A stretch of 64,000 bases of DNA from Palaeococcus ferrophilus DSM 13482 (lineage in GTDB: Archaea; Methanobacteriota_B; Thermococci; Thermococcales; Thermococcaceae), in the NCBI RefSeq assembly GCF_000966265.1, contig NZ_LANF01000011.1:124001-188000 (forward strand), given 5' to 3'. Positions 1 to 64,000 of the stretch are shown piece after piece (the first letter of the stretch is position 1; each line of letters starts with the position of its first letter). A program made the translations under genes and the position numbers. Under the pieces are notes generated by a model. That model did not search any database. It saw only the letters and a program-made list of their open reading frames with translations, and was not told the origin of the DNA.

Positions 1-87
1 GCTTTCATGGCCCTAAGTGGCCTGCTCCCCGTGATGGGAAGCACCATAAAAAACGTGGAAAGAAGAGGAAGCGTCCTCAGAACTTGA
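1..87 (+). CDS. 3' end of an unidentified CDS (partial)
   Basis: Frame 1 is open from the window edge to a TGA at 85-87 and gives 28 residues, with a mildly hydrophobic start ([12 protein letters not shown]) and a basic tail (RRGSVLRT). The end overlaps the stop codon of the convergent flavoprotein gene by a few bases, a packing seen elsewhere in this window. The piece is too short to identify. It could be the C-terminus of a membrane protein or a chance open frame. Confidence 0.35.
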
Positions 88-1402
88 GAACCCTTGCGAG
101 CACTATCAGCGGGTCCCAGACGGGCGCGAACGGCGGTGCGTACGCTAAATCCGTGAAGAAGACGTCCTTTGTGGTGAAGCCCGCCGCGATCATCGAGGCA
201 GCTGTGTCCACCCTCGGAAGGATTTCGCCACCGACCGCCTGCACGCCGAGCAGTCTGTTCGTCTCGTTGTCAACGACGCCTTTGAGCCATATCGTCCTTG
301 AGCCCGGATAGTAGTGGGGCTTCGTTCCGGCTTTTATGAATGCTGTCCTAACATCGTAGCCTTCCTTCATCGCCTCCGCCTCGGTGAGACCAGTCTTTCC
401 AATCTCGAGGTCGAGGAACTTGGTTATGCTCGTTCCAAGGACGCCCGGGAAGTGAATCTCCTTTCCCGCTATATTGCTTCCGGCCACGTAACCCATCTTG
501 TTTCCGGCTGGGGCGAGGGGCATCCACACGCGCCTTCCTGTTATGAAGTGCTTCGTCTCGGCGACGTCTCCCGCTGCGTAAACGTTCTCAACGCTCGTCT
601 GCATTTTATCGTTCGTCCAGATGGCACCGGTTTCTCCAATCCTGACGCCGAGCTCCCTTGCCATCTCGGTGTTCGGCTTTATTCCGGTCGCGACTATAAC
701 GAGGTCGGCCGGGTACTCGCCCGCGTCAGTTATTACCTTCTCGACCCTCTCTTTCCCTTCAATGCGGAGCGTGACCTCCTCGAGGCGGAGGTTGAGATTC
801 TCTCTTAGCTTTTCCTCCACTATGTCGGTTATCTCCTTGTCGAAGGTCTTCCTGAGAACCCTCTCACTCCTGCCAATGAGGGTGACATTCTTGCCCCTCT
901 CAACGAAGGCCTCGGCCATCTCGAGGGCTATGTAGCCCGTTCCGATAACGACCACGTTTTCAACGGGGTTCTTCTCCATGTACTCGGTTATCGCAACTGC
1001 ATCCGGTGGAAGGTCTGCGGTGAAGACACCCTCGAGGTGGCAGCCATCTATCGCCGGAACCTGCGGCGAGGCACCGTTCGCGAAGACGAGGTAGTCCCAC
1101 TCGTAACTCTTTTCCCCGTCTTCCTCCCTCACGCGAACGCGCCCCTGCTCGACCTCTATTACCTCCGCCTTCATGTGAAGGTCTATGCCCCTCTTTTTTA
1201 TGAAGACCTCCGGCGGATAGTGCATGAGCTTCTCCTTAGGAGAGAGGCCCTCGACGACGTAGGGAACGCCGCACGGGGCGTGGCTAACCCACTCCGTTGC
1301 CTCAAAAACCTTGACGTCCCACTCTGGCTTCAGCCTCTTGACGCGCGAAGCGGTGCTCATGCCGGCGGCGCCACCACCTATGATAACCACACTTTTCTTC
1401 AT
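77..1402 (-). CDS. CoA-disulfide reductase / NAD(P)H oxidase-type flavoprotein
   Basis: Single-cysteine pyridine-nucleotide-disulfide oxidoreductase of the CoADR/Nox family. Members reduce CoA disulfide, polysulfide or sulfur, or oxygen, with NAD(P)H. Visible are the N-terminal FAD-binding GGGAAG, the redox cysteine in SHAPCGVPY (Cys44 from the chosen start), a second Rossmann motif [14 protein letters not shown] for NAD(P)H, and the FAD-binding AAGDVAE. With the ATG at 1402 the protein is 441 aa, normal for the family; that ATG sits 4 nt behind GGTGATG, whereas a longer upstream reading has no ribosome site. Thermococcales homologues include the sulfur-reducing enzyme NSR and CoADR. Which substrate this copy prefers cannot be told from sequence. 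It appears monocistronic and converges on the partial gene at the window edge. Confidence 0.88.
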
Positions 1403-1482
1403 CCCCATCACCGGGATGAGTTCTAAACCAAAGGTTAAAAAGGTTGGTGGGCAGAATCGGCCATCGGGAGAAAAAAACCCTA

Positions 1483-2643
1483 TCACTCCTTCTTGGAGAG
1501 GAAGTACCTCCTGCCCTTCACTTTGACCATGTGGTAAACTTCCCCCTCCCTAACCTCCATCGGTGGCTTTTCGAGCTCGTAGGTCTCGTAGGTCTCCATG
1601 TCCATGAGCTGAACCTCGTCCCTGGTGATACTCGTCACCATGGCCTCGCTCCTCTCGTGCTCCAATGTGTCTATCCCCTCGCGCTTGGCGGTCTTCCAGT
1701 CCTTCCTCTCGCTCCTGTGGGTCTCAAGGTTCGTGAGCTCCACACCCCTACCGTCGAGGGACTCAACACGATAAACTCTGCCGTTTCTGTCGCCCACTAT
1801 GTCCCCCTTTAGGAACTTGGGCAGCCTGACGCTGACGCTCGTTCTGTAGGTGTTCTTGCTCCTCATCCTGTCCTGGCCGATGAGGCGGTAGGCCTCGTTC
1901 ACCTCTCCCCCGTAGCGCTCCCTTATTGCCTGCGCGAGCTTTCTTGCCGAGGAGGTCGAGCCCATGTAGAAGTCAATGCCCTCTTCAAGCTCAACGGTGT
2001 CCTGGATGTAGCCCATCCTGTCGCGCTTCATTATCTCGTCAACCTTTTGCTGCACGAGGTTCGCTATCTCCTCACGCTCCCCCTTCGTCAGGGGCCTTCC
2101 CTCGGCCCTCACCTGGAGTATGGCCTCGAAGTAGCCTCCAAGGAACTTCGAGCAGCGGGGACAGACAGTCTGGCGGACGTAGACCGTTACCGCCTTCTCC
2201 TCATCGTGGAGTTCCCTCTGGAGCTCGTGGAGCCTCGCCTTGAGCCTCACGCGGTAGACCACTATCGCCGGGAAGTGCTCGATGTGCCACTCCTCCGGTT
2301 CGAACGCCACAACCGCCATCCCCACGGGCAGTTCATCCACTTCCTCAAGCTCCTCAGGGGAAAGAATTTCAACCTCCTTTACACGCTCGTCGAGGGTAAG
2401 GGACTCAAGGAGCGCGTTATCCGCGACCTCAAATATCAGTTCATCCAGCTCGTAGCTGTGCGGATCGACCCACACCCCGTTCCTCTTGTAGCTCCCGCAG
2501 TTCTGGCAGAGTTCGGTGTTGATTTCATCCTCCATGAGAAGTACGGGGTTCTCCTTCCTAAAGCACACCTGACAGAGCCCATCTATGAGCGGGCCGCCCT
2601 CACTCTCACTTATCCCGCACCTGTAGCAGAAGCGCTCACTCAT
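1483..2643 (-). CDS. NMD3-family ribosome export/maturation protein
   Basis: Archaeal homologue of eukaryotic NMD3, the adaptor of the large ribosomal subunit. In archaea it presumably acts in late 50S biogenesis or quality control. The N-terminus carries paired zinc knuckles: CYRC (Cys6/Cys9) with CQVC (Cys24/Cys27), and CQNC (Cys46/Cys49) with a later CPRC. A basic middle and a beta-rich C-terminal part follow, 386 aa in all. The ATG at 2643 is chosen because GGTGAG lies just upstream; an in-frame GTG three codons earlier overlaps that site. A TATA-like CTTTTAAACC at about 2672-2681 gives a very short leader. The TnpB element ends immediately upstream of this promoter, so the insertion spared it. 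Confidence 0.88.
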
Positions 2644-2684
2644 TTCTCTCACCGGGAGAGAGTAAGGCTGGTGGTTTAAAAGTT

Positions 2685-2692
2685 TAGCCTCA
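2685..2692. repeat. 8-bp direct repeat, right flank of TnpB element
   Basis: TAGCCTCA here is identical to 4049-4056 on the other side of the tnpB element. It may be target or end microhomology rather than a duplication made by insertion. Confidence 0.5.
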
Positions 2693-4048
2693 CTGACCTC
2701 CTCCCCGCCGTGAGCGGCGAGGGTTCGGCTTAACCCCTTGCCATTGACGGGGAGGTTCGAGGCGTCTTCATCAGAACCCGAACTGAAACGGGTTCTTCGA
2801 ACCCCTCGGGGACGGTCTCGCCCCCATTACCCCTTCCTTGGGCGAACAAACCGCCCAAATTCGGGGTTATGGTTTTTACAGCCTTTTTCAAAATGTTAAA
2901 AGCACCAACAAGGTCTGAATTAAAGATAAGCCCCGTTGCGGGACACTTAAACAAACCCCGAACAAACCTCGCCCCCTCGTGGGGCTTCCCGCAAACAGGG
3001 CAAGTTTTCGAAGTGAAAGCCTCATCAACCACCAAAACCCGAATACCATACTCTTCAGCAACTTCCCTCAAGCGTTTGATGACGTAATTAAACCGCCAAA
3101 CGTGAGAGAGAAGATAATTCTGTTTTTTGCCCCTATCAGAGTTTCTCGCTATTCCCTTTGGATAACCAACAACAATTTTAGAAACTCCGAGAGGATACAG
3201 TTTTTCAACCGTTTGCCTAACGGCAGTGTTAATGTAGTGTTTGACTTGAAGCTTAGCCTTCTGGTGCATTCTTGAGAGTTTTCTACTCTTTTTAGCTCCG
3301 CTTTTGTTAAGCCTCGACTGGTAATTGGCTATCCGCTTCCGCCAGTAGAAGGCAATGCTTTTCAGCGGTCTTCCATTCACCAAGAAGCTCTCCCCGTTTT
3401 CAACGTAAACGGCCATTAAATTGTTCACTCCCAAGTCAATTCCAGCGGAGAGGTTGCCTGACGGCTGTCTTGGGAGTTCAACCCACTCTTGGCCATAAAG
3501 CCTCTCTTCCACCATGTAGGAAATGTGAGCATACCATTTCCGCTTTACGGGGTCGTAGGTTATTTCTAATCGCCCTTGCTTGCCCTTCAAGTGAATTCTC
3601 CCCTTGAATTGAACTTCCAGTCTCTTGAACTTTCCGAGGCCTTTGAGGATTAGTTTGTTACCCTCAATCTTGTATTGGTCGTTCCTGAGGACGATTAAGC
3701 CTCCTTCTTTGATGTAGTTCGGTGGTTTTGGTTTGAACCACTTGGGGAGTTCTCCGTTCCGTTTATTCCTGATGAGAGAGAAGAACGAACGCCAGCTTTC
3801 AGTGTTCTTTCTCGCTATTTGCTGGACTGTTGCGGAACCGATTTCAGCTTTAAACTCTTCATAAGCTATTTTCTCGGTTTTGAGGAAATCAACGGGCTTT
3901 CCCTCAAAGAATTCTTGCCTGCGAAGGTAGTTTACCCTGTTCCAGGCTTTGGAGCTGGTTAGGATTAACTCTTTGAGGGCTTTCTCTTGCTCTTTTGAAG
4001 GCTGAGCTTGAGGGTTACTGCTCGCTTCATTTTTCCTCGCTCTCAACA
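2693..4048 (-). mobile_element. Solitary TnpB (IS1341-type, IS200/IS605 family) element
   Basis: The element holds only a tnpB gene; no Y1 transposase TnpA is present. The 8-bp sequence TAGCCTCA occurs on both sides (2685-2692 and 4049-4056) and marks likely boundaries. The right end, beyond the tnpB stop, folds into hairpins as IS605 right ends do. Without TnpA it would need a TnpA supplied elsewhere to move. Boundaries are inferred, because IS605 insertion does not normally create target duplications. Confidence 0.6.
2703..2736 (-). other. Structured right end of the TnpB element (candidate omega/reRNA 3' part)
   Basis: Two hairpins are readable. One has stem GCCG/CGGC (2707-2710 with 2715-2718), extended by flanking C/G pairs. 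The other has stem GGGTT/AACCC (about 2721-2736) and covers the tnpB stop codon. In characterised IS605 elements the guide RNA of TnpB is made from exactly this 3' overlap of the gene and the right end, with the guide segment just outside the element. The position fits; transcription is not shown. Confidence 0.45.
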
Positions 4049-4049
4049 T
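2730..4049 (-). CDS. tnpB: TnpB RNA-guided nuclease-like protein
   Basis: IS605-family OrfB/TnpB, 439 aa, with an N-terminal helical/WED-type part and a C-terminal RuvC fold. RuvC-I is SAGIDLGVNN (Asp205). The canonical RuvC-II glutamate is absent: the strand reads KIVVGYPKGI with Gly295 at that place. Glu343, 48 residues on, directly precedes the TSKTCPVC zinc knuckle. RuvC-III is NSDLVGAFNI (Asp379). The zinc ribbon has Cys350, Cys353 and Cys369 but Thr372 where the fourth Cys is usual. The N-terminus (through about residue 17) is unlike the usual short TnpB start. It begins 4 nt after the upstream gene's stop with no clear ribosome site. Whether it is an active nuclease or a nuclease-dead regulator is open; see findings. 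Confidence 0.88.
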   Translation of the reverse strand: MLRARKNEASSNPQAQPSKEQEKALKELILTSSKAWNRVNYLRRQEFFEGKPVDFLKTEKIAYEEFKAEIGSATVQQIARKNTESWRSFFSLIRNKRNGELPKWFKPKPPNYIKEGGLIVLRNDQYKIEGNKLILKGLGKFKRLEVQFKGRIHLKGKQGRLEITYDPVKRKWYAHISYMVEERLYGQEWVELPRQPSGNLSAGIDLGVNNLMAVYVENGESFLVNGRPLKSIAFYWRKRIANYQSRLNKSGAKKSRKLSRMHQKAKLQVKHYINTAVRQTVEKLYPLGVSKIVVGYPKGIARNSDRGKKQNYLLSHVWRFNYVIKRLREVAEEYGIRVLVVDEAFTSKTCPVCGKPHEGARFVRGLFKCPATGLIFNSDLVGAFNILKKAVKTITPNLGGLFAQGRGNGGETVPEGFEEPVSVRVLMKTPRTSPSMARG

Positions 4050-4056
4050 AGCCTCA
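4049..4056. repeat. 8-bp direct repeat, left flank of TnpB element
   Basis: TAGCCTCA, identical to 2685-2692. It overlaps both the stop codon of the DUF424 gene and the first base of the tnpB start codon, so the element sits flush against the upstream gene. Confidence 0.5.
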
Positions 4057-4353
4057 GTACATCATCCTCGCGAGCTGGGCGTGGGGGACTCCGTCAATGC
4101 GGAGAACCCTCTCCGGGTCTATGTAGCCGAGCTCAACTGCCTTCTTCACGCACCTCTCCCCCGTGAGGTTGGCTATTGTGGCCTCTCCCAGGAGGGGGCC
4201 AAGGGCATCCTCATCAACTTTCTCGCCGCCGTAGAACCTCTCCTTCACCTCAAGCTTGAGCTCCCCCTCGCGAAACGTCTTCCCTAGGAGTTCCTCGTCG
4301 CATGCCGCCACAAGAACCTCTCCCTGCACCCTGTAGACCTTGACATATATCAT
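4054..4353 (-). CDS. DUF424 family protein
   Basis: Small archaeal protein of about 99 aa, recognisable as DUF424 from its start IYVKVYRV, the central GEATIANLTGERCV and the end VPHAQLARMMY. It has no known catalytic motif. The family is conserved in euryarchaea and often lies near translation or ribosome-related genes; here NMD3 would be its direct downstream neighbour if the TnpB insertion is removed. The ATG at 4353 is preferred over an upstream GTG because the latter lies inside the ribosome-binding region. Function unknown. Confidence 0.75.
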   Translation of the reverse strand: MIYVKVYRVQGEVLVAACDEELLGKTFREGELKLEVKERFYGGEKVDEDALGPLLGEATIANLTGERCVKKAVELGYIDPERVLRIDGVPHAQLARMMY

Positions 4354-4405
4354 TCCCTGCACCCATTAAAGCTCGGGAGAAGGGTTTAAAAAATTTGGGA
4401 GTGGC

Positions 4406-4819
4406 TCATGCCTTTCTGACGATCAGCTTAACGCCGTCCACATCCTCCACCAGAATATTATCCCCGGGCTTCAGCGGCTCCTTGCTGAGGGCGATCCATT
4501 TATCGCCTTCAAGCTCCACGAGGTAGTGCTCCTTGCCTATCTCCACCACCTTTCCCCTCTTCCCCTTAAGCTCGAAGGTGTACTTGTCCTTTCCTATGTC
4601 CCTGGTTTCCTTTCGGATGACGCGGGCGAAGAGGTAGTACGAGAGCACCGCGGCGATGAGGGCAACTAGGAAGGAGGGAAGGAATGGAACCCCAGCGGCC
4701 ATGAGAATCCCAAGGACGGCGAAGGCCACGCCTACTGGCGTTATGAATGCCGAAACCGCCATGTCCACCGCGATTACGAGGAGACCCAAAACTAAAAGAA
4801 GAATGGGGAGGTAGTCCAT
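4406..4819 (-). CDS. Short NfeD-family membrane protein (partner of slipin)
   Basis: 137-aa NfeD of the short class. Two or three hydrophobic helices in the first 70 residues are followed by a C-terminal OB-fold domain ([10 protein letters not shown] to GVKLIVRKA). It lacks the serine protease domain of long NfeD proteins. It is encoded 20 nt behind the slipin gene on the same strand, the conserved partnership of SPFH proteins with NfeD. The OB domain is thought to contact the stomatin partner at the membrane. Start ATG at 4819 follows GGTGATGGT. Confidence 0.85.
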
Positions 4820-4839
4820 ACCATCACCACTTCACATTC

Positions 4840-5718
4840 TCACTCAGGACTTTTAGGTTTTTCCGAGGCTTTCTGGAGCATCTTGAGCAGCCCTATGAGG
4901 GACTCCGTGTCGTAGGGCACGATGAGGTTGCCCTGCTTTCCGAGCTCTGGAAGCCTCTCTATGTACTGGAGGGCAAGGTACTTCTCGTCCGCGAGGGAGA
5001 GCGCCTCAAGGACCTTCCTTATGGCCTCCGCCTGACCCTCCGCGACGAGTATCTGCCTCTGCTTCTCACCCTCTGCCTGGAGTATAGCAGCCTGCTTTTC
5101 ACCCTCGGCCTTCTTTATCTTGCTCTCCCTCTCCCCCTCAGCGAGGAGTATCATGGCCCTCTTCTCCCTCTCGGCCGTCATCTGCTTGGCCATCGCCTCC
5201 TGGATGTCCCTTGGTGGATCAATGCGCTGTATCTCGACGCGGGTTATCTTAACACCCCAGCGGTCGGTTATCTTGTCGAGCTCCTCGCGAAGCTTGGCGT
5301 TGATTATGTCCCTGCCGCTGAGCGTTTCATCAAGTTCCATCTCGCCTATTATTGCCCTGAGATTCGTCTGGGCGAGCTTGACGATGGCCATGAGGAAGTT
5401 GCTGACGTTGTAGGTCACCTTCACGGGATCCATGATCTGGTAGTACACCACGGCATCAACCGTAACGACGACGTTGTCCTTACATATGACCTCCTGGGGC
5501 GGGACGTCTATCACGTGCTCCCTCAGGTCAACCTTCTTAACGCGCTCCATAAAGGGAATTATGAAGTGTATTCCCGGATCAAGGAGCCTGTTGAACTTTC
5601 CGAGCCTCTCAACGAGCGCCTTCTCGTAGGGCCTGACTATTTTGACGCCCATCACGAGCATCAGCAGCAGGAAGAGCCCGAGTATTACAAGTACCGTTCC
5701 GAACACGGCTGCAGGCAT
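4840..5718 (-). CDS. Slipin / stomatin-like SPFH-domain protein
   Basis: Prokaryotic stomatin (slipin), 292 aa. One N-terminal membrane segment (about residues 5-26) is followed by KIVRPYEKALVERLGKF, the SPFH beta-sandwich, and a charged coiled coil containing AEGEKQAAILQAEGEKQ, the typical oligomerisation region. These proteins form ring-like scaffolds that organise membrane microdomains and bind proteolytic partners. The start ATG at 5718 lies behind GGGTGATGGTA. Together with the short NfeD downstream it forms a two-gene operon. Confidence 0.9.
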   Translation of the reverse strand: MPAAVFGTVLVILGLFLLLMLVMGVKIVRPYEKALVERLGKFNRLLDPGIHFIIPFMERVKKVDLREHVIDVPPQEVICKDNVVVTVDAVVYYQIMDPVKVTYNVSNFLMAIVKLAQTNLRAIIGEMELDETLSGRDIINAKLREELDKITDRWGVKITRVEIQRIDPPRDIQEAMAKQMTAEREKRAMILLAEGERESKIKKAEGEKQAAILQAEGEKQRQILVAEGQAEAIRKVLEALSLADEKYLALQYIERLPELGKQGNLIVPYDTESLIGLLKMLQKASEKPKSPE

Positions 5719-5840
5719 TACCATCACCCGTTGAAGTTTTCAATGGGGATGGGTCGTAATGGTTAATAAACTTTTCTGATGAATCATTGCGAAACACGTG
5801 AAGTTACTTCGAGAAAAGCCGAAAAGAAAAGGGGAAGGAG

Positions 5841-8800
5841 TCAGCTCAGGGCTTCGATGGCATCCTCAAGAACCCTGAGGGCCAGCTTCATGTGGATGTA
5901 GGCCTTCCTCAGGTACGGCACGGCCTGTATGTGTCCCTGGAGCGGGTGTCCGAACTGCCACGCCTGCTCGTAGTAGTCCCCGGCCATGTCCTTGTGCTTG
6001 AGGGCCTCGTTGAGGGTCTCATTGTCAACGCCGAGTTCGACGGCCTGCTCGTAGGTCTCGTTGAACTTCATGGCGTAGCGGTTGTAGAGCGTGTACCAGA
6101 CGACGTCCATCGTCCTTATTATGTCAGCGCTTGTCTTGTAGGTTATCGTCACCTCTGCATCTGAGTGGAACTCGACGGTTATGAAGACGTATTGAGCGTA
6201 GGTTCCCCTCTCGACGTAGTAGCCCACCACATCGGCACCCGTGACGTGTATGTAGTAGGCGTCAAGCGGCATGGTGACCATTACCGTAGCCCTGTCGCCG
6301 GTATCACCGGAGACTGTGAGGCTTATCTGGCCGTGGTAGCTCTCGAAGTTCGTTATATCGCCGCTTCCAAGGACGACGTCTGAGCTTGACGTTGTCACCA
6401 GCTCACTAGCGTTGTCAACCACTGTGTAGCCTAGCTCGCCCGAGAACGTTGCGTAGCCCTCCCTCATCACAGTCACGTCAAGGGAGTGCTCGCCAAGGTG
6501 GAGCATGTTCGCTTCCAGGTCGAGCTTGAGCTTTCCGTTCTCGTCCGTGAGGCCGTAGTAGTAGCCGTCAATGTAGACCTCTGCACCGGGCACAGGTGCC
6601 CCTGTGAGGGCGTCCTTGACGATTATGGTCGGTGAGTCACTTATCGGGACCTCGGTCTTCTCGAGACCAACGGCGAAGGACGAGCCACCGACTTTGACGA
6701 AGACTGGCACCTCTACGAATTCAGCCACGCCATCCTCGGAGTAGGGTTCGTTGAGGAGGAAGTCAACGAGACCGATGTTGACTCCAGGATAGACCTGCTC
6801 GTTGGCATCGAGTACAAGGGTGACGTTGGCCGTGGTTCCCGTCTCAAGATATGCCATGGGGTTGTAGGTCTGAAGGTAGCCGTCTCTGAGGGCGTACTTG
6901 GTGAGCATGAAGTCGGTCTGTCCGCTGGGCACGCTCCATCCGTAGACTTCTATGATGTAAACGCCGGGCTCTGGGTAAAGCAGTTCAAAGGTCTCCTCCG
7001 ATGTTGGGCCTATCTGGTCAGTGTAAACCGTGCCGTCCGGGCCTATAACGTACAGGTCGAGGTCTGCCTTGGTGTCTCCAGGGTTGCCTATGTCCACGTG
7101 GAAGAGCACCGTATTGTTCGGCACGGTGAACTCCTCCACGTACCAGCCACCATCGGCAACGTTCTTTATGCTGGCGTTGTATGGCCCAACGCCCGTCGTG
7201 AATACCGTTGCATTAATCGGAGCGTAGAGGTTCTTCACGGTGTAGTTGAAAATAACCGGGCCCGCGTTGTAGGGTACGTAGGGCACATCGCCCGTGCTCT
7301 CGACGCCGTAGAGTGTTACGTTGAAGTCAATGTCGGCGGGGAGAGGTGGAGCGTAAACATCCCATGTCCATGAGTTGAAGTAATTGTTTGAGGCGAATAT
7401 CTCCCAGATTCCTCCCTCAGGGTCGTAGATGTAGCGCCTGTCCCTCGGGCCTCCCATGTCCCAGTAGTAGCTACAGTTGTCGTAAGACGGCATGTCGGGG
7501 CCGACGGTTCCTATACCCATGTAGTATAGTCCATCAGGGTCCGTCACAAAGCTCACAACGTCGGCACCGTTCTCCTGGTAGACCTCGAGGTCAACGAGCT
7601 GTGCATCGCCTGGCACGTTGAAGAGAAGCCTGTTAACGTTGTAGTTGCCCTCCTCACCGGCTTTGAGGTGCAAGGTCTTGCTTATGGTGTAGTTGCTCTG
7701 CTGTGTAAACTCGTATGGCACGACTATGGTCACAGGTGCCCTCATGTCAGTTATCTTCGTGTTCGGGTCGTCACCGATTATCATTGCCTCGTGGACACCG
7801 GGAGAGAGGGTGATGTTAAAGTAGTAGGGTGTCGTGAAGAACACCACACTAACATCTCCCGCAGGCACCTCTACGGAGGTCTTTGCGATTCCGTTCATGA
7901 GCTCCGTGAGGTTGTCGTTCATGAATATGTACGGGGCGAGCTCTCCAGTAACCGTAAGGTCAAGCGTGATGTTCTGGTCTCCGGAGTTGTAAATCGTGAT
8001 GAAGCCTATGGGTTCGTTGTATTCACCCACCATGCCGAGTACACTGAGGTAGGAAATCATACCGCTCGTCACGTTGTACTCCCAGTCAACGGGGAAGTAC
8101 ATGTAGGGATATCCGTAGGGGTTATCTCCCGCCTGATAGTTCTCCCTTGCCTCACTGTCCCTCGCGTAATAGCCTGAATAGACAAGCGGGGACTCCTCGA
8201 CGGTGTCAAAGGTCTTAAGGACATCCCACGCCCCCGTGACGTTGAGGAAGCCGGCACCCGCGTCAATAACGCTCTGGTTGAGCGGGATTGCGCCCTCTAT
8301 GAGGGCATCCTTAACCATGTCAGGGGTTGGCCTGGTTCCGTAGGTGTCCTTGTAGGCCCCAATGAGGAGCGCGAGGGCACCGCCCACGTGCGGAGCCGCC
8401 ATTGAAGTGCCCGTCATGTACTGATAGGGAACCTCATTAACGAAGTAGAGTTCCTCAAGCGGCATAGCGGACATTATGTTTCCACCTGGGGCGACGAGCG
8501 TAGGCTTCATCTGGCCTACCTCGTTTGGACCGCGGGAGCTGAAGGTCGCCACAACGGCGTAATCGCTTATCTGGTCGAGCGGGAAGCCGGATATGGTGCT
8601 TATGTTGCAGGCATCACAGATGTACTGGTACTCGGGGGTGTTTATCACGTTGTCGTTGAGCCACTCCATCCTAAGCTTCTCAATAGCCGCTCCAACGGAG
8701 ATGGCGTTGAAGGCAACACTTGGAGAGCCAACGCTGTTTATGCCCGGGCCCTCGTTTCCAGCGGATATCGAGAATGGCACGTCGAACTGGTCGGCCACCC

Positions 8801-10229
8801 AGTTGAGGACAAGGTCGTCGGCCTCATCTCCAACCTGGAACTGAGGAAGGCCTCCTATGCTCATGCTGACTGCGTCTGCCTCATCCCCGGTGTTGGGCAC
8901 TCCATCGGGGCCGAGGGCCGCGTAAACAAACGCGTTAACGAGGTAGCTCGTGAGGATGTAACCTGCATAGTCAGCTCCGACCTTTATGACCATCAGCTGA
9001 GCACCGGGAGCCATTCCCTTTATCCAGCCGTTGGCGGCTATTGTGCCAGCCACGTGGGTTCCGTGGTCGCCCATGTCGTAGCCGAGCACGACCCAGTTGC
9101 CCTCATCGTCAAGCTCTGAAACGACAAAGCTCTTCATTATACCGTAGTCGGGATACCACACCCACGCGCCGACGTTGTCCGGACCGGGGCTGGCGCGATA
9201 GAGGGTGAGGGGCTTCTCATCGGCGAAGCTTCCATCGTCGTCGGTGTCAACGTAAACGAGGTTGTACTCTCCAGCGGTGGCGTTGTCAACGACGAGTATC
9301 GCTCCCGCCCACGGGTCGTGGTGGAACCCATCGTATATGTCAGCATCATAACCATTGTCGCTGTAGAAGTCACCGTCAAGCTCAACACCAAGCTCCTCAA
9401 CGTGCCCGATGTGGTAGACGCCGCTCTTTGAGCTGGCATCATCTGGGAGCTCAAACACCCTTCCCATGTACGTAACGGTGCCGTTTGCGGCTTCAACGGT
9501 GGTGGAAGTGTCAAACCATCCTGAGGCGGGCTTGTTAGGAATTCCGAAGTAATAGCTGAGCAGCCACGTGTCGGTCAGATCAACATAATCCTTGATTTTG
9601 GCTTTCCCATCCGTCGTCCACTGGAGGTCGGGGTGCCCCGGATCAACACCCGTGTCAATTACAGCGATTGTGGCGTTCTTACCATCAAAGCCAAGGTCCC
9701 ACATGGCCTTGGCGTAGGTGCTCTCCACGCTGACGTTGGCCAGGCCCTGAGCCTCCTCAGCGGAGAGCGTCAGATTGCTGAAGAAGTAGTTCGGCCTGAG
9801 GTCGCCGTCCCTTTGAGGAGTGGGCGGAACGATTTTGTAAATCTGGTCCAGCCACACCCTGTCTATCGCCTTGCTCTTATAGAGAAGGTCCATATCGTTA
9901 ACATTCACGGCCACGGCGGCAAGGTTAAGGTAGTCAAAGGTTTTACCCACGATGAACCCCTCGCGGGATAGATCGCGGTCCGTGTAGCCGTTCTTAAGGT
10001 GGACTATAAGCGGGACAACGTCCCATCCCTTTGCCTTTGCCTGTACAAACGCTGCCACGACTGATTTTGGAACGTATGGCTTATCTATTGTTTTGGTGTG
10101 CTCCTGGAGAGTTTTTGGAACGTTAAGTTCGTTCGTATTTGAAGCCATGGCCGGCAGTGCAAAGGCCGCTGGAACCACTGCAAGTATCATCAAGAGTGTT
10201 ACAAAAACACTCAGCGTCTTTTTATGCAT
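5841..10229 (-). CDS. Pyrolysin-type secreted subtilisin-like serine protease
   Basis: Very large extracellular S8 protease, 1462 aa, probably degrading peptides and proteins for peptidolytic growth. A signal peptide (about 1-29, ending AAFALPAMA) is followed by a propeptide to about 160. The catalytic triad is Asp192 (AVIDTGVD), His389 (DHGTHVAG) and Ser609 (GTSMAAPHVGG), with the oxyanion Asn492 in SAGNEGPG. An insert of about 190 residues between Asp and His, rich in Asp/Gly, is typical of pyrolysin and probably binds calcium. A long beta-rich C-terminal region with many N-x-S/T sites follows. No C-terminal membrane anchor is visible. It is a single-gene unit; the leader has a GGGGGTG ribosome site. 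Confidence 0.93.
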   Translation of the reverse strand: MHKKTLSVFVTLLMILAVVPAAFALPAMASNTNELNVPKTLQEHTKTIDKPYVPKSVVAAFVQAKAKGWDVVPLIVHLKNGYTDRDLSREGFIVGKTFDYLNLAAVAVNVNDMDLLYKSKAIDRVWLDQIYKIVPPTPQRDGDLRPNYFFSNLTLSAEEAQGLANVSVESTYAKAMWDLGFDGKNATIAVIDTGVDPGHPDLQWTTDGKAKIKDYVDLTDTWLLSYYFGIPNKPASGWFDTSTTVEAANGTVTYMGRVFELPDDASSKSGVYHIGHVEELGVELDGDFYSDNGYDADIYDGFHHDPWAGAILVVDNATAGEYNLVYVDTDDDGSFADEKPLTLYRASPGPDNVGAWVWYPDYGIMKSFVVSELDDEGNWVVLGYDMGDHGTHVAGTIAANGWIKGMAPGAQLMVIKVGADYAGYILTSYLVNAFVYAALGPDGVPNTGDEADAVSMSIGGLPQFQVGDEADDLVLNWVADQFDVPFSISAGNEGPGINSVGSPSVAFNAISVGAAIEKLRMEWLNDNVINTPEYQYICDACNISTISGFPLDQISDYAVVATFSSRGPNEVGQMKPTLVAPGGNIMSAMPLEELYFVNEVPYQYMTGTSMAAPHVGGALALLIGAYKDTYGTRPTPDMVKDALIEGAIPLNQSVIDAGAGFLNVTGAWDVLKTFDTVEESPLVYSGYYARDSEARENYQAGDNPYGYPYMYFPVDWEYNVTSGMISYLSVLGMVGEYNEPIGFITIYNSGDQNITLDLTVTGELAPYIFMNDNLTELMNGIAKTSVEVPAGDVSVVFFTTPYYFNITLSPGVHEAMIIGDDPNTKITDMRAPVTIVVPYEFTQQSNYTISKTLHLKAGEEGNYNVNRLLFNVPGDAQLVDLEVYQENGADVVSFVTDPDGLYYMGIGTVGPDMPSYDNCSYYWDMGGPRDRRYIYDPEGGIWEIFASNNYFNSWTWDVYAPPLPADIDFNVTLYGVESTGDVPYVPYNAGPVIFNYTVKNLYAPINATVFTTGVGPYNASIKNVADGGWYVEEFTVPNNTVLFHVDIGNPGDTKADLDLYVIGPDGTVYTDQIGPTSEETFELLYPEPGVYIIEVYGWSVPSGQTDFMLTKYALRDGYLQTYNPMAYLETGTTANVTLVLDANEQVYPGVNIGLVDFLLNEPYSEDGVAEFVEVPVFVKVGGSSFAVGLEKTEVPISDSPTIIVKDALTGAPVPGAEVYIDGYYYGLTDENGKLKLDLEANMLHLGEHSLDVTVMREGYATFSGELGYTVVDNASELVTTSSSDVVLGSGDITNFESYHGQISLTVSGDTGDRATVMVTMPLDAYYIHVTGADVVGYYVERGTYAQYVFITVEFHSDAEVTITYKTSADIIRTMDVVWYTLYNRYAMKFNETYEQAVELGVDNETLNEALKHKDMAGDYYEQAWQFGHPLQGHIQAVPYLRKAYIHMKLALRVLEDAIEALS

Positions 10230-10280
10230 TTATACACCCCCGTACTAGGTTGGTCATCGCTATACTACTTTCTTCGTGGA

Positions 10281-10286
10281 TATAAG
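10281..10286 (-). promoter_or_regulatory. TATA box of the pyrolysin-like protease gene
   Basis: Read on the minus strand, CTTATA preceded by a purine-rich BRE (GCGAAAC) lies 52 nt before the ATG. This predicts a leader of about 25-30 nt containing the GGGGGTG ribosome site. The further upstream bases (10300-10460) are AT-rich and hold no gene that I can recognise. Confidence 0.5.
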
Positions 10287-10460
10287 CGTTTCGCTGGTAA
10301 TGTTAAGGCATCCTCACGAGCGTAGTTTAATGCACTTCCAACAGTATTGTTAAGCATCTAACTAGTAACCAAAAGGATTCATAAATAGTGGATGTTTCTC
10401 TAACAAGGTATCAAAACTTCTTAAAAAAGTAACGAAAAATTCAGAGAAATTACAAAAAGT

Positions 10461-11612
10461 TCATGTTAACCTTGAAAACTCCGCAGCCAGGGCCACTTCC
10501 ATCGCGGTTCCCAGGTAGAGAACCTCCTCGTCCACGTCGAACTTCGGGTGATGGTGTGGATAGATTATCCCCTTCTCCTCGTTGTATATCCCGAGGGTTA
10601 GAAACGCCCCGGGAACCCTCTGGAGGTAGTAGGCAAAATCCTCCGCCCCCATTGACATGGCAACGTCGCCGTGCTTGAGGCCGTACTTCTCAGCGACGCT
10701 TCTCGCGAAGTCCGCCATCTTCGGGTCGTTTATCGTCGGAGGGACGAGGTCGTTTATGTTAAACTCTGCCTCTGCCCCGTGGGTCTTGGCGATTCCCTCT
10801 ATTATCTCAGCCATTCTCCTCTTTATCAGCTCCCCAATCTCTGGCTGGTAGTAGCGGAACGTGCCCTCCATCTCCACTTCCTCGGGAATGACGTTGAAGG
10901 TCGTCCCCCCGTGTATGGCGGTGACGCTGACGACCCCTGTCTCTATCGGGTTGATGTTCCTGCTCACCACCGTCTGGAGTGCCAGAACCGTCTCGGCCGC
11001 TATGGGGATTGGGTCAACGGTCTCGTGCGGCGAGGCTCCGTGGCCGCCCTTTCCCAGAACCTTCGCCTCAAAGAAGCCGGCACCGGCAAGAAACGGTCCT
11101 TCCCTGATGCCTATGATTCCGCTCGGCAGTTCGTGCCATACGTGGAAGCCGAATATCGCGTCAACCCCTTCGAGGGCTCCCCCCTCTATCATCTTGACCG
11201 CGCCGTTTCCGCCCTCTTCCGCCGGCTGGAAGATCAACCTAACCCTTCCTTCGAGCTCCCCTTCGTGCTCCGCTATTATCTTCGCTGCGCCGAGAAGCAT
11301 GGCCGTGTGGGCATCGTGGCCGCAGGCGTGCATCTTCCCGGGAATTCTGGACTTGTAGGGGATGTCATTCTCTTCCTGAACTGGGAGGGCGTCCATGTCG
11401 GCGCGCAGGGCTATCGTTTTCTCTCCCTCGCCGATGTCGGCAATTATGCCTGTTCCAACGCGCTTTATTGAGTAGCCCCACTTGAGGAGGTGCTCCTCGA
11501 CGATTCTGGAGGTCCTCTCCTCCTCGTACTTGAGCTCGGGGTGCATGTGGAAGTCCCTTCTCCACGAAACTATCAGCTCTTCAATCTTCTTGGCCTCGAG
11601 AATTGGATTCAT
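10461..11612 (-). CDS. M20 family amidohydrolase / thermostable carboxypeptidase
   Basis: 383-aa M20D metallopeptidase, related to CpsA carboxypeptidases and N-acyl-amino-acid amidohydrolases. It removes C-terminal amino acids or deacylates amino acids with a two-metal centre. Visible motifs are FHMHPELKYEE, RADMDALPVQE, MHACGHDAHTAMLLG (Cys97, His99), IFQPAEEGGNGA and the C-terminal SMGAEDFAYY. The ATG at 11612 has GGTGGAATGC in front; an upstream reading to 11663 has no such site. It is cytoplasmic with no signal peptide. Downstream lies the extracellular protease, so it could finish breakdown of imported peptides, though that link is inference. Confidence 0.87.
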   Translation of the reverse strand: MNPILEAKKIEELIVSWRRDFHMHPELKYEEERTSRIVEEHLLKWGYSIKRVGTGIIADIGEGEKTIALRADMDALPVQEENDIPYKSRIPGKMHACGHDAHTAMLLGAAKIIAEHEGELEGRVRLIFQPAEEGGNGAVKMIEGGALEGVDAIFGFHVWHELPSGIIGIREGPFLAGAGFFEAKVLGKGGHGASPHETVDPIPIAAETVLALQTVVSRNINPIETGVVSVTAIHGGTTFNVIPEEVEMEGTFRYYQPEIGELIKRRMAEIIEGIAKTHGAEAEFNINDLVPPTINDPKMADFARSVAEKYGLKHGDVAMSMGAEDFAYYLQRVPGAFLTLGIYNEEKGIIYPHHHPKFDVDEEVLYLGTAMEVALAAEFSRLT

Positions 11613-11673
11613 GCATTCCACCAAAGAGGGTTGAAAAAAGAGGGATATTAACTTTTCGAGCATTTGAACGGGC

Positions 11674-12906
11674 TTATGCCCCGTACTTCTCGGCCCTGCC
11701 CATGAGGTCCATCATTATGGGCACGAGGTACTTGCCCCTCACCCTTCCGAGGCCACCCTTCGCGCAGGGCCTCTCGCCAATGGCCTCAACGTCGTCGGTC
11801 CTAACGCCTCCGCCCGCTATGACGACAGGGACGGGATCGCCACTGTGGTTCTTTACCTCTATCGGCGTGCTGTGGTCTCCTGTGAGCAGTATAACCGTCC
11901 TCTCGAGGTCAACGTTGTCGAGGATGTAGCCGACCATCCTGTCGAGCTTCTCTATCATCTCCACCTTCCTCATGGCGTTCCCGTCGTGACCGGCAGCGTC
12001 GGTGGGCTTGAAGTGGACGAAGAGGAAATCGTACTCCTCGAGGGCCTTCACCGCCGCCCTGGCCTTCGCCATCTCGTCCGTGTCGTACTCACCGGTTATG
12101 CCCTCCACGGGGATCACATCAAATCCCACCGCCTTGAGGACACCACCAACGAGGGCCACCGCAACTATGGCGCCGGCTTTGAGCCTCCACTGCTGCGGGA
12201 ACTTCGCCGGGATGTCGGGCGCAACCCCCGCCCCCCTCACGAGAAGGTAGTTCGCCACCGGCTTGCCCTCCTTCCTCCTGCGCTCGTTTATGGGGTGCCT
12301 CTCAAGAACCTCGTGGGCCTTCTTCACGAACTCCTCAAGGATTTCAGCCGTCTTTTTGCTCGCCTCGTCCCCGTACTCGAATGGGTGGGGCTCTTTACCC
12401 TCGACGTGGGGGTCGTTCTCCCCGACGCGGTAGCCCTTCGCGAGGTCCCTCAGCACCAAAACGGCGCGGTGAGAGGTGGCCCCTTTGAAGACGAAGTCAA
12501 CCGGGAGCTTCACCTGCTCCTGGATGGCCTTCGCGAGCTCGTGGGCCTCTTCGGTAGCTATCCTTCCCGCCCTGCGGTCGGTTATTACCCCGTTCTCGAT
12601 GGTTGCGAAGTTAACGCGAAAGGCTATGTCATCTTCAGTGACCTCTATTCCCGCCCCGAGGGCCTCGTAGTAACCCCTGCCGCGGTAGGTCTTGTAGGGG
12701 TCGTAGCCGAGGAGCGAGAGGTGAGCGGTGTCGCTTCCCGCGGGCTGACCCGGGGATATCGGGTCCTGAAGGCCGCATATGCCCATCTTTGCTAATCTGT
12801 CGAGATTTGGGGTGTTCGCGTACTCCAGCGGGGTCTTCCCGTTGAGCTCCTTAACGGGCCTGTCACCGAGACCGTCGGCGAGTATGAATATCCCCTTCCT
12901 TTTCAT
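11674..12906 (-). CDS. apgM: 2,3-bisphosphoglycerate-independent phosphoglycerate mutase (archaeal type)
   Basis: Interconverts 3- and 2-phosphoglycerate in glycolysis and gluconeogenesis. It is an alkaline-phosphatase-superfamily enzyme of 410 aa. Metal and active-site motifs are ILADGLGDRP at the start, the phospho-acceptor Ser region AGSDTAHLSLLGYDP (about residue 58), FKPTDAAGHDGN, and LLTGDHSTP near the end. The ATG at 12906 follows GGGTGATATC. A TATA-like TTTAAATA lies about 40 nt upstream. It is transcribed away from the membrane-glycan cluster that starts at 13013. Confidence 0.93.
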   Translation of the reverse strand: MKRKGIFILADGLGDRPVKELNGKTPLEYANTPNLDRLAKMGICGLQDPISPGQPAGSDTAHLSLLGYDPYKTYRGRGYYEALGAGIEVTEDDIAFRVNFATIENGVITDRRAGRIATEEAHELAKAIQEQVKLPVDFVFKGATSHRAVLVLRDLAKGYRVGENDPHVEGKEPHPFEYGDEASKKTAEILEEFVKKAHEVLERHPINERRRKEGKPVANYLLVRGAGVAPDIPAKFPQQWRLKAGAIVAVALVGGVLKAVGFDVIPVEGITGEYDTDEMAKARAAVKALEEYDFLFVHFKPTDAAGHDGNAMRKVEMIEKLDRMVGYILDNVDLERTVILLTGDHSTPIEVKNHSGDPVPVVIAGGGVRTDDVEAIGERPCAKGGLGRVRGKYLVPIMMDLMGRAEKYGA

Positions 12907-13012
12907 GATATCACCCACGGAAGTTCTCGGGAGGGATATTTAAACCTGCGTTTTACGGGTCCAAAACGAAAGCTTTATTAATTTCGTCCCCTAACGCATC
13001 TCGGTGGTAAGC

Positions 13013-13675
13013 GTGGACAGGAGGGTTTACGCGCTCATAATCATCATCGCGATCATCGGTGCGGGAATAAACGCGTATATGAAGCACTACGAGGGTGGGG
13101 AGATATACGAGGCCGCCAACAAAGCATACCATCTCGTGAGGAAGGGATTCAACGTTACGGTCACCGTTGAGGACGTGAACGGGACCATCATCACCGGTGA
13201 GATGTTCTCGGTTTACGGCTCCACCATCTACATCGTCAAGGGCGGGAAGAGGATATCCATCGGCGGCCCCTCCGCCAGGCTGGAGGACGTGAAAGCACGC
13301 CACATAGAGGTTCAGGCCAGGGGAAAGGTCTTCGTCTACGAGCTCCCCCCCATAGAGGGTCCCTTCGAGGATGCCATAAAACCCTACATCGTGCCCTCCT
13401 ACTCGGAGCGCTTTTCGGGTTTGATATACGTTAAGGGCGGCTTCAACGCGGTGGATTTTGGAAAGCTCAAGTACAGCGTTGACTACCTCACCTACGGTTC
13501 CATAGACCTCAAACAGTCCCTTGGAGATGGTGTTGTCCTCTCCACTGGAATGGTGCCCCTGAGCATGCTCGAGGAGTACCTCGGGGACAGGGAAGTTTAC
13601 ATGTACGGCACCCTCTACGTGAACTCCGAGGAGCAGAACCTCAACCTCCGTCTCATTGAGGTGAGGGAACAATGA
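13013..13675 (+). CDS. Membrane-anchored hypothetical protein, first gene of surface-glycan cluster
   Basis: About 220 aa with one N-terminal transmembrane helix (RRVYALIIIIAIIGAGINAY) and an outward-facing beta-rich domain. I do not recognise a family. The GTG at 13013 is favoured over the GTG at 13004 because GGTGGTAA sits directly before it. A TATA-like CTTTATTAAT lies at about 12973-12982. The stop overlaps the next gene's start (ATGA), so it is translationally coupled to the polytopic proteins downstream and probably works with them, for example as an assembly or chain-length factor; that role is inference. Confidence 0.6.
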   Translation: MDRRVYALIIIIAIIGAGINAYMKHYEGGEIYEAANKAYHLVRKGFNVTVTVEDVNGTIITGEMFSVYGSTIYIVKGGKRISIGGPSARLEDVKARHIEVQARGKVFVYELPPIEGPFEDAIKPYIVPSYSERFSGLIYVKGGFNAVDFGKLKYSVDYLTYGSIDLKQSLGDGVVLSTGMVPLSMLEEYLGDREVYMYGTLYVNSEEQNLNLRLIEVREQ

Positions 13676-14646
13676 GGCTCTCCCTGGCGGTGCCGGCGCT
13701 CTTCATGGCGTTCATAGCCGCCGGAGGGGCGAATTACAAAACTCTCGTTATCGGAGCTCTCTTCTCCCTCGCCTTTGCCTACGGGGTCGCCAGGGGAGAG
13801 AATGTCAGGTGGCTCGAAAAGCCCCTTGGCTTGAGGGAAGAGCACTTCAGGGGGGCGTTCGTACTCTCCCTCCTGCTTATCCTCCTCCAGCTGGCAATGA
13901 TAAGGGACGTGCCGCTCATCCACCCCTCTGCAAAGGCCCTCCTCAACTCCCGCCTGACCGCGCTCACCTACCTTCTCGGTGTCCCCTCGAGCGTTTACCT
14001 CTTCCTGCGCGGGAAAAAGTACTCCCTCACGTACCCCATTCTGGTGGCCCTCTACGCATACAGGACACCCGTGATGGTCTCCCTCCTCGCCCTGGGGAGC
14101 GCATACCTCGAGGAGAGGAGGGTCGGAATGCGGCACATCGCGATTTTCGGGGCCCTCCTCGGGACGGCGTTCTTCGGGCTGGCCGTTTTAAGGGGCGACG
14201 CCCTCTCCTCACAGCTCGTGAGGGTGCAGGCAACGACGTCGGTGCTCGATGTGATCGTGACACGCGCGCCGTGGCACGGCTTCTATCACGGAGCGCTCCA
14301 GTGGGCTGGAATTAGGTCATACGTAATCGGGGGCTTCTCACCACGCTACCTCACCGCCCGCTTCCTCTACATCAACACAGGGGTTTCAATAACCTCCACG
14401 CTCATGGGGGGAATGTACCTCGACTTCGGACTATTCTCCGTCATAGAGGCCCTACTCCTCGGCCTTTACTTTGGAGTAATCGGCACGGCCAGGGAGCTTG
14501 AAAACAGAGTGCTCTACTACACCACTCTCGCGTACGCGTTGGTCGGGGTTGAAACGGGAATACTCGACCTGCCAGTGTACCTATTTTACCTCGCCGGCTT
14601 CTACGTGGTCCTTAGAGGAAAGTACAGGGTGGTGAGGGTTGCGTAG
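13672..14646 (+). CDS. Polytopic membrane protein, Wzy/O-antigen-polymerase-like (copy 1)
   Basis: 324 aa with about 9-11 hydrophobic helices, short loops and a long periplasm-side loop around HGFYHGALQWAGIRSY. The layout and the YRTPVMVSLLALGSAYLEE segment resemble oligosaccharide repeat-unit polymerases of the O-antigen ligase/polymerase superfamily, which are very divergent in sequence. It resembles the next gene: R/T-rich YRTP against FRTN in the middle, and GVETGILDLPVYLFYLAG against ALETGIDPLNFGVLMGAA at the end. Start ATG overlaps the previous stop. Confidence 0.5.
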   Translation: MRLSLAVPALFMAFIAAGGANYKTLVIGALFSLAFAYGVARGENVRWLEKPLGLREEHFRGAFVLSLLLILLQLAMIRDVPLIHPSAKALLNSRLTALTYLLGVPSSVYLFLRGKKYSLTYPILVALYAYRTPVMVSLLALGSAYLEERRVGMRHIAIFGALLGTAFFGLAVLRGDALSSQLVRVQATTSVLDVIVTRAPWHGFYHGALQWAGIRSYVIGGFSPRYLTARFLYINTGVSITSTLMGGMYLDFGLFSVIEALLLGLYFGVIGTARELENRVLYYTTLAYALVGVETGILDLPVYLFYLAGFYVVLRGKYRVVRVA

Positions 14647-15700
14647 CGGAGTCTTCTTTGTCCTCGGCCTTACATACCTCCTACTCGCCCTAACTGGCAA
14701 GCTTATCCTCCCGGAACTCCTCGGCCCCCTAAACCTGCCGGCGCTGGCCTACGCCCTAATGTTCATGATGGTTGTGTACGTCGGCTATTCTATGGAACTA
14801 AGTGATAAAAGAAGGACCTACCTCTACCTCATCGCGGGCCTGACCGTTGTGGGAATTGCCGCAGGTCCGATTGGGGCCCTCGTTGGAATCGCCATCGTGC
14901 TCGGAGGGGAACTTTCCCCAATGCTCGACGAGAGGGCCAGGGGAAACCTCTACGTACTCGGGATACTCGCCATGGTGGTGCTACCCCTGACGGCCGCGTA
15001 TAGGGGAGTAATCCCCATTATTCGTCCGGAAACGCGCTATTCAGAGCTCAAAGACCTCTACCAGGCATCGGCGGCGATAGCCGCCCTCCTCGTCGCTTAC
15101 AGACCAAGCCTGCCAATTTTCCTGCTCGGGGAGGGAATGGCCCTGACCTCAACGTTCCGCACCAACGTCCTTCTCGTATTCCTCGCGTACCTCCTTAGGG
15201 GCGGGAAACGGGAACTCAAGCGCGCCCTCTATATTGGTACCCCCCTCGTCCTCCTCGGCTTCCTTGCGAGGTTCTACGTGACAAAAAGCGTTTACCCCGT
15301 GTGGCACCTCGACTTCATCAGGAGCATCCTCTACAGGGCAGGCTTCTCCTACAGGGTCTACGAGCGTCTTTTCTCCCTCGGCTTCCCCTTTGGCGGTCAT
15401 GCCCTCATTTTAAACCCCACGGGGCGTGAGCTCGTCGCTTCCCTCTTCGGAAGGAGCGCCAACTACACCTACACTCTCTTCGGGCAGCCCGCCTACGACC
15501 TCGGTTTACTCGGCCTCTTCGAGGGGCTCTTCCTCGGGATAGCCCTCAGGGACGCGGACCGCTCCCCCACCCTCGGCGCCCTGGCGGTGGCCTTTCTCAT
15601 CGTTGCCCTCGAAACCGGCATAGACCCCCTGAACTTCGGCGTCCTGATGGGGGCGGCGTACTTCGGAGTAAGGAGGTATGGCAATGGAGCTGAAGGATAG
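14639..15700 (+). CDS. Polytopic membrane protein, Wzy-like (copy 2)
   Basis: 353 aa with 10-12 predicted membrane helices, distantly related to the protein before it, especially the C-terminal third (GLLGLFEGLFLGIAL against GLFSVIEALLLGLYFG). A TTG start at 14639 overlaps the preceding stop by 8 nt and is preceded by GGTGGTGAGGG. The tandem pair suggests duplication followed by divergence, perhaps two linkages in one polymer. The assignment to repeat-unit polymerases rests on topology and weak motifs only; flippase-like or other polytopic functions remain possible. Confidence 0.5.
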   Translation: MRSGVFFVLGLTYLLLALTGKLILPELLGPLNLPALAYALMFMMVVYVGYSMELSDKRRTYLYLIAGLTVVGIAAGPIGALVGIAIVLGGELSPMLDERARGNLYVLGILAMVVLPLTAAYRGVIPIIRPETRYSELKDLYQASAAIAALLVAYRPSLPIFLLGEGMALTSTFRTNVLLVFLAYLLRGGKRELKRALYIGTPLVLLGFLARFYVTKSVYPVWHLDFIRSILYRAGFSYRVYERLFSLGFPFGGHALILNPTGRELVASLFGRSANYTYTLFGQPAYDLGLLGLFEGLFLGIALRDADRSPTLGALAVAFLIVALETGIDPLNFGVLMGAAYFGVRRYGNGAEG

Positions 15701-17063
15701 AGTATCCCCCCTCATATTCCTCTTCGCCTTCATCCTCAGCGCCCTCACAATGCCCGAAAAGCTCAGCGTGACCTACGACGAGGCCCTCTACATAGACATC
15801 GCCCGAAACCTGGCGCACAGCCTTGGGAACTTCACATACAGGAATACCTACATGATGTACCGCCCGCCCGTGTACCCCTACACCCTCTCCGTCCTCTACC
15901 GCCTCCTGCCGTACGAGCACCACCTGATGGCCGCGCGCCTTACCTCCTCTTTCTTCTACGCCCTCACAACTGCGCTGGTTTACCGCTTCGCAAGGAAGCT
16001 CGGACTGGGGGAGTGGCAATCCCTCTCAGGGGCGCTGTTCTACGCCCTCAACCCCCTGGCCTTCGCAACCTCAAACAGGGCCCTCGTCCACGCGCAGTTC
16101 ACCTTCTTCTACACCCTCACCCTCTACCTCCTCTACACCGGTAGAAAGGAGGAACCGCGCCGCATATACCTCGCCTTCGCCACCGCCGCATTGGCAATAC
16201 TGACCCGCTACACCGGTCTTTCAATAGTAGGGGTGATGCTTGCCTACCTGTGGCTCGTGGACGATTGGGAGTGGCTTAAATGGAAGGAGTACTACATAGG
16301 GGCAGGCATATTCGTCCTCATGCTTCTCCCATGGCTCTACATGGGGCACGTCCACTACGGGGGCGCCTTCCAGCCCTTCGAGGTGGCCTCAAAGGTTGTG
16401 ACCCTCGACAGACCTAGCTCGGCCTTCAACTACCTCAAGGACGTCATGCTCGCCCTGACACCGGGTTTTGTTCTCCTCACTTTCCTCGGGTTTATAGACC
16501 TCAAAAAGGACGACTCCAGCTGGCTCCTCGTGAGCTGGGGGTTCATAGGGCTCATGGGGATACTCACTGTTGTCCATAAGGAGGTGCGCTTCATAACGTT
16601 CCTCTCGCCGGCCATAGCGGTTCTCTCGGCCATGGGAGTGGGTCTTATCCATCGCTATGCCGGGAAGTACGAGAGGGAGAATGTGCTCAGGGGGGCAATC
16701 ACACTGGGCATAGTCTTGCTGCTCTTCGCTCCCTTCATCGGAGAGGGAATCAATTACAAAGAGGAGCAGTGGGACAGGGTATGGCTCACAGAGAACCGCG
16801 TTGTCTTGATGGCCTCGGAGTACAGTTTCGATTCCATAATAGTTTCGGGACGCCTCTACACTCTCGCCGGCTTCTATTACCCCGGAGCCGAGGTTGACCA
16901 GCTCGTTAACTACCCCAAGATGAGGAGGAACCTTGAGGAAGGCCACTACGACGTTGTAATATACCGGCAGGGGGACCCCCTGTGGAGATACATAGAAAGA
17001 GGGAACTACACTGCAACGGCAAAATACGGCCCTTACGTGATTTTAACCCGAGGAGAAAAGTGA
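15684..17063 (+). CDS. ArnT/PMT-like GT-C membrane glycosyltransferase
   Basis: 459-aa integral membrane glycosyltransferase of the ArnT/GT39/GT83 type, which moves a sugar from a lipid-phosphate donor onto a lipid or protein acceptor on the outer face. The first external loop has the diagnostic acidic TYDEALYID, followed by YRPPVYPYT (the R-P-P-x-Y-P motif of this fold). About 11-12 membrane helices follow and a small C-terminal soluble part. GGAGGT lies 5 nt before the ATG at 15684; an ATG two codons earlier is less well placed. It overlaps the end of the Wzy-like gene, making it the last member of the four-gene operon. Confidence 0.75.
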   Translation: MELKDRVSPLIFLFAFILSALTMPEKLSVTYDEALYIDIARNLAHSLGNFTYRNTYMMYRPPVYPYTLSVLYRLLPYEHHLMAARLTSSFFYALTTALVYRFARKLGLGEWQSLSGALFYALNPLAFATSNRALVHAQFTFFYTLTLYLLYTGRKEEPRRIYLAFATAALAILTRYTGLSIVGVMLAYLWLVDDWEWLKWKEYYIGAGIFVLMLLPWLYMGHVHYGGAFQPFEVASKVVTLDRPSSAFNYLKDVMLALTPGFVLLTFLGFIDLKKDDSSWLLVSWGFIGLMGILTVVHKEVRFITFLSPAIAVLSAMGVGLIHRYAGKYERENVLRGAITLGIVLLLFAPFIGEGINYKEEQWDRVWLTENRVVLMASEYSFDSIIVSGRLYTLAGFYYPGAEVDQLVNYPKMRRNLEEGHYDVVIYRQGDPLWRYIERGNYTATAKYGPYVILTRGEK

Positions 17064-17117
17064 AGACATTTGTCCATTTGGCATAAAGAGGACATTAAAA
17101 CGCACATGTGGACAGTT

Positions 17118-17157
17118 AATTTTAAATATATACCTCCGGATATCACTCACGGTTACT
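17118..17157 (+). promoter_or_regulatory. ppsA promoter
   Basis: An A/T-rich TATA box (TTTAAATATA at 17121-17130) lies 55 nt before the ATG, giving a leader of about 30 nt with GGAGGGAG as ribosome site. TATCAC at 17141-17146 matches the left half of the Thermococcales glycolytic motif, but the right half is poor (see rejected items). Confidence 0.6.
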
Positions 17158-17184
17158 CTAAGACTAAATTTCGGAGGGAGTGCC

Positions 17185-19536
17185 ATGAGTGAATACAAGT
17201 TTATAAAGTGGTTTGAGGACCTTAGGAAGACCGACGTTCCCCTCGTCGGTGGAAAGGGTGCCAACCTCGGAGAGATGACCAACGCCGGAATCCCGGTTCC
17301 ACCCGGATTCTGTGTTACGGCTGAGGCCTACAAGTACTTTGTTGAGAACGTCAAGCTCGAGGACGGTACCGTCCTTCAGGACTGGATCATGAGTGTTATC
17401 GCCGAGACTAACGTTGATGACTCAAAGCAGCTCCAGGAGAACACCGCCAAGATCAGGCAGAAGATTATCGAGCTCCCGATGCTCCCGGAGATCGCCAAAG
17501 AGATTGAGGACGCTTACAAGAGACTCAGCGAGCGCTTTAACAAGGACGCCGTTTACGTCGCCGTCCGCTCATCTGCTACCGCTGAGGACCTCCCGGAGGC
17601 TTCCTTCGCCGGCCAGCAGGAGACCTACCTCGACGTTTACGGCGTTGACGACGTCATAGACAAAGTCAAGAAGTGCTGGGCCAGCCTCTGGACCGCTCGT
17701 GCTACCTTCTACAGGGCCAAGCAGGGCTTCGACCACAGCAAGGTCTACCTTTCAGCCGTCGTCCAGAAGATGGTCAACAGCGAGACCAGCGGTGTTATGT
17801 TCACCGCCAACCCGGTCACCAACGACAGGAGCGAGATCATGATCAACGCTGCCTGGGGCCTCGGTGAGGCCGTCGTCAGCGGCAGCGTTTCCCCGGACGA
17901 GTACATCGTCGAGAAGGGCACCTGGAAGATAAAGGAGAAGTACATCGCCAAGAAGGAGGTCATGGTCGTCAGGAACCCCGAGACCGGCAAGGGCACCGTC
18001 TACGTCAAGGTCGCCGACCACCTCGGCCCCGAGTACGTTGAGAAGCAGGTTCTCACCGAGGAGCAGATCGTTGAAGTGGCTAAGATAGGTGCCAAGATAG
18101 AGGAGCACTACGGCTGGCCGCAGGACATTGAGTGGGCCTACGACAAGGACGATGGAAAGCTCTACATCGTCCAGAGCAGGCCGATCACCACCCTCAAGGA
18201 GGAGGTTAAGACGGAGGAGGCTGAAATGACCGAGGAGATGAACGTCCTTCTCAAGGGTCTTGGCGCTTCACCCGGCGTTGGTGCCGGTAAGGTTGTCGTC
18301 ATCTTCGAGGCCGACGAGATAGACAAGGTCAAGGAGGGCGACGTCCTCGTAACTACGATGACCAACCCGGACATGGTTCCGGCAATGAAGAGGGCTTCCG
18401 CTATCGTTACCGACGAGGGCGGAAGAACCTGCCACGCCGCTATCGTTAGCAGGGAGCTCGGTATCCCGGCAGTTGTCGGTACCAAGGAGGCCACCAAGGT
18501 TCTCAAGGACGGCATGCTCGTCACCGTTGACGGTACCAGGGGTGTCGTCTACGAGGGCATAGTCAAGAGCCTCGTTAAGAAGGAGGAAGAGGAGAAGGCC
18601 GCCGGCCAGGTCGTCGTTGCCGGTGCTCCGCTCATGACCGCCACCGAGGTCAAGGTCAACGTCTCAATGCCCGAGGTTGCCGAGAGGGCAGCCGCCACCG
18701 GCGCCGACGGCGTTGGACTCCTCAGGGCAGAGCACATGATCCTCGGCATCGGCGCCCACCCGATCAAGTTCATCAGGGAGGGCAAGGAGGAAGAGCTTGT
18801 CGAGAAGCTCGTTGAGGGCATCAGGACCGTCGTCGAGGCCTTCTACCCGAGGCGCGTCTGGTACAGGACCCTTGACGCTCCGACCAACGAGTTCCGCGAG
18901 CTTCCGGGCGGAGAGGAGGAGCCCGAAGAGAGGAACCCGATGCTCGGATGGAGGGGCATCAGGAGAGGCCTCGACCAGCCGGAGCTCCTCAAGGCCGAGT
19001 TCAAGGCCATCAAGAGGCTCGTCGATGAGGGCTACGATAACATCGGTGTCATGCTCCCGCTCGTCAGCCACGTTGAGCAGCTCAGGAAGGCCAAGGAGAT
19101 AGCCCTTGAGGTCGGCCTCGTCCCGCACAAGGACGTCGAGTTCGGTGTCATGATCGAGACCCCGGCCTCAGCGCTTATCATCGAGGATCTCTGCAAGGAG
19201 GGCATTGACTTCGTCAGCTTCGGCACCAACGACCTTACCCAGTACACCCTCGCCATAGACAGGGACAACGAGCGCGTCTTCAAGCTCTACGACGAGACCC
19301 ACCCGGCCGTTCTCAAGCTCATTGAGAACGTCATAAAGGTCGCCAAGAAGTACGGCGTCGAGACCAGCATCTGCGGCCAGGCCGGAAGCGACCCGAAGAT
19401 GGCCAGGAAGCTCGTGAGGATGGGCATTGACAGCCTCAGCGCCAACCCAGATGCAGTCGAGCTCATCAGGAAGGTTGTTGCTCGCGAGGAGCAGAGGATG
19501 ATGCTCGAGGCCGCCAGGAAGGCCCTCAAGGAGTGA
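17185..19536 (+). CDS. ppsA: Phosphoenolpyruvate synthase (pyruvate, water dikinase)
   Basis: 783 aa. Converts pyruvate + ATP to PEP + AMP + phosphate; in Thermococcus kodakarensis the enzyme is also needed for glycolytic flux, running towards pyruvate. Domains: ATP-grasp N-terminal half (VGGKGANLGEM at 21-31, VRSSATAEDLPEASFAG at 128-143), phosphohistidine swivelling domain with catalytic His417 in GGRTCHAAIVSRELGIP, and C-terminal PEP/pyruvate TIM barrel ending with the active-site Cys in SICGQAGSDP. Codon use is strongly biased to G/C-ending codons, as in highly expressed genes. It is monocistronic with its own strong promoter. Confidence 0.97.
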   Translation: MSEYKFIKWFEDLRKTDVPLVGGKGANLGEMTNAGIPVPPGFCVTAEAYKYFVENVKLEDGTVLQDWIMSVIAETNVDDSKQLQENTAKIRQKIIELPMLPEIAKEIEDAYKRLSERFNKDAVYVAVRSSATAEDLPEASFAGQQETYLDVYGVDDVIDKVKKCWASLWTARATFYRAKQGFDHSKVYLSAVVQKMVNSETSGVMFTANPVTNDRSEIMINAAWGLGEAVVSGSVSPDEYIVEKGTWKIKEKYIAKKEVMVVRNPETGKGTVYVKVADHLGPEYVEKQVLTEEQIVEVAKIGAKIEEHYGWPQDIEWAYDKDDGKLYIVQSRPITTLKEEVKTEEAEMTEEMNVLLKGLGASPGVGAGKVVVIFEADEIDKVKEGDVLVTTMTNPDMVPAMKRASAIVTDEGGRTCHAAIVSRELGIPAVVGTKEATKVLKDGMLVTVDGTRGVVYEGIVKSLVKKEEEEKAAGQVVVAGAPLMTATEVKVNVSMPEVAERAAATGADGVGLLRAEHMILGIGAHPIKFIREGKEEELVEKLVEGIRTVVEAFYPRRVWYRTLDAPTNEFRELPGGEEEPEERNPMLGWRGIRRGLDQPELLKAEFKAIKRLVDEGYDNIGVMLPLVSHVEQLRKAKEIALEVGLVPHKDVEFGVMIETPASALIIEDLCKEGIDFVSFGTNDLTQYTLAIDRDNERVFKLYDETHPAVLKLIENVIKVAKKYGVETSICGQAGSDPKMARKLVRMGIDSLSANPDAVELIRKVVAREEQRMMLEAARKALKE

Positions 19537-19540
19537 GGGC

Positions 19541-19560
19541 TTTTCTTCCCTACATTTTTA
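19541..19560 (+). terminator. T-rich terminator after ppsA
   Basis: Two runs of T (TTTTCTTCCC and ATTTTTA) lie just behind the ppsA stop, matching the oligo-T intrinsic termination of Thermococcus. The region faces the convergent ABC operon. Confidence 0.35.
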
Positions 19561-19587
19561 TTCTAAAAATAAGAATTTCTTTCCGAG

Positions 19588-20582
19588 TTAATTGCTCTTG
19601 AAAAGGTGCATGAAGGCATCCTCCAGCGTCACCCGAGAGGTTTGGACATCCACCACGTTGTAGCCGGACAACAGGGCCAGAACTTCCTTCAAGTTTTCGT
19701 TTTTAAAATAAAGCTGAAGATATGTGAACTCATCATCATACTGAACGTCGATTTTTTGAACAATTCCATTGAAGTCATCAACGCTAACCTTCCCCCTGAT
19801 TTTGGCGAGTATCTTTCCCTCAGCCTTGAGAACCTCGGTCTTTTCAATAATCTCTTTTGGCTTTCCTTCGACTATTTTCTTCTTGTTGAAAAGGAAAACC
19901 CTGTCACATAAAACCTCCGCCTCACTCAAGTTATGCGTGGTTAAAAGCACCGTTATCCTACTATCCCTCGAAAGCTCCAGAATAGTCCTCCACATTTCCC
20001 TTCCGGTGAACACGTCCACGTACACTGTGGGTTCGTCTAAAATGAGAACTTGAGGCTGGAGTATGAAAGGCAAAGCAAGATAAACCTTCTGCCTCATACC
20101 AGCTGAGAGCTTTTGATACCATTCTTTCCGCTTCTTCTCCAAATTTAAAAGCTTCAAGGCATAATCGATCCTCTTCTCTGCTTCTCTACGGGGAATTCCC
20201 CTAGTTCAGCCAGAAACCTAAGATTCTTCTCAACACTCACCCTCCAGTGGAAAAGGCCGAAGAGATCCCTATCTCCTCCAAAGATCGTGAAGATCTTGCC
20301 TCTAATCTTATCGTGCTCGTCTATTGAATCGTACCCGTCTATGTAAAGATGGCCCCTGGTTGGAACCACGAGACCGTTGGCTATCTTGCACAGAGTTGTT
20401 TTCCCAGCACCGTTGGGACCGAGAAGGCCGTATATTTCGTCCTCTTTGACTTTAAAAGTGATGTCCACCAGGGCTGGAATCTCTTCCCGGGGGTTTCCAA
20501 AGAAATCCTTCAGGCTCTTCAAGTCAAACAGGGACTTAATCAGACGAGGATAGTACTTTGTTAGTCCCGTAGCCTCTATCAT
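19588..20582 (-). pseudogene. ABC transporter ATPase interrupted by a frameshift
   Basis: ATPase of an ABC-2/NatA-type exporter, split into two reading frames. The 5' part (20154-20582) holds Walker A GPNGAGKTT and stops early after GEFPVEKQRRG. The 3' part (19588-20157) holds the signature KLSAGMRQKV, Walker B LILDEPT and the H-loop TTHN. At 20198-20201 there is a run of four C on the plus strand; one additional base would restore LGGIPRREAEKRIDYALKLL, the sequence expected in this family. It may be a true inactivating deletion, a sequencing error or a recoding site. The start ATG abuts the stop of the HTH gene. The AT-rich composition differs from the neighbours and suggests acquisition. 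Confidence 0.8.
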
Positions 20583-20858
20583 TTATATCACCCTGATTAC
20601 ATATGTTCTCCCCTTTCTCTCCCTTTCAACTAATCCCTTGCTTTCAAGACTTCTAATGATTCTGCAGGCGTTTACTCTTCCCAACATTTCTCCAAGCTCC
20701 TTTTGGGTCAATTCACCCTTACTCAACAGGACATCAAGAACCTGTTTCTCAGAGTCATTAAGGGAGAGGTTCTGGAGATCTTCCAGGCCAATTTTCACTT
20801 CAAAGAGCATTGTCATCATTCCATTCTCAAATTTTGCCTGTAGTATCTGCACTTCCAT
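20583..20858 (-). CDS. Small winged-helix (MarR-like) transcription regulator
   Basis: 91 aa. The N-terminal third is a short beta-rich segment and the rest is a winged helix-turn-helix (LNDSEKQVLDVLLSKGEL, then TQKELGEML, RIIRSLESKGLVERERKG). Start ATG at 20858 follows GAGGTGGTTCCT; longer upstream readings would overlap the permease. It lies between the permease (10 nt gap) and the ATPase (0 nt gap), so all three are one operon. It probably senses or controls this transporter; its target could be the palindrome between the two divergent operons. Confidence 0.75.
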   Translation of the reverse strand: MEVQILQAKFENGMMTMLFEVKIGLEDLQNLSLNDSEKQVLDVLLSKGELTQKELGEMLGRVNACRIIRSLESKGLVERERKGRTYVIRVI

Positions 20859-20868
20859 AGGAACCACC

Positions 20869-21672
20869 TCATACGTGCCCCAGCGTTCCAAGTTGCTTAG
20901 CCTTGTTAAATCCCCAGAGGAAAGCCAAATAGCCAACAACCAGCATTCCCAGGGTCACAGCCACCATGTTCATTAAGCTGGGCAGGATTTGAGAGAGTGA
21001 GTAGCCTGCACCCATCGTGAGCCTGCCCATCTGGAGGATGTATGTTTCTGGGTGAATCTTTGATAAGGGCCGAAGCCATCCAGGGAGCGCACTTGGCGGA
21101 AAGTAGAGCCCGCTCACGAGTTGGGCAGTTATGTTGAAGAACCAGTTTAGTGGATCCTGGTTCGCCTTGGTGGCGATCCTAAAGCCTGCCGAGAACAGGT
21201 CAAGGGCAAAAATAAGCAGAATACCACTCAAGATTACGACAAGGACGCCCAAGTTAAAGTGGATCTTCAGTCCAAAGAAGAAGACGTAGATGAGGGTTAT
21301 CACAAGGGTTAGCCCCAGATTCCAGAGTATCCTCCAAGCGTTCACCCCCACAAAAATAGCCATTAACGACGCGGGCGAATTGTAGAGGACAGGGAAAACT
21401 CTTCCCAGGACGAATGAGGAGGTGCTGCCCCTTGGAAGGAAGACGAGATTGTGGATTATTGAGCCTATTAGGAGGTAATCGAGGTAGTTTGCGGTGCCGT
21501 ACTGGGAAATGTTAGCGTTGATTGTAACGAGCTTTGCGAAAATTCCGATGAAGAGGATGTTCAAGCCTAAGCTGATGAACTGGAGGATTAAGTCAAAGCG
21601 CCTTGAGAAAAAGGCCTCCCTCTGAATGAAAGCAAACGCTCTGATCGTCCTAATCCCCTGAGTACTGATCAT
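20869..21672 (-). CDS. ABC-2 type exporter permease
   Basis: 267 aa with six predicted membrane helices. The segment GLYFPPSALPGWLRPLSKIHPETY is characteristic of ABC2_membrane permeases used for drug, peptide or polysaccharide export. The ATG at 21672 is preceded by GGGTGACAGG; the longer upstream reading runs through the promoter. First gene of the permease-HTH-ATPase operon. It is transcribed divergently from the peptide/radical SAM genes, so export of, or immunity to, the modified peptide is a plausible role. Confidence 0.82.
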   Translation of the reverse strand: MISTQGIRTIRAFAFIQREAFFSRRFDLILQFISLGLNILFIGIFAKLVTINANISQYGTANYLDYLLIGSIIHNLVFLPRGSTSSFVLGRVFPVLYNSPASLMAIFVGVNAWRILWNLGLTLVITLIYVFFFGLKIHFNLGVLVVILSGILLIFALDLFSAGFRIATKANQDPLNWFFNITAQLVSGLYFPPSALPGWLRPLSKIHPETYILQMGRLTMGAGYSLSQILPSLMNMVAVTLGMLVVGYLAFLWGFNKAKQLGTLGHV

Positions 21673-21749
21673 CCTGTCACCCTGGTATGAGATACACATA
21701 TTACTTATAAACATTGCTTTTATATTTTTATAGAGATTGATTTCAATGA

Positions 21750-21780
21750 ATTTATAAACCTGTTTCACTTGTTTATAAAT
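21750..21780. promoter_or_regulatory. Divergent promoter region with a perfect 10-bp inverted repeat
   Basis: ATTTATAAAC (21750-21759) and GTTTATAAAT (21771-21780) are exact inverted copies, 11 bp apart. Each arm contains a TATAAA-like box. The right arm is well placed for the peptide gene (start at 21853, leader about 50 nt). For the permease a second minus-strand TATA candidate, TTTATAAG, lies nearer at about 21702-21709. The repeat could be paired TATA boxes or an operator for the local HTH protein. Confidence 0.55.
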
Positions 21781-21852
21781 CCGTTACAGTAAAACTTATG
21801 GCTTATTTCAACGAGAATTAAATGCAAAAAACTCGAAGGAGGTGATCTTCCA

Positions 21853-21993
21853 ATGGACATTAAGGTCGAAGAAATGTTCAAGATAGGAGAGTTCGAGCTA
21901 TTAAAGTTGGGAGGTGACATAATTATAGAACGCGGTAGATGTGGAAAGAGACCCTGTGGGCATTCCATTATGTTTATGGAAGAGGAGGAGTGA
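21853..21993 (+). CDS. 46-aa candidate RiPP precursor peptide
   Basis: Short gene missed by length filters. A very strong ribosome site (GGAGGTGATC) lies 6 nt before the ATG. The product has an acidic/hydrophobic leader-like N-terminus (MDIKVEEMFKIGEFELLKLG), then a compact core-like part GRCGKRPCGHS with two Cys four residues apart, and ends in MEEEE. Only 3 nt separate it from a radical SAM gene that carries its own peptide-recognition-like N-terminus. This pairing is the usual layout of sactipeptide, ranthipeptide and related pathways. The modification type, cleavage site and biological role are unknown. Confidence 0.7.
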   Translation: MDIKVEEMFKIGEFELLKLGGDIIIERGRCGKRPCGHSIMFMEEEE

Positions 21994-21996
21994 GAT

Positions 21997-23094
21997 ATGA
22001 AAAAATTTTTATCTTTTTATCCATATTTCCCAAGTTATGTCATTGTTTCCGATGCATACATGACCAACATGCAAACGGGGGAGAGGATACTTCTTCAAAA
22101 TAGCAAGACACGCAATCTTGTCCATTCGATTACAGGAACAACATCTACAAAAGATATTATAACTTCTTTCGGGAAAGACGCTATGGAGGTTCTAAGGTTT
22201 CTATATAGTAGTGGATATTTACAGTTCTCACGAGAGCCAAAAGATGATAGCAAGTTTAATGAATACCACTTACACACTGTTGATATAGAGATAACAAAGA
22301 ACTGCAATCTTAGATGTTTATATTGTTTTAATAACTCTGGGCACTCCCCATATGAGGAGATGAGTGCAGAAGAATGGATAGAAGCTCTCAAATTGCTTAA
22401 ATCCCATGGAGTCAGTGTGGTATCTTTTACAGGCGGAGACCCTTTTGTTAAGAAAGATTTTGACCAAATACTCGATTTTGCCGTTGAGAATTTCCAAGTA
22501 CACATATCAACTAATGGAATACTTCTCGAACAATATCTATCTAAACCAGAAAAATATCCGGAAATCGTAAATTCCCTCAAAAAGGTATGGTTTATTTCAG
22601 TTTCACTTGATTCCATGAATCCTTCTATACATGATGCTTTTAGAGGTCACGGAACACATTCTAGGGTTCTACGAGCGATAATCCTAGCTAGGGCAAATGA
22701 CATACCCGTCGAAATTGGAATAGTGGATCACGTTCTTAACCATGGAGAACAAGAGATAGTAGAATTTGCAAAGAAAATTGGAGCATCTCTTAGTTATACT
22801 GGATTAGAAGTACGGGGGCGTGCTAAGAGATATAACCTTGGATTTCTGGTCCCCGATGATTACCAGGAATCTCGGACAAAAAGCTATGATGAAAAGACTT
22901 TTGAAATTACATGCCCAGTTTTATATGGAGAAATGGCCATTCAGCCGGATGGGTATTTTAAACCTTGTCTAAACCCTCCGGAGTTATTTGAAAAGGTATC
23001 ACCTTTATTCACGAGAGGATTCCATGTCTTCGATTTAAGAGAAAAGTCACCCTCCGAGATACCCTTCTTAAACCTTATCAAAGAGGCTAAATAA
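21997..23094 (+). CDS. Radical SAM peptide-modifying enzyme (PqqE/SPASM-twitch type)
   Basis: 365 aa. The [4Fe-4S]-SAM motif is CNLRCLYC (Cys103, Cys107, Cys110), followed by FTGGDP (144-149) and HISTNG. Residues 1-85 look like a small winged-helix RiPP recognition domain, as found fused in peptide-maturing radical SAM proteins. The C-terminus has CPVLYGEMAIQPDGYFKPC (Cys306, Cys324), a shortened SPASM or twitch domain that may bind an auxiliary cluster. It probably installs a crosslink or other change on the peptide encoded 3 nt upstream. Codon use is AT-rich, unlike ppsA and other neighbours, which points to horizontal acquisition. Confidence 0.85.
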   Translation: MKKFLSFYPYFPSYVIVSDAYMTNMQTGERILLQNSKTRNLVHSITGTTSTKDIITSFGKDAMEVLRFLYSSGYLQFSREPKDDSKFNEYHLHTVDIEITKNCNLRCLYCFNNSGHSPYEEMSAEEWIEALKLLKSHGVSVVSFTGGDPFVKKDFDQILDFAVENFQVHISTNGILLEQYLSKPEKYPEIVNSLKKVWFISVSLDSMNPSIHDAFRGHGTHSRVLRAIILARANDIPVEIGIVDHVLNHGEQEIVEFAKKIGASLSYTGLEVRGRAKRYNLGFLVPDDYQESRTKSYDEKTFEITCPVLYGEMAIQPDGYFKPCLNPPELFEKVSPLFTRGFHVFDLREKSPSEIPFLNLIKEAK

Positions 23095-23110
23095 TGTTAA
23101 TTGTCCTAAC

Positions 23111-23142
23111 CCACACTGTCCTCATATGCACGAGGCATGTGG
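23111..23142 (+). terminator. Candidate hairpin after the radical SAM gene
   Basis: CCACA (23111-23115) pairs with TGTGG (23138-23142), and inside it CCTC pairs with GAGG around a small loop. A T-run does not follow directly, so it may be a terminator or simply a structured 3' end. Confidence 0.3.
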
Positions 23143-23204
23143 GGTATGTTTAGTGTTACGGTACTGGTACCAAAAGAAGGGATACTGCATTAGGTGAAAG
23201 AAAG

Positions 23205-24701
23205 ATGTTCGTCCGCTCGCTTTCCGCTGGGGGCAGCGTGGATGAAATCGGGAACAAGGCCCACCGTCTTTCGATACTCACAAGATACCTCAACGTGCCC
23301 ACGGGCTTCGTGGTGACGACAGGGGCTTACGACCTCTGGAAAGAGGAAGGAAAGCTCCCCCCAGAAGTCGTGGAAGAGGTGAGGGAGTACCTCAACTCCC
23401 CATACCTCCTCGAAGGAAAGTTCCCAGTCGTCGTGCGCAGTTCCGCGACAGTCGAGGATAGCTCCAAGGCAAGCTTTGCAGGAGTTTTTGAGAGCGTTAC
23501 GGGGATAAACTCCTTTGATGGCTTGATCAAAGGAATAGAGAGAGTTTTTGAGAGTGCCAATTCAGAGAGAGTGAGAAATTACCTAGAGCGGATGGGCCTG
23601 AGTGAAGAGCCGAGGATGGCGGCGATAGTCCAGAGGGAGATTAAGCCGGAATTGGCAGGGGTGCTCTTCACCCGCTCCCCGACCGAACCGGAAAAGGCTT
23701 TAGTCGAGTTCGTAAGAGGGAGCGGCGAAGAACTCGTAGGTGGAAAGAGAAGCGCCGAGCGTGTTCTGCTTCCGAGAAACCCGGAAGAGGTTCAGAACGA
23801 GCTCATGAGGGAACTGATTGAAGTTGGACTTGAGGCCGAGTCCCTCTTTGGAAGGCCGCAGGACATAGAGTGGGCCTACGACGGGACGCTCTGGATACTC
23901 CAGTCGAGGGACATAACCGCGCTCGGCCAAAAGAAAGAAGCGAGAGACATAAAAACCGAGAACTGGCACGCCTTAAAGGGCATCCCCGCGAGCCCAGGAG
24001 TGGCGAGGGGTAGAGCGCGGTTTGTGCTCGACGACCAGCCTCCGGAAGAAGCCGAGAGGGTGTTCAAAGATGGAGAGGTTCTCGTCACCTACGTCCTGCA
24101 CGCCGAGCACTACAACCTCTTTAAGAAAGCCTCCGGAATAGTGACGAAGGTGGACAGCATTCTCTCCCACCCGGCGATAATAGCGAGGGAGCTTGGAATT
24201 CCCTGTGTGGTTGGCGTTGACGTTGAGGCGATAAGGGAGGGGGATGAAGTAATCGTTGATGGGAATAGAGGCGCTGTTTACCTCAGGAACCCGAGGGAGG
24301 TGCTGAGAGGCGTTGAACTGTGGAAATCAACCCATCATGAAGATGAAATCGTGAGGGCTCTAAAAGAGGAGTACCTGAGGGCCTTGGAGAGGCTCTCGCC
24401 GGAGGGGCTGGAGAACATCATTGTCAGGGCTTTTTCACTCGTTAGAGAGCTCTATCCCACGGATAAGGAAAAAGCCTTCAACGTTTACTACTTCATAAAC
24501 TGGCTGATGGAGGAAGAAACTCCGAGGCTTTTAGCTAAGCGCTTCGATGTCATTGAAGCTTTGTCCCGCGCGGATAGGGGCGAAAGGCCGAGAACCGATG
24601 AGGAGGCGAGGCTCTTCGAAATCTACCGGCTCCTCAAGGCCTTCATAAACTACACGGACAAGAGGGTTAGGGACATCCCAGAGATGCTGTTCGGAATTTA
24701 A
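23205..24701 (+). CDS. PEP-synthase-like protein lacking the PEP-binding barrel
   Basis: 498 aa. The N-terminal half is the ATP-grasp nucleotide-binding domain of PEP synthase/PPDK (VVVRSSATVEDSSKASFAG, 75-93; GRPQDIEWAYDGTLWILQSR). Next comes the phosphohistidine domain with His322 in SILSHPAIIARELGIP. Instead of the PEP/pyruvate TIM barrel there is a helical C-terminal region of about 150 aa that I do not recognise. It could therefore load phosphate from ATP onto His322 and pass it to an unknown acceptor, in the manner of rifampin phosphotransferase, glucan dikinase or pyrimidine/nucleoside-type dikinases. Start is ATG 23205, with no strong ribosome site. Monocistronic. Confidence 0.78.
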   Translation: MFVRSLSAGGSVDEIGNKAHRLSILTRYLNVPTGFVVTTGAYDLWKEEGKLPPEVVEEVREYLNSPYLLEGKFPVVVRSSATVEDSSKASFAGVFESVTGINSFDGLIKGIERVFESANSERVRNYLERMGLSEEPRMAAIVQREIKPELAGVLFTRSPTEPEKALVEFVRGSGEELVGGKRSAERVLLPRNPEEVQNELMRELIEVGLEAESLFGRPQDIEWAYDGTLWILQSRDITALGQKKEARDIKTENWHALKGIPASPGVARGRARFVLDDQPPEEAERVFKDGEVLVTYVLHAEHYNLFKKASGIVTKVDSILSHPAIIARELGIPCVVGVDVEAIREGDEVIVDGNRGAVYLRNPREVLRGVELWKSTHHEDEIVRALKEEYLRALERLSPEGLENIIVRAFSLVRELYPTDKEKAFNVYYFINWLMEEETPRLLAKRFDVIEALSRADRGERPRTDEEARLFEIYRLLKAFINYTDKRVRDIPEMLFGI

Positions 24702-24759
24702 GTCTTAACCCTTTTCCGAGAAGACCCCCGAGTGAAGTCTCCTAGCTTCTTCTTTTCTA

Positions 24760-24879
24760 TCCACCTCCGACCCTAATTTTACCAAAAAATTTATCTGGTT
24801 CCATTCTAACGGTATAGACAAGATATACACCTTCGACAGGCACTTTCTGAACCTCGATGTCAAAATCGTGGAAGAGTAG
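24760..24879 (+). pseudogene. Remnant of a VapC/PIN-domain toxin gene
   Basis: In one plus-strand frame ending at TAG 24877-24879 the translation reads HSNGIDKIYTFDRHFLNLDV followed by KIVEE. This is the typical end of PIN-domain toxins (helix, I-x-T-F-D-x-x-F strand, final strand). No start or catalytic N-terminal acid motifs precede it, so it looks like a decayed 3' fragment in the gap between the PEP-synthase-like gene and the MATE gene. Confidence 0.5.
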
Positions 24880-24902
24880 CTGGCTCTTTTATCCACGATA
24901 AA

Positions 24903-24940
24903 CCTTTTATACCAACGTTTCGATTGCCATCTGATGGCAA
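24903..24940 (+). promoter_or_regulatory. MATE-1 promoter with 17-bp perfect palindrome
   Basis: TATA element CCTTTTATACC (24903-24913) is followed by TTGCCATCTGATGGCAA (24924-24940), a perfect inverted repeat with 8-bp arms around a central T. It ends at the base before the start codon and covers the expected transcription start, the classic place for a repressor. Confidence 0.6.
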
Positions 24941-26353
24941 ATGAGGGGCGAGAAAGTAGAGCGGATGCGCGAGCAGATACTCAACGGCCCGATAGTTAAA
25001 ACGCTGATCCTCCTAGCCTACCCCCTCATCATAAATCAGCTCGTGCAGGTGCTCTACAACCTCACGGATACCTTCTGGCTCGGTAAATTGGGGAGGCTCG
25101 AACTCTCCGCCCCCGGAACGGCGTGGCCTCTTGTCTGGTTTTTCATGAGCATCGGGATGGGATTTGCAACGGCGGGCTTCGCCTTCGTGAGCCAGTACGT
25201 CGGGGCAAAGGACTACGACAAGGCCAACCGCTACGCCGGAGCACTATACTCTCTCATGCTCCTCTTCGCGACCGCCGTTGGGATATCCGGTGTCATCTTA
25301 GCTCCATACCTTCTCCGTTTGATGGGCGTTAGCGAGACTATATTCCCCTACGCCCTCCGCTACACGAGGGTTATCTTCGCGGGGATACCCTTCTCCTTCA
25401 CGCTCTTCGCCTTCAACTTCCTCCTGAGGGCGGTTGGCGACACGAGGACTCCGGTGAAGATAAACATCGGCACGGTTCTCCTCAACCTCGTCCTCGATCC
25501 CTTCTTCATCTTCGGCTGGGGGCCCTTTCCACAGCTTGGTGTCGTTGGTGCGGCCGTTGCCACGATGCTCTCAAACACAACAGGCTCGATAATAGGCGGC
25601 TACCTCCTGTTCACAGGTAAGGTAGGAATACACCTCACACCCGAGACCCTCAAGCCCGACCTCCACTTCTACTCACGGATTTTCCGCGTTGGTCTTCCCT
25701 CAAGCGTCGGTTCATCAACTACTGCCCTCGGCTTCGTCATCCTCACGAGGGTTATCTTCACCGTCGGGAGGCTCTACGGAGGGGCTCAAGGGATTCCGCA
25801 CTACGAGGACGTTGCCTTCGCAACCTACAGCATAACCAACAGGCTCACCAACTTCATGTTCGCCTTCTCCGACGGCATAAGCATGGCGATGGGAACCATG
25901 GTCGGCCAGAACATCGGAGCGGGTCTCTACGAGAGGGCCAAGAAGATAGCCGAGAAGACGATGCTCATAAACTTCACAATCCTGAGCGTTGGGACGCTCC
26001 TTTTCGCGCTCTTCCGCGTTCCCATATTCAGGTTCTTCATCAACGACCCGGCGATAATAGCCGAGAGCAAAAAGGTTGTCCTCTATTTCTCCGCCTCGCT
26101 TCCGTTCTTCGGCATATTCGCGGCCGTTAACAACACCTTCAACAGCGCGGGGCACACGAAGAAGAGCATGGTCATTGGGATGGTCCGCCTCTGGGGGATA
26201 AGGCTCCCGCTCAGCTACGGCCTTGGGGTTTTGGTGAGGGACACCGCGGGAATGTGGCTTGGAATGGGCCTCAGCAACTTCCTCGGGGCCGTTATAGCCC
26301 TCGCATGGTTCCTCAGGGGAAGCTGGATGAAGGCGATAATCGAGAGGCATTGA
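24941..26353 (+). CDS. MATE family multidrug/toxin exporter (copy 1)
   Basis: 470 aa with 12 predicted membrane helices in two homologous halves. The first half starts with LVQVLYNLTDTFWLGKLG, the common MatE signature, and the second with a similar AFATYSITNRL region. MATE proteins export cationic drugs or metabolites using Na+ or H+ gradients. It is about as similar to the second copy (29008-30426) as recent paralogues are, with long identical stretches such as GMGFATAGFAFV. The message is probably leaderless or nearly so, because the TATA box is only about 30 nt upstream; an internal ATG at codon 9 is an alternative start. Confidence 0.92.
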   Translation: MRGEKVERMREQILNGPIVKTLILLAYPLIINQLVQVLYNLTDTFWLGKLGRLELSAPGTAWPLVWFFMSIGMGFATAGFAFVSQYVGAKDYDKANRYAGALYSLMLLFATAVGISGVILAPYLLRLMGVSETIFPYALRYTRVIFAGIPFSFTLFAFNFLLRAVGDTRTPVKINIGTVLLNLVLDPFFIFGWGPFPQLGVVGAAVATMLSNTTGSIIGGYLLFTGKVGIHLTPETLKPDLHFYSRIFRVGLPSSVGSSTTALGFVILTRVIFTVGRLYGGAQGIPHYEDVAFATYSITNRLTNFMFAFSDGISMAMGTMVGQNIGAGLYERAKKIAEKTMLINFTILSVGTLLFALFRVPIFRFFINDPAIIAESKKVVLYFSASLPFFGIFAAVNNTFNSAGHTKKSMVIGMVRLWGIRLPLSYGLGVLVRDTAGMWLGMGLSNFLGAVIALAWFLRGSWMKAIIERH

Positions 26354-26446
26354 ATTTCAGGCACTATTACTCAATTTCTTCTGTTCATCCCTCCATTCCC
26401 CTTGTTATCGAGCACCATTTTTCGTTCTCGCAACTCAAACCAAAAA

Positions 26447-26490
26447 CTTTATAAGCCAAACATGCATATGTAATATTGAGATTACATATG
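26447..26490 (+). promoter_or_regulatory. DUF2202 operon promoter with palindromic operator
   Basis: TATA box CTTTATAAG (26447-26455) is followed by CATATGTAAT (26465-26474) and its exact inverse ATTACATATG (26481-26490), 6 bp apart. The predicted transcription start (about 26478) falls inside the palindrome, which suggests repression. Half of the motif recurs in front of the nearby HTH gene at 28328-28341. Confidence 0.65.
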
Positions 26491-26505
26491 TAGAGGTGAA
26501 CCAAC

Positions 26506-27366
26506 ATGAGGAAGAAAATATTGGGATTTGGGTTCCTGGTGCTGGCCCTGTTCGGGCTGGTGCTGGGGGGAGCAGCGGCCTACATGGGCACACCAGGGGC
26601 TAACCCTGAGGCACCGAAGGTGTACCCGGACTACTACGCACCGCTGAGCGACGAAGAGGCCAGTGGGTTGATCTACATGGTCGAGGAGGAGAAGCTTGCG
26701 AGGGACGTCTACCTAACGCTCCACAACGAAACAGGTCTCATAGTCTTCGAGAGGATAGCCCAGAGCGAGCAGAGCCACATGGACGCCGTGCTATCGCTGA
26801 TCGAGAAGTACAACCTGACCGCACCGGGCACGCTTGACCAGGTCGGCGTCTTTGAGAACCCTGAACTTCAGGCTCTCTACGACCAGCTGATCGAGCAGGG
26901 AAGCCAGAGCACCGTTGATGCACTTAAAGTCGGGGCACTCATCGAGGAAACCGACATCAAGGACCTTGAGGACTGGATAGCTAAGACCGACAACGAGGAC
27001 ATCAAGGCAATTTACAGCAACCTCATGGCTGGAAGCGAGAACCACCTAAGGGCCTTCGTGAGGAACCTGGAGGCAGAGGGCGTTGATTACACCGCCCAGG
27101 TGCTCCCACAGGAGCAGGTGGAGGAGATGCTAGCTGGAGAGACTGGCCACAGCGGACACGGCAAGATGGTGCGCGGAGAGAGGAACGACATCAGGGGCGC
27201 AGGCAACGTGGTGGAGGCACAGAGGGGGGCAATGAAGGAAAAGAGAGCAAGTGGTGAGCTCTCAGAAGGTCCCCGTGGCTACGGAAAAGGCGGCAACGGT
27301 GAAGGGAACAAGTCCATGAGAGGCTACGGCAGCGGGGACTGCCCCATGCAGGGAGAAGGGGCTTGA
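26506..27366 (+). CDS. Secreted/anchored DUF2202 ferritin-like protein
   Basis: 286 aa. An N-terminal signal or anchor (KKILGFGFLVLALFGLVLGG) is followed by a four-helix ferritin-like domain. The helices carry carboxylate and His ligands in MVEEEKLARDVY, SEQSHMDAVL, GALIEETDIKDLE and GSENHLRAF, the pattern of a di-iron site. From about residue 215 a low-complexity Gly/Arg/Lys-rich tail (GPRGYGKGGNGEG) ends in GDCPMQGEGA. The family has no firm function; metal binding or redox stress defence outside the membrane is a reasonable inference. It is first in a run of tiny membrane-protein genes under the palindromic operator. The ATG follows AGAGGTGAACCAAC. Confidence 0.8.
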   Translation: MRKKILGFGFLVLALFGLVLGGAAAYMGTPGANPEAPKVYPDYYAPLSDEEASGLIYMVEEEKLARDVYLTLHNETGLIVFERIAQSEQSHMDAVLSLIEKYNLTAPGTLDQVGVFENPELQALYDQLIEQGSQSTVDALKVGALIEETDIKDLEDWIAKTDNEDIKAIYSNLMAGSENHLRAFVRNLEAEGVDYTAQVLPQEQVEEMLAGETGHSGHGKMVRGERNDIRGAGNVVEAQRGAMKEKRASGELSEGPRGYGKGGNGEGNKSMRGYGSGDCPMQGEGA

Positions 27367-27401
27367 AGCCCCCTCTTTATTTCCTTTGAGAGGTGGGAGA
27401 A

Positions 27402-27575
27402 GTGCCACGCGGGTTCGGTCCAATGATGGGCCCCGTGCACGGAAGAAGGAGGTTAGGCTGGGGCTGGTGGGGCTTAGGAATATTCGGAATCCTCTTCCTG
27501 ATGGCAAGATTTGCACTACTCATACTGCCCCTGCTCCTGTTCGGCGCAATAATCTATGCCCTGCTGAGGAGGTAA
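27402..27575 (+). CDS. 57-aa single-helix membrane protein
   Basis: GTG start behind GAGGTGGGAGAA. The N-terminus is Arg/Gly/Pro-rich (RGFGPMMGPVHGRRR), then WGWWGLGIFGILFLMARFALLI and a second hydrophobic stretch, ending LLRR. It resembles the small SHOCT-less G/M-rich proteins that accompany metal or stress operons, but I cannot name a family. Gap to the DUF2202 gene is about 35 nt, so co-transcription is likely. Confidence 0.55.
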   Translation: MPRGFGPMMGPVHGRRRLGWGWWGLGIFGILFLMARFALLILPLLLFGAIIYALLRR

Positions 27576-27579
27576 GAAA

Positions 27580-27714
27580 ATGAGTGAGTTCATAACGACA
27601 ATCCTGAACTTCATATTAAAGCTCATCAAGGGGGTTCAAAGCCCCCAGCCCTCACCGATTACCCACAGAGAGGAGGGTAAAAGAAATGGGGCCAATCGAT
27701 GCGGGAAGAAATGA
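27580..27714 (+). CDS. 44-aa hypothetical protein
   Basis: ATG 4 nt behind the previous stop with GGAGGTAAGAAA as ribosome site. The start SEFITTILNFILKLIKGV is an amphipathic or membrane-active-looking helix; the rest is polar and basic, ending in RCGKK. It overlaps the next small gene by 29 nt. It may be real because of the strong ribosome site, but short length leaves doubt. Confidence 0.4.
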   Translation: MSEFITTILNFILKLIKGVQSPQPSPITHREEGKRNGANRCGKK

Positions 27715-27826
27715 GATTGGCCTCGTGGTTGGTCTTATAGTGATCGCCGCGGTGATGGTGGTCGGATACCTTATCGCGAGAGGCTCTTTCCGGGAAGAGG
27801 AAATAGAGGGGTGTGATGAAGAATGA
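27686..27826 (+). CDS. 46-aa single-pass membrane protein
   Basis: ATG preceded by GAGGAGGGTAAAAGAA. A short polar N-terminus is followed by one membrane helix (IGLVVGLIVIAAVMVVGYLI) and an acidic tail (REEEIEGCDEE). Its stop overlaps the next ATG (ATGA), which argues for translation coupling with the DUF4405 gene. Confidence 0.5.
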   Translation: MGPIDAGRNEIGLVVGLIVIAAVMVVGYLIARGSFREEEIEGCDEE

Positions 27827-28191
27827 GAGTCCCGAGATGGTTTAAGCCAACCCTCGACCTGTTCCTGCTCTTTGATTTTATCCTCGAAGCCCTTTCGGGG
27901 ATAGCCCTGTACCTCGCGCCAAGCGGGCGGATTGCGAGGGATGAGCTCTGGACTTTCCTCGGCCTCGGCAAAGAGGCATGGGAAGGGCTCCACATATACT
28001 TCGGCTTCGCCATGGTCGCGCTGGTGGCGCTCCACCTGTTCGTCAACTTCAACCCGATGGTGTGCATGCTGAGAAACATCGTCACCAACAGAAAAGAGCG
28101 GAAGGTAAACTGGAGGAACATAGCTACCCTAACGGCTCTCTCGGTGCTCTTCGTTGGTGGGGGAATAATCTACGCCCTAATGAGGGGATGA
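27823..28191 (+). CDS. DUF4405-type small cytochrome b-like membrane protein
   Basis: 122 aa with three to four hydrophobic helices: LDLFLLFDFILEALSGIALYL, HIYFGFAMVALVALHLFV and a C-terminal helix. His residues in GLHIYFGF and ALHLFVNFNP sit in membrane helices like heme ligands of DUF4405/cytochrome b561-like proteins. A role in moving electrons to or from the ferritin-like DUF2202 protein is an inference from operon membership. Confidence 0.65.
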   Translation: MRVPRWFKPTLDLFLLFDFILEALSGIALYLAPSGRIARDELWTFLGLGKEAWEGLHIYFGFAMVALVALHLFVNFNPMVCMLRNIVTNRKERKVNWRNIATLTALSVLFVGGGIIYALMRG

Positions 28192-28271
28192 AGATGAAAA
28201 GAAAAGCGATTTTTGGGCTGGTAGGCCTTTTGATTATTCTCGTCGTTGCGAGGAGGAGTATTCCAAGATAG
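28188..28271 (+). CDS. 27-aa membrane mini-protein
   Basis: ATGA overlap with the previous stop. The product is essentially one hydrophobic helix flanked by basic residues (KMKRKAIFGLVGLLIILVV, then ARRSIPR). Positive charges at both ends fit a membrane insertion. Too short for certainty. Confidence 0.35.
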   Translation: MKMKRKAIFGLVGLLIILVVARRSIPR

Positions 28272-28292
28272 TCGGCTCCAACTAACGGAAAG

Positions 28293-28341
28293 CTTTTATC
28301 CTTTCTCCCCTTTTCTTTCTGTAAGGCATTGATTGCATATG
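28293..28341 (+). promoter_or_regulatory. Promoter and operator-like site of the ArsR-type gene
   Basis: BRE/TATA element GGAAAGCTTTTATC ends at 28300. ATTGATTGCATATG (28328-28341), containing palindromic TGCATATGCA (28334-28343), lies just after the expected transcription start. It matches ATTGAGATTACATATG in the DUF2202 operator with one gap, consistent with one regulator binding both. Confidence 0.5.
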
Positions 28342-28354
28342 CAGTCTAAAAGTG

Positions 28355-28654
28355 ATGGACATGGTGCGGAGCATTGATGAACTTGTGGCCCTCGGAGAGG
28401 CCCTCGGCAATCCCGTGAGGGTTAGAATACTTAAACTCCTCTGCCAGAAGGAGTGGTACGTCTATGAGCTGGCCAAGGAGCTGGGAATCTCAAGGCAGCT
28501 CCTCTATCTCCACCTCAAGAAGCTCGAAAAGGCCGGCCTCGTCGAGAGCGAGCTCCGCCTTGAGCCGAACGACCCGAGGGCCAAGAAGTACTACCGCGCA
28601 AAGCAGTTTAAAGTGGTTATAGATAACGAAACGATAAAGAGCCTGGAGGAATGA
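28355..28654 (+). CDS. ArsR-type winged-helix regulator
   Basis: 99 aa. Winged HTH: ALGNPVRVRILKLL, YVYELAKELGISRQLLYLHL as recognition region, KLEKAGLVESEL, and a wing rich in basic residues. There is no Cys pair of the classical metal-sensing ArsR type. Likely controls itself and the DUF2202 operon upstream through the shared CATATG-containing motif. ATG 28355 is preferred over GTG 28352. Confidence 0.8.
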   Translation: MDMVRSIDELVALGEALGNPVRVRILKLLCQKEWYVYELAKELGISRQLLYLHLKKLEKAGLVESELRLEPNDPRAKKYYRAKQFKVVIDNETIKSLEE

Positions 28655-28657
28655 AAC

Positions 28658-28867
28658 ATGCCGTGGGGAGGTGAGCACGTGTCAACTCCAAGTGGATGGA
28701 TAAGCATAATCCTCGGTCTGATACTCCTTGTGGTGTTCATATTCGCGTTCTATCAGATGAACAAGACGCTGAACGAGATGAAGCTCGAGCTGGAGAAGCT
28801 CCGGAACACCCTTGAGGAGACCAGGAAGAACACCGAAGAAGTGAGGAAAAAGCTCGAAGAGGTCTAA
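28658..28867 (+). CDS. Small membrane-anchored coiled-coil protein
   Basis: 69 aa, one membrane helix (WISIILGLILLVVFIFAFY) followed by a heptad-like coiled coil (LNEMKLELEKLRNTLEE and onward). It lies 3 nt after the regulator gene. Two starts are possible: ATG 28658 behind GGAGGA, or GTG 28679 behind GGAGGTGA. It may be a partner that tethers or signals to the regulator, as seen for other HTH plus one-helix gene pairs; this is inference. Confidence 0.6.
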   Translation: MPWGGEHVSTPSGWISIILGLILLVVFIFAFYQMNKTLNEMKLELEKLRNTLEETRKNTEEVRKKLEEV

Positions 28868-28966
28868 AAATCTAAAGCCCGCAGCATCCAACCATATTAA
28901 TCGAGCCATCTATCAATCCTGCTTCTATCTTGCAGTTTTCTTGTTGCGTACCCGCTTCCATTAACT

Positions 28967-28994
28967 TTTTATATCCTCGCTTCGATGCCCATCT
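28967..28994 (+). promoter_or_regulatory. MATE-2 promoter, conserved with MATE-1
   Basis: TTTTATATC, then CGCTTCGAT and CCCATCT, line up base for base in spacing with TTTTATACC, CGTTTCGAT and GCCATCT of the other MATE promoter (24905-24932). The second half of the palindrome (GATGGCAA) is not kept here. Confidence 0.5.
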
Positions 28995-29007
28995 TACTGT
29001 GATTCCA

Positions 29008-30426
29008 ATGGAGCGCGGAAAGATTCAGGCGATGAGGCATGAGATACTCAACGGGCCGATAGAGAAGACCCTCCTCAGGTTAGCCTATCCCTTAATAGTC
29101 AGCAACCTCGTGCAGGTTCTCTACAACATAACGGACACCTTCTGGCTCGGAAAGCTCGGCAGGGAAGCACTGGCCGCTCCGGGAACGAGCTGGCCGATAA
29201 TAGGAACCCTCATGGCCCTCGGCATGGGATTTGCAACAGCGGGCTTCGCCTTCGTGGGGCAGTACATCGGGGCTGGAAACTACGAGAGGGCCAACCGTTC
29301 AGCCGGAGCGCTCTACTCACTCATGCTCTTCGTCTCCACCGCTACCGCTTTGATAAGCCTAGCAATCCTGCCCTACGCGCTCCATTTCATGAAGGTCACT
29401 CCCAACGTATATCCCTACGCCAAGGCCTATGCCACTGTCGTTTTCGCGGGCGTTCCCTTCTCCTTCACCTTCATGGCCTTCTCCGCCCTAATGAGGGCCT
29501 CTGGGGACACAAAAACGCCCGTAAAGATAAGCATGCTCACAGTTGCCATGAACATCCTGCTCGACCCTCTCCTAATCTTCGGCATCGGTCCCTTCCCGAG
29601 GTGGGGCGTTGCGGGGGCGGCTATCGCAACGGTCCTCTCGAACTCAACGGGGGCGCTAATTGGGGCGAAGATTTTAACAAGCGGAAGGGCTGGCCTTCAC
29701 CTCACGAGAGAAACCCTCAGGCCAGATATGGAGTTCTACTCGAGGATTTTCCGCGTTGGTCTGCCTTCGGCCGTCGGTCAGTCCGCCAACAGCTTTGGCT
29801 TTGTGGTTTTGACGAGGATCATCTACGGCTACGGCGATGTGACCTACGCGGCCTACACCATCACCACCCGCCTCGTGAACTTCATCACGAGCATAGCTCG
29901 CGGAGTTAGCATGGCGATGGGGACTATGATAGCCCAGAACATAGGGGCGGAGAAGTACGAGAGGGCGAAGAGGATAGCCCAGAGAACCATGATGATTAAC
30001 TTCCTCATAGCCTCTTCGGCGATCCTGATAATCGGACTCTTCAGGGTTCCCGTCTTCAAGGTCTTCCTCGACGACCCCCAAGTTATAGCCCAGAGCGAGT
30101 ACGTCCTCAAGTACTTCCTGATATCCGTTCCGTTCTTTAACGGAATCTTTGTCGTCGTGACGAGGACTTTCAGCTCGGCTGGACATACGAAGAAAAGCAT
30201 GGTTCTCAGCATGCTCCGCCTCTGGGGCTTCAGGATACCTCTAAGTTACGTCTTCGGCTACGTCGCGGCGGTAACGGTTGTAGGGCTTAAACTACCGCTC
30301 GCGGAGCTCTTCGAGATGAGCCCTAAGGGAGTGTTCTTTGGAATGGGTATGAGCAACTTTTTAGCGGCGATGGTGGCATTCATATGGTTCAGCAGAGGCA
30401 CGTGGATGAAAAGAATAATATCATGA
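29008..30426 (+). CDS. MATE family multidrug/toxin exporter (copy 2)
   Basis: 472 aa with the ATG at 29008; the reading is open further upstream but that part contains the promoter. Twelve membrane helices, with LVQVLYNITDTFWLGKLG at the start and GHTKKSMVLSMLRLWGFRIP in the second half, closely like copy 1. The C-terminal region has a small insert (LPLAELFEMSPKGV) absent from copy 1. Probable substrate-diverged duplicate; the two copies bracket the DUF2202/regulator cluster. Confidence 0.92.
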   Translation: MERGKIQAMRHEILNGPIEKTLLRLAYPLIVSNLVQVLYNITDTFWLGKLGREALAAPGTSWPIIGTLMALGMGFATAGFAFVGQYIGAGNYERANRSAGALYSLMLFVSTATALISLAILPYALHFMKVTPNVYPYAKAYATVVFAGVPFSFTFMAFSALMRASGDTKTPVKISMLTVAMNILLDPLLIFGIGPFPRWGVAGAAIATVLSNSTGALIGAKILTSGRAGLHLTRETLRPDMEFYSRIFRVGLPSAVGQSANSFGFVVLTRIIYGYGDVTYAAYTITTRLVNFITSIARGVSMAMGTMIAQNIGAEKYERAKRIAQRTMMINFLIASSAILIIGLFRVPVFKVFLDDPQVIAQSEYVLKYFLISVPFFNGIFVVVTRTFSSAGHTKKSMVLSMLRLWGFRIPLSYVFGYVAAVTVVGLKLPLAELFEMSPKGVFFGMGMSNFLAAMVAFIWFSRGTWMKRIIS

Positions 30427-30441
30427 AGAATATAGGGAAAC

Positions 30442-31701
30442 TCAAAGCTTAAATCTCATCACGAGCCTGCTGAGTTCCTTAATAACCTTTTCAAAGTCGG
30501 ATATTGCAATGTTAACCTCCTCGAGGGCGGATGTCTGCTCCTCGGCTGCGGCACTAACCTGCTCCGCAGCGGCTGTCGTTTCTTCAGCGCTAGCGGCGAG
30601 ATTCTCAAGGAAGTGCAGGCCTTCCTCGATTTTCTCACCCTCTTCGAGAACCTTGTTCTTGAGATCGTTCGCCTTTATTTCCATCTCTCTCATAAGCTCC
30701 GCGATATGTGTCAAATAGGAGACGCTCTCCTTAAGGACTTCAGTTGATCTGGCAACTGTCTCAGCGCTCTTATCCGTAACTTCAACACTCTGCTGTATCT
30801 GTTCCATTATCCTGCTAACGATGTTCCGTATATCATCAGCGGCCTTTTTGCTCTCCTCTGCAAGATTCCTAATCTCATCGGCGACCACGGCGAACCCTTT
30901 CCCAGCTTCTCCAGCCCTTGCCGCTTCAATTGCTGCGTTCAAGGCAAGCAGGTTGGTCTGCTCCGCAATGCCGGTTATAACGTTGGTTATGTTGGCTATG
31001 TTCTTGCCCATCTCAGCAACCCCCTTAACGGTCTCCTCGATCTTGAGCATCATGCTTTGAATTTCCTCTATCTGTCTGATTGCCTCCTCACCCTTCTCAC
31101 CGCCCTCGCGTGCTAGGCCGACGGCTTCACTCATTGAACTCTCAAAGTCTTCCATAGTAGTTATGGTCTCCTTTCCAATGTCGTCTATGTAGCGCATTGT
31201 TTCCGTCATCTGGTTGATGTTTTCCTGCTCACGTTGGGCTTCAATGCTTACCTGGTTTATCGCTTCGGCAACCTGCTGGATTGCCTCACTTATTTGATCT
31301 ACGTTCTCCTTTATGAGGTGACTGCGCTCCTCAACTACTTTGGTAGCCTCCTGTATCTCGGTCACCATCTCATTCAGGTTTTTGCGCATCTTCTCTATGG
31401 CCTCTCGAACTCTCCCAAGGTGGCCATGGAGACCAGTGTCTTCAACCGATAGGTCTCCCTCCGCAAGTCTGTCGAGTATCCCCACCACGATATCTATCTG
31501 CTCCTCAATTTCCTTCTTGTACTTAAGGACATCCTGAGGTATTCTTTCCTCACTCGAGATGCTCTTGGAGATGGCCAGCGCTATCCCGACTCCAATAACC
31601 CCTCCCAGAACACCCGCCGTTGACCCAACGACTACGGTGGGCACGAGGGTTAATAAAAACACTACTATGGATGACATGACCACCGCCATTCTGCCTTCCA
31701 T
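30442..31701 (-). CDS. Methyl-accepting chemotaxis-like signalling protein without external sensor
   Basis: 419 aa. One or two N-terminal membrane helices (about residues 7-46) are followed directly by a HAMP-like segment ([14 protein letters not shown]), then a long helical signalling domain with the conserved hairpin tip [30 protein letters not shown]. Glu/Gln-rich stretches near both ends ([20 protein letters not shown]) look like methylation helices. There is no extracellular ligand domain, so it may sense membrane state or an intracellular cue, and feed CheA for archaellum control. No che genes are in the window. Confidence 0.9.
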
Positions 31702-31935
31702 AGCGCATCCCCCAAAGGGGTTAGCACGTTATCCCCCTTAAAGTTTTCTAATAAAAGAAAGTAAAAAACTGACCACTTATGTATATAGTAACTACCTACA
31801 TACGAACATACACAATTGTCAACGTGAGAGCGCTTAATATTGGACACACTATAAAATAGCTCTGAGAACCCACCAATAGCTCCATCGAATGGAAAGGTTT
31901 TTAACATGAAACATAGTACATAGGGCGGTGGTGGT

Positions 31936-32784
31936 TTGAGGCGGGAGCTCCTCATAGTTCTGTTCCTCCTGCTCATAACGGTGGGCGTTGCCTCCAGGGA
32001 GAGGTCCATGGAGTACGAGCACGCGGAACCGGGGGAATTTATGGAGAGAAACTCCCAGTCAGCTCCTCCCTTCCCCGTGAGGGCAGAAAATGCCTCCAAG
32101 TTTGCTTCTGCGGCGGGAGAGGGTGACTCCAACTGTCCCCCTCCAACGATTCTCATCCACGATGTGACCCCCTACTACTCGCGGGAACTCGAGGCCGTTG
32201 TGGAAGTTCTCGACAAATACAACTACTCTTCTCGAACCGTCCTCTTCGTGATCCCCCGCTTTGACCCACCCTACCACGGGGACCGCTGGGATCTGCGGAG
32301 GAACGGGGATTTTGTGGGCTACCTGCACTCCCTGGAGAAAGAGGGCTACCGCATCGAGCTCCACGGGTACGAGCACACATACCATGAGTTCAACTGCTCG
32401 TATGAGGTGGCCATGGAAAAGCTCAAGAGCGCGACGGAGCTGATGGGGAAGGTTGGCTTTGAGAACATGAGTCTCTTCCTGCCCCCCGCGTGGGCCCTAA
32501 GCAACGATTCCATAAGGGCCATCGGGGAGTTCAACCTTACCATCGTGCTCCCCGATTACTTCATCCCGCCCAACGGGAGCAAGATGCGGGTGTGGAACAG
32601 GGAGTACACGTGGTACGTGGGCGAGGGGAAAGCGGAGGAGCGGTTCCTTGTAGCTGCCCACGACTACAACGCCACGTGCCGTGAGGGGATTCCCTTCTAT
32701 CTCTCCATCCACCCCCAGGTCATAGTCCACGGGGACGGCCTAAAAGTGCTCGAGAAGTTCCTTAGGTGGCTCAAGAAGGAGTGA
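31936..32784 (+). CDS. Secreted DUF2334 polysaccharide-deacetylase-like protein
   Basis: 282 aa with a signal or anchor (ELLIVLFLLLITVGVA). The fold is that of NodB-like deacetylases: HDVTPYY supplies the metal-binding Asp, VLFVIPRF and IELHGYEHTYHEF the His residues. DUF2334 members are presumed carbohydrate or peptidoglycan-like deacetylases, but archaeal substrates are unknown; acting on surface glycans is inference. A TTG start at 31936 is supported by GGTGGTGG and a TATA-like GGTTTTTAAC about 40 nt upstream. Confidence 0.72.
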   Translation: MRRELLIVLFLLLITVGVASRERSMEYEHAEPGEFMERNSQSAPPFPVRAENASKFASAAGEGDSNCPPPTILIHDVTPYYSRELEAVVEVLDKYNYSSRTVLFVIPRFDPPYHGDRWDLRRNGDFVGYLHSLEKEGYRIELHGYEHTYHEFNCSYEVAMEKLKSATELMGKVGFENMSLFLPPAWALSNDSIRAIGEFNLTIVLPDYFIPPNGSKMRVWNREYTWYVGEGKAEERFLVAAHDYNATCREGIPFYLSIHPQVIVHGDGLKVLEKFLRWLKKE

Positions 32785-32794
32785 TGAGTTTTAG

Positions 32795-32869
32795 TGGGCC
32801 CGCGGGGCTTCGAACCCCGGACCTCCCGCTTATCAGGCGGGCGCTCTGACCAGGCTGAGCCACGGGCCC
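32795..32869 (-). tRNA. tRNA-Ile (GAU)
   Basis: Minus-strand cloverleaf: acceptor GGGCCCG pairs with CGGGCCC, anticodon stem CCCGC/GCGGG encloses loop CTGATAA with anticodon GAT, and the T-arm has GGTTCGAAGCC. CCA is not encoded. No intron. It lies 10 nt downstream of tRNA-Glu and is probably co-transcribed with it. Confidence 0.93.
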
Positions 32870-32879
32870 AGGAGAATTA

Positions 32880-32957
32880 TGGTGCCCCGGCCGGGATTTG
32901 AACCCGGGTCGCGGGATCGAGAGTCCCGCATGATTGACCGGGCTACACCACCGGGGC
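32880..32957 (-). tRNA. tRNA-Glu (CUC)
   Basis: Minus-strand cloverleaf: acceptor GCCCCGG pairs with CCGGGGC, anticodon stem CGGGA/TCCCG encloses CTCTCGA with anticodon CTC, and the T-arm contains GGTTCAAATCC. The 3' CCA is encoded (32880-32882). No intron. Confidence 0.93.
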
Positions 32958-32986
32958 GCTTGACGATATCCCCTTTCCGCGGTTGA

Positions 32987-32996
32987 TTTATAAATT
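32987..32996 (-). promoter_or_regulatory. Promoter of the tRNA-Glu/tRNA-Ile unit
   Basis: Minus-strand ATTTATAAAT preceded by ACCGAAAA (a good BRE) lies about 30 nt before the tRNA-Glu 5' end. It is one of the clearest BRE/TATA pairs in the window. Confidence 0.6.
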
Positions 32997-33133
32997 TTTC
33001 GGTAAGCGCGGCCCCACACCGGGAACATTAAAATGTCAAAATCACAAAATAAAAATGTGTTTTTTAACATATTTTTGTGGAGGGGAGCCCCCGAGGCAGA
33101 TTCTCGACATCGTGACGAAAAATCAATCAAAAA

Positions 33134-33181
33134 CCTTTTATTATTGGTATTGTTCAGAATATCCCTGTTTATTATGAACAA
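33134..33181 (+). promoter_or_regulatory. glnA promoter with inverted repeat
   Basis: CCTTTTATTATT (from 33134) serves as TATA region. TTGTTCA (33150-33156) and its inverse TGAACAA (33175-33181), 18 bp apart, straddle the expected transcription start. This may be an operator for nitrogen or amino-acid control. The rest of the upstream gap (32998-33130) is AT-rich and holds no gene I can support. Confidence 0.35.
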
Positions 33182-33204
33182 AACCATATTTAACGGTGAT
33201 AAAA

Positions 33205-34527
33205 ATGAACGAAGTTAAAAACATCGCACCGGAATTCAAGTCAAAGCCCCGCTTCCTCCAGCTCCTCTTCGTGGATATCAACGGTTCACTCAAGGGCATG
33301 GAGGTGCCCATAGAGAGATACGAGGACGCGGTTAAGGACGGAATAGCCTTCGACGGCTCTTCAATCCCCGGCTTCCAGGGAATAGAGGACAGCGATTTGA
33401 TCCTCGTGGCGGACCCGGACACCTACGCCGAGATACCCTGGGAAGGGGTTGCAAGGGTTTACGGCTACATCCACAAGGATGGGAAACCCTACGGGGCCGA
33501 CCCGAGGGGGGTTCTAAGGAAAGCCCTCGAAGAGCTCGAGAAGGAGGGGTTCAAAGCGTACGTCGGGCCCGAGCCGGAGTTCTATCTCCTCAAGAAAAAC
33601 GGCACGTGGGAGCTCAAGCTTCCCGATGCCGGCGGCTACTTTGACGTCGTCAACCTCGACGGCGCCAGCGCCATAAAAAGGGAGATTGCAGGCTACATGC
33701 CCCATCTCGGCCTCCAGCCCGAGGTTCTCCACCACGAGGTTGGAAAGGCCCAGCACGAGATAGACTTCCACTACGACGAGGCCCTCAAAACCGCCGACAA
33801 CATCGTGAGTTTCAAGCACGTTGTGAGGGCTGTGGCTTCGTTCCACGGCCTCCACGCCACGTTTATGCCGAAGCCAATCTACGGCTTCCCTGGCAACGGA
33901 ATGCACCTCCACATAAGCCTCTGGAAGGACGGGGAAAACGCCTTCGTTGGGGAGGACGGTCTGAGCGAAACGGCCCTCCACTTCATAGCGGGCATCCTCG
34001 AGCACGCGAGGGGCCTAACCGCCGTTACCAACCCCACGGTCAACAGCTACAAGCGCCTCGTTCCAGGTTACGAGGCACCGGTTTACATAGGATGGGGATA
34101 CAGGAACAGGAGCGCGCTCATAAGGGTTCCCGCCTTCAAGGGTAGCGGGGCGAGGATTGAATACCGCTGCCCGGACCCGAGCGCCAACCCCTACTACGCC
34201 CTGGCCGCGGTGCTCATGGCGGGCCTCGACGGCATAAGGAGAAAGCTCGAACCGCCCGAGCCAGTGGAGGGGAACCTCTACGAGATGGACGAGAAGGAGA
34301 GGGAAGAGCTCGGAGTGGGAACGCTTCCGGTGAGCCTTGGAGAAGCGCTGATGGAGCTCAAAAAGGACAGGGTGGTTTCAGGGGCCCTCGGGGGAGCCTT
34401 TAAGAACTTCGTAGCCTACAAGGAGGCGGAATGGAAGGCCTACACCGCCTACCTCGAGAGCAGGGAGCTGCCCTTGGAGACGAAGAAGGTAACAGAATGG
34501 GAGCTGGAGAGGTACTTCTACCTCTGA
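33205..34527 (+). CDS. glnA: Glutamine synthetase, type I
   Basis: 440 aa. Makes glutamine from glutamate, ammonia and ATP in the cytoplasm. N-terminal beta-grasp domain (FVDINGSLKGMEVP), the latch DGSSIPGFQ, catalytic domain with metal-site GPEPEFYLLK, ATP region PGNGMHLHISLW, and NPTVNSYKRLVPGYEAP. Length and features fit the GSI-alpha group of archaea. The ATG at 33205 lies behind GGTGATAAAA; an upstream GTG overlaps that site. The stop overlaps the convergent moaE gene by about 10 bp. Confidence 0.97.
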   Translation: MNEVKNIAPEFKSKPRFLQLLFVDINGSLKGMEVPIERYEDAVKDGIAFDGSSIPGFQGIEDSDLILVADPDTYAEIPWEGVARVYGYIHKDGKPYGADPRGVLRKALEELEKEGFKAYVGPEPEFYLLKKNGTWELKLPDAGGYFDVVNLDGASAIKREIAGYMPHLGLQPEVLHHEVGKAQHEIDFHYDEALKTADNIVSFKHVVRAVASFHGLHATFMPKPIYGFPGNGMHLHISLWKDGENAFVGEDGLSETALHFIAGILEHARGLTAVTNPTVNSYKRLVPGYEAPVYIGWGYRNRSALIRVPAFKGSGARIEYRCPDPSANPYYALAAVLMAGLDGIRRKLEPPEPVEGNLYEMDEKEREELGVGTLPVSLGEALMELKKDRVVSGALGGAFKNFVAYKEAEWKAYTAYLESRELPLETKKVTEWELERYFYL

Positions 34528-34955
34528 ACGGGCCTGGCCCTATCGCCCTCTATCCAGAACTCCCCCTCCTCCGTTACTTCCCTTTTCCAAACCGGAACCC
34601 TCTTCTTGACCTCGTCTATGGCCCATCTGCACGCCTCGAAGGCCTCGCCCCTGTGGCCGGCGCTCGCTATTATGAGTATCGTGTTGTCCCCAATTTCAAG
34701 CTCGCCGTAGCGGTGCCATATGAGCATCTCCTCTATCGGGAACCTCTCAAGGGCCTCCCGCCTTATGCGCTCCATCTCGGCAACGGCCATCTCGGGGTAG
34801 GCCTCGTAGATTAACCTCAGGACTCTCCTGCCGTGGTTCTCGTCCCTCACCTTTCCAAGGAAGAAGACCAGCCCCCCCGTGCTCGACTTCGATACGAGCC
34901 TCACCGCCTCTTCGAGGTCAAAATCCTCAGGTTTTTTAACGAGCCTTACCAGCAT
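34518..34955 (-). CDS. moaE: Molybdopterin synthase large subunit
   Basis: 145 aa. MoaE joins with MoaD-thiocarboxylate to convert cPMP into molybdopterin, used for the tungsten enzymes of these archaea. Diagnostic are GGLVFFLGKVRDENHGRRV, YEAYPEMA, IWHRYGELEIGD and the end VPVWKREVTEEGEFWIEG, which holds the catalytic lysines. ATG at 34955 follows GGGTGGGAGG; the frame upstream is open but is antisense to the channel gene's leader. No other moa genes are in the window. Confidence 0.92.
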   Translation of the reverse strand: MLVRLVKKPEDFDLEEAVRLVSKSSTGGLVFFLGKVRDENHGRRVLRLIYEAYPEMAVAEMERIRREALERFPIEEMLIWHRYGELEIGDNTILIIASAGHRGEAFEACRWAIDEVKKRVPVWKREVTEEGEFWIEGDRARPVQR

Positions 34956-34984
34956 CCTCCCACCCAGTTGGAGCACGGCGGGAA

Positions 34985-34991
34985 GTCTTAT
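34985..34991 (+). promoter_or_regulatory. TATA box of the channel gene (leaderless)
   Basis: TCTTATAAC lies about 28 nt before the ATG at 35016, so transcription is expected to begin at or next to the start codon. No ribosome site is present, which fits a leaderless mRNA. Confidence 0.45.
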
Positions 34992-35015
34992 AACCTTTTG
35001 GAGCGAGTTAGGAAC

Positions 35016-36467
35016 ATGTGCGAGTACGCCTACCGAAACGGCAGGAAGTGCCGTAAGCGGCCCCTCGAGGGCTCGAAGTTCTGCCCCCTGCACATCCCGT
35101 ACGAGGAGGGGGAGGCGCTCTTCGGTGAGAAAATACGCGAGATCAAGAGGGAGGCCTTTTTGAAGGAGCTCAAGAGGGGAAGGCGCTACTTCGAGGGGGT
35201 ATACCTCTACGACGTTGAGCTTGAGGAACTCGAGGGGAAGACCCTCGTTTTCAGAAACTCCCACATAGAAGACCTTCGCGTGAGGGAGGCCAGTATAAAG
35301 GGAATAACCATCTACGACTCCACCCTGCGGAGCCTCACGCTGATCAAGAGCGAGCTCGACACGGTTTTCATAAGGAACTCCACCATATTCGCGGTGAACC
35401 TCCTGGAGGTGGGCTTCTCCGGCAACATCATGGTGAGGGACAGCGAAATCAAGTACGTGATGATGAACGCCTTCGAGTTCAAACAGAAAAGCAGGGAGAG
35501 GGCGGAGGAGTACGGGGAGAACGTCAGGGGCCGCGTTGAGCTCTCCAGAGTCTCCGGCCTGAGGAAGGTGGCGATAAACTCAAAGTACCCCCTCCTGAAG
35601 GAGCTGACCGGTGGAGAGGAGCTCAAACGGCGCTCAAAGGCAACCGCCCTCCTGATGAGCGGACTTGAGTTCGAGGAGAGCCCACGCTTCAAGAGGAGCG
35701 TCAGGATTCTGATACGCAACTACCACGGCGCACTCACGCTCGAAGGTATAAGGGTTCTCGGCCACGTCCAGATAAGCGGGGGGAGGATACACTACCCTGA
35801 GTTCGTCCACGTCACGATCCACGGCAACCTCGTCGCCCGCTCCTCCCGGTTCGTAAGCGACCCCATGTGGAACCTCACAACCCTCGCAAACCTCGTGGTG
35901 GAGCTCAACGTTACGGGATACATCCTCCTCGAGAACTGCTCCTTCAGCAACCCGGGGCTCGCGGAGACGTTCTACCGCCTCGCAAGGACTAGCTGGGAGA
36001 AGAACGGGGACAAGGAAAGGGCTGATGAGTACTACTACCTCGAAATGCTCGCCAGAAGGCGCTCAAAGTACGGAAAGCTCGGGGCAAGGGTGGAGTTCCC
36101 CGTGCCAAGGTTCCGTATCCCCCTTCCCAGGAGGGTGAGGCGCTTTGTCCACGGCCTCGAGGTGCTCTTCGAGTGGCTCTTCGCCGACTTAACGTGCAAG
36201 TACGGCACGGACTGGAGGAGACCCATCCTCCTGTGGCTCCTCATGGTGAACGTGGTCTTTCCGACCCTTTTCTACGCGGTGAAGGGTGTTGGGGCCAAGT
36301 CCTTCTGGGATTACCAGTACTTCAGCATCGTCACCGCCACAACGCTCGGCTACGGCGACCTGCACCCTATCGGGCTCGGAAAGGCCATCGCATCGGCGGA
36401 GGCCCTCTTCGGGATGTTCATGTGGGCGGTCTTCCTCACGGTCTTCGCCAGGAAGTACATGCGCTAG
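35016..36467 (+). CDS. K+-channel protein with zinc-knuckle and beta-helix N-terminus
   Basis: 483 aa. The C-terminus is a two-helix potassium channel: TM1 PILLWLLMVNVVFPTLFYAV, a pore helix, selectivity filter TATTLGYGD (GYG at 445-447), and TM2 to the end. No cytosolic RCK domain follows. Residues 2-26 have Cys2, Cys12, Cys23 and His26 in a compact CxH-type zinc knuckle (CRKRP, KFCPLH). In between, about 300 residues form rows of short strands (TLVFRNSHIEDLRVREASIK type), typical of a pentapeptide-like or right-handed beta-helix. The beta-helix would sit in the cytoplasm as a gating or docking module. Start at ATG 35016 fits the leaderless promoter. Confidence 0.82.
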   Translation: MCEYAYRNGRKCRKRPLEGSKFCPLHIPYEEGEALFGEKIREIKREAFLKELKRGRRYFEGVYLYDVELEELEGKTLVFRNSHIEDLRVREASIKGITIYDSTLRSLTLIKSELDTVFIRNSTIFAVNLLEVGFSGNIMVRDSEIKYVMMNAFEFKQKSRERAEEYGENVRGRVELSRVSGLRKVAINSKYPLLKELTGGEELKRRSKATALLMSGLEFEESPRFKRSVRILIRNYHGALTLEGIRVLGHVQISGGRIHYPEFVHVTIHGNLVARSSRFVSDPMWNLTTLANLVVELNVTGYILLENCSFSNPGLAETFYRLARTSWEKNGDKERADEYYYLEMLARRRSKYGKLGARVEFPVPRFRIPLPRRVRRFVHGLEVLFEWLFADLTCKYGTDWRRPILLWLLMVNVVFPTLFYAVKGVGAKSFWDYQYFSIVTATTLGYGDLHPIGLGKAIASAEALFGMFMWAVFLTVFARKYMR

Positions 36468-36506
36468 TTCAGCAACTTTTTAAGCAAAAAAGCCGACAAT
36501 TATTGG

Positions 36507-37421
36507 GTGGAAACTTTGAAGTACAGCAAACTGGTTGTGGAAATTCTCTCCAAAGAGTCCGGGCCAGTGTACTACGACCCGGTTTACCACGGGAGGACGC
36601 TTAAGATAATCGGGATAGACGACGACCCGACGAAGGTCATGGCGGACATAGTGTCAAAGTACAGGGAGAAGGGGTACGATGCGATAGTCTTCGACACCAC
36701 CGGTAACTTTCCAGAGGAGGGCTTCGATAACGTCGTTAAAGTGGAGGACGGGAAGGAAATGGGCCTCGACCCGATAAAGCTCGCCCTGGCGGGAATCATC
36801 GGCGACCCCTACTCCGCCGCGACCATAGTCCAAACGCTCTACTCCCTCGACCGCGCCCTCACGGACAGACTTTACGCGGACATCCTCGCAAAGAGAGTCT
36901 CAAGCGTGCCGGAAGCTGCTAAAAAGGGCGAGAAGTACAGCGAGGTCATCATGGAAAGCTACACGGAGCTCGACGAGAGGCTCTACAGCGGAGAGGCTCC
37001 GAAACTTGAGGGAAGCGTTCTGGTGGACTTTGGAAACGCCCACAGCATAACCGTGGCCCAGGCGGCTTTCCTAACGCTCGCCGCGGCTTTTACGAAGAGG
37101 CGGAACGTGGTTATAGGGATAGACGATGCAGCGGTTCTAACGTATTCCGAAGCCGGCAGCGCCGCCCTCCCCCTCCTGACGAGGCCCATGAGGAGAAGGG
37201 CCACAATACTGGCCACGAGGTACGCGATGGATGCCCTCCTCCAGACCGCCGGTCCGACGCTGCTTCTCTACACCGACCCCGACACTCAGGCCGTTGTTTA
37301 CGAGGCCAACGGCGTCCCGCCCGGGGCCATGAGGAAGCACGTCCACAAGGGGCAGGGGGCGTTCATATACCGCACTCCCGAGACGATAAACGTTGAGTGG
37401 GGGGAACTCCCCGGGGACTAG
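36507..37421 (+). CDS. HerA/FtsK-like protein with degenerate P-loop
   Basis: 304 aa, unnamed Thermococcales-type protein. Its layout follows HerA/VirB4 ATPases: IIGIDDDPTKVMADIVSKY where the Walker A helix should be, YDAIVFDTTGNFPE, GLDPIKLAL (the N-P-L position), NVVIGIDDAAVLTYSEA as Walker B, an arginine-rich RPMRRRATILATR, and LLLYTD. The P-loop G-x-x-x-x-G-K-T is missing (GIDDDPTK), so ATP hydrolysis is doubtful. It could be a non-catalytic partner or a pseudoenzyme. GTG 36507 and TTG 36516 are both possible starts; a TATA-like box lies about 25-30 nt upstream. Its end overlaps hycI by 4 bp in convergent orientation. Confidence 0.55.
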   Translation: METLKYSKLVVEILSKESGPVYYDPVYHGRTLKIIGIDDDPTKVMADIVSKYREKGYDAIVFDTTGNFPEEGFDNVVKVEDGKEMGLDPIKLALAGIIGDPYSAATIVQTLYSLDRALTDRLYADILAKRVSSVPEAAKKGEKYSEVIMESYTELDERLYSGEAPKLEGSVLVDFGNAHSITVAQAAFLTLAAAFTKRRNVVIGIDDAAVLTYSEAGSAALPLLTRPMRRRATILATRYAMDALLQTAGPTLLLYTDPDTQAVVYEANGVPPGAMRKHVHKGQGAFIYRTPETINVEWGELPGD

Positions 37422-37891
37422 AGGGCACTTAGGAGGGCCTCCAAAGCCGCGAGGAGCTTCTCGGTGGCATCCCTTACCTCGGGGCTCATCTCCGCGAACA
37501 TGGCGGTGTGAGCAGGCTGAACTCCAAGGAGAAGCAGCTTAGCAGAGGTGTTCTCCCGTATGTAGCGCGCCAGCAGACGGAGGGGCATGCCGTGGGTGGA
37601 CATGGCCTCGCCCAGGGTTCCCTCGGGATCCGCCAAAACCACCTCCCCGGGTCTTCCGCCGAAGTGAACCGCGTCCACGAAGAGCACGTGGCTCGGGTTC
37701 TCCCTAACTATCTTGCCCGCGTAGCTCTCCGGCATCTCACCGCAGTTGAGGACGACCACCTTGGGGTTGTTAAGGCTCTCCCTGAGCCTCTCCGCCATGA
37801 TGACGCCCACGGCATCGTCCCCCCTGATGTCGTTGCCTATGCCGCAGACGACGACGCGGGTGGCGTTCCTCAAGAAGTCCGAAAGTTCCAT
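37418..37891 (-). CDS. hycI: Hydrogenase maturation endopeptidase
   Basis: 157-aa A31-family protease. It removes the C-terminal tail of the [NiFe]-hydrogenase large subunit once nickel is in place. Motifs: GIGNDIRGDDAVG (metal-binding Asp region), NCGEMPESYAG, FVDAVHFGGRPGEV, and STHGMPLRLLARYI. ATG 37891 lies behind GGGGTGAGAAG. It is the last gene of hypA-hypB-hycI, in the order in which the proteins act; which hydrogenase is served cannot be read here. Confidence 0.88.
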   Translation of the reverse strand: MELSDFLRNATRVVVCGIGNDIRGDDAVGVIMAERLRESLNNPKVVVLNCGEMPESYAGKIVRENPSHVLFVDAVHFGGRPGEVVLADPEGTLGEAMSTHGMPLRLLARYIRENTSAKLLLLGVQPAHTAMFAEMSPEVRDATEKLLAALEALLSAL

Positions 37892-37914
37892 CTTCTCACC
37901 CCAAAAATAAGAAA

Positions 37915-38646
37915 TCAGAGACGGTCGGCCACTTCTCCAATCTTCTCCGCGAACTCCGTTTTGAGGAGCTCCTCGGGATTGCCCACCTTCTCCTCAAGGT
38001 CACCGTACAGCGGGATTCCCACGAGGTAGGGCACGCTGAGCCCCTCCGCGAGGCGGGCTATGTCCCTCTCCTCGTCGAGCTTGAGGTTCTCGACTAGGCC
38101 CAGGATTCTGTGGTTCCCTTCCTTCAGAAGCTCTATGAGCTTCCTCACAACGTTGATTGAGAGCTTCGAGGGAGTCGCCACCACCAGGAACTCTCCCCTC
38201 TTGAGGAAGCGAAGGACGTCGAGGAACTGGTCGCCGAAGCCAGGGGGCATGTCTATTATGAGGTAGTCGAGCTCGTCCCAGCGCGTTATGGTGAGAAGCT
38301 CTATGAGAGCATCACTCACCTCCATGCCCCTCAGCGGCGTCGGTTTGTCCTCGGAGTAGTAGACGATGCTCATGAACTTGACCCCGTGGACGGTGGGGGG
38401 AACAACTCCATACTCCTCCTCGGGGAACTCCTCAGGCTCAAAGCCGAGGATGACGTGGTCGCTCGCGCCGTGGAAGTCGAGGTCGAGGAGGCCGACCCTA
38501 TAGCCCCTCTTCGCCAGGACGAGGGCGAGGGTCGTCGAGACGAGGGACTTTCCAACACCGCCCTTCCCGCTCACAACGGGGATTATCCGCTTTACCTTCT
38601 CAAGTCTGCCCTCTATGCCCTTTATGCGCGGGTCAATCGTTATCAT
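37915..38646 (-). CDS. hypB: HypB, Mrp/MinD-type ATPase for hydrogenase nickel insertion
   Basis: 243 aa. Deviant Walker A VVSGKGGVGKSLVSTTLA (24-41), LLDLDFHGASDH, and IIDMPPGFGDQ. Thermococcales HypB is an ATPase of the Mrp/MinD class, not the SIMIBI GTPase of bacteria, and changes HypA affinity for nickel on ATP binding. Its start overlaps the hypA stop by 4 nt, confirming the pairing. By sequence alone it might be taken for a generic Mrp iron-sulfur carrier; the C-terminal CxxC of true Mrp carriers is absent, and the neighbourhood decides. Confidence 0.88.
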   Translation of the reverse strand: MITIDPRIKGIEGRLEKVKRIIPVVSGKGGVGKSLVSTTLALVLAKRGYRVGLLDLDFHGASDHVILGFEPEEFPEEEYGVVPPTVHGVKFMSIVYYSEDKPTPLRGMEVSDALIELLTITRWDELDYLIIDMPPGFGDQFLDVLRFLKRGEFLVVATPSKLSINVVRKLIELLKEGNHRILGLVENLKLDEERDIARLAEGLSVPYLVGIPLYGDLEEKVGNPEELLKTEFAEKIGEVADRL

Positions 38647-39062
38647 GCCCCATCACCCTTCTCGATTTTTATGCCGCTGATGTAGACTCCCCTTCCCTTT
38701 AAGACCTCGAAATCCCTGCTTCCGCACTTCGGGCAGGCGAGGAACGCATGTACCACCTCGGGGATGAAGTGTATGTCCTCCTTGATCCTCTCGTCGAACC
38801 CTTCCTTAACCTCCCTCAGCCTCCACTCGTGGCCGCAGTCTCTGCATTTAAAGACCGCCTCTTCCTCCTCGAAGACTACCTCCGCCCCCTCTCCTATGGT
38901 GCCCTTGAGGAGCTCCTTCATGGCGAACTCTACCACCTCGGCGTTTACATCCTGAAGCTCCCCCAGAACGACGTGGATTGCAAGGAGTTTTGACGCACCC
39001 TCCCTTTGAGCGTAATCGAGCGCCGTCCTAACTATGCCGTCAGCGAGTGCCCACTCGTGCAT
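38643..39062 (-). CDS. hypA: HypA, hydrogenase nickel chaperone
   Basis: 139 aa. N-terminal MHEWALADGIV with the nickel-binding His2. The zinc domain has CRDC (Cys73/Cys76) and CPKC (Cys110/Cys113), separated by the longer insert found in archaeal HypA. It delivers Ni2+ to the hydrogenase large subunit together with HypB. ATG 39062 lies behind GGTGATGGT. First gene of the three-gene maturation operon. Confidence 0.93.
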   Translation of the reverse strand: MHEWALADGIVRTALDYAQREGASKLLAIHVVLGELQDVNAEVVEFAMKELLKGTIGEGAEVVFEEEEAVFKCRDCGHEWRLREVKEGFDERIKEDIHFIPEVVHAFLACPKCGSRDFEVLKGRGVYISGIKIEKGDGA

Positions 39063-39112
39063 ACCATCACCAACCCAATATCCGAGGGAGGACTTATAAA
39101 AGAGACGGTGGC

Positions 39113-39973
39113 TCAGAGGGAGAGGGAAAGTGTTACGAACCTCTCCCCGGCCATGTAGGAGAAGGGTATCTCCTCAAGGGCCTCTATCGGCACGACCGTC
39201 CTCATCTCGTCGAAACCGAGCGCCCTGGCCCTCCCCGCGAGGAGCGAGATCGTTCTCCCCACGTCGCCTCCCCACGCGTAGGCCGTGACCACGTTCCCGT
39301 TGTAGGCCCCCTCCATGGCGTAGAGGCTTCCACCGAGTTCGCCGCTCTCAAAGTGCACCCTGTCGTCAACCCCCGCTATCCTGTCAACGAAGAGTGTGAA
39401 CCAGTGGTGGTAGGAGCTCTGGAACTTTCCGAGGGTCATCTCCCTGCCCTTAACGTCCCCCCAGCCAAGGGGCCTCAGCCTGGGCGCTTCCTCCAGGGGT
39501 TCTATTTCCTTGAGCTTTACACCCACGAGAACGCCGATGTTGATTATCTCGCTGATACCAAGGCGGGAGTAGAAACCGAGGGCGCTCTTCTCCGACGTTA
39601 CGGTGAGGAGTTCGTGCCCCTCCTGGCGGCCGGTTCTTATCCCAAACTCCACGAGGGCCCTTCCAACGCCCCTGCCTCGGAATCCCTCTTTGACCTGGAG
39701 TACGTCGAGGTGGGTGAGCTTCGTCCCCACGCCGTGAATGGGCTCCTCGCTCATGAGGAACTCCGCGTGGCCGGCTGTTTCTCCCTCAACCAGCGCCACA
39801 ACGGGCAGACCCCCGTGCAGGAGAAGGTTGTTCGTGTGAATGGAGCAGGTTTCGAGGCTCATCCATGGGCCGCCTCGAAGGTAGCGCTCGAAAATCGTGC
39901 CACCGGTTAAGGAGCCGGCGTGAACGCTCACTATTCCGGCAACGTCGTCGAGCGAAGCCTTTCTGATTTCCAT
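39113..39973 (-). CDS. GNAT-family acetyltransferase
   Basis: 286 aa. The N-terminal half is a full GNAT fold: MEIRKASLDDVAGIV start, acetyl-CoA site VKEGFRGRGVGRALVEFG, and SALGFYSRLG. The second half (from about 160) is a weaker second domain with PLGWGDVKGREMTLG, perhaps a decayed or substrate-binding GNAT repeat. The substrate is unknown. ATG 39973 lies behind GGTGGTGTGG. It shares orientation with the hyp operon and the TPR gene but a functional link is not evident. Confidence 0.8.
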   Translation of the reverse strand: MEIRKASLDDVAGIVSVHAGSLTGGTIFERYLRGGPWMSLETCSIHTNNLLLHGGLPVVALVEGETAGHAEFLMSEEPIHGVGTKLTHLDVLQVKEGFRGRGVGRALVEFGIRTGRQEGHELLTVTSEKSALGFYSRLGISEIINIGVLVGVKLKEIEPLEEAPRLRPLGWGDVKGREMTLGKFQSSYHHWFTLFVDRIAGVDDRVHFESGELGGSLYAMEGAYNGNVVTAYAWGGDVGRTISLLAGRARALGFDEMRTVVPIEALEEIPFSYMAGERFVTLSLSL

Positions 39974-39996
39974 CCACACCACCAAAAATAAAGGGT

Positions 39997-40968
39997 TCAG
40001 AGCTCGGACTCGCCGAGCAGCTGGACGAGGTCAAGGAGCCGCTTGTCCTTTATTTGAGCTATTATCTCCCTGACCCTCCCCTCCTCGAGTTCCCCATCCT
40101 TGTAGAGGGCCATTGCCTTGACGCCGTTGAAAAACGCCTCCAGCTCAGGGAAGGCCTTCGCAAAGGCGTCCATGTTGTCGTAAACGGTCTCGAACTCATC
40201 CTCAAGGAAGAGCTGCCAGAGCACATCCACGAGGGCGTCAAAGGAAACGTCGAAGTAGGCCGTCCCCTCGGAATCCAGGAGGGCGTAAAGGCACTCCTGG
40301 AGTGCCGCCTCATAGTTGTCCTCGTCCTCGAAGATTTCCTCAAAGGCTAGGTGGGCCTGCGCCATTAGGAGCCTGTTATCACGGATGCGCCTTAAAAGAC
40401 CGGCGAGTTCTGCTTTGGCCTTCCTCACATCGCCGTTCTCAAAGCGCAGGTATGCGAGGTATATGAGGGCGTGAAGGTAATCGTCTTCCTTGCCGAGCTC
40501 CTCGAAGGCAAGTGCCGCCTTCTCCATCAGTTCGAGGGCCTTTTCGTACTCCGTCAGCTCCTCATGGGCCAGCGCCATGTTGTAGTAAATCTCAGCTATG
40601 TGCTCCTTCTCCCCCTTGGCGGTCTCCTCCTCCAGGAGGGTTCTGTAGAGGGCGAGCGCCTTCTCAACCTCGCCTACCTGGGCGTAGAGGTCCGCCAGCT
40701 GGAACTTGGCCTCGAAGGTGTCCTCCTCGAAAGCGAGTGCCTCGAACTCAGGAATCTTTTCAATCTCAAGGTATGTCTCGTAGAGGTAGCAGACGAGTTT
40801 CAGGAGCTCGTAGTCCTTAACCTCCTTTGCGAGTTCCTCTGCCTTTTCGAGGGCGGTCTTAAGCTCCCCATCCTCCAGCTCGTCGGCGTTTTCGTAGAGG
40901 AAAGCCCTAACGGCCTCAACGTCCCTGTCTTCAACGGCCTTAAGAAAAGCCTCCATGTTCGCATCCAT
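39997..40968 (-). CDS. TPR-repeat protein
   Basis: 323 aa, all alpha-helical and very acidic. Tetratricopeptide motifs are clear at AEIYYNMALAHEELTEYEKA, FQLADLYAQVGEVEKALALY and HALIYLAYLRFENGDVRKAK; others are weaker. There are no enzyme motifs or membrane segments. It is probably a cytoplasmic protein-interaction scaffold. ATG 40968 follows GGGGGATGA. The 24-nt gap to the GNAT gene suggests co-transcription. Confidence 0.82.
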   Translation of the reverse strand: MDANMEAFLKAVEDRDVEAVRAFLYENADELEDGELKTALEKAEELAKEVKDYELLKLVCYLYETYLEIEKIPEFEALAFEEDTFEAKFQLADLYAQVGEVEKALALYRTLLEEETAKGEKEHIAEIYYNMALAHEELTEYEKALELMEKAALAFEELGKEDDYLHALIYLAYLRFENGDVRKAKAELAGLLRRIRDNRLLMAQAHLAFEEIFEDEDNYEAALQECLYALLDSEGTAYFDVSFDALVDVLWQLFLEDEFETVYDNMDAFAKAFPELEAFFNGVKAMALYKDGELEEGRVREIIAQIKDKRLLDLVQLLGESEL

Positions 40969-41036
40969 TTTTCATCCCCCACAGTGATTTGGAACAACGG
41001 GTATATAACCTTGCCGCGAAAAAAGTGTGGGGAGGC

Positions 41037-44000
41037 TCAGCGCCTCCTCCTCAAAAGGGCCAGGAGTGCGAAGATGCCTACGAATGCTGGCCCACAGGTG
41101 CCTCCCCCTCCGGTGGGCGAGGGCTTGCTGCTCGGCTGCTCCGAGGATGTGGTGGAGGTTGTTGCCGTTGAACTGGAGGATGGGGATGGCGTAGTGGCTG
41201 TCTCTGTTTGGGTTGGAGTTGAGGTTGATGAGGTCGTTATCGTCTCGCTTGGGGTTTCAGTGGTCGTTGTTGATGCTGTGGGCGCTTCCTCCTCCACGGT
41301 TATGGTGACCCGCTTCACGTCCTCTCCTCCTTTATCGTCCCTTACTGTCAGCGTCACCGTGTAGTTGCCCCCGTTCGCATAAACGTGGCTCGGCTCGGAA
41401 TCCGTTGAGGTGCTCCCATCACCGAAGTCCCAGCTCCAGCTCACTATGCTCCCGTCCCTGTCAGTGGACTTATCGGCGAAGCTTACCTCCTCACCCGCCT
41501 TCGGCTCCTTGGGCAGGAACGTGAAGTCCGCGGTCGGGAGGTAGTTCTTCGGCTCGACCTTTATCTCCTTGGTGTAGCTTCCCCTCAGCCCGCTCTCGTC
41601 CTCAACGGTGAGCATGACCGTGTATGTTCCGGGTGTGGCGTAGGTGTGTTTGGGGTTCCTCTCGTCCGAGAAGCTCCCATCTCCGAAGTTCCAGCTCCAG
41701 CCGGCAACGCTCCCGTCCGGGTCGCTTGAGCTGTCCATAAAGCTAACCTCATCGCCGGCCTTTATCTCCGACGGCGAGTAGCTGAAGAGGGCGTTCGGTT
41801 TCTCGTTGTGCTGGACGTTGATCTTGGCGGTGCATGTTGCGTTCGCGTTCCACGGGTCGTAGACCGTAAGCGTGACTGGATAGACCCCCTCTTTGCGGTA
41901 GGTGTGCAGAACCTGGGAGGCGTTACCCTCCCCGGTTATACCGTCCCCGAAGTCCATAACCCACCTCAAACTGCCGTTCTCGGGGTCGTTGAGGTTGAGG
42001 GTGAAGTTAACATCTAGGGGCATCTTTCCGGAGCTCGGATTCGCCGCTATGGAGCACTCGGGGGGCTTGTTGAGGGCCCGAAGCGCGTCGAAGTTTAGCT
42101 TGAGAAAGCCGAGGTTTATGAAAATCGGGCTCTGGTTCCTCTGTTCGTAGTATTTTCCCTTGCTCGGGACGTAGAAGTCGAGAACTAGATGTCCGTCGTC
42201 CTTGTCTCTGTAGATGACCCCGGTGGCGTTGTACCACTTGTCCCTGTCGTCTATCCTCCCCTCGTAGGCCACCAGAATGGAGGTCTCGTTTGAGAACTTC
42301 ATTTCGTGGGTCGTCAGCTTCTCGTAGCCGTAGTCGCCCTGGATTGAGCCCTCGAACCCCGTGAGCACCCTGCTCCCCAGCGTGCCTTTGAAGGAGAGTG
42401 AGAGTCCAAGGGAGAAAGTGTTGGCATCCTTTTCCCAGTGGAGCTGCTTCATGTACTGCTCGTAGGAGCTCTGGACGTTGCTCGCCTCTATGGTGAAGAC
42501 TCCGAGGACGCTGCTTGCGTCGTAGTTCTTGAGTTCCGTTATTTTGGTGGGGTAGGTGTTGATGTCCCCGATTTCATGGAGATCCGAGTCGTAGGAGGTG
42601 AAGTGAGCATTGGGTGGTCCCTTGGGAACTGACACGAGGATATACTGCTGTTTGCCGTTTATGACCGCAAGCTCCGGCGGCCATATTATGGGGAACTCGT
42701 AGACGTCGTAGTCCGTGCTCACGTAAATGGCCCCATCAGCCATGTCCGCGAGCATCTTGTATGTTATCGTGGTTTCGTAGCTCTTGCCGGTCTCGCTCTG
42801 ACGTTTCTGGCCGATCATGGTCTTCAGGCCAAGCTCGTACTTGACGAGCCCCGGTACGTTCTGCACGAACGTGAGCTCCGCGGTCAGCTTCATGTCTGTG
42901 GTGGACTTTATTGAAGCGCTGGTCATCTGGGTCTGCTTACTCGTGTACGCTGAGTAAAATGTCCCGCTCTCGTTTATGGCGTCGTAGTCAACGGGCGGGG
43001 CGTTTATTACCGCTATGACCTTGTTCACGACGTGGAGGACGGCTTTGTTGGGAGGGCCCACGACTATGGAGTCCCCGTTCACATCCGCAACTGCTATGCC
43101 CGCACCGTAGGTGAACTCCGTCTGAAGTCCATCGGGGCCATTCAGTAGGTCTCCCACCATGTTGTAGACCTTGACCCTGCCATTGTACTGAGAGGCCCAC
43201 ACTATCTCCTCAGCGCCGTCGGTGTTCACATCACCAACCGCTATCCTGTCGCCCTTGGAAAACAGTATTGTGAATGCCCCGATCTCGTTCCCCTTGAACT
43301 GTGCACCGTCCTTTTCGAGCTTGAATATATGGACCCCCCTCTTCTTGTTGTCCTGCGTGGCTATGACTATCTCGTCGAGGCCATCCATATCGACGTCTCC
43401 CGTAGCCATCTCGTCCCTGCTGTGGATGTCGAAGGATTCCATCTCAACCATACCAAGGGAGTTTCCGTTGACGTCGTACACCGATAGGGTGTCCTCGCTT
43501 GCATCGGCGTGGACGATCTCAGCTATACCGTCTCCGTCGAAGTCGCCCGCTCCTATGGCATCGCCATCGGCAAAGTCGTCCACCTTAAACTGGTTCACCA
43601 TGTTGAAGTTCTCGTCGAAGATGTGGATCCAGTTGTTCCTATCTGCGTGGATTATCTCAGCCTTCCCGTTCCCCGTCAGGTCTCCGCAGGTTAAATCATC
43701 GCCCGCTTCAAAGTTTACGTCGTGCTTTCCGAGCTCGTTTCCGTACATGTCGTAGATGTAGATCTTGTCCGTGCTCCTGTCGCCCTGTATTATCTCGGCC
43801 CTTCCGTCGTCGTTAACGTCGCACGCAACCATTTCGTCCCACTTCTCGTAGCCGGTGTGGAACTTTCCAATTACTCCCCCGCTCCCGTTCTCGTACATCC
43901 AGAAGTAGTCCCCGCGGTCGCCTATAATGATATCCCCGTCCTCAATGACCCTGCCACCGATCCCGTCTATGAGGTTCGCGTCCTGAGCAGTTGCACGGGG

Positions 44001-44063
44001 CAGAAGAAAGGCTAGTATAAGGCACAGAACGAGAAGGGAGGAAGTCAATCGTACGCGTCCCAT
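41037..44063 (-). CDS. Large secreted PKD/FG-GAP protein with CGP-CTERM tail (copy 1)
   Basis: 1008 aa. Signal peptide (about 1-26, ending PRATA). Residues ~30-330 are FG-GAP/VCBS-type propeller repeats with calcium-binding GDVNTDGAEEIVWAS-like motifs. A middle beta-rich region of about 350 aa is unassigned. Three PKD domains follow (DFGDG in each, for example WSWNFGDGSFSDERNPKHTY). A Thr/Ser-rich linker (STSTPTQTETATTPSPSSSS) leads to GTCGPAFVGIFALLALLRRRR-type ending, here described as Cys-Gly-Pro plus helix plus four Arg, the Thermococcales CGP-CTERM signal. It is expected to stand on the cell surface, lipid-anchored at the Cys after processing. Upstream is an AT-rich TATA region at about 44140-44160. 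Confidence 0.85.
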   Translation of the reverse strand: MGRVRLTSSLLVLCLILAFLLPRATAQDANLIDGIGGRVIEDGDIIIGDRGDYFWMYENGSGGVIGKFHTGYEKWDEMVACDVNDDGRAEIIQGDRSTDKIYIYDMYGNELGKHDVNFEAGDDLTCGDLTGNGKAEIIHADRNNWIHIFDENFNMVNQFKVDDFADGDAIGAGDFDGDGIAEIVHADASEDTLSVYDVNGNSLGMVEMESFDIHSRDEMATGDVDMDGLDEIVIATQDNKKRGVHIFKLEKDGAQFKGNEIGAFTILFSKGDRIAVGDVNTDGAEEIVWASQYNGRVKVYNMVGDLLNGPDGLQTEFTYGAGIAVADVNGDSIVVGPPNKAVLHVVNKVIAVINAPPVDYDAINESGTFYSAYTSKQTQMTSASIKSTTDMKLTAELTFVQNVPGLVKYELGLKTMIGQKRQSETGKSYETTITYKMLADMADGAIYVSTDYDVYEFPIIWPPELAVINGKQQYILVSVPKGPPNAHFTSYDSDLHEIGDINTYPTKITELKNYDASSVLGVFTIEASNVQSSYEQYMKQLHWEKDANTFSLGLSLSFKGTLGSRVLTGFEGSIQGDYGYEKLTTHEMKFSNETSILVAYEGRIDDRDKWYNATGVIYRDKDDGHLVLDFYVPSKGKYYEQRNQSPIFINLGFLKLNFDALRALNKPPECSIAANPSSGKMPLDVNFTLNLNDPENGSLRWVMDFGDGITGEGNASQVLHTYRKEGVYPVTLTVYDPWNANATCTAKINVQHNEKPNALFSYSPSEIKAGDEVSFMDSSSDPDGSVAGWSWNFGDGSFSDERNPKHTYATPGTYTVMLTVEDESGLRGSYTKEIKVEPKNYLPTADFTFLPKEPKAGEEVSFADKSTDRDGSIVSWSWDFGDGSTSTDSEPSHVYANGGNYTVTLTVRDDKGGEDVKRVTITVEEEAPTASTTTTETPSETITTSSTSTPTQTETATTPSPSSSSTATTSTTSSEQPSSKPSPTGGGGTCGPAFVGIFALLALLRRRR

Positions 44064-44204
44064 ACTCCCACCTTCGTAAGGTACGCCTGTGGAAGATAGA
44101 AAAAGAACACGCAGGCTTACATCAAGTTAAGACCCCAAAATATATAAATTTTTTCGCTCTTTCGTTTAATTATATCCGAATATTTCAGGGCAAATTTGTA
44201 ATAG

Positions 44205-44879
44205 TTAAACGTAACTTGGTGGGCTGTGTGAGTTTAAGATGCGCTCTATCCCGCTCTTGTGGCCGAGGCCAACGACCGCTATAACCCGGGGCTTCGCCTC
44301 CCTCGTGAGGAGTTCGTCCACGATTCTCATCAGGTTGCGGGCCATGACCTCGTTCCTCTCCTCCACGAGGACGTGGAAAAGGTAAGGGTAGCGCAACTTA
44401 AAGCGGGTCATCATGAGCTTGAAGTCCTCCATCGGGTTGCCTTCCTCCGAAACAGCCCCTATGGGGAGGAAAACCGCGAGCGCCTCGAGGAGGAGGAAAA
44501 GTTTCTCCCTGAGCGGCGCCGCGAGGAGCTTTGACGTTATGAGCCTTATGTCCTCATCTATTAAGTAGAGGGGAACGCCGAGGAGAGCGGCGGCTTCAAC
44601 GGCCCCCCTCATCTCCCCGCCGGGCATCATGCCGAACTCCTCCCCCAGCTTCTCCTCCACCTTGGCGAGGACGTACTGCACAAGGCCACCCCTCCCGAGC
44701 CTGAGGGCCTCCTTGAGCTCCGGCTTTACGGAGGCGTTGAGGGAGTGGAAGCGGAGCCTGTCGAGCTCTATCGCAACCGCAGAGGGCCTCTCCCTGAGGA
44801 TCGTCTCCATTACCTCCCTCCTGCTCTCCGGCGAAACGTGCATCGTGCCTATGACCTTAACGTAGCGCAGATAACTCAC
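44205..44879 (-). CDS. TraB/GumN-family protein
   Basis: 224 aa. Visible are VIGTMHVSPESRREV (G-x-x-H motif), AIELDRLRFHSL, LGRGGLVQYVLAKVEEKLG, and the C-terminal VVGLGHKSGIERIL with a second G-x-x-H. The family (TraB/PrgY/GumN) is proposed to be metal-dependent membrane-associated proteases or inhibitor-handling proteins; the archaeal role is unknown. A GTG start at 44879 overlaps the stop of RNase Z (GTGA) and has GGAGGGGA in front, so the two genes are coupled. Confidence 0.78.
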   Translation of the reverse strand: MSYLRYVKVIGTMHVSPESRREVMETILRERPSAVAIELDRLRFHSLNASVKPELKEALRLGRGGLVQYVLAKVEEKLGEEFGMMPGGEMRGAVEAAALLGVPLYLIDEDIRLITSKLLAAPLREKLFLLLEALAVFLPIGAVSEEGNPMEDFKLMMTRFKLRYPYLFHVLVEERNEVMARNLMRIVDELLTREAKPRVIAVVGLGHKSGIERILNSHSPPSYV

Positions 44880-45817
44880 TCCCCTCCCTCCAGCAGGTTT
44901 TTGAGCTCCCATTTTCCGGATTTGAACGTCAAAACGTCGAAGTCCCTTGGAACGATGAAGTCCACGCCGGATTCACCGCACAGCCTCTCCGCCTCTGAGA
45001 CGTACTCATCGTAACCGTAGCGGAAGGCCCTGTGGAAGAGAGCCAGGAGCTTGGCTTTTGCACCCCTCGCCGCTTCACACGCTTCCCTGACGGTGCTGTG
45101 GTAGCTCTCGCCCCTGTGCTCCGGTTCGAGGTAGGTGGCCTCGTGGATGAGCAGGTCCGCGTTCTCCGCGAAGAGTCTAACCCTATCGCACGGCTCGGTG
45201 TCGCCGGTATAGACGACCTTTAAGCCCTTCCTCCTCGGCCCCGTGACCTCTTCAAGGCGGATTAGCCTACCGTTCCACTCTATCTCACCCTCGCGCTCAA
45301 GCTTCCCCAGAATAGGCCCCTCAAGGCCGTACTCCCTGAGCTTCTCGGGGATGAAGTTCCCGCGCCTGTCCTTCTCCTTGAAGACGTATCCTAGGGCTGG
45401 AATGCCGTGGCTAACCTTGAAGCTCCAGACCTCGTAGCCCTCAAACTCCAAGCGGCTCTCCCCGAGTTCGTGGACGTGTATCTCAAAGCCCGGGCGGAAA
45501 AAGCCGCTGTTGATGTAGTTCTGGACGAACTGAAAGGTGTACTTTGGGCCGTAGATGTGCAGGGGCTTTTCCCTGCCCCACAGGTTCATAGTCTGGATGA
45601 GGCCCCCGAGACCGAGGTAGTGGTCGCCGTGGAAGTGGGTTATGAAAATCTTCCCGACCCTCATCGGGCTGAGCTTTGCCCTGTTCATCTGTCTTATGGT
45701 TCCCTCCCCCGCGTCAAGGAGAATGACCTCCCCCCTATAGCGGAGCGCTATCGCAGGAACGTTTCTCTCGCCCGTTGGCATTATCCCGCCCGTCCCGAGG
45801 AAGAAGACTTCCAACAT
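44876..45817 (-). CDS. rnz: Ribonuclease Z (tRNA 3' endonuclease)
   Basis: 313-aa short-form tRNase Z of the metallo-beta-lactamase fold. It cuts pre-tRNA 3' trailers. The zinc motif is THFHGDHYLGL (His61, His63, Asp65, His66). Further ligands lie in KVSHGIPALGY, VYTGDTEPC and LALFHRAFRY. An exosite-like stretch of basic and aromatic residues is present in the middle. ATG 45817 is 4 nt from no strong ribosome site. It leads the rnz-TraB pair. Confidence 0.93.
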   Translation of the reverse strand: MLEVFFLGTGGIMPTGERNVPAIALRYRGEVILLDAGEGTIRQMNRAKLSPMRVGKIFITHFHGDHYLGLGGLIQTMNLWGREKPLHIYGPKYTFQFVQNYINSGFFRPGFEIHVHELGESRLEFEGYEVWSFKVSHGIPALGYVFKEKDRRGNFIPEKLREYGLEGPILGKLEREGEIEWNGRLIRLEEVTGPRRKGLKVVYTGDTEPCDRVRLFAENADLLIHEATYLEPEHRGESYHSTVREACEAARGAKAKLLALFHRAFRYGYDEYVSEAERLCGESGVDFIVPRDFDVLTFKSGKWELKNLLEGGE

Positions 45818-45929
45818 GTTCTGTAGGTTGCCGGGAGGTGAATAAAAACCTATCGAAGCACCCCCTCCCCCGTACGTTTGGGAGAAAAGTTAAAAAGAGA
45901 GAAAGTCCACTAACCCTAAGGTGGTTGTA

Positions 45930-46109
45930 ATGATCGAGCGCTTAAAGCAGATGCTCCGCGTGGAAATACTCGAGGTAGAGGAAGAGGATGGAAAGCTCAT
46001 AGTCTACGTACCCAAGGACCAGGTTAAAATAGCGGTCGGCAGCGGTGGAAGCGCCGTTAAAGCGGCTGAGCTCGTCCTCGGCAAGAAGATAGAAATCAGA
46101 GGGAAGTGA
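45930..46109 (+). CDS. KH-domain mini-protein
   Basis: 59 aa that are essentially one NusA-like KH fold: LRVEILEVEEEDGKLIVYV, then DQVKIAVGSGGSAVKAAELV with a GSGG loop in the place of GxxG, and KKIEIRGK. It probably binds single-stranded RNA, and small stand-alone KH proteins of this sort exist in euryarchaea. ATG 45930 lies behind GGTGGTTGTA. Its stop overlaps the next ATG. Confidence 0.72.
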   Translation: MIERLKQMLRVEILEVEEEDGKLIVYVPKDQVKIAVGSGGSAVKAAELVLGKKIEIRGK

Positions 46110-46693
46110 TGATGTCCCTTAACTTCCGGAAGCAGGAACTCGAGGACCTGGTTATCTCGTTTTTCGTCCTCAGCCTCGTGTTCTCAAACTTCAACGTAAA
46201 ATGGCTCCCCTACGTGGCGGTGGGGCTCCTCACAGCGTTCGTATTCCATGAACTGGCCCACAGGCAGGTGGCCAAGCACTACGGTTACATAGCGTTCTAC
46301 AAGCGCTGGGACACCGGTATACTTCTCGCTCTGCTCCTTGGAATCCTCAACCGGGTGGCCCACATAGGTTTCCTCTTCGCGGCGGTCGGGGCCGTCTACA
46401 TCTACGCCCCCTACGCGGAGTGGGACGATAGGGAGGCCAACGGGAAGATAAGCCTCGCGGGCCCCGCGACCAACATAGTCGTCGGCATCGTTGCACTGGT
46501 TATGCTCCTCACCCTCCCGCTGAACGGCTTCCTCGCTTCGGTGCTCTACTACACGGCCTCCATAAACTTCTGGCTGGCGGTCTTTAACCTCCTGCCCTTC
46601 CCGCCCCTCGATGGGTGGAAGGTCTTCCGGTGGAACCCCGGCTACTGGGCCGTCGCTATAGGACTCGCCTACCTCCTCAATACGATGGTCTAA
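46109..46693 (+). CDS. M50-family site-2-protease-like membrane metalloprotease
   Basis: 194 aa, about six hydrophobic helices. The zinc motif HELAH (His47, Glu48, His51) lies in AFVFHELAHRQVAKHYG, and the second metal site is LPFPPLDGWKV. It belongs to the intramembrane site-2 protease family, lacking PDZ or CBS domains. Substrate unknown; regulated intramembrane proteolysis is a family-based guess. ATG 46109 or 46112 is possible. It is translationally coupled with the KH protein. Confidence 0.82.
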   Translation: MMSLNFRKQELEDLVISFFVLSLVFSNFNVKWLPYVAVGLLTAFVFHELAHRQVAKHYGYIAFYKRWDTGILLALLLGILNRVAHIGFLFAAVGAVYIYAPYAEWDDREANGKISLAGPATNIVVGIVALVMLLTLPLNGFLASVLYYTASINFWLAVFNLLPFPPLDGWKVFRWNPGYWAVAIGLAYLLNTMV

Positions 46694-46695
46694 TA

Positions 46696-46732
46696 TTTCA
46701 CCGCCGGTGATACAAAGCGGAAAGGTTAAAAC
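46696..46732 (+). promoter_or_regulatory. pgiA promoter with Thermococcales glycolytic motif (TGM)
   Basis: TTTCAC-CGCCG-GTGATA at 46696-46712 matches the TGM (TATCAC-N5-GTGATA) at 11 of 12 defined positions. A BRE/TATA (CGGAAAGGTTAAAAC) follows directly. The TGM lies upstream of the TATA box, the position from which the TrmB-type regulator Tgr is reported to activate gluconeogenic promoters. Confidence 0.6.
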
Positions 46733-46763
46733 CACTCCCCTCTATTCTTATGTGGTGATGTTG

Positions 46764-47339
46764 ATGGCCGAGTACAAGAAGCCTTTCGGTGTTAAGATTG
46801 ACCTTGAGACTGGCGTGATTCCGGGTGCAAAGAAGCTCGTCAGGAAGCTGAGCGACCTTAAGGGGTACTTTGCTGATGAAAATGCCTACAGCGAGCTCCT
46901 AAAGGATGATCCCGTGGTTTACGAGGTTTACGCGATAGAGCAGGAGGAGAAGGATGGAGACCTCAACTTCGCCACCACCGTCCTCTACCCCGGCAAGGTC
47001 GGGAAGGAGTTCTTCTTTACCAAGGGGCACTACCACGCCAAGGCGGACAGGGCAGAGGTTTACTACGCCCTCAAGGGGAAAGGCGGCATGCTCCTCCAGA
47101 CGCCCGAGGGAAGGGCCGAATGGATTCCAATGGAGCCCGGAACCGTTGTCTACGTCCCCCCCTACTGGGCCCACAGGACGGTGAACACAGGGAATGAGCC
47201 CTTTATCTTCCTCGCACTCTACCCAGCAGATGCCGGCCACGACTACGGTTCGATAAAGGAGAAGGGGTTCTCCAAGCTCGTCATCGAGGAAGGGGGCGAG
47301 GTCAGGGTAATTGATAACCCCAGGTGGAAATCTGATTGA
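46764..47339 (+). CDS. pgiA: Glucose-6-phosphate isomerase, cupin type
   Basis: 191 aa, the archaeal cupin PGI unrelated to bacterial Pgi. It interconverts glucose-6-P and fructose-6-P with a metal-bound cupin. The metal ligands are visible: His89 and His91 in TKGHYHAKADRAEVYYAL, with Glu98, and His137 in PPYWAHRTVN. ATG 46764 lies behind GGTGATGTTG. Stands directly upstream of glkA but with a separate promoter. Confidence 0.96.
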   Translation: MAEYKKPFGVKIDLETGVIPGAKKLVRKLSDLKGYFADENAYSELLKDDPVVYEVYAIEQEEKDGDLNFATTVLYPGKVGKEFFFTKGHYHAKADRAEVYYALKGKGGMLLQTPEGRAEWIPMEPGTVVYVPPYWAHRTVNTGNEPFIFLALYPADAGHDYGSIKEKGFSKLVIEEGGEVRVIDNPRWKSD

Positions 47340-47346
47340 AGTTTAG

Positions 47347-48810
<1,464 letters not shown>

Positions 48811-48818
48811 CGGGCAAA

Positions 48819-48828
48819 TTTTATATAC
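48819..48828 (+). promoter_or_regulatory. Promoter of the mannosylglycerate operon
   Basis: ATTTTATATAC, about 50 nt before the mpgS ATG, is a strong TATA box. The leader ends in GGGGAGGTGATGGA, an optimal ribosome site. Confidence 0.55.
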
Positions 48829-48875
48829 TTTAGGTTCTTAAAATTCAAAGGGTTTCTTGCAGGGGAGGTGATGGA

Positions 48876-50057
48876 ATGCTTTTGGAGGCTCCCGTATACA
48901 AGGAGCTGTTCGGGGCCGTGGAGGTCTACGAAGTTCAAAAGGTAATCAAACTTGATACTCAAACGCGAGACGTGGGGAGCTTCACCGTTAAGAACGTCCC
49001 TCGCGAGGACATCTACCGCGTACTCGAGGACATAGCCATAGTCGTGCCCATGAAGAACGAAAAACTCCAGCTCGTGGACGGCGTTCTAAAGGCCATCCCC
49101 CACCAGTGCCCCATAATAGTCGTCTCGAACAGCAAACGCGATGGACCTAACCTCTTCAAACAGGAGATTGACCTCATCAAGCACTTCTACAACCTGACCC
49201 GCTCGAAGATAGTGGTCGTCCACCAGAAGGACATAGGTCTCTCAAAGGCTTTCAATGAGGTTGGCTACACGGATATACTCGAAGGCGACAAGGTCAGGAG
49301 CGGCAAGGGGGAGGGCATGCTAATAGGAATCCTCCTGGCGAAGGCGATAGGGGCCAAGTACGTGGGCTTCGTTGATGCTGACAACTACATACCCGGGTCG
49401 GTAAACGAGTACGTCAAGGACTACGCGGCCGGCTTTCTGATGAGCGAGAGCGACTACTCCATGGTAAGGCTCAGCTGGCGCCATAAACCCAAAGTGAGCA
49501 AGAGGGGTCTGTACTTCAAGAAGTGGGGGAGGGTGAGCGAGATAACCAACCGCTACATGAACGCCCTCTTCGGGGCCGGCACGAACTTCGAGACGAGCAT
49601 CATAGCCACGGGGAACGCCGGAGAGCACGCAATGAGCATCAAGCTTGCGGAGATAATGCCCTTCTCAACGGGATACTCTATTGAGCCCTTCGAGCTCGTC
49701 TACCTCTTCGAGCGCTTCGGCCGCTGGCAGGGCGTTGAGGAATACCGGGAAGTCTACGACCAGGGTGTTGAGGTGTTCCAGATAGAGACCCTCAACCCGC
49801 ACCTCCACGAGGAGAAGGGGAGCGAGCACGTTGCGGACATGATACTCAGCTCGCTTGGAGTTATATACCACTCATCCCTCGCCACCAAGGGACTCAAGGA
49901 GAGCATACTCGAGGATCTGAAGCTCCACGGTCTCCTCGGGGAGGGGGAGGAACCGCCGAAACCCAAGGTCATGCCCCCTGTGGGCGACCTGGACGTTGAG
50001 AAGTGGATGAAAACCCTTGAATCCAACTCGGAAACACTCTTCCACTTCGAGGTGTGA
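48876..50057 (+). CDS. mpgS: Mannosyl-3-phosphoglycerate synthase
   Basis: 393-aa GT55 glycosyltransferase that joins GDP-mannose and 3-phosphoglycerate. GT-A fold features: [26 protein letters not shown] preceded by the metal-site VDAD, and [20 protein letters not shown]. First gene of the operon for mannosylglycerate, a compatible solute made under heat or salt stress. ATG 48876 follows GGAGGTGATGGA. Confidence 0.96.
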
Positions 50058-50059
50058 GG

Positions 50060-50791
50060 ATGAGGGTGATATTCCTCGACCTCGACAGGACGCTCCTCGG
50101 GGATGATTACTCGCCGAAGCCCGCGAAGGGAGTGGTGAAAGAGCTCAGGAGGGCGGGCTTTGAGGTGGTCTTCAACTCATCCAAGACGCTGGCGGAGCAG
50201 GAGTACTACAGAAGGGCCCTCGCCGTGGAGGGGCCATTCATAGTCGAGAACGGGAGTGCGGTGGTGATACCCGCGGACTACTTCCCCTTCCCCATTGGCG
50301 GCGTGAGGAGGGGGAACTACATCCTGCTGGAGCTTGGGAGACCCTACTCCGAGATAAAGGCCGTCCTCGATTGTATGAGTGATGAATACGGGCTCAAATA
50401 CTACGGGAACTCAACCCTCGAGGAAGTTATGGCCTTCACGGGACTTCCCGAGGAGCTGGCAAGGCTCGCCATGAGGAGGGACTACAGCGAGACGATATTT
50501 CGGTGGGGAAAGGGTGGCTTCCCGGAAGAGCTCCGGAAAAAGGGCCTTCGGGTTTCGAAGGGGAGCAGGTTCGTGAACGTTACAGGCGATACCGACAAGG
50601 GAAAAGCCGCTTCCCTGCTCCTGGAACTCTACAGCCGCCTCGGGGAAGTTGAGAGCTATGCCCTGGGCGACGGGGAGAACGATTTTCCCATGCTGGAGGT
50701 AGTTGACCACGCTTTCATAATAGGTGACCTCTCATACTCCGGGGCTAAACATATAAGCTCCCTCGACGAATTGCTGGAGGTGGTGTTATGA
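50060..50791 (+). CDS. mpgP: Mannosyl-3-phosphoglycerate phosphatase
   Basis: 243-aa HAD-type phosphatase (Cof/MPGP group). The nucleophile motif is IFLDLDRTLLG (Asp7, Asp9); FNSSKTLAEQ supplies motif II and ALGDGENDFPML motif IV. It removes the phosphate from mannosyl-3-phosphoglycerate to give mannosylglycerate. The ATG at 50060 is 2 nt after the mpgS stop. Confidence 0.95.
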   Translation: MRVIFLDLDRTLLGDDYSPKPAKGVVKELRRAGFEVVFNSSKTLAEQEYYRRALAVEGPFIVENGSAVVIPADYFPFPIGGVRRGNYILLELGRPYSEIKAVLDCMSDEYGLKYYGNSTLEEVMAFTGLPEELARLAMRRDYSETIFRWGKGGFPEELRKKGLRVSKGSRFVNVTGDTDKGKAASLLLELYSRLGEVESYALGDGENDFPMLEVVDHAFIIGDLSYSGAKHISSLDELLEVVL

Positions 50792-52170
50792 AGACGCTTA
50801 TCCTGGCAGGAGGAAAGGGCACGAGGCTGTGGCCCCTGAGCAGGGAGCTAATGCCAAAGCAGTTCGTCCGCTTCCTTGACGATAAATCCCTCTTCCAGAA
50901 AACAGTTGAGAGGGCCGTCCTCTTCTCAAAGCCAAAGGAGATATTCGTGGTGACCAATAAGGAGTACCGATTCAGAGTTCTCGACGATTTAAGGGAACTT
51001 GGAATAGAGCTCCCGGAGGAGAACGTCCTCCTTGAGCCCGTGGGAAAGAACACCCTACCTGCCATCTACTGGGGTATAAAGAGGGTACACGAGACATTCG
51101 GAGAGTCGGCCGTTGCGGTTCTTCCGAGCGACCACCTCATAGAGGCGAACGAAGCTTACATGGAGGCCTTTGAGAGGGCTGAGAGACTCTCGAGGGGGTA
51201 CCTCGTCACGTTCGGCATAAAACCCAACAGGCCCCACACCGGCTACGGCTACATAAAGCCCGGGGAGAAGCTTGAGGGTGGATATAAGGTGGAGGAATTT
51301 AAAGAAAAGCCTGACCTCGAAACGGCCAAGATGTACGTGGAGAACGGCTATTACTGGAACAGCGGCATGTTCCTCTTCAACACCTCCCTCTTCCTCGAGG
51401 AGGTGGAGGAGCACGCACCCGAGGTCGCCGGGGCCTTCGAGGAGGGTAAAACCATAGAGGAGGCCTACGAGCTAACCCCCGAGATAAGCGTGGACTACGG
51501 CGTCATGGAGAAGACGGATAAAGCAGCGGTGGTGCCCCTCAACACCCTCTGGAACGACCTAGGAAGCTTCGATGCCATATACGAGGTTATGGACAAGGAC
51601 GACGAAGGGAACGCCGTCAAAATAGCGAACCACGGCGCGGAGTACATAGGGGTGAACTCCCGGGGTAACCTCGTGATGACGAAGAGGCTGACCGCGACGA
51701 TAGGCGTGGAAAACCTAATAATCGTTGACACGGACGACGCGCTCCTCATAGCGCACCGCGGCGAAGCCCAGAGGGTGAAGGAAGTCTACAACCTTCTGAA
51801 GGAGCAGAAGGACGAGCGCGCGATAGTCCACAGGACGGCCTACAGGCCCTGGGGGAGCTACACCGTGCTCGAAGAGGGCGAGCGCTACAAGATAAAGCGC
51901 CTAACGGTTCTTCCAGGGAAGAGGCTCAGCGTTCAGATGCACTACCACAGGAGCGAGCACTGGGTCGTGGTGAGGGGAACCGCGAAAGTTATCGTCGGGG
52001 ATAAGGAGCTCCTCCTTAGACCGGGCGAGAGCACTTTTATTCCGGCCGGAGTGAAGCACCGCCTTGAGAACCCGGGCAAGGTCGTCCTTGAGGTCATCGA
52101 GACGCAGATAGGGGAATACCTCGGCGAGGACGACATAGTCCGCTTTGAGGACGACTTCGGCAGGGGATAA
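50788..52170 (+). CDS. manC: Mannose-1-phosphate guanylyltransferase / mannose-6-phosphate isomerase (bifunctional)
   Basis: 460 aa. N-terminal nucleotidyltransferase with LAGGKGTRLWPLSRE (7-21), LPSDHLIE and a C-terminal cupin isomerase with VQMHYHRSEHWVVVRG and PGESTFIPAGVKHRLENPG. It makes GDP-mannose and, through the cupin, feeds fructose-6-P into mannose-6-P. Start overlaps mpgP stop (ATGA). This bifunctional form closes the path from fructose-6-P without a separate manA. Confidence 0.95.
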   Translation: MKTLILAGGKGTRLWPLSRELMPKQFVRFLDDKSLFQKTVERAVLFSKPKEIFVVTNKEYRFRVLDDLRELGIELPEENVLLEPVGKNTLPAIYWGIKRVHETFGESAVAVLPSDHLIEANEAYMEAFERAERLSRGYLVTFGIKPNRPHTGYGYIKPGEKLEGGYKVEEFKEKPDLETAKMYVENGYYWNSGMFLFNTSLFLEEVEEHAPEVAGAFEEGKTIEEAYELTPEISVDYGVMEKTDKAAVVPLNTLWNDLGSFDAIYEVMDKDDEGNAVKIANHGAEYIGVNSRGNLVMTKRLTATIGVENLIIVDTDDALLIAHRGEAQRVKEVYNLLKEQKDERAIVHRTAYRPWGSYTVLEEGERYKIKRLTVLPGKRLSVQMHYHRSEHWVVVRGTAKVIVGDKELLLRPGESTFIPAGVKHRLENPGKVVLEVIETQIGEYLGEDDIVRFEDDFGRG

Positions 52171-52214
52171 AGTTTTAACGTGATTTATCACCAAGAGTGA
52201 TAGAGGTGGCGGAA

Positions 52215-53582
52215 ATGAGAAGGATATTCGGAACCTTCGGCGTGAGGGGGATAGCGAACGAGTACATAACCCCCGAGTTCGCGCTCAAGATGGGAATGGC
52301 CTTCGGGACGATGCTGAGGAGGGAAGGAAGGAAAAAACCGCTCGTCGTCGTCGGCAGGGACACGAGGGTGAGCGGCGAGATGCTGAAGGAAGCGCTCATC
52401 AGCGGGCTTTTGAGTACGGGCTGCGACGTCATAGATGTTGGCATAGCCCCAACGCCCGCCGTTCAGTGGGCGACGGCACACTTTAATGCCGACGGGGGGG
52501 CAGTCATAACGGCCTCCCACAATCCACCGGAGTACAACGGCATAAAGCTCCTCGAACCTAACGGCATGGGGCTGAAGAAGGAGCGTGAGGCAGTCGTTGA
52601 AGAAGTCTTCTTCAGTGAGGATTTTTACCGGGCCAGATGGGACGAGATAGGTGATCTGAGGAAGGAGGACGTAATAAAGCCCTACATCGAGGCGATAAAG
52701 GCGAGAGTTGACGTTGAGGCGATAAGGAAGAGGAGGCCCTTCGTCGTCGTTGACACCTCGAACGGCGCCGGCAGCTTAACCCTCCCCTACCTCTTAAGGG
52801 AGCTCGGCTGTAAGGTCGTTTCGGTAAATGCTCACCCAGACGGCCACTTCCCGGCGAGGAACCCCGAGCCCAACGAGGAGAACCTGCGGGAGTTCAAGGA
52901 GATAGTGAAGGCCCTTGGAGCGGACTTCGGCGTGGCCCAGGACGGTGACGCCGACAGGTCCGTGTTCATTGACGAGAACGGCCGCTTCATCCAGGGAGAC
53001 AGGACGTTCGCCCTCGTTGCGGATGCAGTCCTTAGGGAGAACGGGGGTGGGCTTCTCGTAACAACCATAGCGACTTCCAACCTCCTGGACGACATAGCAA
53101 AGAGGAACGGCGCGAAGGTTATGAGAACGAAGGTAGGTGATTTAATCGTTGCCCGGGCTCTCCTCGAAAACAACGGAACCATAGGCGGTGAGGAGAACGG
53201 CGGCGTTATTTTCCCGGACTTCGTGCTCGGCAGGGACGGGGCCATGACCACAGCCAAGATAGTCGAGATATTCGCTAGGAGCGGGAAGAGGTTCAGCGAG
53301 CTGATAGATGAGCTCCCGAAGTACTACCAGTTCAAGACGAAGAGGCACGTTGAGGGCGACAGGAAGGCGATAGTGGGAAAGGTGGCCGAACTCGCTGAAA
53401 AGAAGGGCTACAACGTGGACACCACGGACGGGACGAAGATACTCTTCGATGACGGCTGGGTGCTCGTGAGGGCGAGCGGAACCGAGCCGATAATCAGGAT
53501 TTTCAGCGAGGCGAAGAGCGAGGAGAAAGCCAAGGAGCACCTCGAGCTGGGGCTGGAGCTTCTGGAGAACGCCCTCCATTGA
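52215..53582 (+). CDS. manB: Phosphomannomutase / phosphoglucomutase
   Basis: 455-aa alpha-D-phosphohexomutase. The phosphoserine is Ser101 in TASHNPPEYNGI, the Mg2+ loop is DGDADR (243-248), sugar-binding GEENGG region and the phosphate-binding RASGTEP are all present. Converts mannose-6-P to mannose-1-P for ManC. ATG 52215 follows GAGGTGGCGGAA, 44 nt behind manC; a longer N-terminus upstream lacks support. Last gene of the mannosylglycerate operon. Confidence 0.93.
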   Translation: MRRIFGTFGVRGIANEYITPEFALKMGMAFGTMLRREGRKKPLVVVGRDTRVSGEMLKEALISGLLSTGCDVIDVGIAPTPAVQWATAHFNADGGAVITASHNPPEYNGIKLLEPNGMGLKKEREAVVEEVFFSEDFYRARWDEIGDLRKEDVIKPYIEAIKARVDVEAIRKRRPFVVVDTSNGAGSLTLPYLLRELGCKVVSVNAHPDGHFPARNPEPNEENLREFKEIVKALGADFGVAQDGDADRSVFIDENGRFIQGDRTFALVADAVLRENGGGLLVTTIATSNLLDDIAKRNGAKVMRTKVGDLIVARALLENNGTIGGEENGGVIFPDFVLGRDGAMTTAKIVEIFARSGKRFSELIDELPKYYQFKTKRHVEGDRKAIVGKVAELAEKKGYNVDTTDGTKILFDDGWVLVRASGTEPIIRIFSEAKSEEKAKEHLELGLELLENALH

Positions 53583-53706
53583 GGGTCTAAAGCCCCATCC
53601 ATTTCTTTTGCATCGGGGAATGGCTCCAAGGGGTTCGGGAAGAGAAAGAGCTATAAACATGAAGTTAAAGAATAAACTTTAGCGTAACTCTTATGAGGTG
53701 AAGGGG

Positions 53707-54108
53707 ATGGGACTGTTCGACAAGATTAAGAAAGAGGAGCCAAGGAAGGCAAGACCGCTTACAATAAAGAAGGACGTGAAGGGACAGCCCCCCGCAAAGG
53801 CGGAGGTCGAGGTAGTCCCTCTCGAGGAGGACGAGCTCGCAAAGCAGATAGTGAAGCCCCAGGTAAGGTACGTAAAGAAGATAATCGTCACGAGCTACTC
53901 GGACCTTGAGGCGATTTCAAGGGAGGTTCAGGAGGGCAACCTCGTAATAGCCGACCTCACCCCGCTAGAATCAAAGCCGGAAGTCGTCGAGAAGGTCTCC
54001 GAGCAGATAGTCGGAATGGTTAGGGCCCTTGACGGGAGCATCGCAAAGATATCAAAGTACGAGATAAAGCTTCTTATAACGCCGCCCGACATAAAGATAG
54101 CCAAGTGA
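53707..54108 (+). CDS. sepF: SepF-like cell division protein
   Basis: 133 aa. A short amphipathic N-terminus (MGLFDKIKKEE) suited to membrane binding, a basic linker, and a C-terminal SepF fold (VTSYSDLEAISREVQEGN, then VIADLTPLESKPE and LLITPPDI). In archaea with FtsZ, SepF tethers the Z-ring to the membrane. ATG 53707 lies behind GGTGAAGGGG. Confidence 0.87.
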   Translation: MGLFDKIKKEEPRKARPLTIKKDVKGQPPAKAEVEVVPLEEDELAKQIVKPQVRYVKKIIVTSYSDLEAISREVQEGNLVIADLTPLESKPEVVEKVSEQIVGMVRALDGSIAKISKYEIKLLITPPDIKIAK

Positions 54109-54181
54109 TTGCACCATTCCTTCTTTTCTCCGATGCTCAAATTTATAAACTACCCTTTCTCGCTATCTTTGAGGTGAGAAC

Positions 54182-54784
54182 ATGGGCGAGATTCAGGAGG
54201 TTAGACTGGGCGATTGTCCCATATGCGGCGCGAAGAACAGCCTCAAAGCGCTCCAGTTCATCCACGAGATTCCCTACTTCGGCAAGGTCATGGAGAGCAC
54301 GATAATATGCGAGAACTGCAACTACAGGAATGCGGACGTGATGGTTCTGGAGGAGAAGGAGCCGAGGCTCTACACCCTCCGCGTTGAGGAGGAGAAGGAC
54401 CTCTTCACGCGCGTCGTGAGGAGCAAGAGCGGAACGGTCGAGCTTGAGGAAGTCGGGGTAACCGTGGAGCCGGGGCCAGCGGCCCAGGGCTTCATAACCA
54501 ACGTCGAGGGGCTCATAGAGAGGGTCAAGGATGCCCTCATAACCACGCGGAACTTCAAGAGCCAGGAGGGGGACGAGGAGGCAGTCAAAAAGGTGGACGA
54601 ACTCCTTGAGTACCTTGAGGAGGTCAGGGATGGCAAAAAGCCGCTCACTGTGAGGATAATGGACCCCTTCGGCCACAGCGCCCTCATAGGGGAGAAAGTA
54701 AAGAGCAGGCTGCTCACGCAGGAGGAAATAAAGAGCCTCAGCACGGGCCCCTACGTAGTCTACGAGCCTGATCAGGAGGGGTAA
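54182..54784 (+). CDS. ZPR1-type zinc-finger protein
   Basis: 200 aa, the archaeal single-copy form of ZPR1. The zinc finger has Cys12/Cys15 (CPIC) and Cys43/Cys46 (CENC), followed by the conserved YRNADVMVLEEKEPR-like A-domain and PFGHSALIGEKV. In eukaryotes ZPR1 assists folding of eEF1A; the archaeal protein may do the same for aEF1A, which is inference. ATG 54182 lies behind GAGGTGAGAAC. Its 3' end overlaps the convergent beta-barrel gene by 13 bp. Confidence 0.85.
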   Translation: MGEIQEVRLGDCPICGAKNSLKALQFIHEIPYFGKVMESTIICENCNYRNADVMVLEEKEPRLYTLRVEEEKDLFTRVVRSKSGTVELEEVGVTVEPGPAAQGFITNVEGLIERVKDALITTRNFKSQEGDEEAVKKVDELLEYLEEVRDGKKPLTVRIMDPFGHSALIGEKVKSRLLTQEEIKSLSTGPYVVYEPDQEG

Positions 54785-55074
54785 ACCTCCAGGACTTCCC
54801 CCTCTCCTGCTTCAATCTCCCCTTCGGTTATAAGGGCCACCTCGTCACCCGGAACTGCAAAGTCAACCCTTCTTCTCTCCCGCTCTATGCTCCTCACTAG
54901 GGCCACTCCTTTCCCCTTGAGCTTGTAGCCCGGGTAGATAACTCCCTCGAGCACCTCCCCGAGGAGCGCCTTTCTACCCGGAAGCGCGAGCACCCTTGAG
55001 ACCCTGAACCTTCCCGTGGGTTTTCGGGTGGCTACCTCAATTCCTCGATTCCTCCCAAAGAGGCGGCGGAACAT
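54772..55074 (-). CDS. Small EF-Tu domain-2-like beta-barrel protein
   Basis: 100 aa. A basic N-terminus (FRRLFGRNRG) is followed by a beta-barrel like domain 2 of translation GTPases: FRVSRVLALPGRKALLGEVL, GVIYPGYKLKGKG, RRRVDFAVPGDEVAL. There is no GTPase domain. Stand-alone domain-2 proteins occur in Thermococcales without known function. ATG 55074 follows GAGGTGAAGGC. Convergent with the ZPR1 gene, whose eukaryotic relative binds an EF-1A factor, which makes the overlap curious. Confidence 0.6.
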   Translation of the reverse strand: MFRRLFGRNRGIEVATRKPTGRFRVSRVLALPGRKALLGEVLEGVIYPGYKLKGKGVALVRSIERERRRVDFAVPGDEVALITEGEIEAGEGEVLEVYPS

Positions 55075-55083
55075 GCCTTCACC

Positions 55084-55653
55084 TCATATCCTGTCGAGGA
55101 GCTTCTTTCTCTTCTCTTCATACTCCTCCTGACTTATCACTCCCATATCGTAGAGCTCCTTGAGCTTCTTGAGCTTCTCAAGCGGGTCTTCCTTCTCCAC
55201 CGTCCTTGCCCGGGGTTCAAGCCTCATTGACCTGCTCACGACCTCTCTGGGTTTGTGTATCGTCCACTCCTCACTCAGGAGGTGCTTTTTCCGCTCTATC
55301 GAAACCGGCTCCACCGCTATTTCGTTCAAAGCGTCCCTTATGGATTCTATTGCCTCACGTGCCTCAGTCTTATCCATCCTCTCGAGCTTTATCTCCTCCC
55401 CATCCTCCTTCATAATGGAGAACTCCGCGTACATCTTGCCTACCTTGACGTAAACCTGCTCCAGCTTCTCGTAGGGCACTGCCATCAGCTCGTACCTGCC
55501 GAGAATCTTCTCGTCAACGTACAGGATGCGCCTGTCCGTCACGACGAGCCACTTGGGCTTTGCCTCAAGGCTGAACTTCTTCCGTATCGCGTATAGTACC
55601 TCCTCCCCGGGGGAGAGGTTTTCAAGGATGCCCTTCGGGAGCTCAGTCTTCAT
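55084..55653 (-). CDS. PH-like domain plus SHOCT protein
   Basis: 189 aa. The N-terminal half is a bacterial-type PH/YokE fold (KWLVVTDRRILYVDEKILG). The C-terminus is a SHOCT motif (PLEKLKKLKELYDMGVISQEEYEEKRKKLL). Such proteins are cytoplasmic, peripheral, and often involved in oligomerisation; no clear role. ATG 55653 lies behind GGTGATTCCA. 9 nt separate it from the beta-barrel gene, so they form a pair. Confidence 0.72.
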   Translation of the reverse strand: MKTELPKGILENLSPGEEVLYAIRKKFSLEAKPKWLVVTDRRILYVDEKILGRYELMAVPYEKLEQVYVKVGKMYAEFSIMKEDGEEIKLERMDKTEAREAIESIRDALNEIAVEPVSIERKKHLLSEEWTIHKPREVVSRSMRLEPRARTVEKEDPLEKLKKLKELYDMGVISQEEYEEKRKKLLDRI

Positions 55654-55721
55654 TGGAATCACCAAGAAAAATTATGTCAAATAGGTATATAACCCTCCCG
55701 TAGCTGGGAAAAAGAGAGAAG

Positions 55722-58715
55722 TTAATGAGAACGTCTCCTCCAGAGGAGGAGTGGCAAAATAGCAAAGCCCGCTATTAAACCAATCCCACACGTAGGAGAG
55801 CCTTCAGTCGTGGACGTTGGTTGAGATGCTTCCGGCTCGGGTGTCTTACTTTCCTTGAGGGTTCCTGTGCTGCTCGGGGTTGGGGTCTGACTCGGTTCTT
55901 CCTTCTCGGTCTCCGTTGGGCTTTCTGTTTCAGTGCTGGTGGCTGTCTCAGGTGCCTTTTCTACGAGTACCGCCATCTTTACGGTGTCTTCAGCGCCCTT
56001 GTTGTCCCTGACGGTGAGCGTCACAGTGTAATTACCCTCACCCGCGTAGGCATGCACCGGGTTCTTATCGGTTGAGCTCGAGCCGTCGCCAAAGTCCCAG
56101 CTCCAGCCCACTATGCTTCCGTCGGGGTCGCTTGATTCGTCTCTAAAGGTTATCTCCTGCTCCGTCAGAGGGTTCTCTGGAGAGAACGTGAAGTCGGCGG
56201 TTGGAGGTTCGTTCTCCGGTCTTACGGTTATGGTTCTTGAGAAGACTGCCTTCAGACCGCCGCTGTCCGTTACGGTGAGTGTGGCCGTGTAAACCCCAGG
56301 AAGTTCGTAAACGTGGCTCGGGTTCCGCTCCTTTGAGCTACTTCCGTCCCCAAAATCCCAGAGCCACTCCACTATTCCACCGTCAGGGTCGTTCGCGCTG
56401 GATGTGAAGGACACGCTCCCCCCTGCCTTAGGCTCCTCGGGGGTGTGGGTGAAGCCCACAGATGGCTCTTCGTTGTACTGAACGTTAACGCTGGCTATGC
56501 AGGAACTGTTCGCCCCCCATGGGTCATAGACGGTTAAGGAAGGTATGTAAAGCCCCTCCGAGGTGTAGGTGTGCCTGGCGGTGGTTCCGTTGCCCTCTAT
56601 TTCCTCCCCGTCGCCGAAGTTCATAACCCACCTCAGTTCGGAGTCGGTGTCGTTCATGCCGATGTTGAACTCGACCTCCAGCGGGAACTGTCCGCTCTCG
56701 GGGGTTGCCGTAAGGGAACACTCTGGTGGGGTGTTCATTGAGAGAAAGAGGTCGTAGGTTATGGTGAATAGCCCGAGGTCTATGAGGATAGGGCTCCACT
56801 TTCTGTTCCAGTAGTAATCCCCCATGTCGCTCACCACGTAGTCGAGGACAAGGTGCCCCTCTTCCACGTCGCGGTAGATGTATCCCGTTACCGTGTATCT
56901 CTTCTCTGGCTCGCTTATCCTTCCCCTGTACTCAACGACTATCTTCGTCTCGTTGGAGAATGAAACTTCGTGGGTCGCTACACTTCCGGTCGAGTAGCTC
57001 CCCTTCACGTACTGGGTTGCCTCAACGAAGGCCCCTCCTGAGGCGACCAAACCGGCTGAGATGGTCGCCTTGAAACTGTTGGATTTTTTCTCCCAGTTGA
57101 GCTGTCTCATGAGCCTCTCGTACCTCTTGCCAACTTCACCCGCCTCCATGGTAAAGCTACCCAGCAAGGTGTTGACGTCATATCCAACCAGATTCTCCGG
57201 TCTGCTCGGGTATGTTGTTATGTCCCCTACCCTGTGTATCGGCGACTCGTACTCCAGGAAAGATACCACCGGCGGCCCCCTGGGAACCGTCACGAGTATG
57301 TACTGCTGCTCCCCGTCTATCACAGCAAGCTCTGGAGGGCCTATTATGGGGTATTCGTAAACGTCGTAGGCGGTCGTCACGTAGAGGGCCCCATCGCTCA
57401 TATCTGCGGTTATTTCGTAAGAGATTTCCTCTGTGAAGGACTCTCCTTTCTCCCTCTCAAGGGTCTGCTGTACCGTGAAGTCAAGGTTGGCCTCCAGGCT
57501 CAGGCCGACAATTCCCCCCTTCAGGCTCAGCCCCGTGCTGAGGGTGGCGTCCGAGATGGACTTAACCGAACCTTTGACAGTGTTGCTCGTTGTAGTCCTG
57601 TACTGGGAGTAAAAGAGCCCCGTCTCGTTTATCACCTCGTAGTCAACCGGAGGGGAGTTTACCACCGCTATGAGCTTCTTCTCCACGTACAGCGCACCCC
57701 TGGTTGGGGTTCCTACCTCTATGGAGTTCCCGTCGAGGTCTCCCACGGCAAGGCCGGCACCGTAGGTGAACTTCGTATCGAAGCCCTCCGGGCCGTTCAG
57801 CAGATCTCCGCCTATGTTGAAGACCCTCACCTTTCCGCTCTGGGAGGCCCAGACTATCTCTTCGGCGACGTCGGTGTTCACATCGCCAACCGCTATCCTG
57901 TCCCCCTTCTTGAAGGCCATCGTGAACTTGGCTATCTCTCCAGCCTTACCCCTGCCGAGGTCGGCGTAGAACACGTGAATTCCCCTGTTGGCAGTATCCT
58001 GGGTGGCTATCACTATCTCGTCAACACCATCGAGGTTGAGGTCTCCGGTTGCCATTTCGTCCCTCGGTTTCAGGTCGAAGTAATCGTCGGTGGAGAAGCT
58101 CAGCAGGGCGTTGCCGTACATGTCGTAAACCGTCACAAGGTTTTCGCTGTCGTCCGCGTGTATGAGTTCACCTCTTCCGTCACCGTTGAGGTCTCCTATT
58201 GCTATTGAGTCCCCGTCGGCGAACTGTTCCACCTTAAAGGAGTTGATTAGGTCTATGTTTCCGTCGTATATCTTTATCCAGTTGTTCCTGTCAGCGTGCA
58301 CTATCTCTGCCCTTCCATCCCCGTTCAGGTCTCCCACCGCTATGTCGTCTCCCACCTCGAAGTTGGTGCTTTTTCTGCTTAAGATGAGGCCGTAGAGGCT
58401 GTATACATATATCTTATCTCCGCTCCTGTCGGCGTGTACTATTTCGGCCTTTCCGTCCCCGTTGACATCTCCTGCAGCCATTTCGTCCCACTTCTGGAAG
58501 GCGCGGTCGAAACTCCTTATGAGCTCCCCGCTCTCGTCTTCGTATATATACACAACGTCCTTCCGGTCCCCTATGATTATCTCCTCGTCCTCAACCACGG
58601 TTCCGCCAGAGAGGCCCTCTATTAAGTCAGTTCTCCATGCGAAAGCCATAGGAACTGGGAATGGGATAACAAAAAGGGCCAGAAGGGCTAACCCCAGGAA
58701 ACGTCTTCTCCCCAT
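55722..58715 (-). CDS. Large secreted PKD/FG-GAP protein with CGP-CTERM-like tail (copy 2)
   Basis: 997 aa, clear paralogue of 41037-44063 with the same order: signal peptide (ending PMAFA), FG-GAP-type repeats (GDLNGDGRAEIVHAD), unassigned beta region, three PKD domains (FGDG in WDFGDGSSSKERNPSHVY), Thr/Ser/Glu-rich linker, and a tail starting SPTCGIGLIAGFAILP and ending WRRRSH. The tail has CGI instead of CGP. ATG 58715 lies behind GGAGGAATCGTT. The minus-strand TATA region (58785-58805) is AT-rich and resembles that of copy 1. Surface display is expected. Confidence 0.85.
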   Translation of the reverse strand: MGRRRFLGLALLALFVIPFPVPMAFAWRTDLIEGLSGGTVVEDEEIIIGDRKDVVYIYEDESGELIRSFDRAFQKWDEMAAGDVNGDGKAEIVHADRSGDKIYVYSLYGLILSRKSTNFEVGDDIAVGDLNGDGRAEIVHADRNNWIKIYDGNIDLINSFKVEQFADGDSIAIGDLNGDGRGELIHADDSENLVTVYDMYGNALLSFSTDDYFDLKPRDEMATGDLNLDGVDEIVIATQDTANRGIHVFYADLGRGKAGEIAKFTMAFKKGDRIAVGDVNTDVAEEIVWASQSGKVRVFNIGGDLLNGPEGFDTKFTYGAGLAVGDLDGNSIEVGTPTRGALYVEKKLIAVVNSPPVDYEVINETGLFYSQYRTTTSNTVKGSVKSISDATLSTGLSLKGGIVGLSLEANLDFTVQQTLEREKGESFTEEISYEITADMSDGALYVTTAYDVYEYPIIGPPELAVIDGEQQYILVTVPRGPPVVSFLEYESPIHRVGDITTYPSRPENLVGYDVNTLLGSFTMEAGEVGKRYERLMRQLNWEKKSNSFKATISAGLVASGGAFVEATQYVKGSYSTGSVATHEVSFSNETKIVVEYRGRISEPEKRYTVTGYIYRDVEEGHLVLDYVVSDMGDYYWNRKWSPILIDLGLFTITYDLFLSMNTPPECSLTATPESGQFPLEVEFNIGMNDTDSELRWVMNFGDGEEIEGNGTTARHTYTSEGLYIPSLTVYDPWGANSSCIASVNVQYNEEPSVGFTHTPEEPKAGGSVSFTSSANDPDGGIVEWLWDFGDGSSSKERNPSHVYELPGVYTATLTVTDSGGLKAVFSRTITVRPENEPPTADFTFSPENPLTEQEITFRDESSDPDGSIVGWSWDFGDGSSSTDKNPVHAYAGEGNYTVTLTVRDNKGAEDTVKMAVLVEKAPETATSTETESPTETEKEEPSQTPTPSSTGTLKESKTPEPEASQPTSTTEGSPTCGIGLIAGFAILPLLLWRRRSH

Positions 58716-58947
58716 AACGATTCCTCCACGCTGCAGGGGCTTGCAGAAAAGCAAACCGATGCAGTCTGGTACACCATTGTACCCGAATGTATATAATATT
58801 TATTTTTTCGAGTCTGAAAATATGCTCGGAAAACCCTACCAATGCGGAGATTACTTAAAAGCAATATGCACATACTCATTACAAAACCAAAACCCGTGCC
58901 AAAATCTTTAACTATTCCCAAATCCATTCTAATTCTCAGGTGGTGAC

Positions 58948-59739
58948 ATGGACTTTGAGAAAAAGCCGCTCATTGGAATGGTTCACCTCAAGCCCCTTCC
59001 GGGTTCCTACCTCTATGAGGGTGACTTTGACACTGTCATCGAGGCCGCCCTCAGGGACGCGAGAGTGCTGGAGGAAGCAGGCTTTGACGCCGTAATGGTG
59101 GAGAACTTTGGCGACGTGCCCTTTCCGAAGTACGTTGACAAAACCACCGTGGCCGCTTTCACCGCCGTTGCAAAGGCCATCCGGGACGAGGTTTCCCTGC
59201 CCCTCGGGATAAACGTGCTGAGGAACGACGGGATTGCTGCTTACTCCATAGCCTACGCCGTAAAGGCCAACTTCATAAGGGTGAACGTTCTCAGCGGCGT
59301 TGCCTACACTGACCAGGGGATAATAGAGGGAATCGCTCACGAGCTGGGGATGCTGAGGAAGAGGCTTCCCTCGAAGATAAAGGTCTTAGCGGATGTCCAC
59401 GTCAAGCACGCCGTCCACTTCGGTGATTTCGAGGACTCCATAAGGGACACGGTGGAGAGGGGCCTTGCCGATGCGGTTGTCATCAGCGGGAAGGCAACGG
59501 GGAAGCCCGTGAACGTTGAGAAGCTCGCGCTGGCGAAGAGAACCTCTCCCGTGCCGGTGATAGTGGGCTCTGGAACGAGCTACGACAACCTCCCTGGCCT
59601 CTGGAAGTATGCCGACGGCTTCATAGTGGGCACGTGGACAAAGCGCGAGGGGAAGGTGGAGAACGAAGTCTCCCCGGAACGGGCGAGGCGGCTCGTTGAG
59701 CTTGCGAAAAATCTTCGGGCCGGGGTATTTTTGGGTTGA
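58948..59739 (+). CDS. BtpA-family TIM-barrel protein
   Basis: 263 aa. The BtpA family is recognised by PLIGMVHLKPLPGS, DAVMVENFGDVPF, VSLPLGINVLRNDG, IKVLADVHVKHAVH and VIVGSGTSYDN. Cyanobacterial BtpA is linked to photosystem I, but archaeal members have no photosystem and may be phosphosugar- or nucleoside-related enzymes. ATG 58948 follows CAGGTGGTGAC. Monocistronic; the divergent neighbour is copy 2 of the CGP-CTERM protein. Confidence 0.85.
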   Translation: MDFEKKPLIGMVHLKPLPGSYLYEGDFDTVIEAALRDARVLEEAGFDAVMVENFGDVPFPKYVDKTTVAAFTAVAKAIRDEVSLPLGINVLRNDGIAAYSIAYAVKANFIRVNVLSGVAYTDQGIIEGIAHELGMLRKRLPSKIKVLADVHVKHAVHFGDFEDSIRDTVERGLADAVVISGKATGKPVNVEKLALAKRTSPVPVIVGSGTSYDNLPGLWKYADGFIVGTWTKREGKVENEVSPERARRLVELAKNLRAGVFLG

Positions 59740-59763
59740 TTTACTTTTGTTCGAATTTTCTTT

Positions 59764-59779
59764 TCCGAAAGTCTTATTA
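59764..59779 (+). promoter_or_regulatory. Promoter of the terminal secreted-protein cluster
   Basis: CCGAAAG (BRE) plus TCTTATTA (TATA) ends about 32 nt before the ATG at 59811, which fits a leaderless or near-leaderless transcript for the first mini-protein. Confidence 0.45.
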
Positions 59780-59810
59780 CCCTAAAATGCGTAATTTGCC
59801 GATAAGAAAA

Positions 59811-60005
59811 ATGCAAAGCCTGTCTCGCTTTTCTTTTCTGCGAGAGGGTTTTGCTCCGGAAGTGAAGAATTTGCCCTCAAACCTAGCCGAATTTAATGTA
59901 TTCGGTCCACTCCTTGGGGCTATCCTGCTCATTGTGTTAGGGATTATTGACCTTTTCGTTGTCCTCCACTTTTGGAGGTTCATCAGAAGGAGGAATGTCG
60001 TGTGA
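59811..60005 (+). CDS. 64-aa membrane mini-protein with FGPLLG motif (copy 1)
   Basis: Basic N-terminus, then EFNVFGPLLGAILLIVLGII leading into one membrane helix and ending FWRFIRRR. ATG 59811 matches the promoter position; longer readings to 59736 start inside the promoter. The stop overlaps the start of the next gene (GTGTGA). A second copy of the FGPLLG helix occurs at 63763-63888, each directly linked to a large secreted or unknown protein, so it may be an accessory subunit. Confidence 0.55.
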   Translation: MQSLSRFSFLREGFAPEVKNLPSNLAEFNVFGPLLGAILLIVLGIIDLFVVLHFWRFIRRRNVV

Positions 60006-62506
60006 AAGTACATGTTTTGGTAAGTAGCGTTCTAATGCTCCTGCTAATTCTATCATCCATGGTGGGAGCCGTAATCGCGCCCACGGGAGCACTTCAGGGG
60101 CTGGGAATAAACGTTGTAAAAACCTCCCACGTTCAGGAGAACGGTGTAAACAGCGTCGTCCTGCTCGGCGAGACAGTGCGTGATGGCGTTAACTACACCA
60201 TCCTCGTTACCATAACGGAGTACCCCGTTAAAACGAGCGAAGACCTGATGGCCGTAGAGATAGGGGACGTCCTCACACCGGGCATTAGCATTGCCCCATC
60301 CATGGACGAGACCCTTCAAAACTCAGGAGAATCAGAAAACGGCGAAGATATAAGTTTTCTCCTGGGCTACAGCTTTTACAAGACCGCGTTTTATCCCGAA
60401 ACTCTGGATGGAGAGCCCGTTGGAGAGAACATCACAGTTGATTTCAGGACAGGTCTGCGTTCCTTCTACTCCCATGAGTTCCCCTTTGGAGATCTCAGAA
60501 TCTCAATCCAGATTTCCGGGGAGTACCTGAACTTCCAGCGCACTTTTGATTCCTTCCTCTCCACGGCCTGTAACCTTAACGAGAACAACCAGACGGAGTG
60601 CCACACGGAGTTCATGCAGGATGAATACAACTCATACCTGTCCTCAATGCTCGCAATGAAGGCCTACGCATACTCCCAGGCCCGTTCACTGGGAAAGAGC
60701 GTCGAGAACGCGGTTTTGGCTTCCCTGAAGGGCCAGCCCTATCCCGCGAGGTTCCTGGGAGACTTCCAGCTGTGTGTTCCGGGGAGCGGATGTGTTAAGC
60801 TCTCCCCCGGCTACATAGGAACCATCACGTTCAACGAAACCGATATCGAAAAAGGAGGGAGACTCATCTTTTCGGCGAGCGTCTTCGACAGAAACGGCGA
60901 TGTCTCGGGGGTTGAGGCCTATTACATAGACCAGAGCGGAAAGTACGGTGACGAGGCAATAAAGTTCCCCTCCGCCCAGGAGTTCTACTCCTACATGGCC
61001 ACTCAAAAAAGTAGCACCGTGGCCTACGCGTGGATGAACGGGTCGAGCATAACCGTGCCAGTTATCCTCGATGTGGTGATAAAGCCCGGTCAGGTTAAGG
61101 AAGGAAAGGCAAGGGTGGTTTTCGTGGTCAGGGACGGCAGCGGGGGCGATACCAAGGAGGTATCGTGGGACTTCGTGTTCGCAGGGAACGTCACTGGTTA
61201 TTCTCTCAACTTGCTCACACCGAAGAACGGTGCCCACCTCAAGCAGATAATAAACGGCCTCTTCTCCGTGCCCCTCTATGCGGAGGTCAAGGGTAGTGGT
61301 GCCAAAGACCTCTACGCAGTCGTCACACTCCCTGACGGAAGTTCTAAGAGGCTGTCCGTTGATAACGGTGAGATACTCGACGTTATCTACATGAGCGACC
61401 CGAGCGTGAAGGAGGGAACGCTCACCGTGAGCCTCTACGGAAAGGTGGGCGATGAGGAGAGACTCCTCGTGAAGAAGAGCATCCACGTGAGCCTCGTAAG
61501 TGCGGAAGTGCCGGGGGACGAGATAGACAACGACATGGACGGCTTAACCGACTGCGACGACCCTGACATAGCGACCTGCGACGCTTGTATCCTTCAGAAG
61601 AAGCTCGAATGGGCGGAATCTCTGATGGAGAGGCACATTGACTACATCAACAAGATGATAGAGACCGACCCGGGCATGAAGGTTGTCTATGACCTCTACA
61701 TCGAGCACCTCCGCGAGCTTCACGAGCAGTACAAGGACGACCCCGATAGGATGGTCAAGGAGATGAACGCCTACATGGAGGAGAAGGTCTACAGGAACCA
61801 GGAGATCAACCGCTACCTCTCCATATTCGCGGACGACCCCGAGAAGCGCTACAAACTCCGTCAAATAGCCGAGAAGTACCGCTACGACCCCATACAGCGG
61901 AGGATAGCTATGAGGCGCTTCATCTACGAGAACTCGGAGAGCGAGGCGGAAAGAGAAGCTACCATGAACGCTATTCTAACGGGAATCCTTGAACCGCCCA
62001 AGTGGCTCGTTGGAGGACAGTACGGCTCGGGCGGGGCCCTCGACTGGGCGAACTTCGTGGCGAGTAACTTTGAGAAGGTCGGTGACACGGTTAAGCTGAA
62101 GGGAACGGAGACGGTTAAGATGCTCAGGACACCCGTCAACGTTTTCCTCGTCGCCCAAGATGCAAGGGCGCTCATGAAGCAGGCGGAGGAGCTCAAGAAG
62201 ATGAACCTGCCCGAGAACACGAAGGTTTCGATAATAGTTCTCGACGGGGCTACCAAGATAGGGAAGCTCCTCGATCCGACCGGCTACTTTGGGAACATGG
62301 CCGATGCAACGATAGGCTCCCTCGTGAACCTCCGCAAGAAGATAGAGGAAAGGAACCAGGGCTGGTTCACCTGGAACGGCTACGTTCTCCACGAGACTGC
62401 GAAGCCCGGCATCTACGAGGACTACGAGACGGGCAGGAAGTTCAAGCGTATCTCAGGCGGATGGCTCAGCCCTCCAACCTTCGTGGAGGTGAAGGAAAAT
62501 GGGTAA
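60002..62506 (+). CDS. Large secreted protein with calcium-type motif, unknown family
   Basis: 834 aa. Signal peptide MKVHVLVSSVLMLLLILSS-like; GTG 60002 follows GGAGGAATGTC and overlaps the previous stop. First ~500 residues are beta-rich with many N-x-S/T. At about 510-535 a DEIDNDMDGLTDCDDPD segment looks like a calcium-binding D-x-D loop followed by CDAC. The rest is helical, very charged (EKRYKLRQIAEKYRYDPIQR), with no second membrane span visible. I cannot name a family. It overlaps the next gene by 8 nt. Confidence 0.6.
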   Translation: MKVHVLVSSVLMLLLILSSMVGAVIAPTGALQGLGINVVKTSHVQENGVNSVVLLGETVRDGVNYTILVTITEYPVKTSEDLMAVEIGDVLTPGISIAPSMDETLQNSGESENGEDISFLLGYSFYKTAFYPETLDGEPVGENITVDFRTGLRSFYSHEFPFGDLRISIQISGEYLNFQRTFDSFLSTACNLNENNQTECHTEFMQDEYNSYLSSMLAMKAYAYSQARSLGKSVENAVLASLKGQPYPARFLGDFQLCVPGSGCVKLSPGYIGTITFNETDIEKGGRLIFSASVFDRNGDVSGVEAYYIDQSGKYGDEAIKFPSAQEFYSYMATQKSSTVAYAWMNGSSITVPVILDVVIKPGQVKEGKARVVFVVRDGSGGDTKEVSWDFVFAGNVTGYSLNLLTPKNGAHLKQIINGLFSVPLYAEVKGSGAKDLYAVVTLPDGSSKRLSVDNGEILDVIYMSDPSVKEGTLTVSLYGKVGDEERLLVKKSIHVSLVSAEVPGDEIDNDMDGLTDCDDPDIATCDACILQKKLEWAESLMERHIDYINKMIETDPGMKVVYDLYIEHLRELHEQYKDDPDRMVKEMNAYMEEKVYRNQEINRYLSIFADDPEKRYKLRQIAEKYRYDPIQRRIAMRRFIYENSESEAEREATMNAILTGILEPPKWLVGGQYGSGGALDWANFVASNFEKVGDTVKLKGTETVKMLRTPVNVFLVAQDARALMKQAEELKKMNLPENTKVSIIVLDGATKIGKLLDPTGYFGNMADATIGSLVNLRKKIEERNQGWFTWNGYVLHETAKPGIYEDYETGRKFKRISGGWLSPPTFVEVKENG

Positions 62507-63761
62507 GTTCACAGCATTTTTCTTGATACTCATACTCCTAGGGGCGGCTTACATCTACTACACGAATCCCCACATAATAGACGACCTCACGAAGGGAAGG
62601 GACAACTTCCCCAATGGCTTTGATTCCGGTGGAGATACCTCCACAACGTCCACTTCCTCCCCCTGGGAAAGCACCTCCACGGGGGGACCTTCCGGGACCT
62701 CCAGCGAACCATTCTCCGGTGAGAATGGGTGGGTTGACTCGGACGACGATGGAAGTAAAGACGTTTACATCGGGGGCGACTATGCGGAGGTTCCCACCAC
62801 GAACGGCTCGGTGCTCTTCCTTGACAGGAACAAGGACGGGAGGATAGACGCGATACACCTCGACACGACCGGCGACGGGAACTACGACACCGCCTACCTC
62901 GACGAAGACTACAACGGAAAGACCGACACGTGGAGGACGACCTTCAACGGCGTGGAGAGCTACGCGTGGGACATAACCGGTGACGGGATTCCGGATGTCT
63001 ACGATTCCAACGGGGACGGAAAGGTTGACGCCTGGGACATAAACTCCGATGGAATAATAGACGAGCGCGACGTTGATTTCGATGGGACCCCCGACCTTCA
63101 CGACTACGACTTCGACGGGGTCTTTGACGAGTTCGAGAAGAACGTTACCCTCTATCCTCCAGAAAGCGCGAACGGGACGTTGGGGACTTTCACCTGCCCG
63201 GATAACAAGGAAGACGCCTACAGGCTCTTCGTCCAGGCCTACAACAACGTCACTTCCCTCCAATCTTCAGGAGCAAGCGATGAGGAGATTCAGGAGGCAT
63301 ATGCCAAGTACCAGGAAGCTAAAGCATGTTACGACTCCTTCTCGAGTACGACGACTTCTGCAACCTCAAGTGGGGAGATGGAAGAACTCAAGACCGCCAC
63401 CCTCGACACCGATGGAGTGATGGCGATAAAGTTCTCCACGGGCGAGCTGAAGGGCTCTGACCAGACCCTGACGTGGGAAGACATTGACATTATGGCAGAA
63501 CCGTGGTGCGTTGACTATCCGGCCTTACTCGGCCACTACATAGACCTCGGCGAGGGGAGCCTCGATAGCTTGGACCCGAGGGCGGTGCCGACCTCCGGCT
63601 ATCCAACGAGTGAGGTTGCCGATGAGATCAAAATGGGGCACGTCTACGTGAACCTCAACTCCGATGGGACGCTTACAGCCTTTGAGCTCGTCTCCCACGA
63701 GAAAACCGGTGACTGCTCCCACAGGATAACGATAAGGTACGCAAACCTCGGAGGGGGCTGA
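62499..63761 (+). CDS. Membrane-anchored protein with EF-hand/dockerin-like repeats
   Basis: 420 aa. N-terminal anchor (FFLILILLGAAYIYY), Ser/Thr/Gly-rich stalk (TSTTSTSSPWESTSTGG), then about ten D-x-D/N-x-D-G loops (DRNKDGRIDAIHLDTTGDG, DSNGDGKVDAWDINSDG, DFDGTPDLHDYDFDG) that look like calcium-binding EF-hand or thrombospondin-type-3 repeats, and a C-terminal domain with Cys in TFTCPDNK, KACYDSF, AEPWCVDYP and GDCSHRI. It is anchored by the N-terminus with the rest outside. Works with the 834-aa protein by operon position; function unknown. Confidence 0.65.
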   Translation: MGKFTAFFLILILLGAAYIYYTNPHIIDDLTKGRDNFPNGFDSGGDTSTTSTSSPWESTSTGGPSGTSSEPFSGENGWVDSDDDGSKDVYIGGDYAEVPTTNGSVLFLDRNKDGRIDAIHLDTTGDGNYDTAYLDEDYNGKTDTWRTTFNGVESYAWDITGDGIPDVYDSNGDGKVDAWDINSDGIIDERDVDFDGTPDLHDYDFDGVFDEFEKNVTLYPPESANGTLGTFTCPDNKEDAYRLFVQAYNNVTSLQSSGASDEEIQEAYAKYQEAKACYDSFSSTTTSATSSGEMEELKTATLDTDGVMAIKFSTGELKGSDQTLTWEDIDIMAEPWCVDYPALLGHYIDLGEGSLDSLDPRAVPTSGYPTSEVADEIKMGHVYVNLNSDGTLTAFELVSHEKTGDCSHRITIRYANLGGG

Positions 63762-63762
63762 A

Positions 63763-63888
63763 ACGGAACCCCTAACCGGATTCCACGTCTTCGGTCCTCT
63801 TCTGGGCCTTTTCTTGATTTTGGTAGCGTTAGCTCTCCTCCTTTTGTTTGCAAAGCTTGTCCTAATGCTCATTCGGAGGCTTGTTTGA
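63763..63888 (+). CDS. 41-aa FGPLLG mini-protein (copy 2), apparent ACG start
   Basis: The frame ends at TGA 63886-63888 and reads FHVFGPLLGLFLILVALALL then LLFAKLVLMLIRRLV, like copy 1 (FNVFGPLLGAILLIVL). No ATG, GTG or TTG occurs upstream of the FGPLLG block before an in-frame stop at 63733-63735. GGAGGGGG at 63750-63757 lies 5 nt before an ACG at 63763. Either ACG is the start, or the frame is entered by frameshift from the preceding gene, or the gene is decayed. Confidence 0.4.
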   Translation, partial: TEPLTGFHVFGPLLGLFLILVALALLLLFAKLVLMLIRRLV

Positions 63889-63921
63889 TGAGACTGAAAA
63901 GAAAATCGGAAGGTGTTTGAT

Positions 63922-64000
63922 ATGGAGAAAGTGGTTTACGTTATACCCAACCTGGAGTACCACAAGGGCTTTCTCAAGAGCGCCCTGGTGAACCTTGTTG
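63922..64000 (+). CDS. 5' end of an unidentified CDS (partial, runs off the window)
   Basis: ATG 63922 preceded by GGAAGGTGTTTGAT. The 26 visible residues (MEKVVYVIPNLEYHKGFL and on) show a strand-helix start without diagnostic motifs. Same orientation and close to the secreted cluster, so probably its next member. Confidence 0.5.
   Translation, partial: MEKVVYVIPNLEYHKGFLKSALVNLV

What the first reader, a model, noticed from the sequence alone, without database searches (positions are those of the whole stretch)
21853..23094. Candidate archaeal RiPP pathway: 46-residue peptide plus radical SAM enzyme
Seen: a tiny gene with an unusually strong ribosome site encodes a 46-aa peptide ending in a Cys-x4-Cys core (RCGKRPCGHS), 3 nt ahead of a radical SAM gene with CNLRCLYC, a leader-recognition-like N-terminus and a two-Cys twitch/SPASM remnant. 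Known: this gene order marks ribosomally made, radically modified peptides (sactipeptides, ranthipeptides, epipeptides). Inferred: a thermostable modified peptide made by Thermococcus. No peptide of this sequence is known to me in that class.
Basis: partly seen in the sequence, partly recalled or inferred. Interest (0 to 1): 0.87.

Follow-up and report, generated by a model that had tools for sequence, protein, structure and literature searches.

The report
Swappable modified-peptide cassette in Thermococcus relatives
A heat-loving archaeon carries a tiny gene for a two-cysteine peptide beside the enzyme that probably chemically modifies it, and this pair is one of several interchangeable peptide-enzyme cassettes that relatives keep behind the same switch and usually next to the same export pump, though the enzyme copy read here is broken by a single extra base.

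Summary
The peptide (21853-21993) and radical SAM (rSAM) gene (21997-23094) are real. Both are conserved (76% and 78% identity) in one other Thermococcaceae genome of 94 (L034), with dN/dS 0.09 and 0.07. The "two-Cys SPASM remnant" is a misreading: a one-base insertion near 23093 truncates the window's enzyme. L034's intact 399-aa copy ends in a seven-Cys SPASM-like tail, which the window still encodes in the next frame. The neighbouring ABC ATPase is also frameshifted, so this copy may be inactive.

The main new result is wider. The promoter block upstream (21700-21811) recurs in 17 of 94 Thermococcaceae genomes. In most sites a short, usually Cys-containing precursor gene starts about 50 nt downstream (15 of 22 sites; background 1%), normally followed by an rSAM gene. 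A characteristic ABC transporter usually lies divergently beside it. The precursor-maturase pair changes from locus to locus: GIAGN/Cys-rich, Cys-every-fifth (NCBIfam CefA), CGGGGG, Cys-less YVPPTGG plus PqqD-like, and RCGKRPCGH here.

Best reading: a RiPP (modified-peptide) cassette of a new precursor type in a modular chassis. RRE domain, crosslink chemistry and activity are unproven. Literature search was limited: one key 2019 paper on archaeal peptides could not be read.

The parts
21700..21811 (+). Conserved promoter/operator block: attacttataaacattgc..., two TTTATAAA boxes, repeated GTTTCA/GTTACAG motifs, ending GTTACAGTAAAACTTAT at 21799
   Evidence: Near-identical block aligned upstream of unrelated precursor genes; pattern found in 17 of 94 Thermococcaceae genomes, 0 hits with the reversed control; peptide start 53 nt downstream
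21838..21847 (+). Shine-Dalgarno GGAGGTGATC of the precursor gene
   Evidence: read directly
21853..21993 (+). 46-aa precursor peptide MDIKVEEMFKIGEFELLKLGGDIIIERGRCGKRPCGHSIMFMEEEE; probable leader with EFELLKLGG, core RCGKRPCGH
   Evidence: Conserved in L034 (76%); dN/dS 0.085; no other match in 115 genomes of the phylum better than E 0.01
21997..23094 (+). Radical SAM maturase gene, truncated reading frame (365 aa), CNLRCLYC
   Evidence: Pfam PF04055 E 2e-29; 78% identical to the intact L034 copy; frameshifted near 23093
23093..23197 (+). SPASM-like C-terminal tail of the maturase, in the +1 frame after the frameshift (NNVNCPNPHCPHMHEACGVCLVLRYWYQKKGYCIR)
   Evidence: Matches the in-frame tail of L034
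20869..21768 (-). ABC-2 type permease (type A); true start probably about 21672 by homology
   Evidence: Pfam PF01061; type-A loci carry a divergent rSAM cassette in 12 of 16, type-B paralogues in 0 of 14
20583..20939 (-). Winged-helix regulator (TrmB/MarR-like), candidate regulator of the shared promoter
   Evidence: Pfam TrmB E 1e-8; present in the same operon in L034, L086, L090
19588..20582 (-). ABC ATPase, split by a one-base deletion into two ORFs (142 + 189 aa)
   Evidence: L034 homologue is one 342-aa ORF
23205..24701 (+). PPDK_N + PEP-utilisers protein, 498 aa; frequent neighbour, probably not part of the cassette
   Evidence: PF01326, PF00391; also present without any cassette in G041, G029, G023; host-like GC 54%

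Best explanation
The 46-aa peptide is the precursor of a ribosomally made, radical-SAM-modified peptide (RiPP), and the adjacent enzyme is its dedicated SPASM-type maturase. In the working form, best seen in L034, the shared promoter is controlled by the winged-helix regulator of the divergent transporter operon. The enzyme's N-terminal domain binds the peptide's leader, probably the EFELLKLGG stretch. A SAM-derived radical then crosslinks the core RCGKRPCGH, most likely by thioether bonds from Cys30 and Cys35. The type-A ABC transporter exports the product. The pair is one of several interchangeable cassettes carried behind one conserved promoter in Thermococcaceae. The window's copy has a frameshifted maturase and a frameshifted transporter ATPase and is probably decaying. 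Shown by sequence: genes, conservation, shared promoter, cassette replacement, frameshifts. Inferred: leader binding, regulation, crosslink type, export, and biological role (competition or signalling).
For: Peptide and enzyme conserved together with strong purifying selection. Same promoter block in 17 of 94 genomes, with a short precursor ORF starting at +47 to +56 with a good ribosome site in 15 of 22 sites, against 1% at random positions; sites in related genomes are not independent. Most sites with room are followed by an rSAM gene. Two of these loci hold members of the NCBIfam RiPP precursor family CefA above its cut-off, and the phylum's only over-cut-off CefA hits are in these two loci. 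Socket rSAMs score best against peptide maturases CefB, Clo7bot, TIGR04463, PapB. Type-A transporter tied to rSAM cassettes, 12/16 versus 0/14 for the paralogue (p 2e-5). Best solved relative of the enzyme is the sactisynthase SkfB, E 4e-15. Intact relative has a SPASM-like Cys set, C-x12-G-x4-C then four Cys and a final Cys. Cassette GC 38% against 55% for the window, as expected for an exchanged cassette.
Against: No named family is reached: the enzyme is far below every NCBIfam cut-off, and heme, MoaA and mycofactocin models score in the same range as peptide-maturase models. No RRE could be demonstrated. The peptide has only two Cys, unlike most other socket peptides. Only two genomes carry this cassette type. 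No protease was identified in the window cassette. The window copy is frameshifted.
Confidence: 0.8

Rival explanations
1. The peptide is a scaffold consumed to make a small redox cofactor (as PqqA for PQQ or MftA for mycofactocin), not an exported modified peptide.
For: The enzyme's core domain also scores against mycofactocin and PQQ maturase models; small single peptide.
Against: No downstream cofactor-pathway genes; patchy distribution (2 of 94 genomes); placed behind a promoter that otherwise serves Cys-rich exported-type peptides, normally beside an exporter.
Confidence: 0.08
2. The small ORF regulates the rSAM gene (leader peptide or attenuator), and the enzyme works on a small molecule such as heme or another cofactor.
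For: Heme b synthase and MoaA models give similar scores to the core; short spacing.
Against: Peptide conserved at protein level, dN/dS 0.085; Cys-rich peptides occupy the same slot in other loci, including a curated RiPP family.
Confidence: 0.06
3. In this genome the whole cluster is a dead remnant: maturase and ATPase are pseudogenes and no product is made. (This concerns activity in this genome and is compatible with the best explanation.)
For: Two one-base frameshifts in two of the cluster genes, while most other large ORFs in the window look uninterrupted (inspection only); other loci of this kind are also fragmented (L083, L090, L131, L132, L145).
Against: The peptide and the tail after the frameshift remain well conserved, so loss would be recent; sequencing or assembly error cannot be excluded without reads.
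Confidence: 0.55
4. Chance ORF next to an unrelated rSAM gene.
For: Short ORFs are common in raw sequence.
Against: Conserved with low dN/dS in L034, perfect ribosome site, and the fixed distance to the promoter seen for other precursors.
Confidence: 0.01

Closest known systems
CefA/CefB, Cys-every-fifth RiPP system (NCBIfam NF038108/NF038107)
   Same: Occupies the same promoter socket beside the same type-A transporter in L086 and L133; short Cys peptide followed by SPASM rSAM
   Different: The window peptide does not match CefA, has 2 Cys instead of regular Cys repeats, and its enzyme belongs to a different rSAM branch
SkfB (sporulation killing factor sactisynthase) and AlbA (subtilosin maturase)
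   Same: SkfB is the best solved relative of the enzyme; AlbA is the best model for the enzyme's tree neighbour L011; small precursor beside rSAM, ABC export
   Different: Far below the family cut-offs; precursor unrelated; archaeal; SPASM Cys spacing differs
StsB family sactipeptide maturases (NCBIfam NF045574)
   Same: The match to the window enzyme covers residues 19-307, including much of the N-terminal domain
   Different: 79 bits against a cut-off of 625
Thermococcus islands of secreted zincin-type proteins noted by Makarova et al. 2014 (PMC4158269)
   Same: Variable Thermococcus islands proposed to act in conflict or signalling; several socket loci here also carry M1- or DUF4932-type secreted metallopeptidases
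   Different: The section read describes secreted proteins and a zincin peptidase, not rSAM-peptide cassettes or a shared promoter; whether the same loci are meant was not checked

Membership tests
Radical-SAM-modified RiPPs (sacti-, ranthi-, epipeptides and kin) | short precursor gene adjacent to the maturase and conserved with it | tested here: met
   Pair conserved in L034, none elsewhere in the phylum
Radical-SAM-modified RiPPs (sacti-, ranthi-, epipeptides and kin) | radical SAM core with CX3CX2C | tested here: met
   CNLRCLYC; PF04055 E 2e-29
Radical-SAM-modified RiPPs (sacti-, ranthi-, epipeptides and kin) | SPASM/twitch auxiliary-cluster domain | tested here: inconclusive
   Intact L034 enzyme has seven C-terminal Cys beginning C-x12-G-x4-C, but non-canonical spacing of the rest and no Pfam hit for the tail; truncated in the window
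Radical-SAM-modified RiPPs (sacti-, ranthi-, epipeptides and kin) | RRE (PqqD-like) leader-binding domain | tested here: inconclusive
   No profile or fold match
Radical-SAM-modified RiPPs (sacti-, ranthi-, epipeptides and kin) | installed crosslink in the core peptide | not testable with these tools
   needs mass spectrometry
CefA/CefB (NF038108/NF038107) | precursor matches NF038108 above cut-off | tested here: not met
   No NCBIfam match for the window peptide; no match in the window's genome
SkfB equivalog (TIGR04403) | score above curated cut-off (300 bits) | tested here: not met
   66.9 bits for the window enzyme, 69.6 for the L034 copy
Heme/MoaA/cofactor rSAM families | score above curated cut-offs | tested here: not met
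   MoaA 85 bits vs 325; AhbD 72 vs 500

The most novel reading that the evidence does not exclude
Thermococcaceae carry a modular peptide-antibiotic or signalling platform: one conserved promoter block, usually with a divergent regulator and exporter, acts as a socket into which unrelated precursor-maturase cassettes of at least six kinds are exchanged between species; the window holds a cassette type belonging to no named precursor or maturase family.
Probability: 0.6. Interest if true: 0.78.

Novelty: new variant of a known kind. Interest (0 to 1): 0.64.

Why it matters
RiPP pathways in archaea are predicted widely but hardly characterised: a 2025 study (PMC12144867) counts two experimentally validated archaeal products before it, both lanthipeptides from Haloarchaea, and names rSAM-type clusters as unexplored. 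Here a conserved promoter gives a simple handle to find more precursor genes in hyperthermophiles, several of which match no named family. Because related genomes carry different cassettes behind the same switch, the system makes cassette exchange and its role in competition between neighbouring strains directly testable, and thermostable maturases may be useful enzymes.

Tried and rejected
Searching the window rSAM in 84,980 species genomes by conserved stretches gave only L034 and a weak bacterial match; viral contigs gave nothing; plasmid hits were generic rSAMs below 30% identity. A structure model of the whole enzyme from two sequences was too poor to use (pLDDT 45). The N-terminal model had no PDB match. 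hhalign between the N-terminus, the PqqD-like protein of L123/L129 and the N-termini of other socket enzymes was uninformative. The PEP-utiliser-like gene was considered as a third pathway gene and rejected: close homologues stand without any cassette in G041, G029 and G023. Weak hits of the peptide profile in other genomes were taken as chance, being short matches, mostly inside longer ORFs. Makarova et al. 2019 (mBio) on archaeal antimicrobial peptides is not held, so prior description there cannot be ruled out.

Full report
Checking the observation. The 46-aa ORF at 21853-21993 has a perfect ten-base ribosome-binding match (GGAGGTGATC, 21838-21847) and ends three bases before the radical SAM ORF at 21997-23094. 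The enzyme carries CNLRCLYC and a Pfam radical SAM domain (E 2e-29). A search of 94 Thermococcaceae genomes found one other close copy, at 78% identity, the same locus as L034, contig LGET01000061.1, 'Thermococcales archaeon 44_46'. There a 47-aa peptide MDVKVEETFKVGDFELLKLGGDIIIERGRCGKKPCGHTIFAFEEQNE precedes the enzyme. Between the two genomes dS is about 1.8, and dN/dS is 0.085 for the peptide and 0.072 for the enzyme, so both are real protein genes. The peptide profile has no other convincing match in 115 genomes of the phylum.

Correction to the observation. In L034 the enzyme is 399 aa long and ends in KYVNCPNPKCPHMHEVCGVCLVLRYWYQKKEYCVR. The window encodes the same tail in the next frame after one inserted A (GCTAAATAATGTTAAT against GCTAAATACGTTAAC). 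The 'two-Cys remnant' is therefore a truncated SPASM-like domain: C306-x12-G-x4-C324, then four Cys and a final Cys, with spacing that departs from the textbook SPASM pattern. The ABC ATPase at 19588-20582 is also split by one missing base. Most other large ORFs of the window look uninterrupted (inspection only), so decay of this cluster is plausible, but a sequencing error is not excluded.

The wider system. The PEP-utiliser-like gene downstream and the ABC transporter upstream led to other loci. In these, the same transporter and the same intergenic region stand before other short peptides and other rSAM genes. The promoter block (window 21700-21811) aligns over about 110-150 bases across loci whose coding genes are unrelated. 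A 28-base pattern from it matches 17 of 94 genomes with no match for the reversed control. In 15 of 22 sites a start codon with a good ribosome site and a short ORF lies 47-56 bases downstream, against 1.1% of random positions. Sites in related genomes are not independent, so the nominal p value overstates the case, but with seven of ten it would still be about 1e-12. Several loci show gene loss or fragments (L083, L090, L131, L132, L145).

The precursor types. (1) xEFxIIExGSxEGIAGN leaders with 9-13 Cys: L083, L090, L122 (variant), L125, L128, L172, L177. (2) MEWIVEP leaders with Cys about every fifth residue: L086, L133; longer peptides of these two loci match the curated RiPP family CefA. 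(3) MKIEILKVENGKI with CGGGGG: L124, L126. (4) Cys-less EYVPPTGGE-like peptides with an rSAM and a separate PqqD-like protein (Pfam PqqD E 3e-4): L123, and probably L129. (5) a 31-aa CWKC peptide with two rSAM genes: L175. (6) the window and L034 type, RCGKRPCGH. Representative socket enzymes of types 1 to 3 score best against peptide-maturase families (CefB, Clo7bot, TIGR04463, PapB). Most precursors share a short hydrophobic-charged stretch near the N-terminus (EFEIIE, KIEILK, EWIVEP; EFELLKLGG in the window). I take it as the leader contact, by inspection only.

The transporter as a control. Permeases fall in two groups: type A (75-84% identical to the window's) and type B (about 55-62%). 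A divergent rSAM cassette is present in 12 of 16 type-A loci with enough sequence, and in 0 of 14 type-B loci (p 2e-5). The four type-A exceptions lack the cassette, and some have truncated permeases.

The enzyme. It belongs to no named family: all NCBIfam hits are far below cut-off, and cofactor-making models score in the same range as peptide maturases. The best solved relative is the sactisynthase SkfB (E 4e-15). In a tree of Thermococcaceae rSAMs it stands apart from the CefB-like clade and next to L011/L017 (support 91/96). L011, and the homologous locus L012, have a tiny Cys peptide beside the enzyme (MDPHYVVQAPNGKGCAACSICAICLADGPVPDFEGAGIYGLFGLF; none was seen in L017), and L011's enzyme is most like AlbA. 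An RRE could not be shown: no PqqD match, no fold match, and a thin alignment.

Mechanism. Shown by sequence: the gene pair, its conservation, the shared promoter, the changing cassette, the two frameshifts, and AT-rich composition of the cassette (38% against 55%). Inferred: control by the winged-helix protein in the transporter operon, leader binding by the enzyme's N-terminus, radical crosslinking at Cys30 and Cys35, and export by the ABC transporter. I hold the RiPP reading at 0.8 and a thioether product at about 0.45.

What is known. Archaeal rSAM-type RiPP clusters have been predicted in surveys without characterised products (PMC12144867). Makarova et al. 2014 described variable Thermococcus islands of secreted proteins with a zincin peptidase and proposed a conflict or signalling role (PMC4158269); several socket loci here also carry M1 or DUF4932 secreted proteins, but I did not check whether they are the same islands. 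A 2021 Thermococcales module paper does not mention rSAM or RiPP. Makarova et al. 2019 on archaeal antimicrobial peptides could not be read. Text searches for Thermococcus with rSAM and RiPP terms found no description of this system in the open library, which is incomplete.

Verdict. Novelty: new variant of a known kind.

Noticed in passing
L011:1166-1303, L012 (minus strand), L016:1121-1201: Other small Cys peptides beside rSAM genes outside the promoter socket: MDPHYVVQAPNGKGCAACSICAICLADGPVPDFEGAGIYGLFGLF with an AlbA-like enzyme, and 26-aa MKRKLKIKKLTNAGCYHWNSHDSVGL with another rSAM. Neither peptide matches an NCBIfam family.
   Followed up: partly
L177 (G077:C1, about 130.6 kb): A promoter socket with a peptide containing IIIIACCCCGGGG but no rSAM; an ABC transporter and three enzymes of unknown type (369, 434 and 277 aa) follow.
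   Followed up: no
L123 and L129: Cys-less peptides (EYVPPTGGE..., YVPPVGGD...) with an rSAM and a stand-alone PqqD-like protein near the same type of promoter: possibly a different modification chemistry.
   Followed up: no
L080-L090, L122, L123: In many relatives the island or the PEP-utiliser-like gene lies between purQ-like and purL-like genes, which looks like a preferred insertion site; in the window it lies next to phosphoenolpyruvate synthase instead.
   Followed up: no
window:23205-24701: PPDK_N plus PEP-utilisers protein with about 130 C-terminal residues matching no Pfam domain and no PEP-binding domain, in 13 of 94 Thermococcaceae genomes; function unclear.
   Followed up: partly
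window:2730-4049: An ORF resembling an IS605/TnpB-type transposase by eye; not tested.
   Followed up: no
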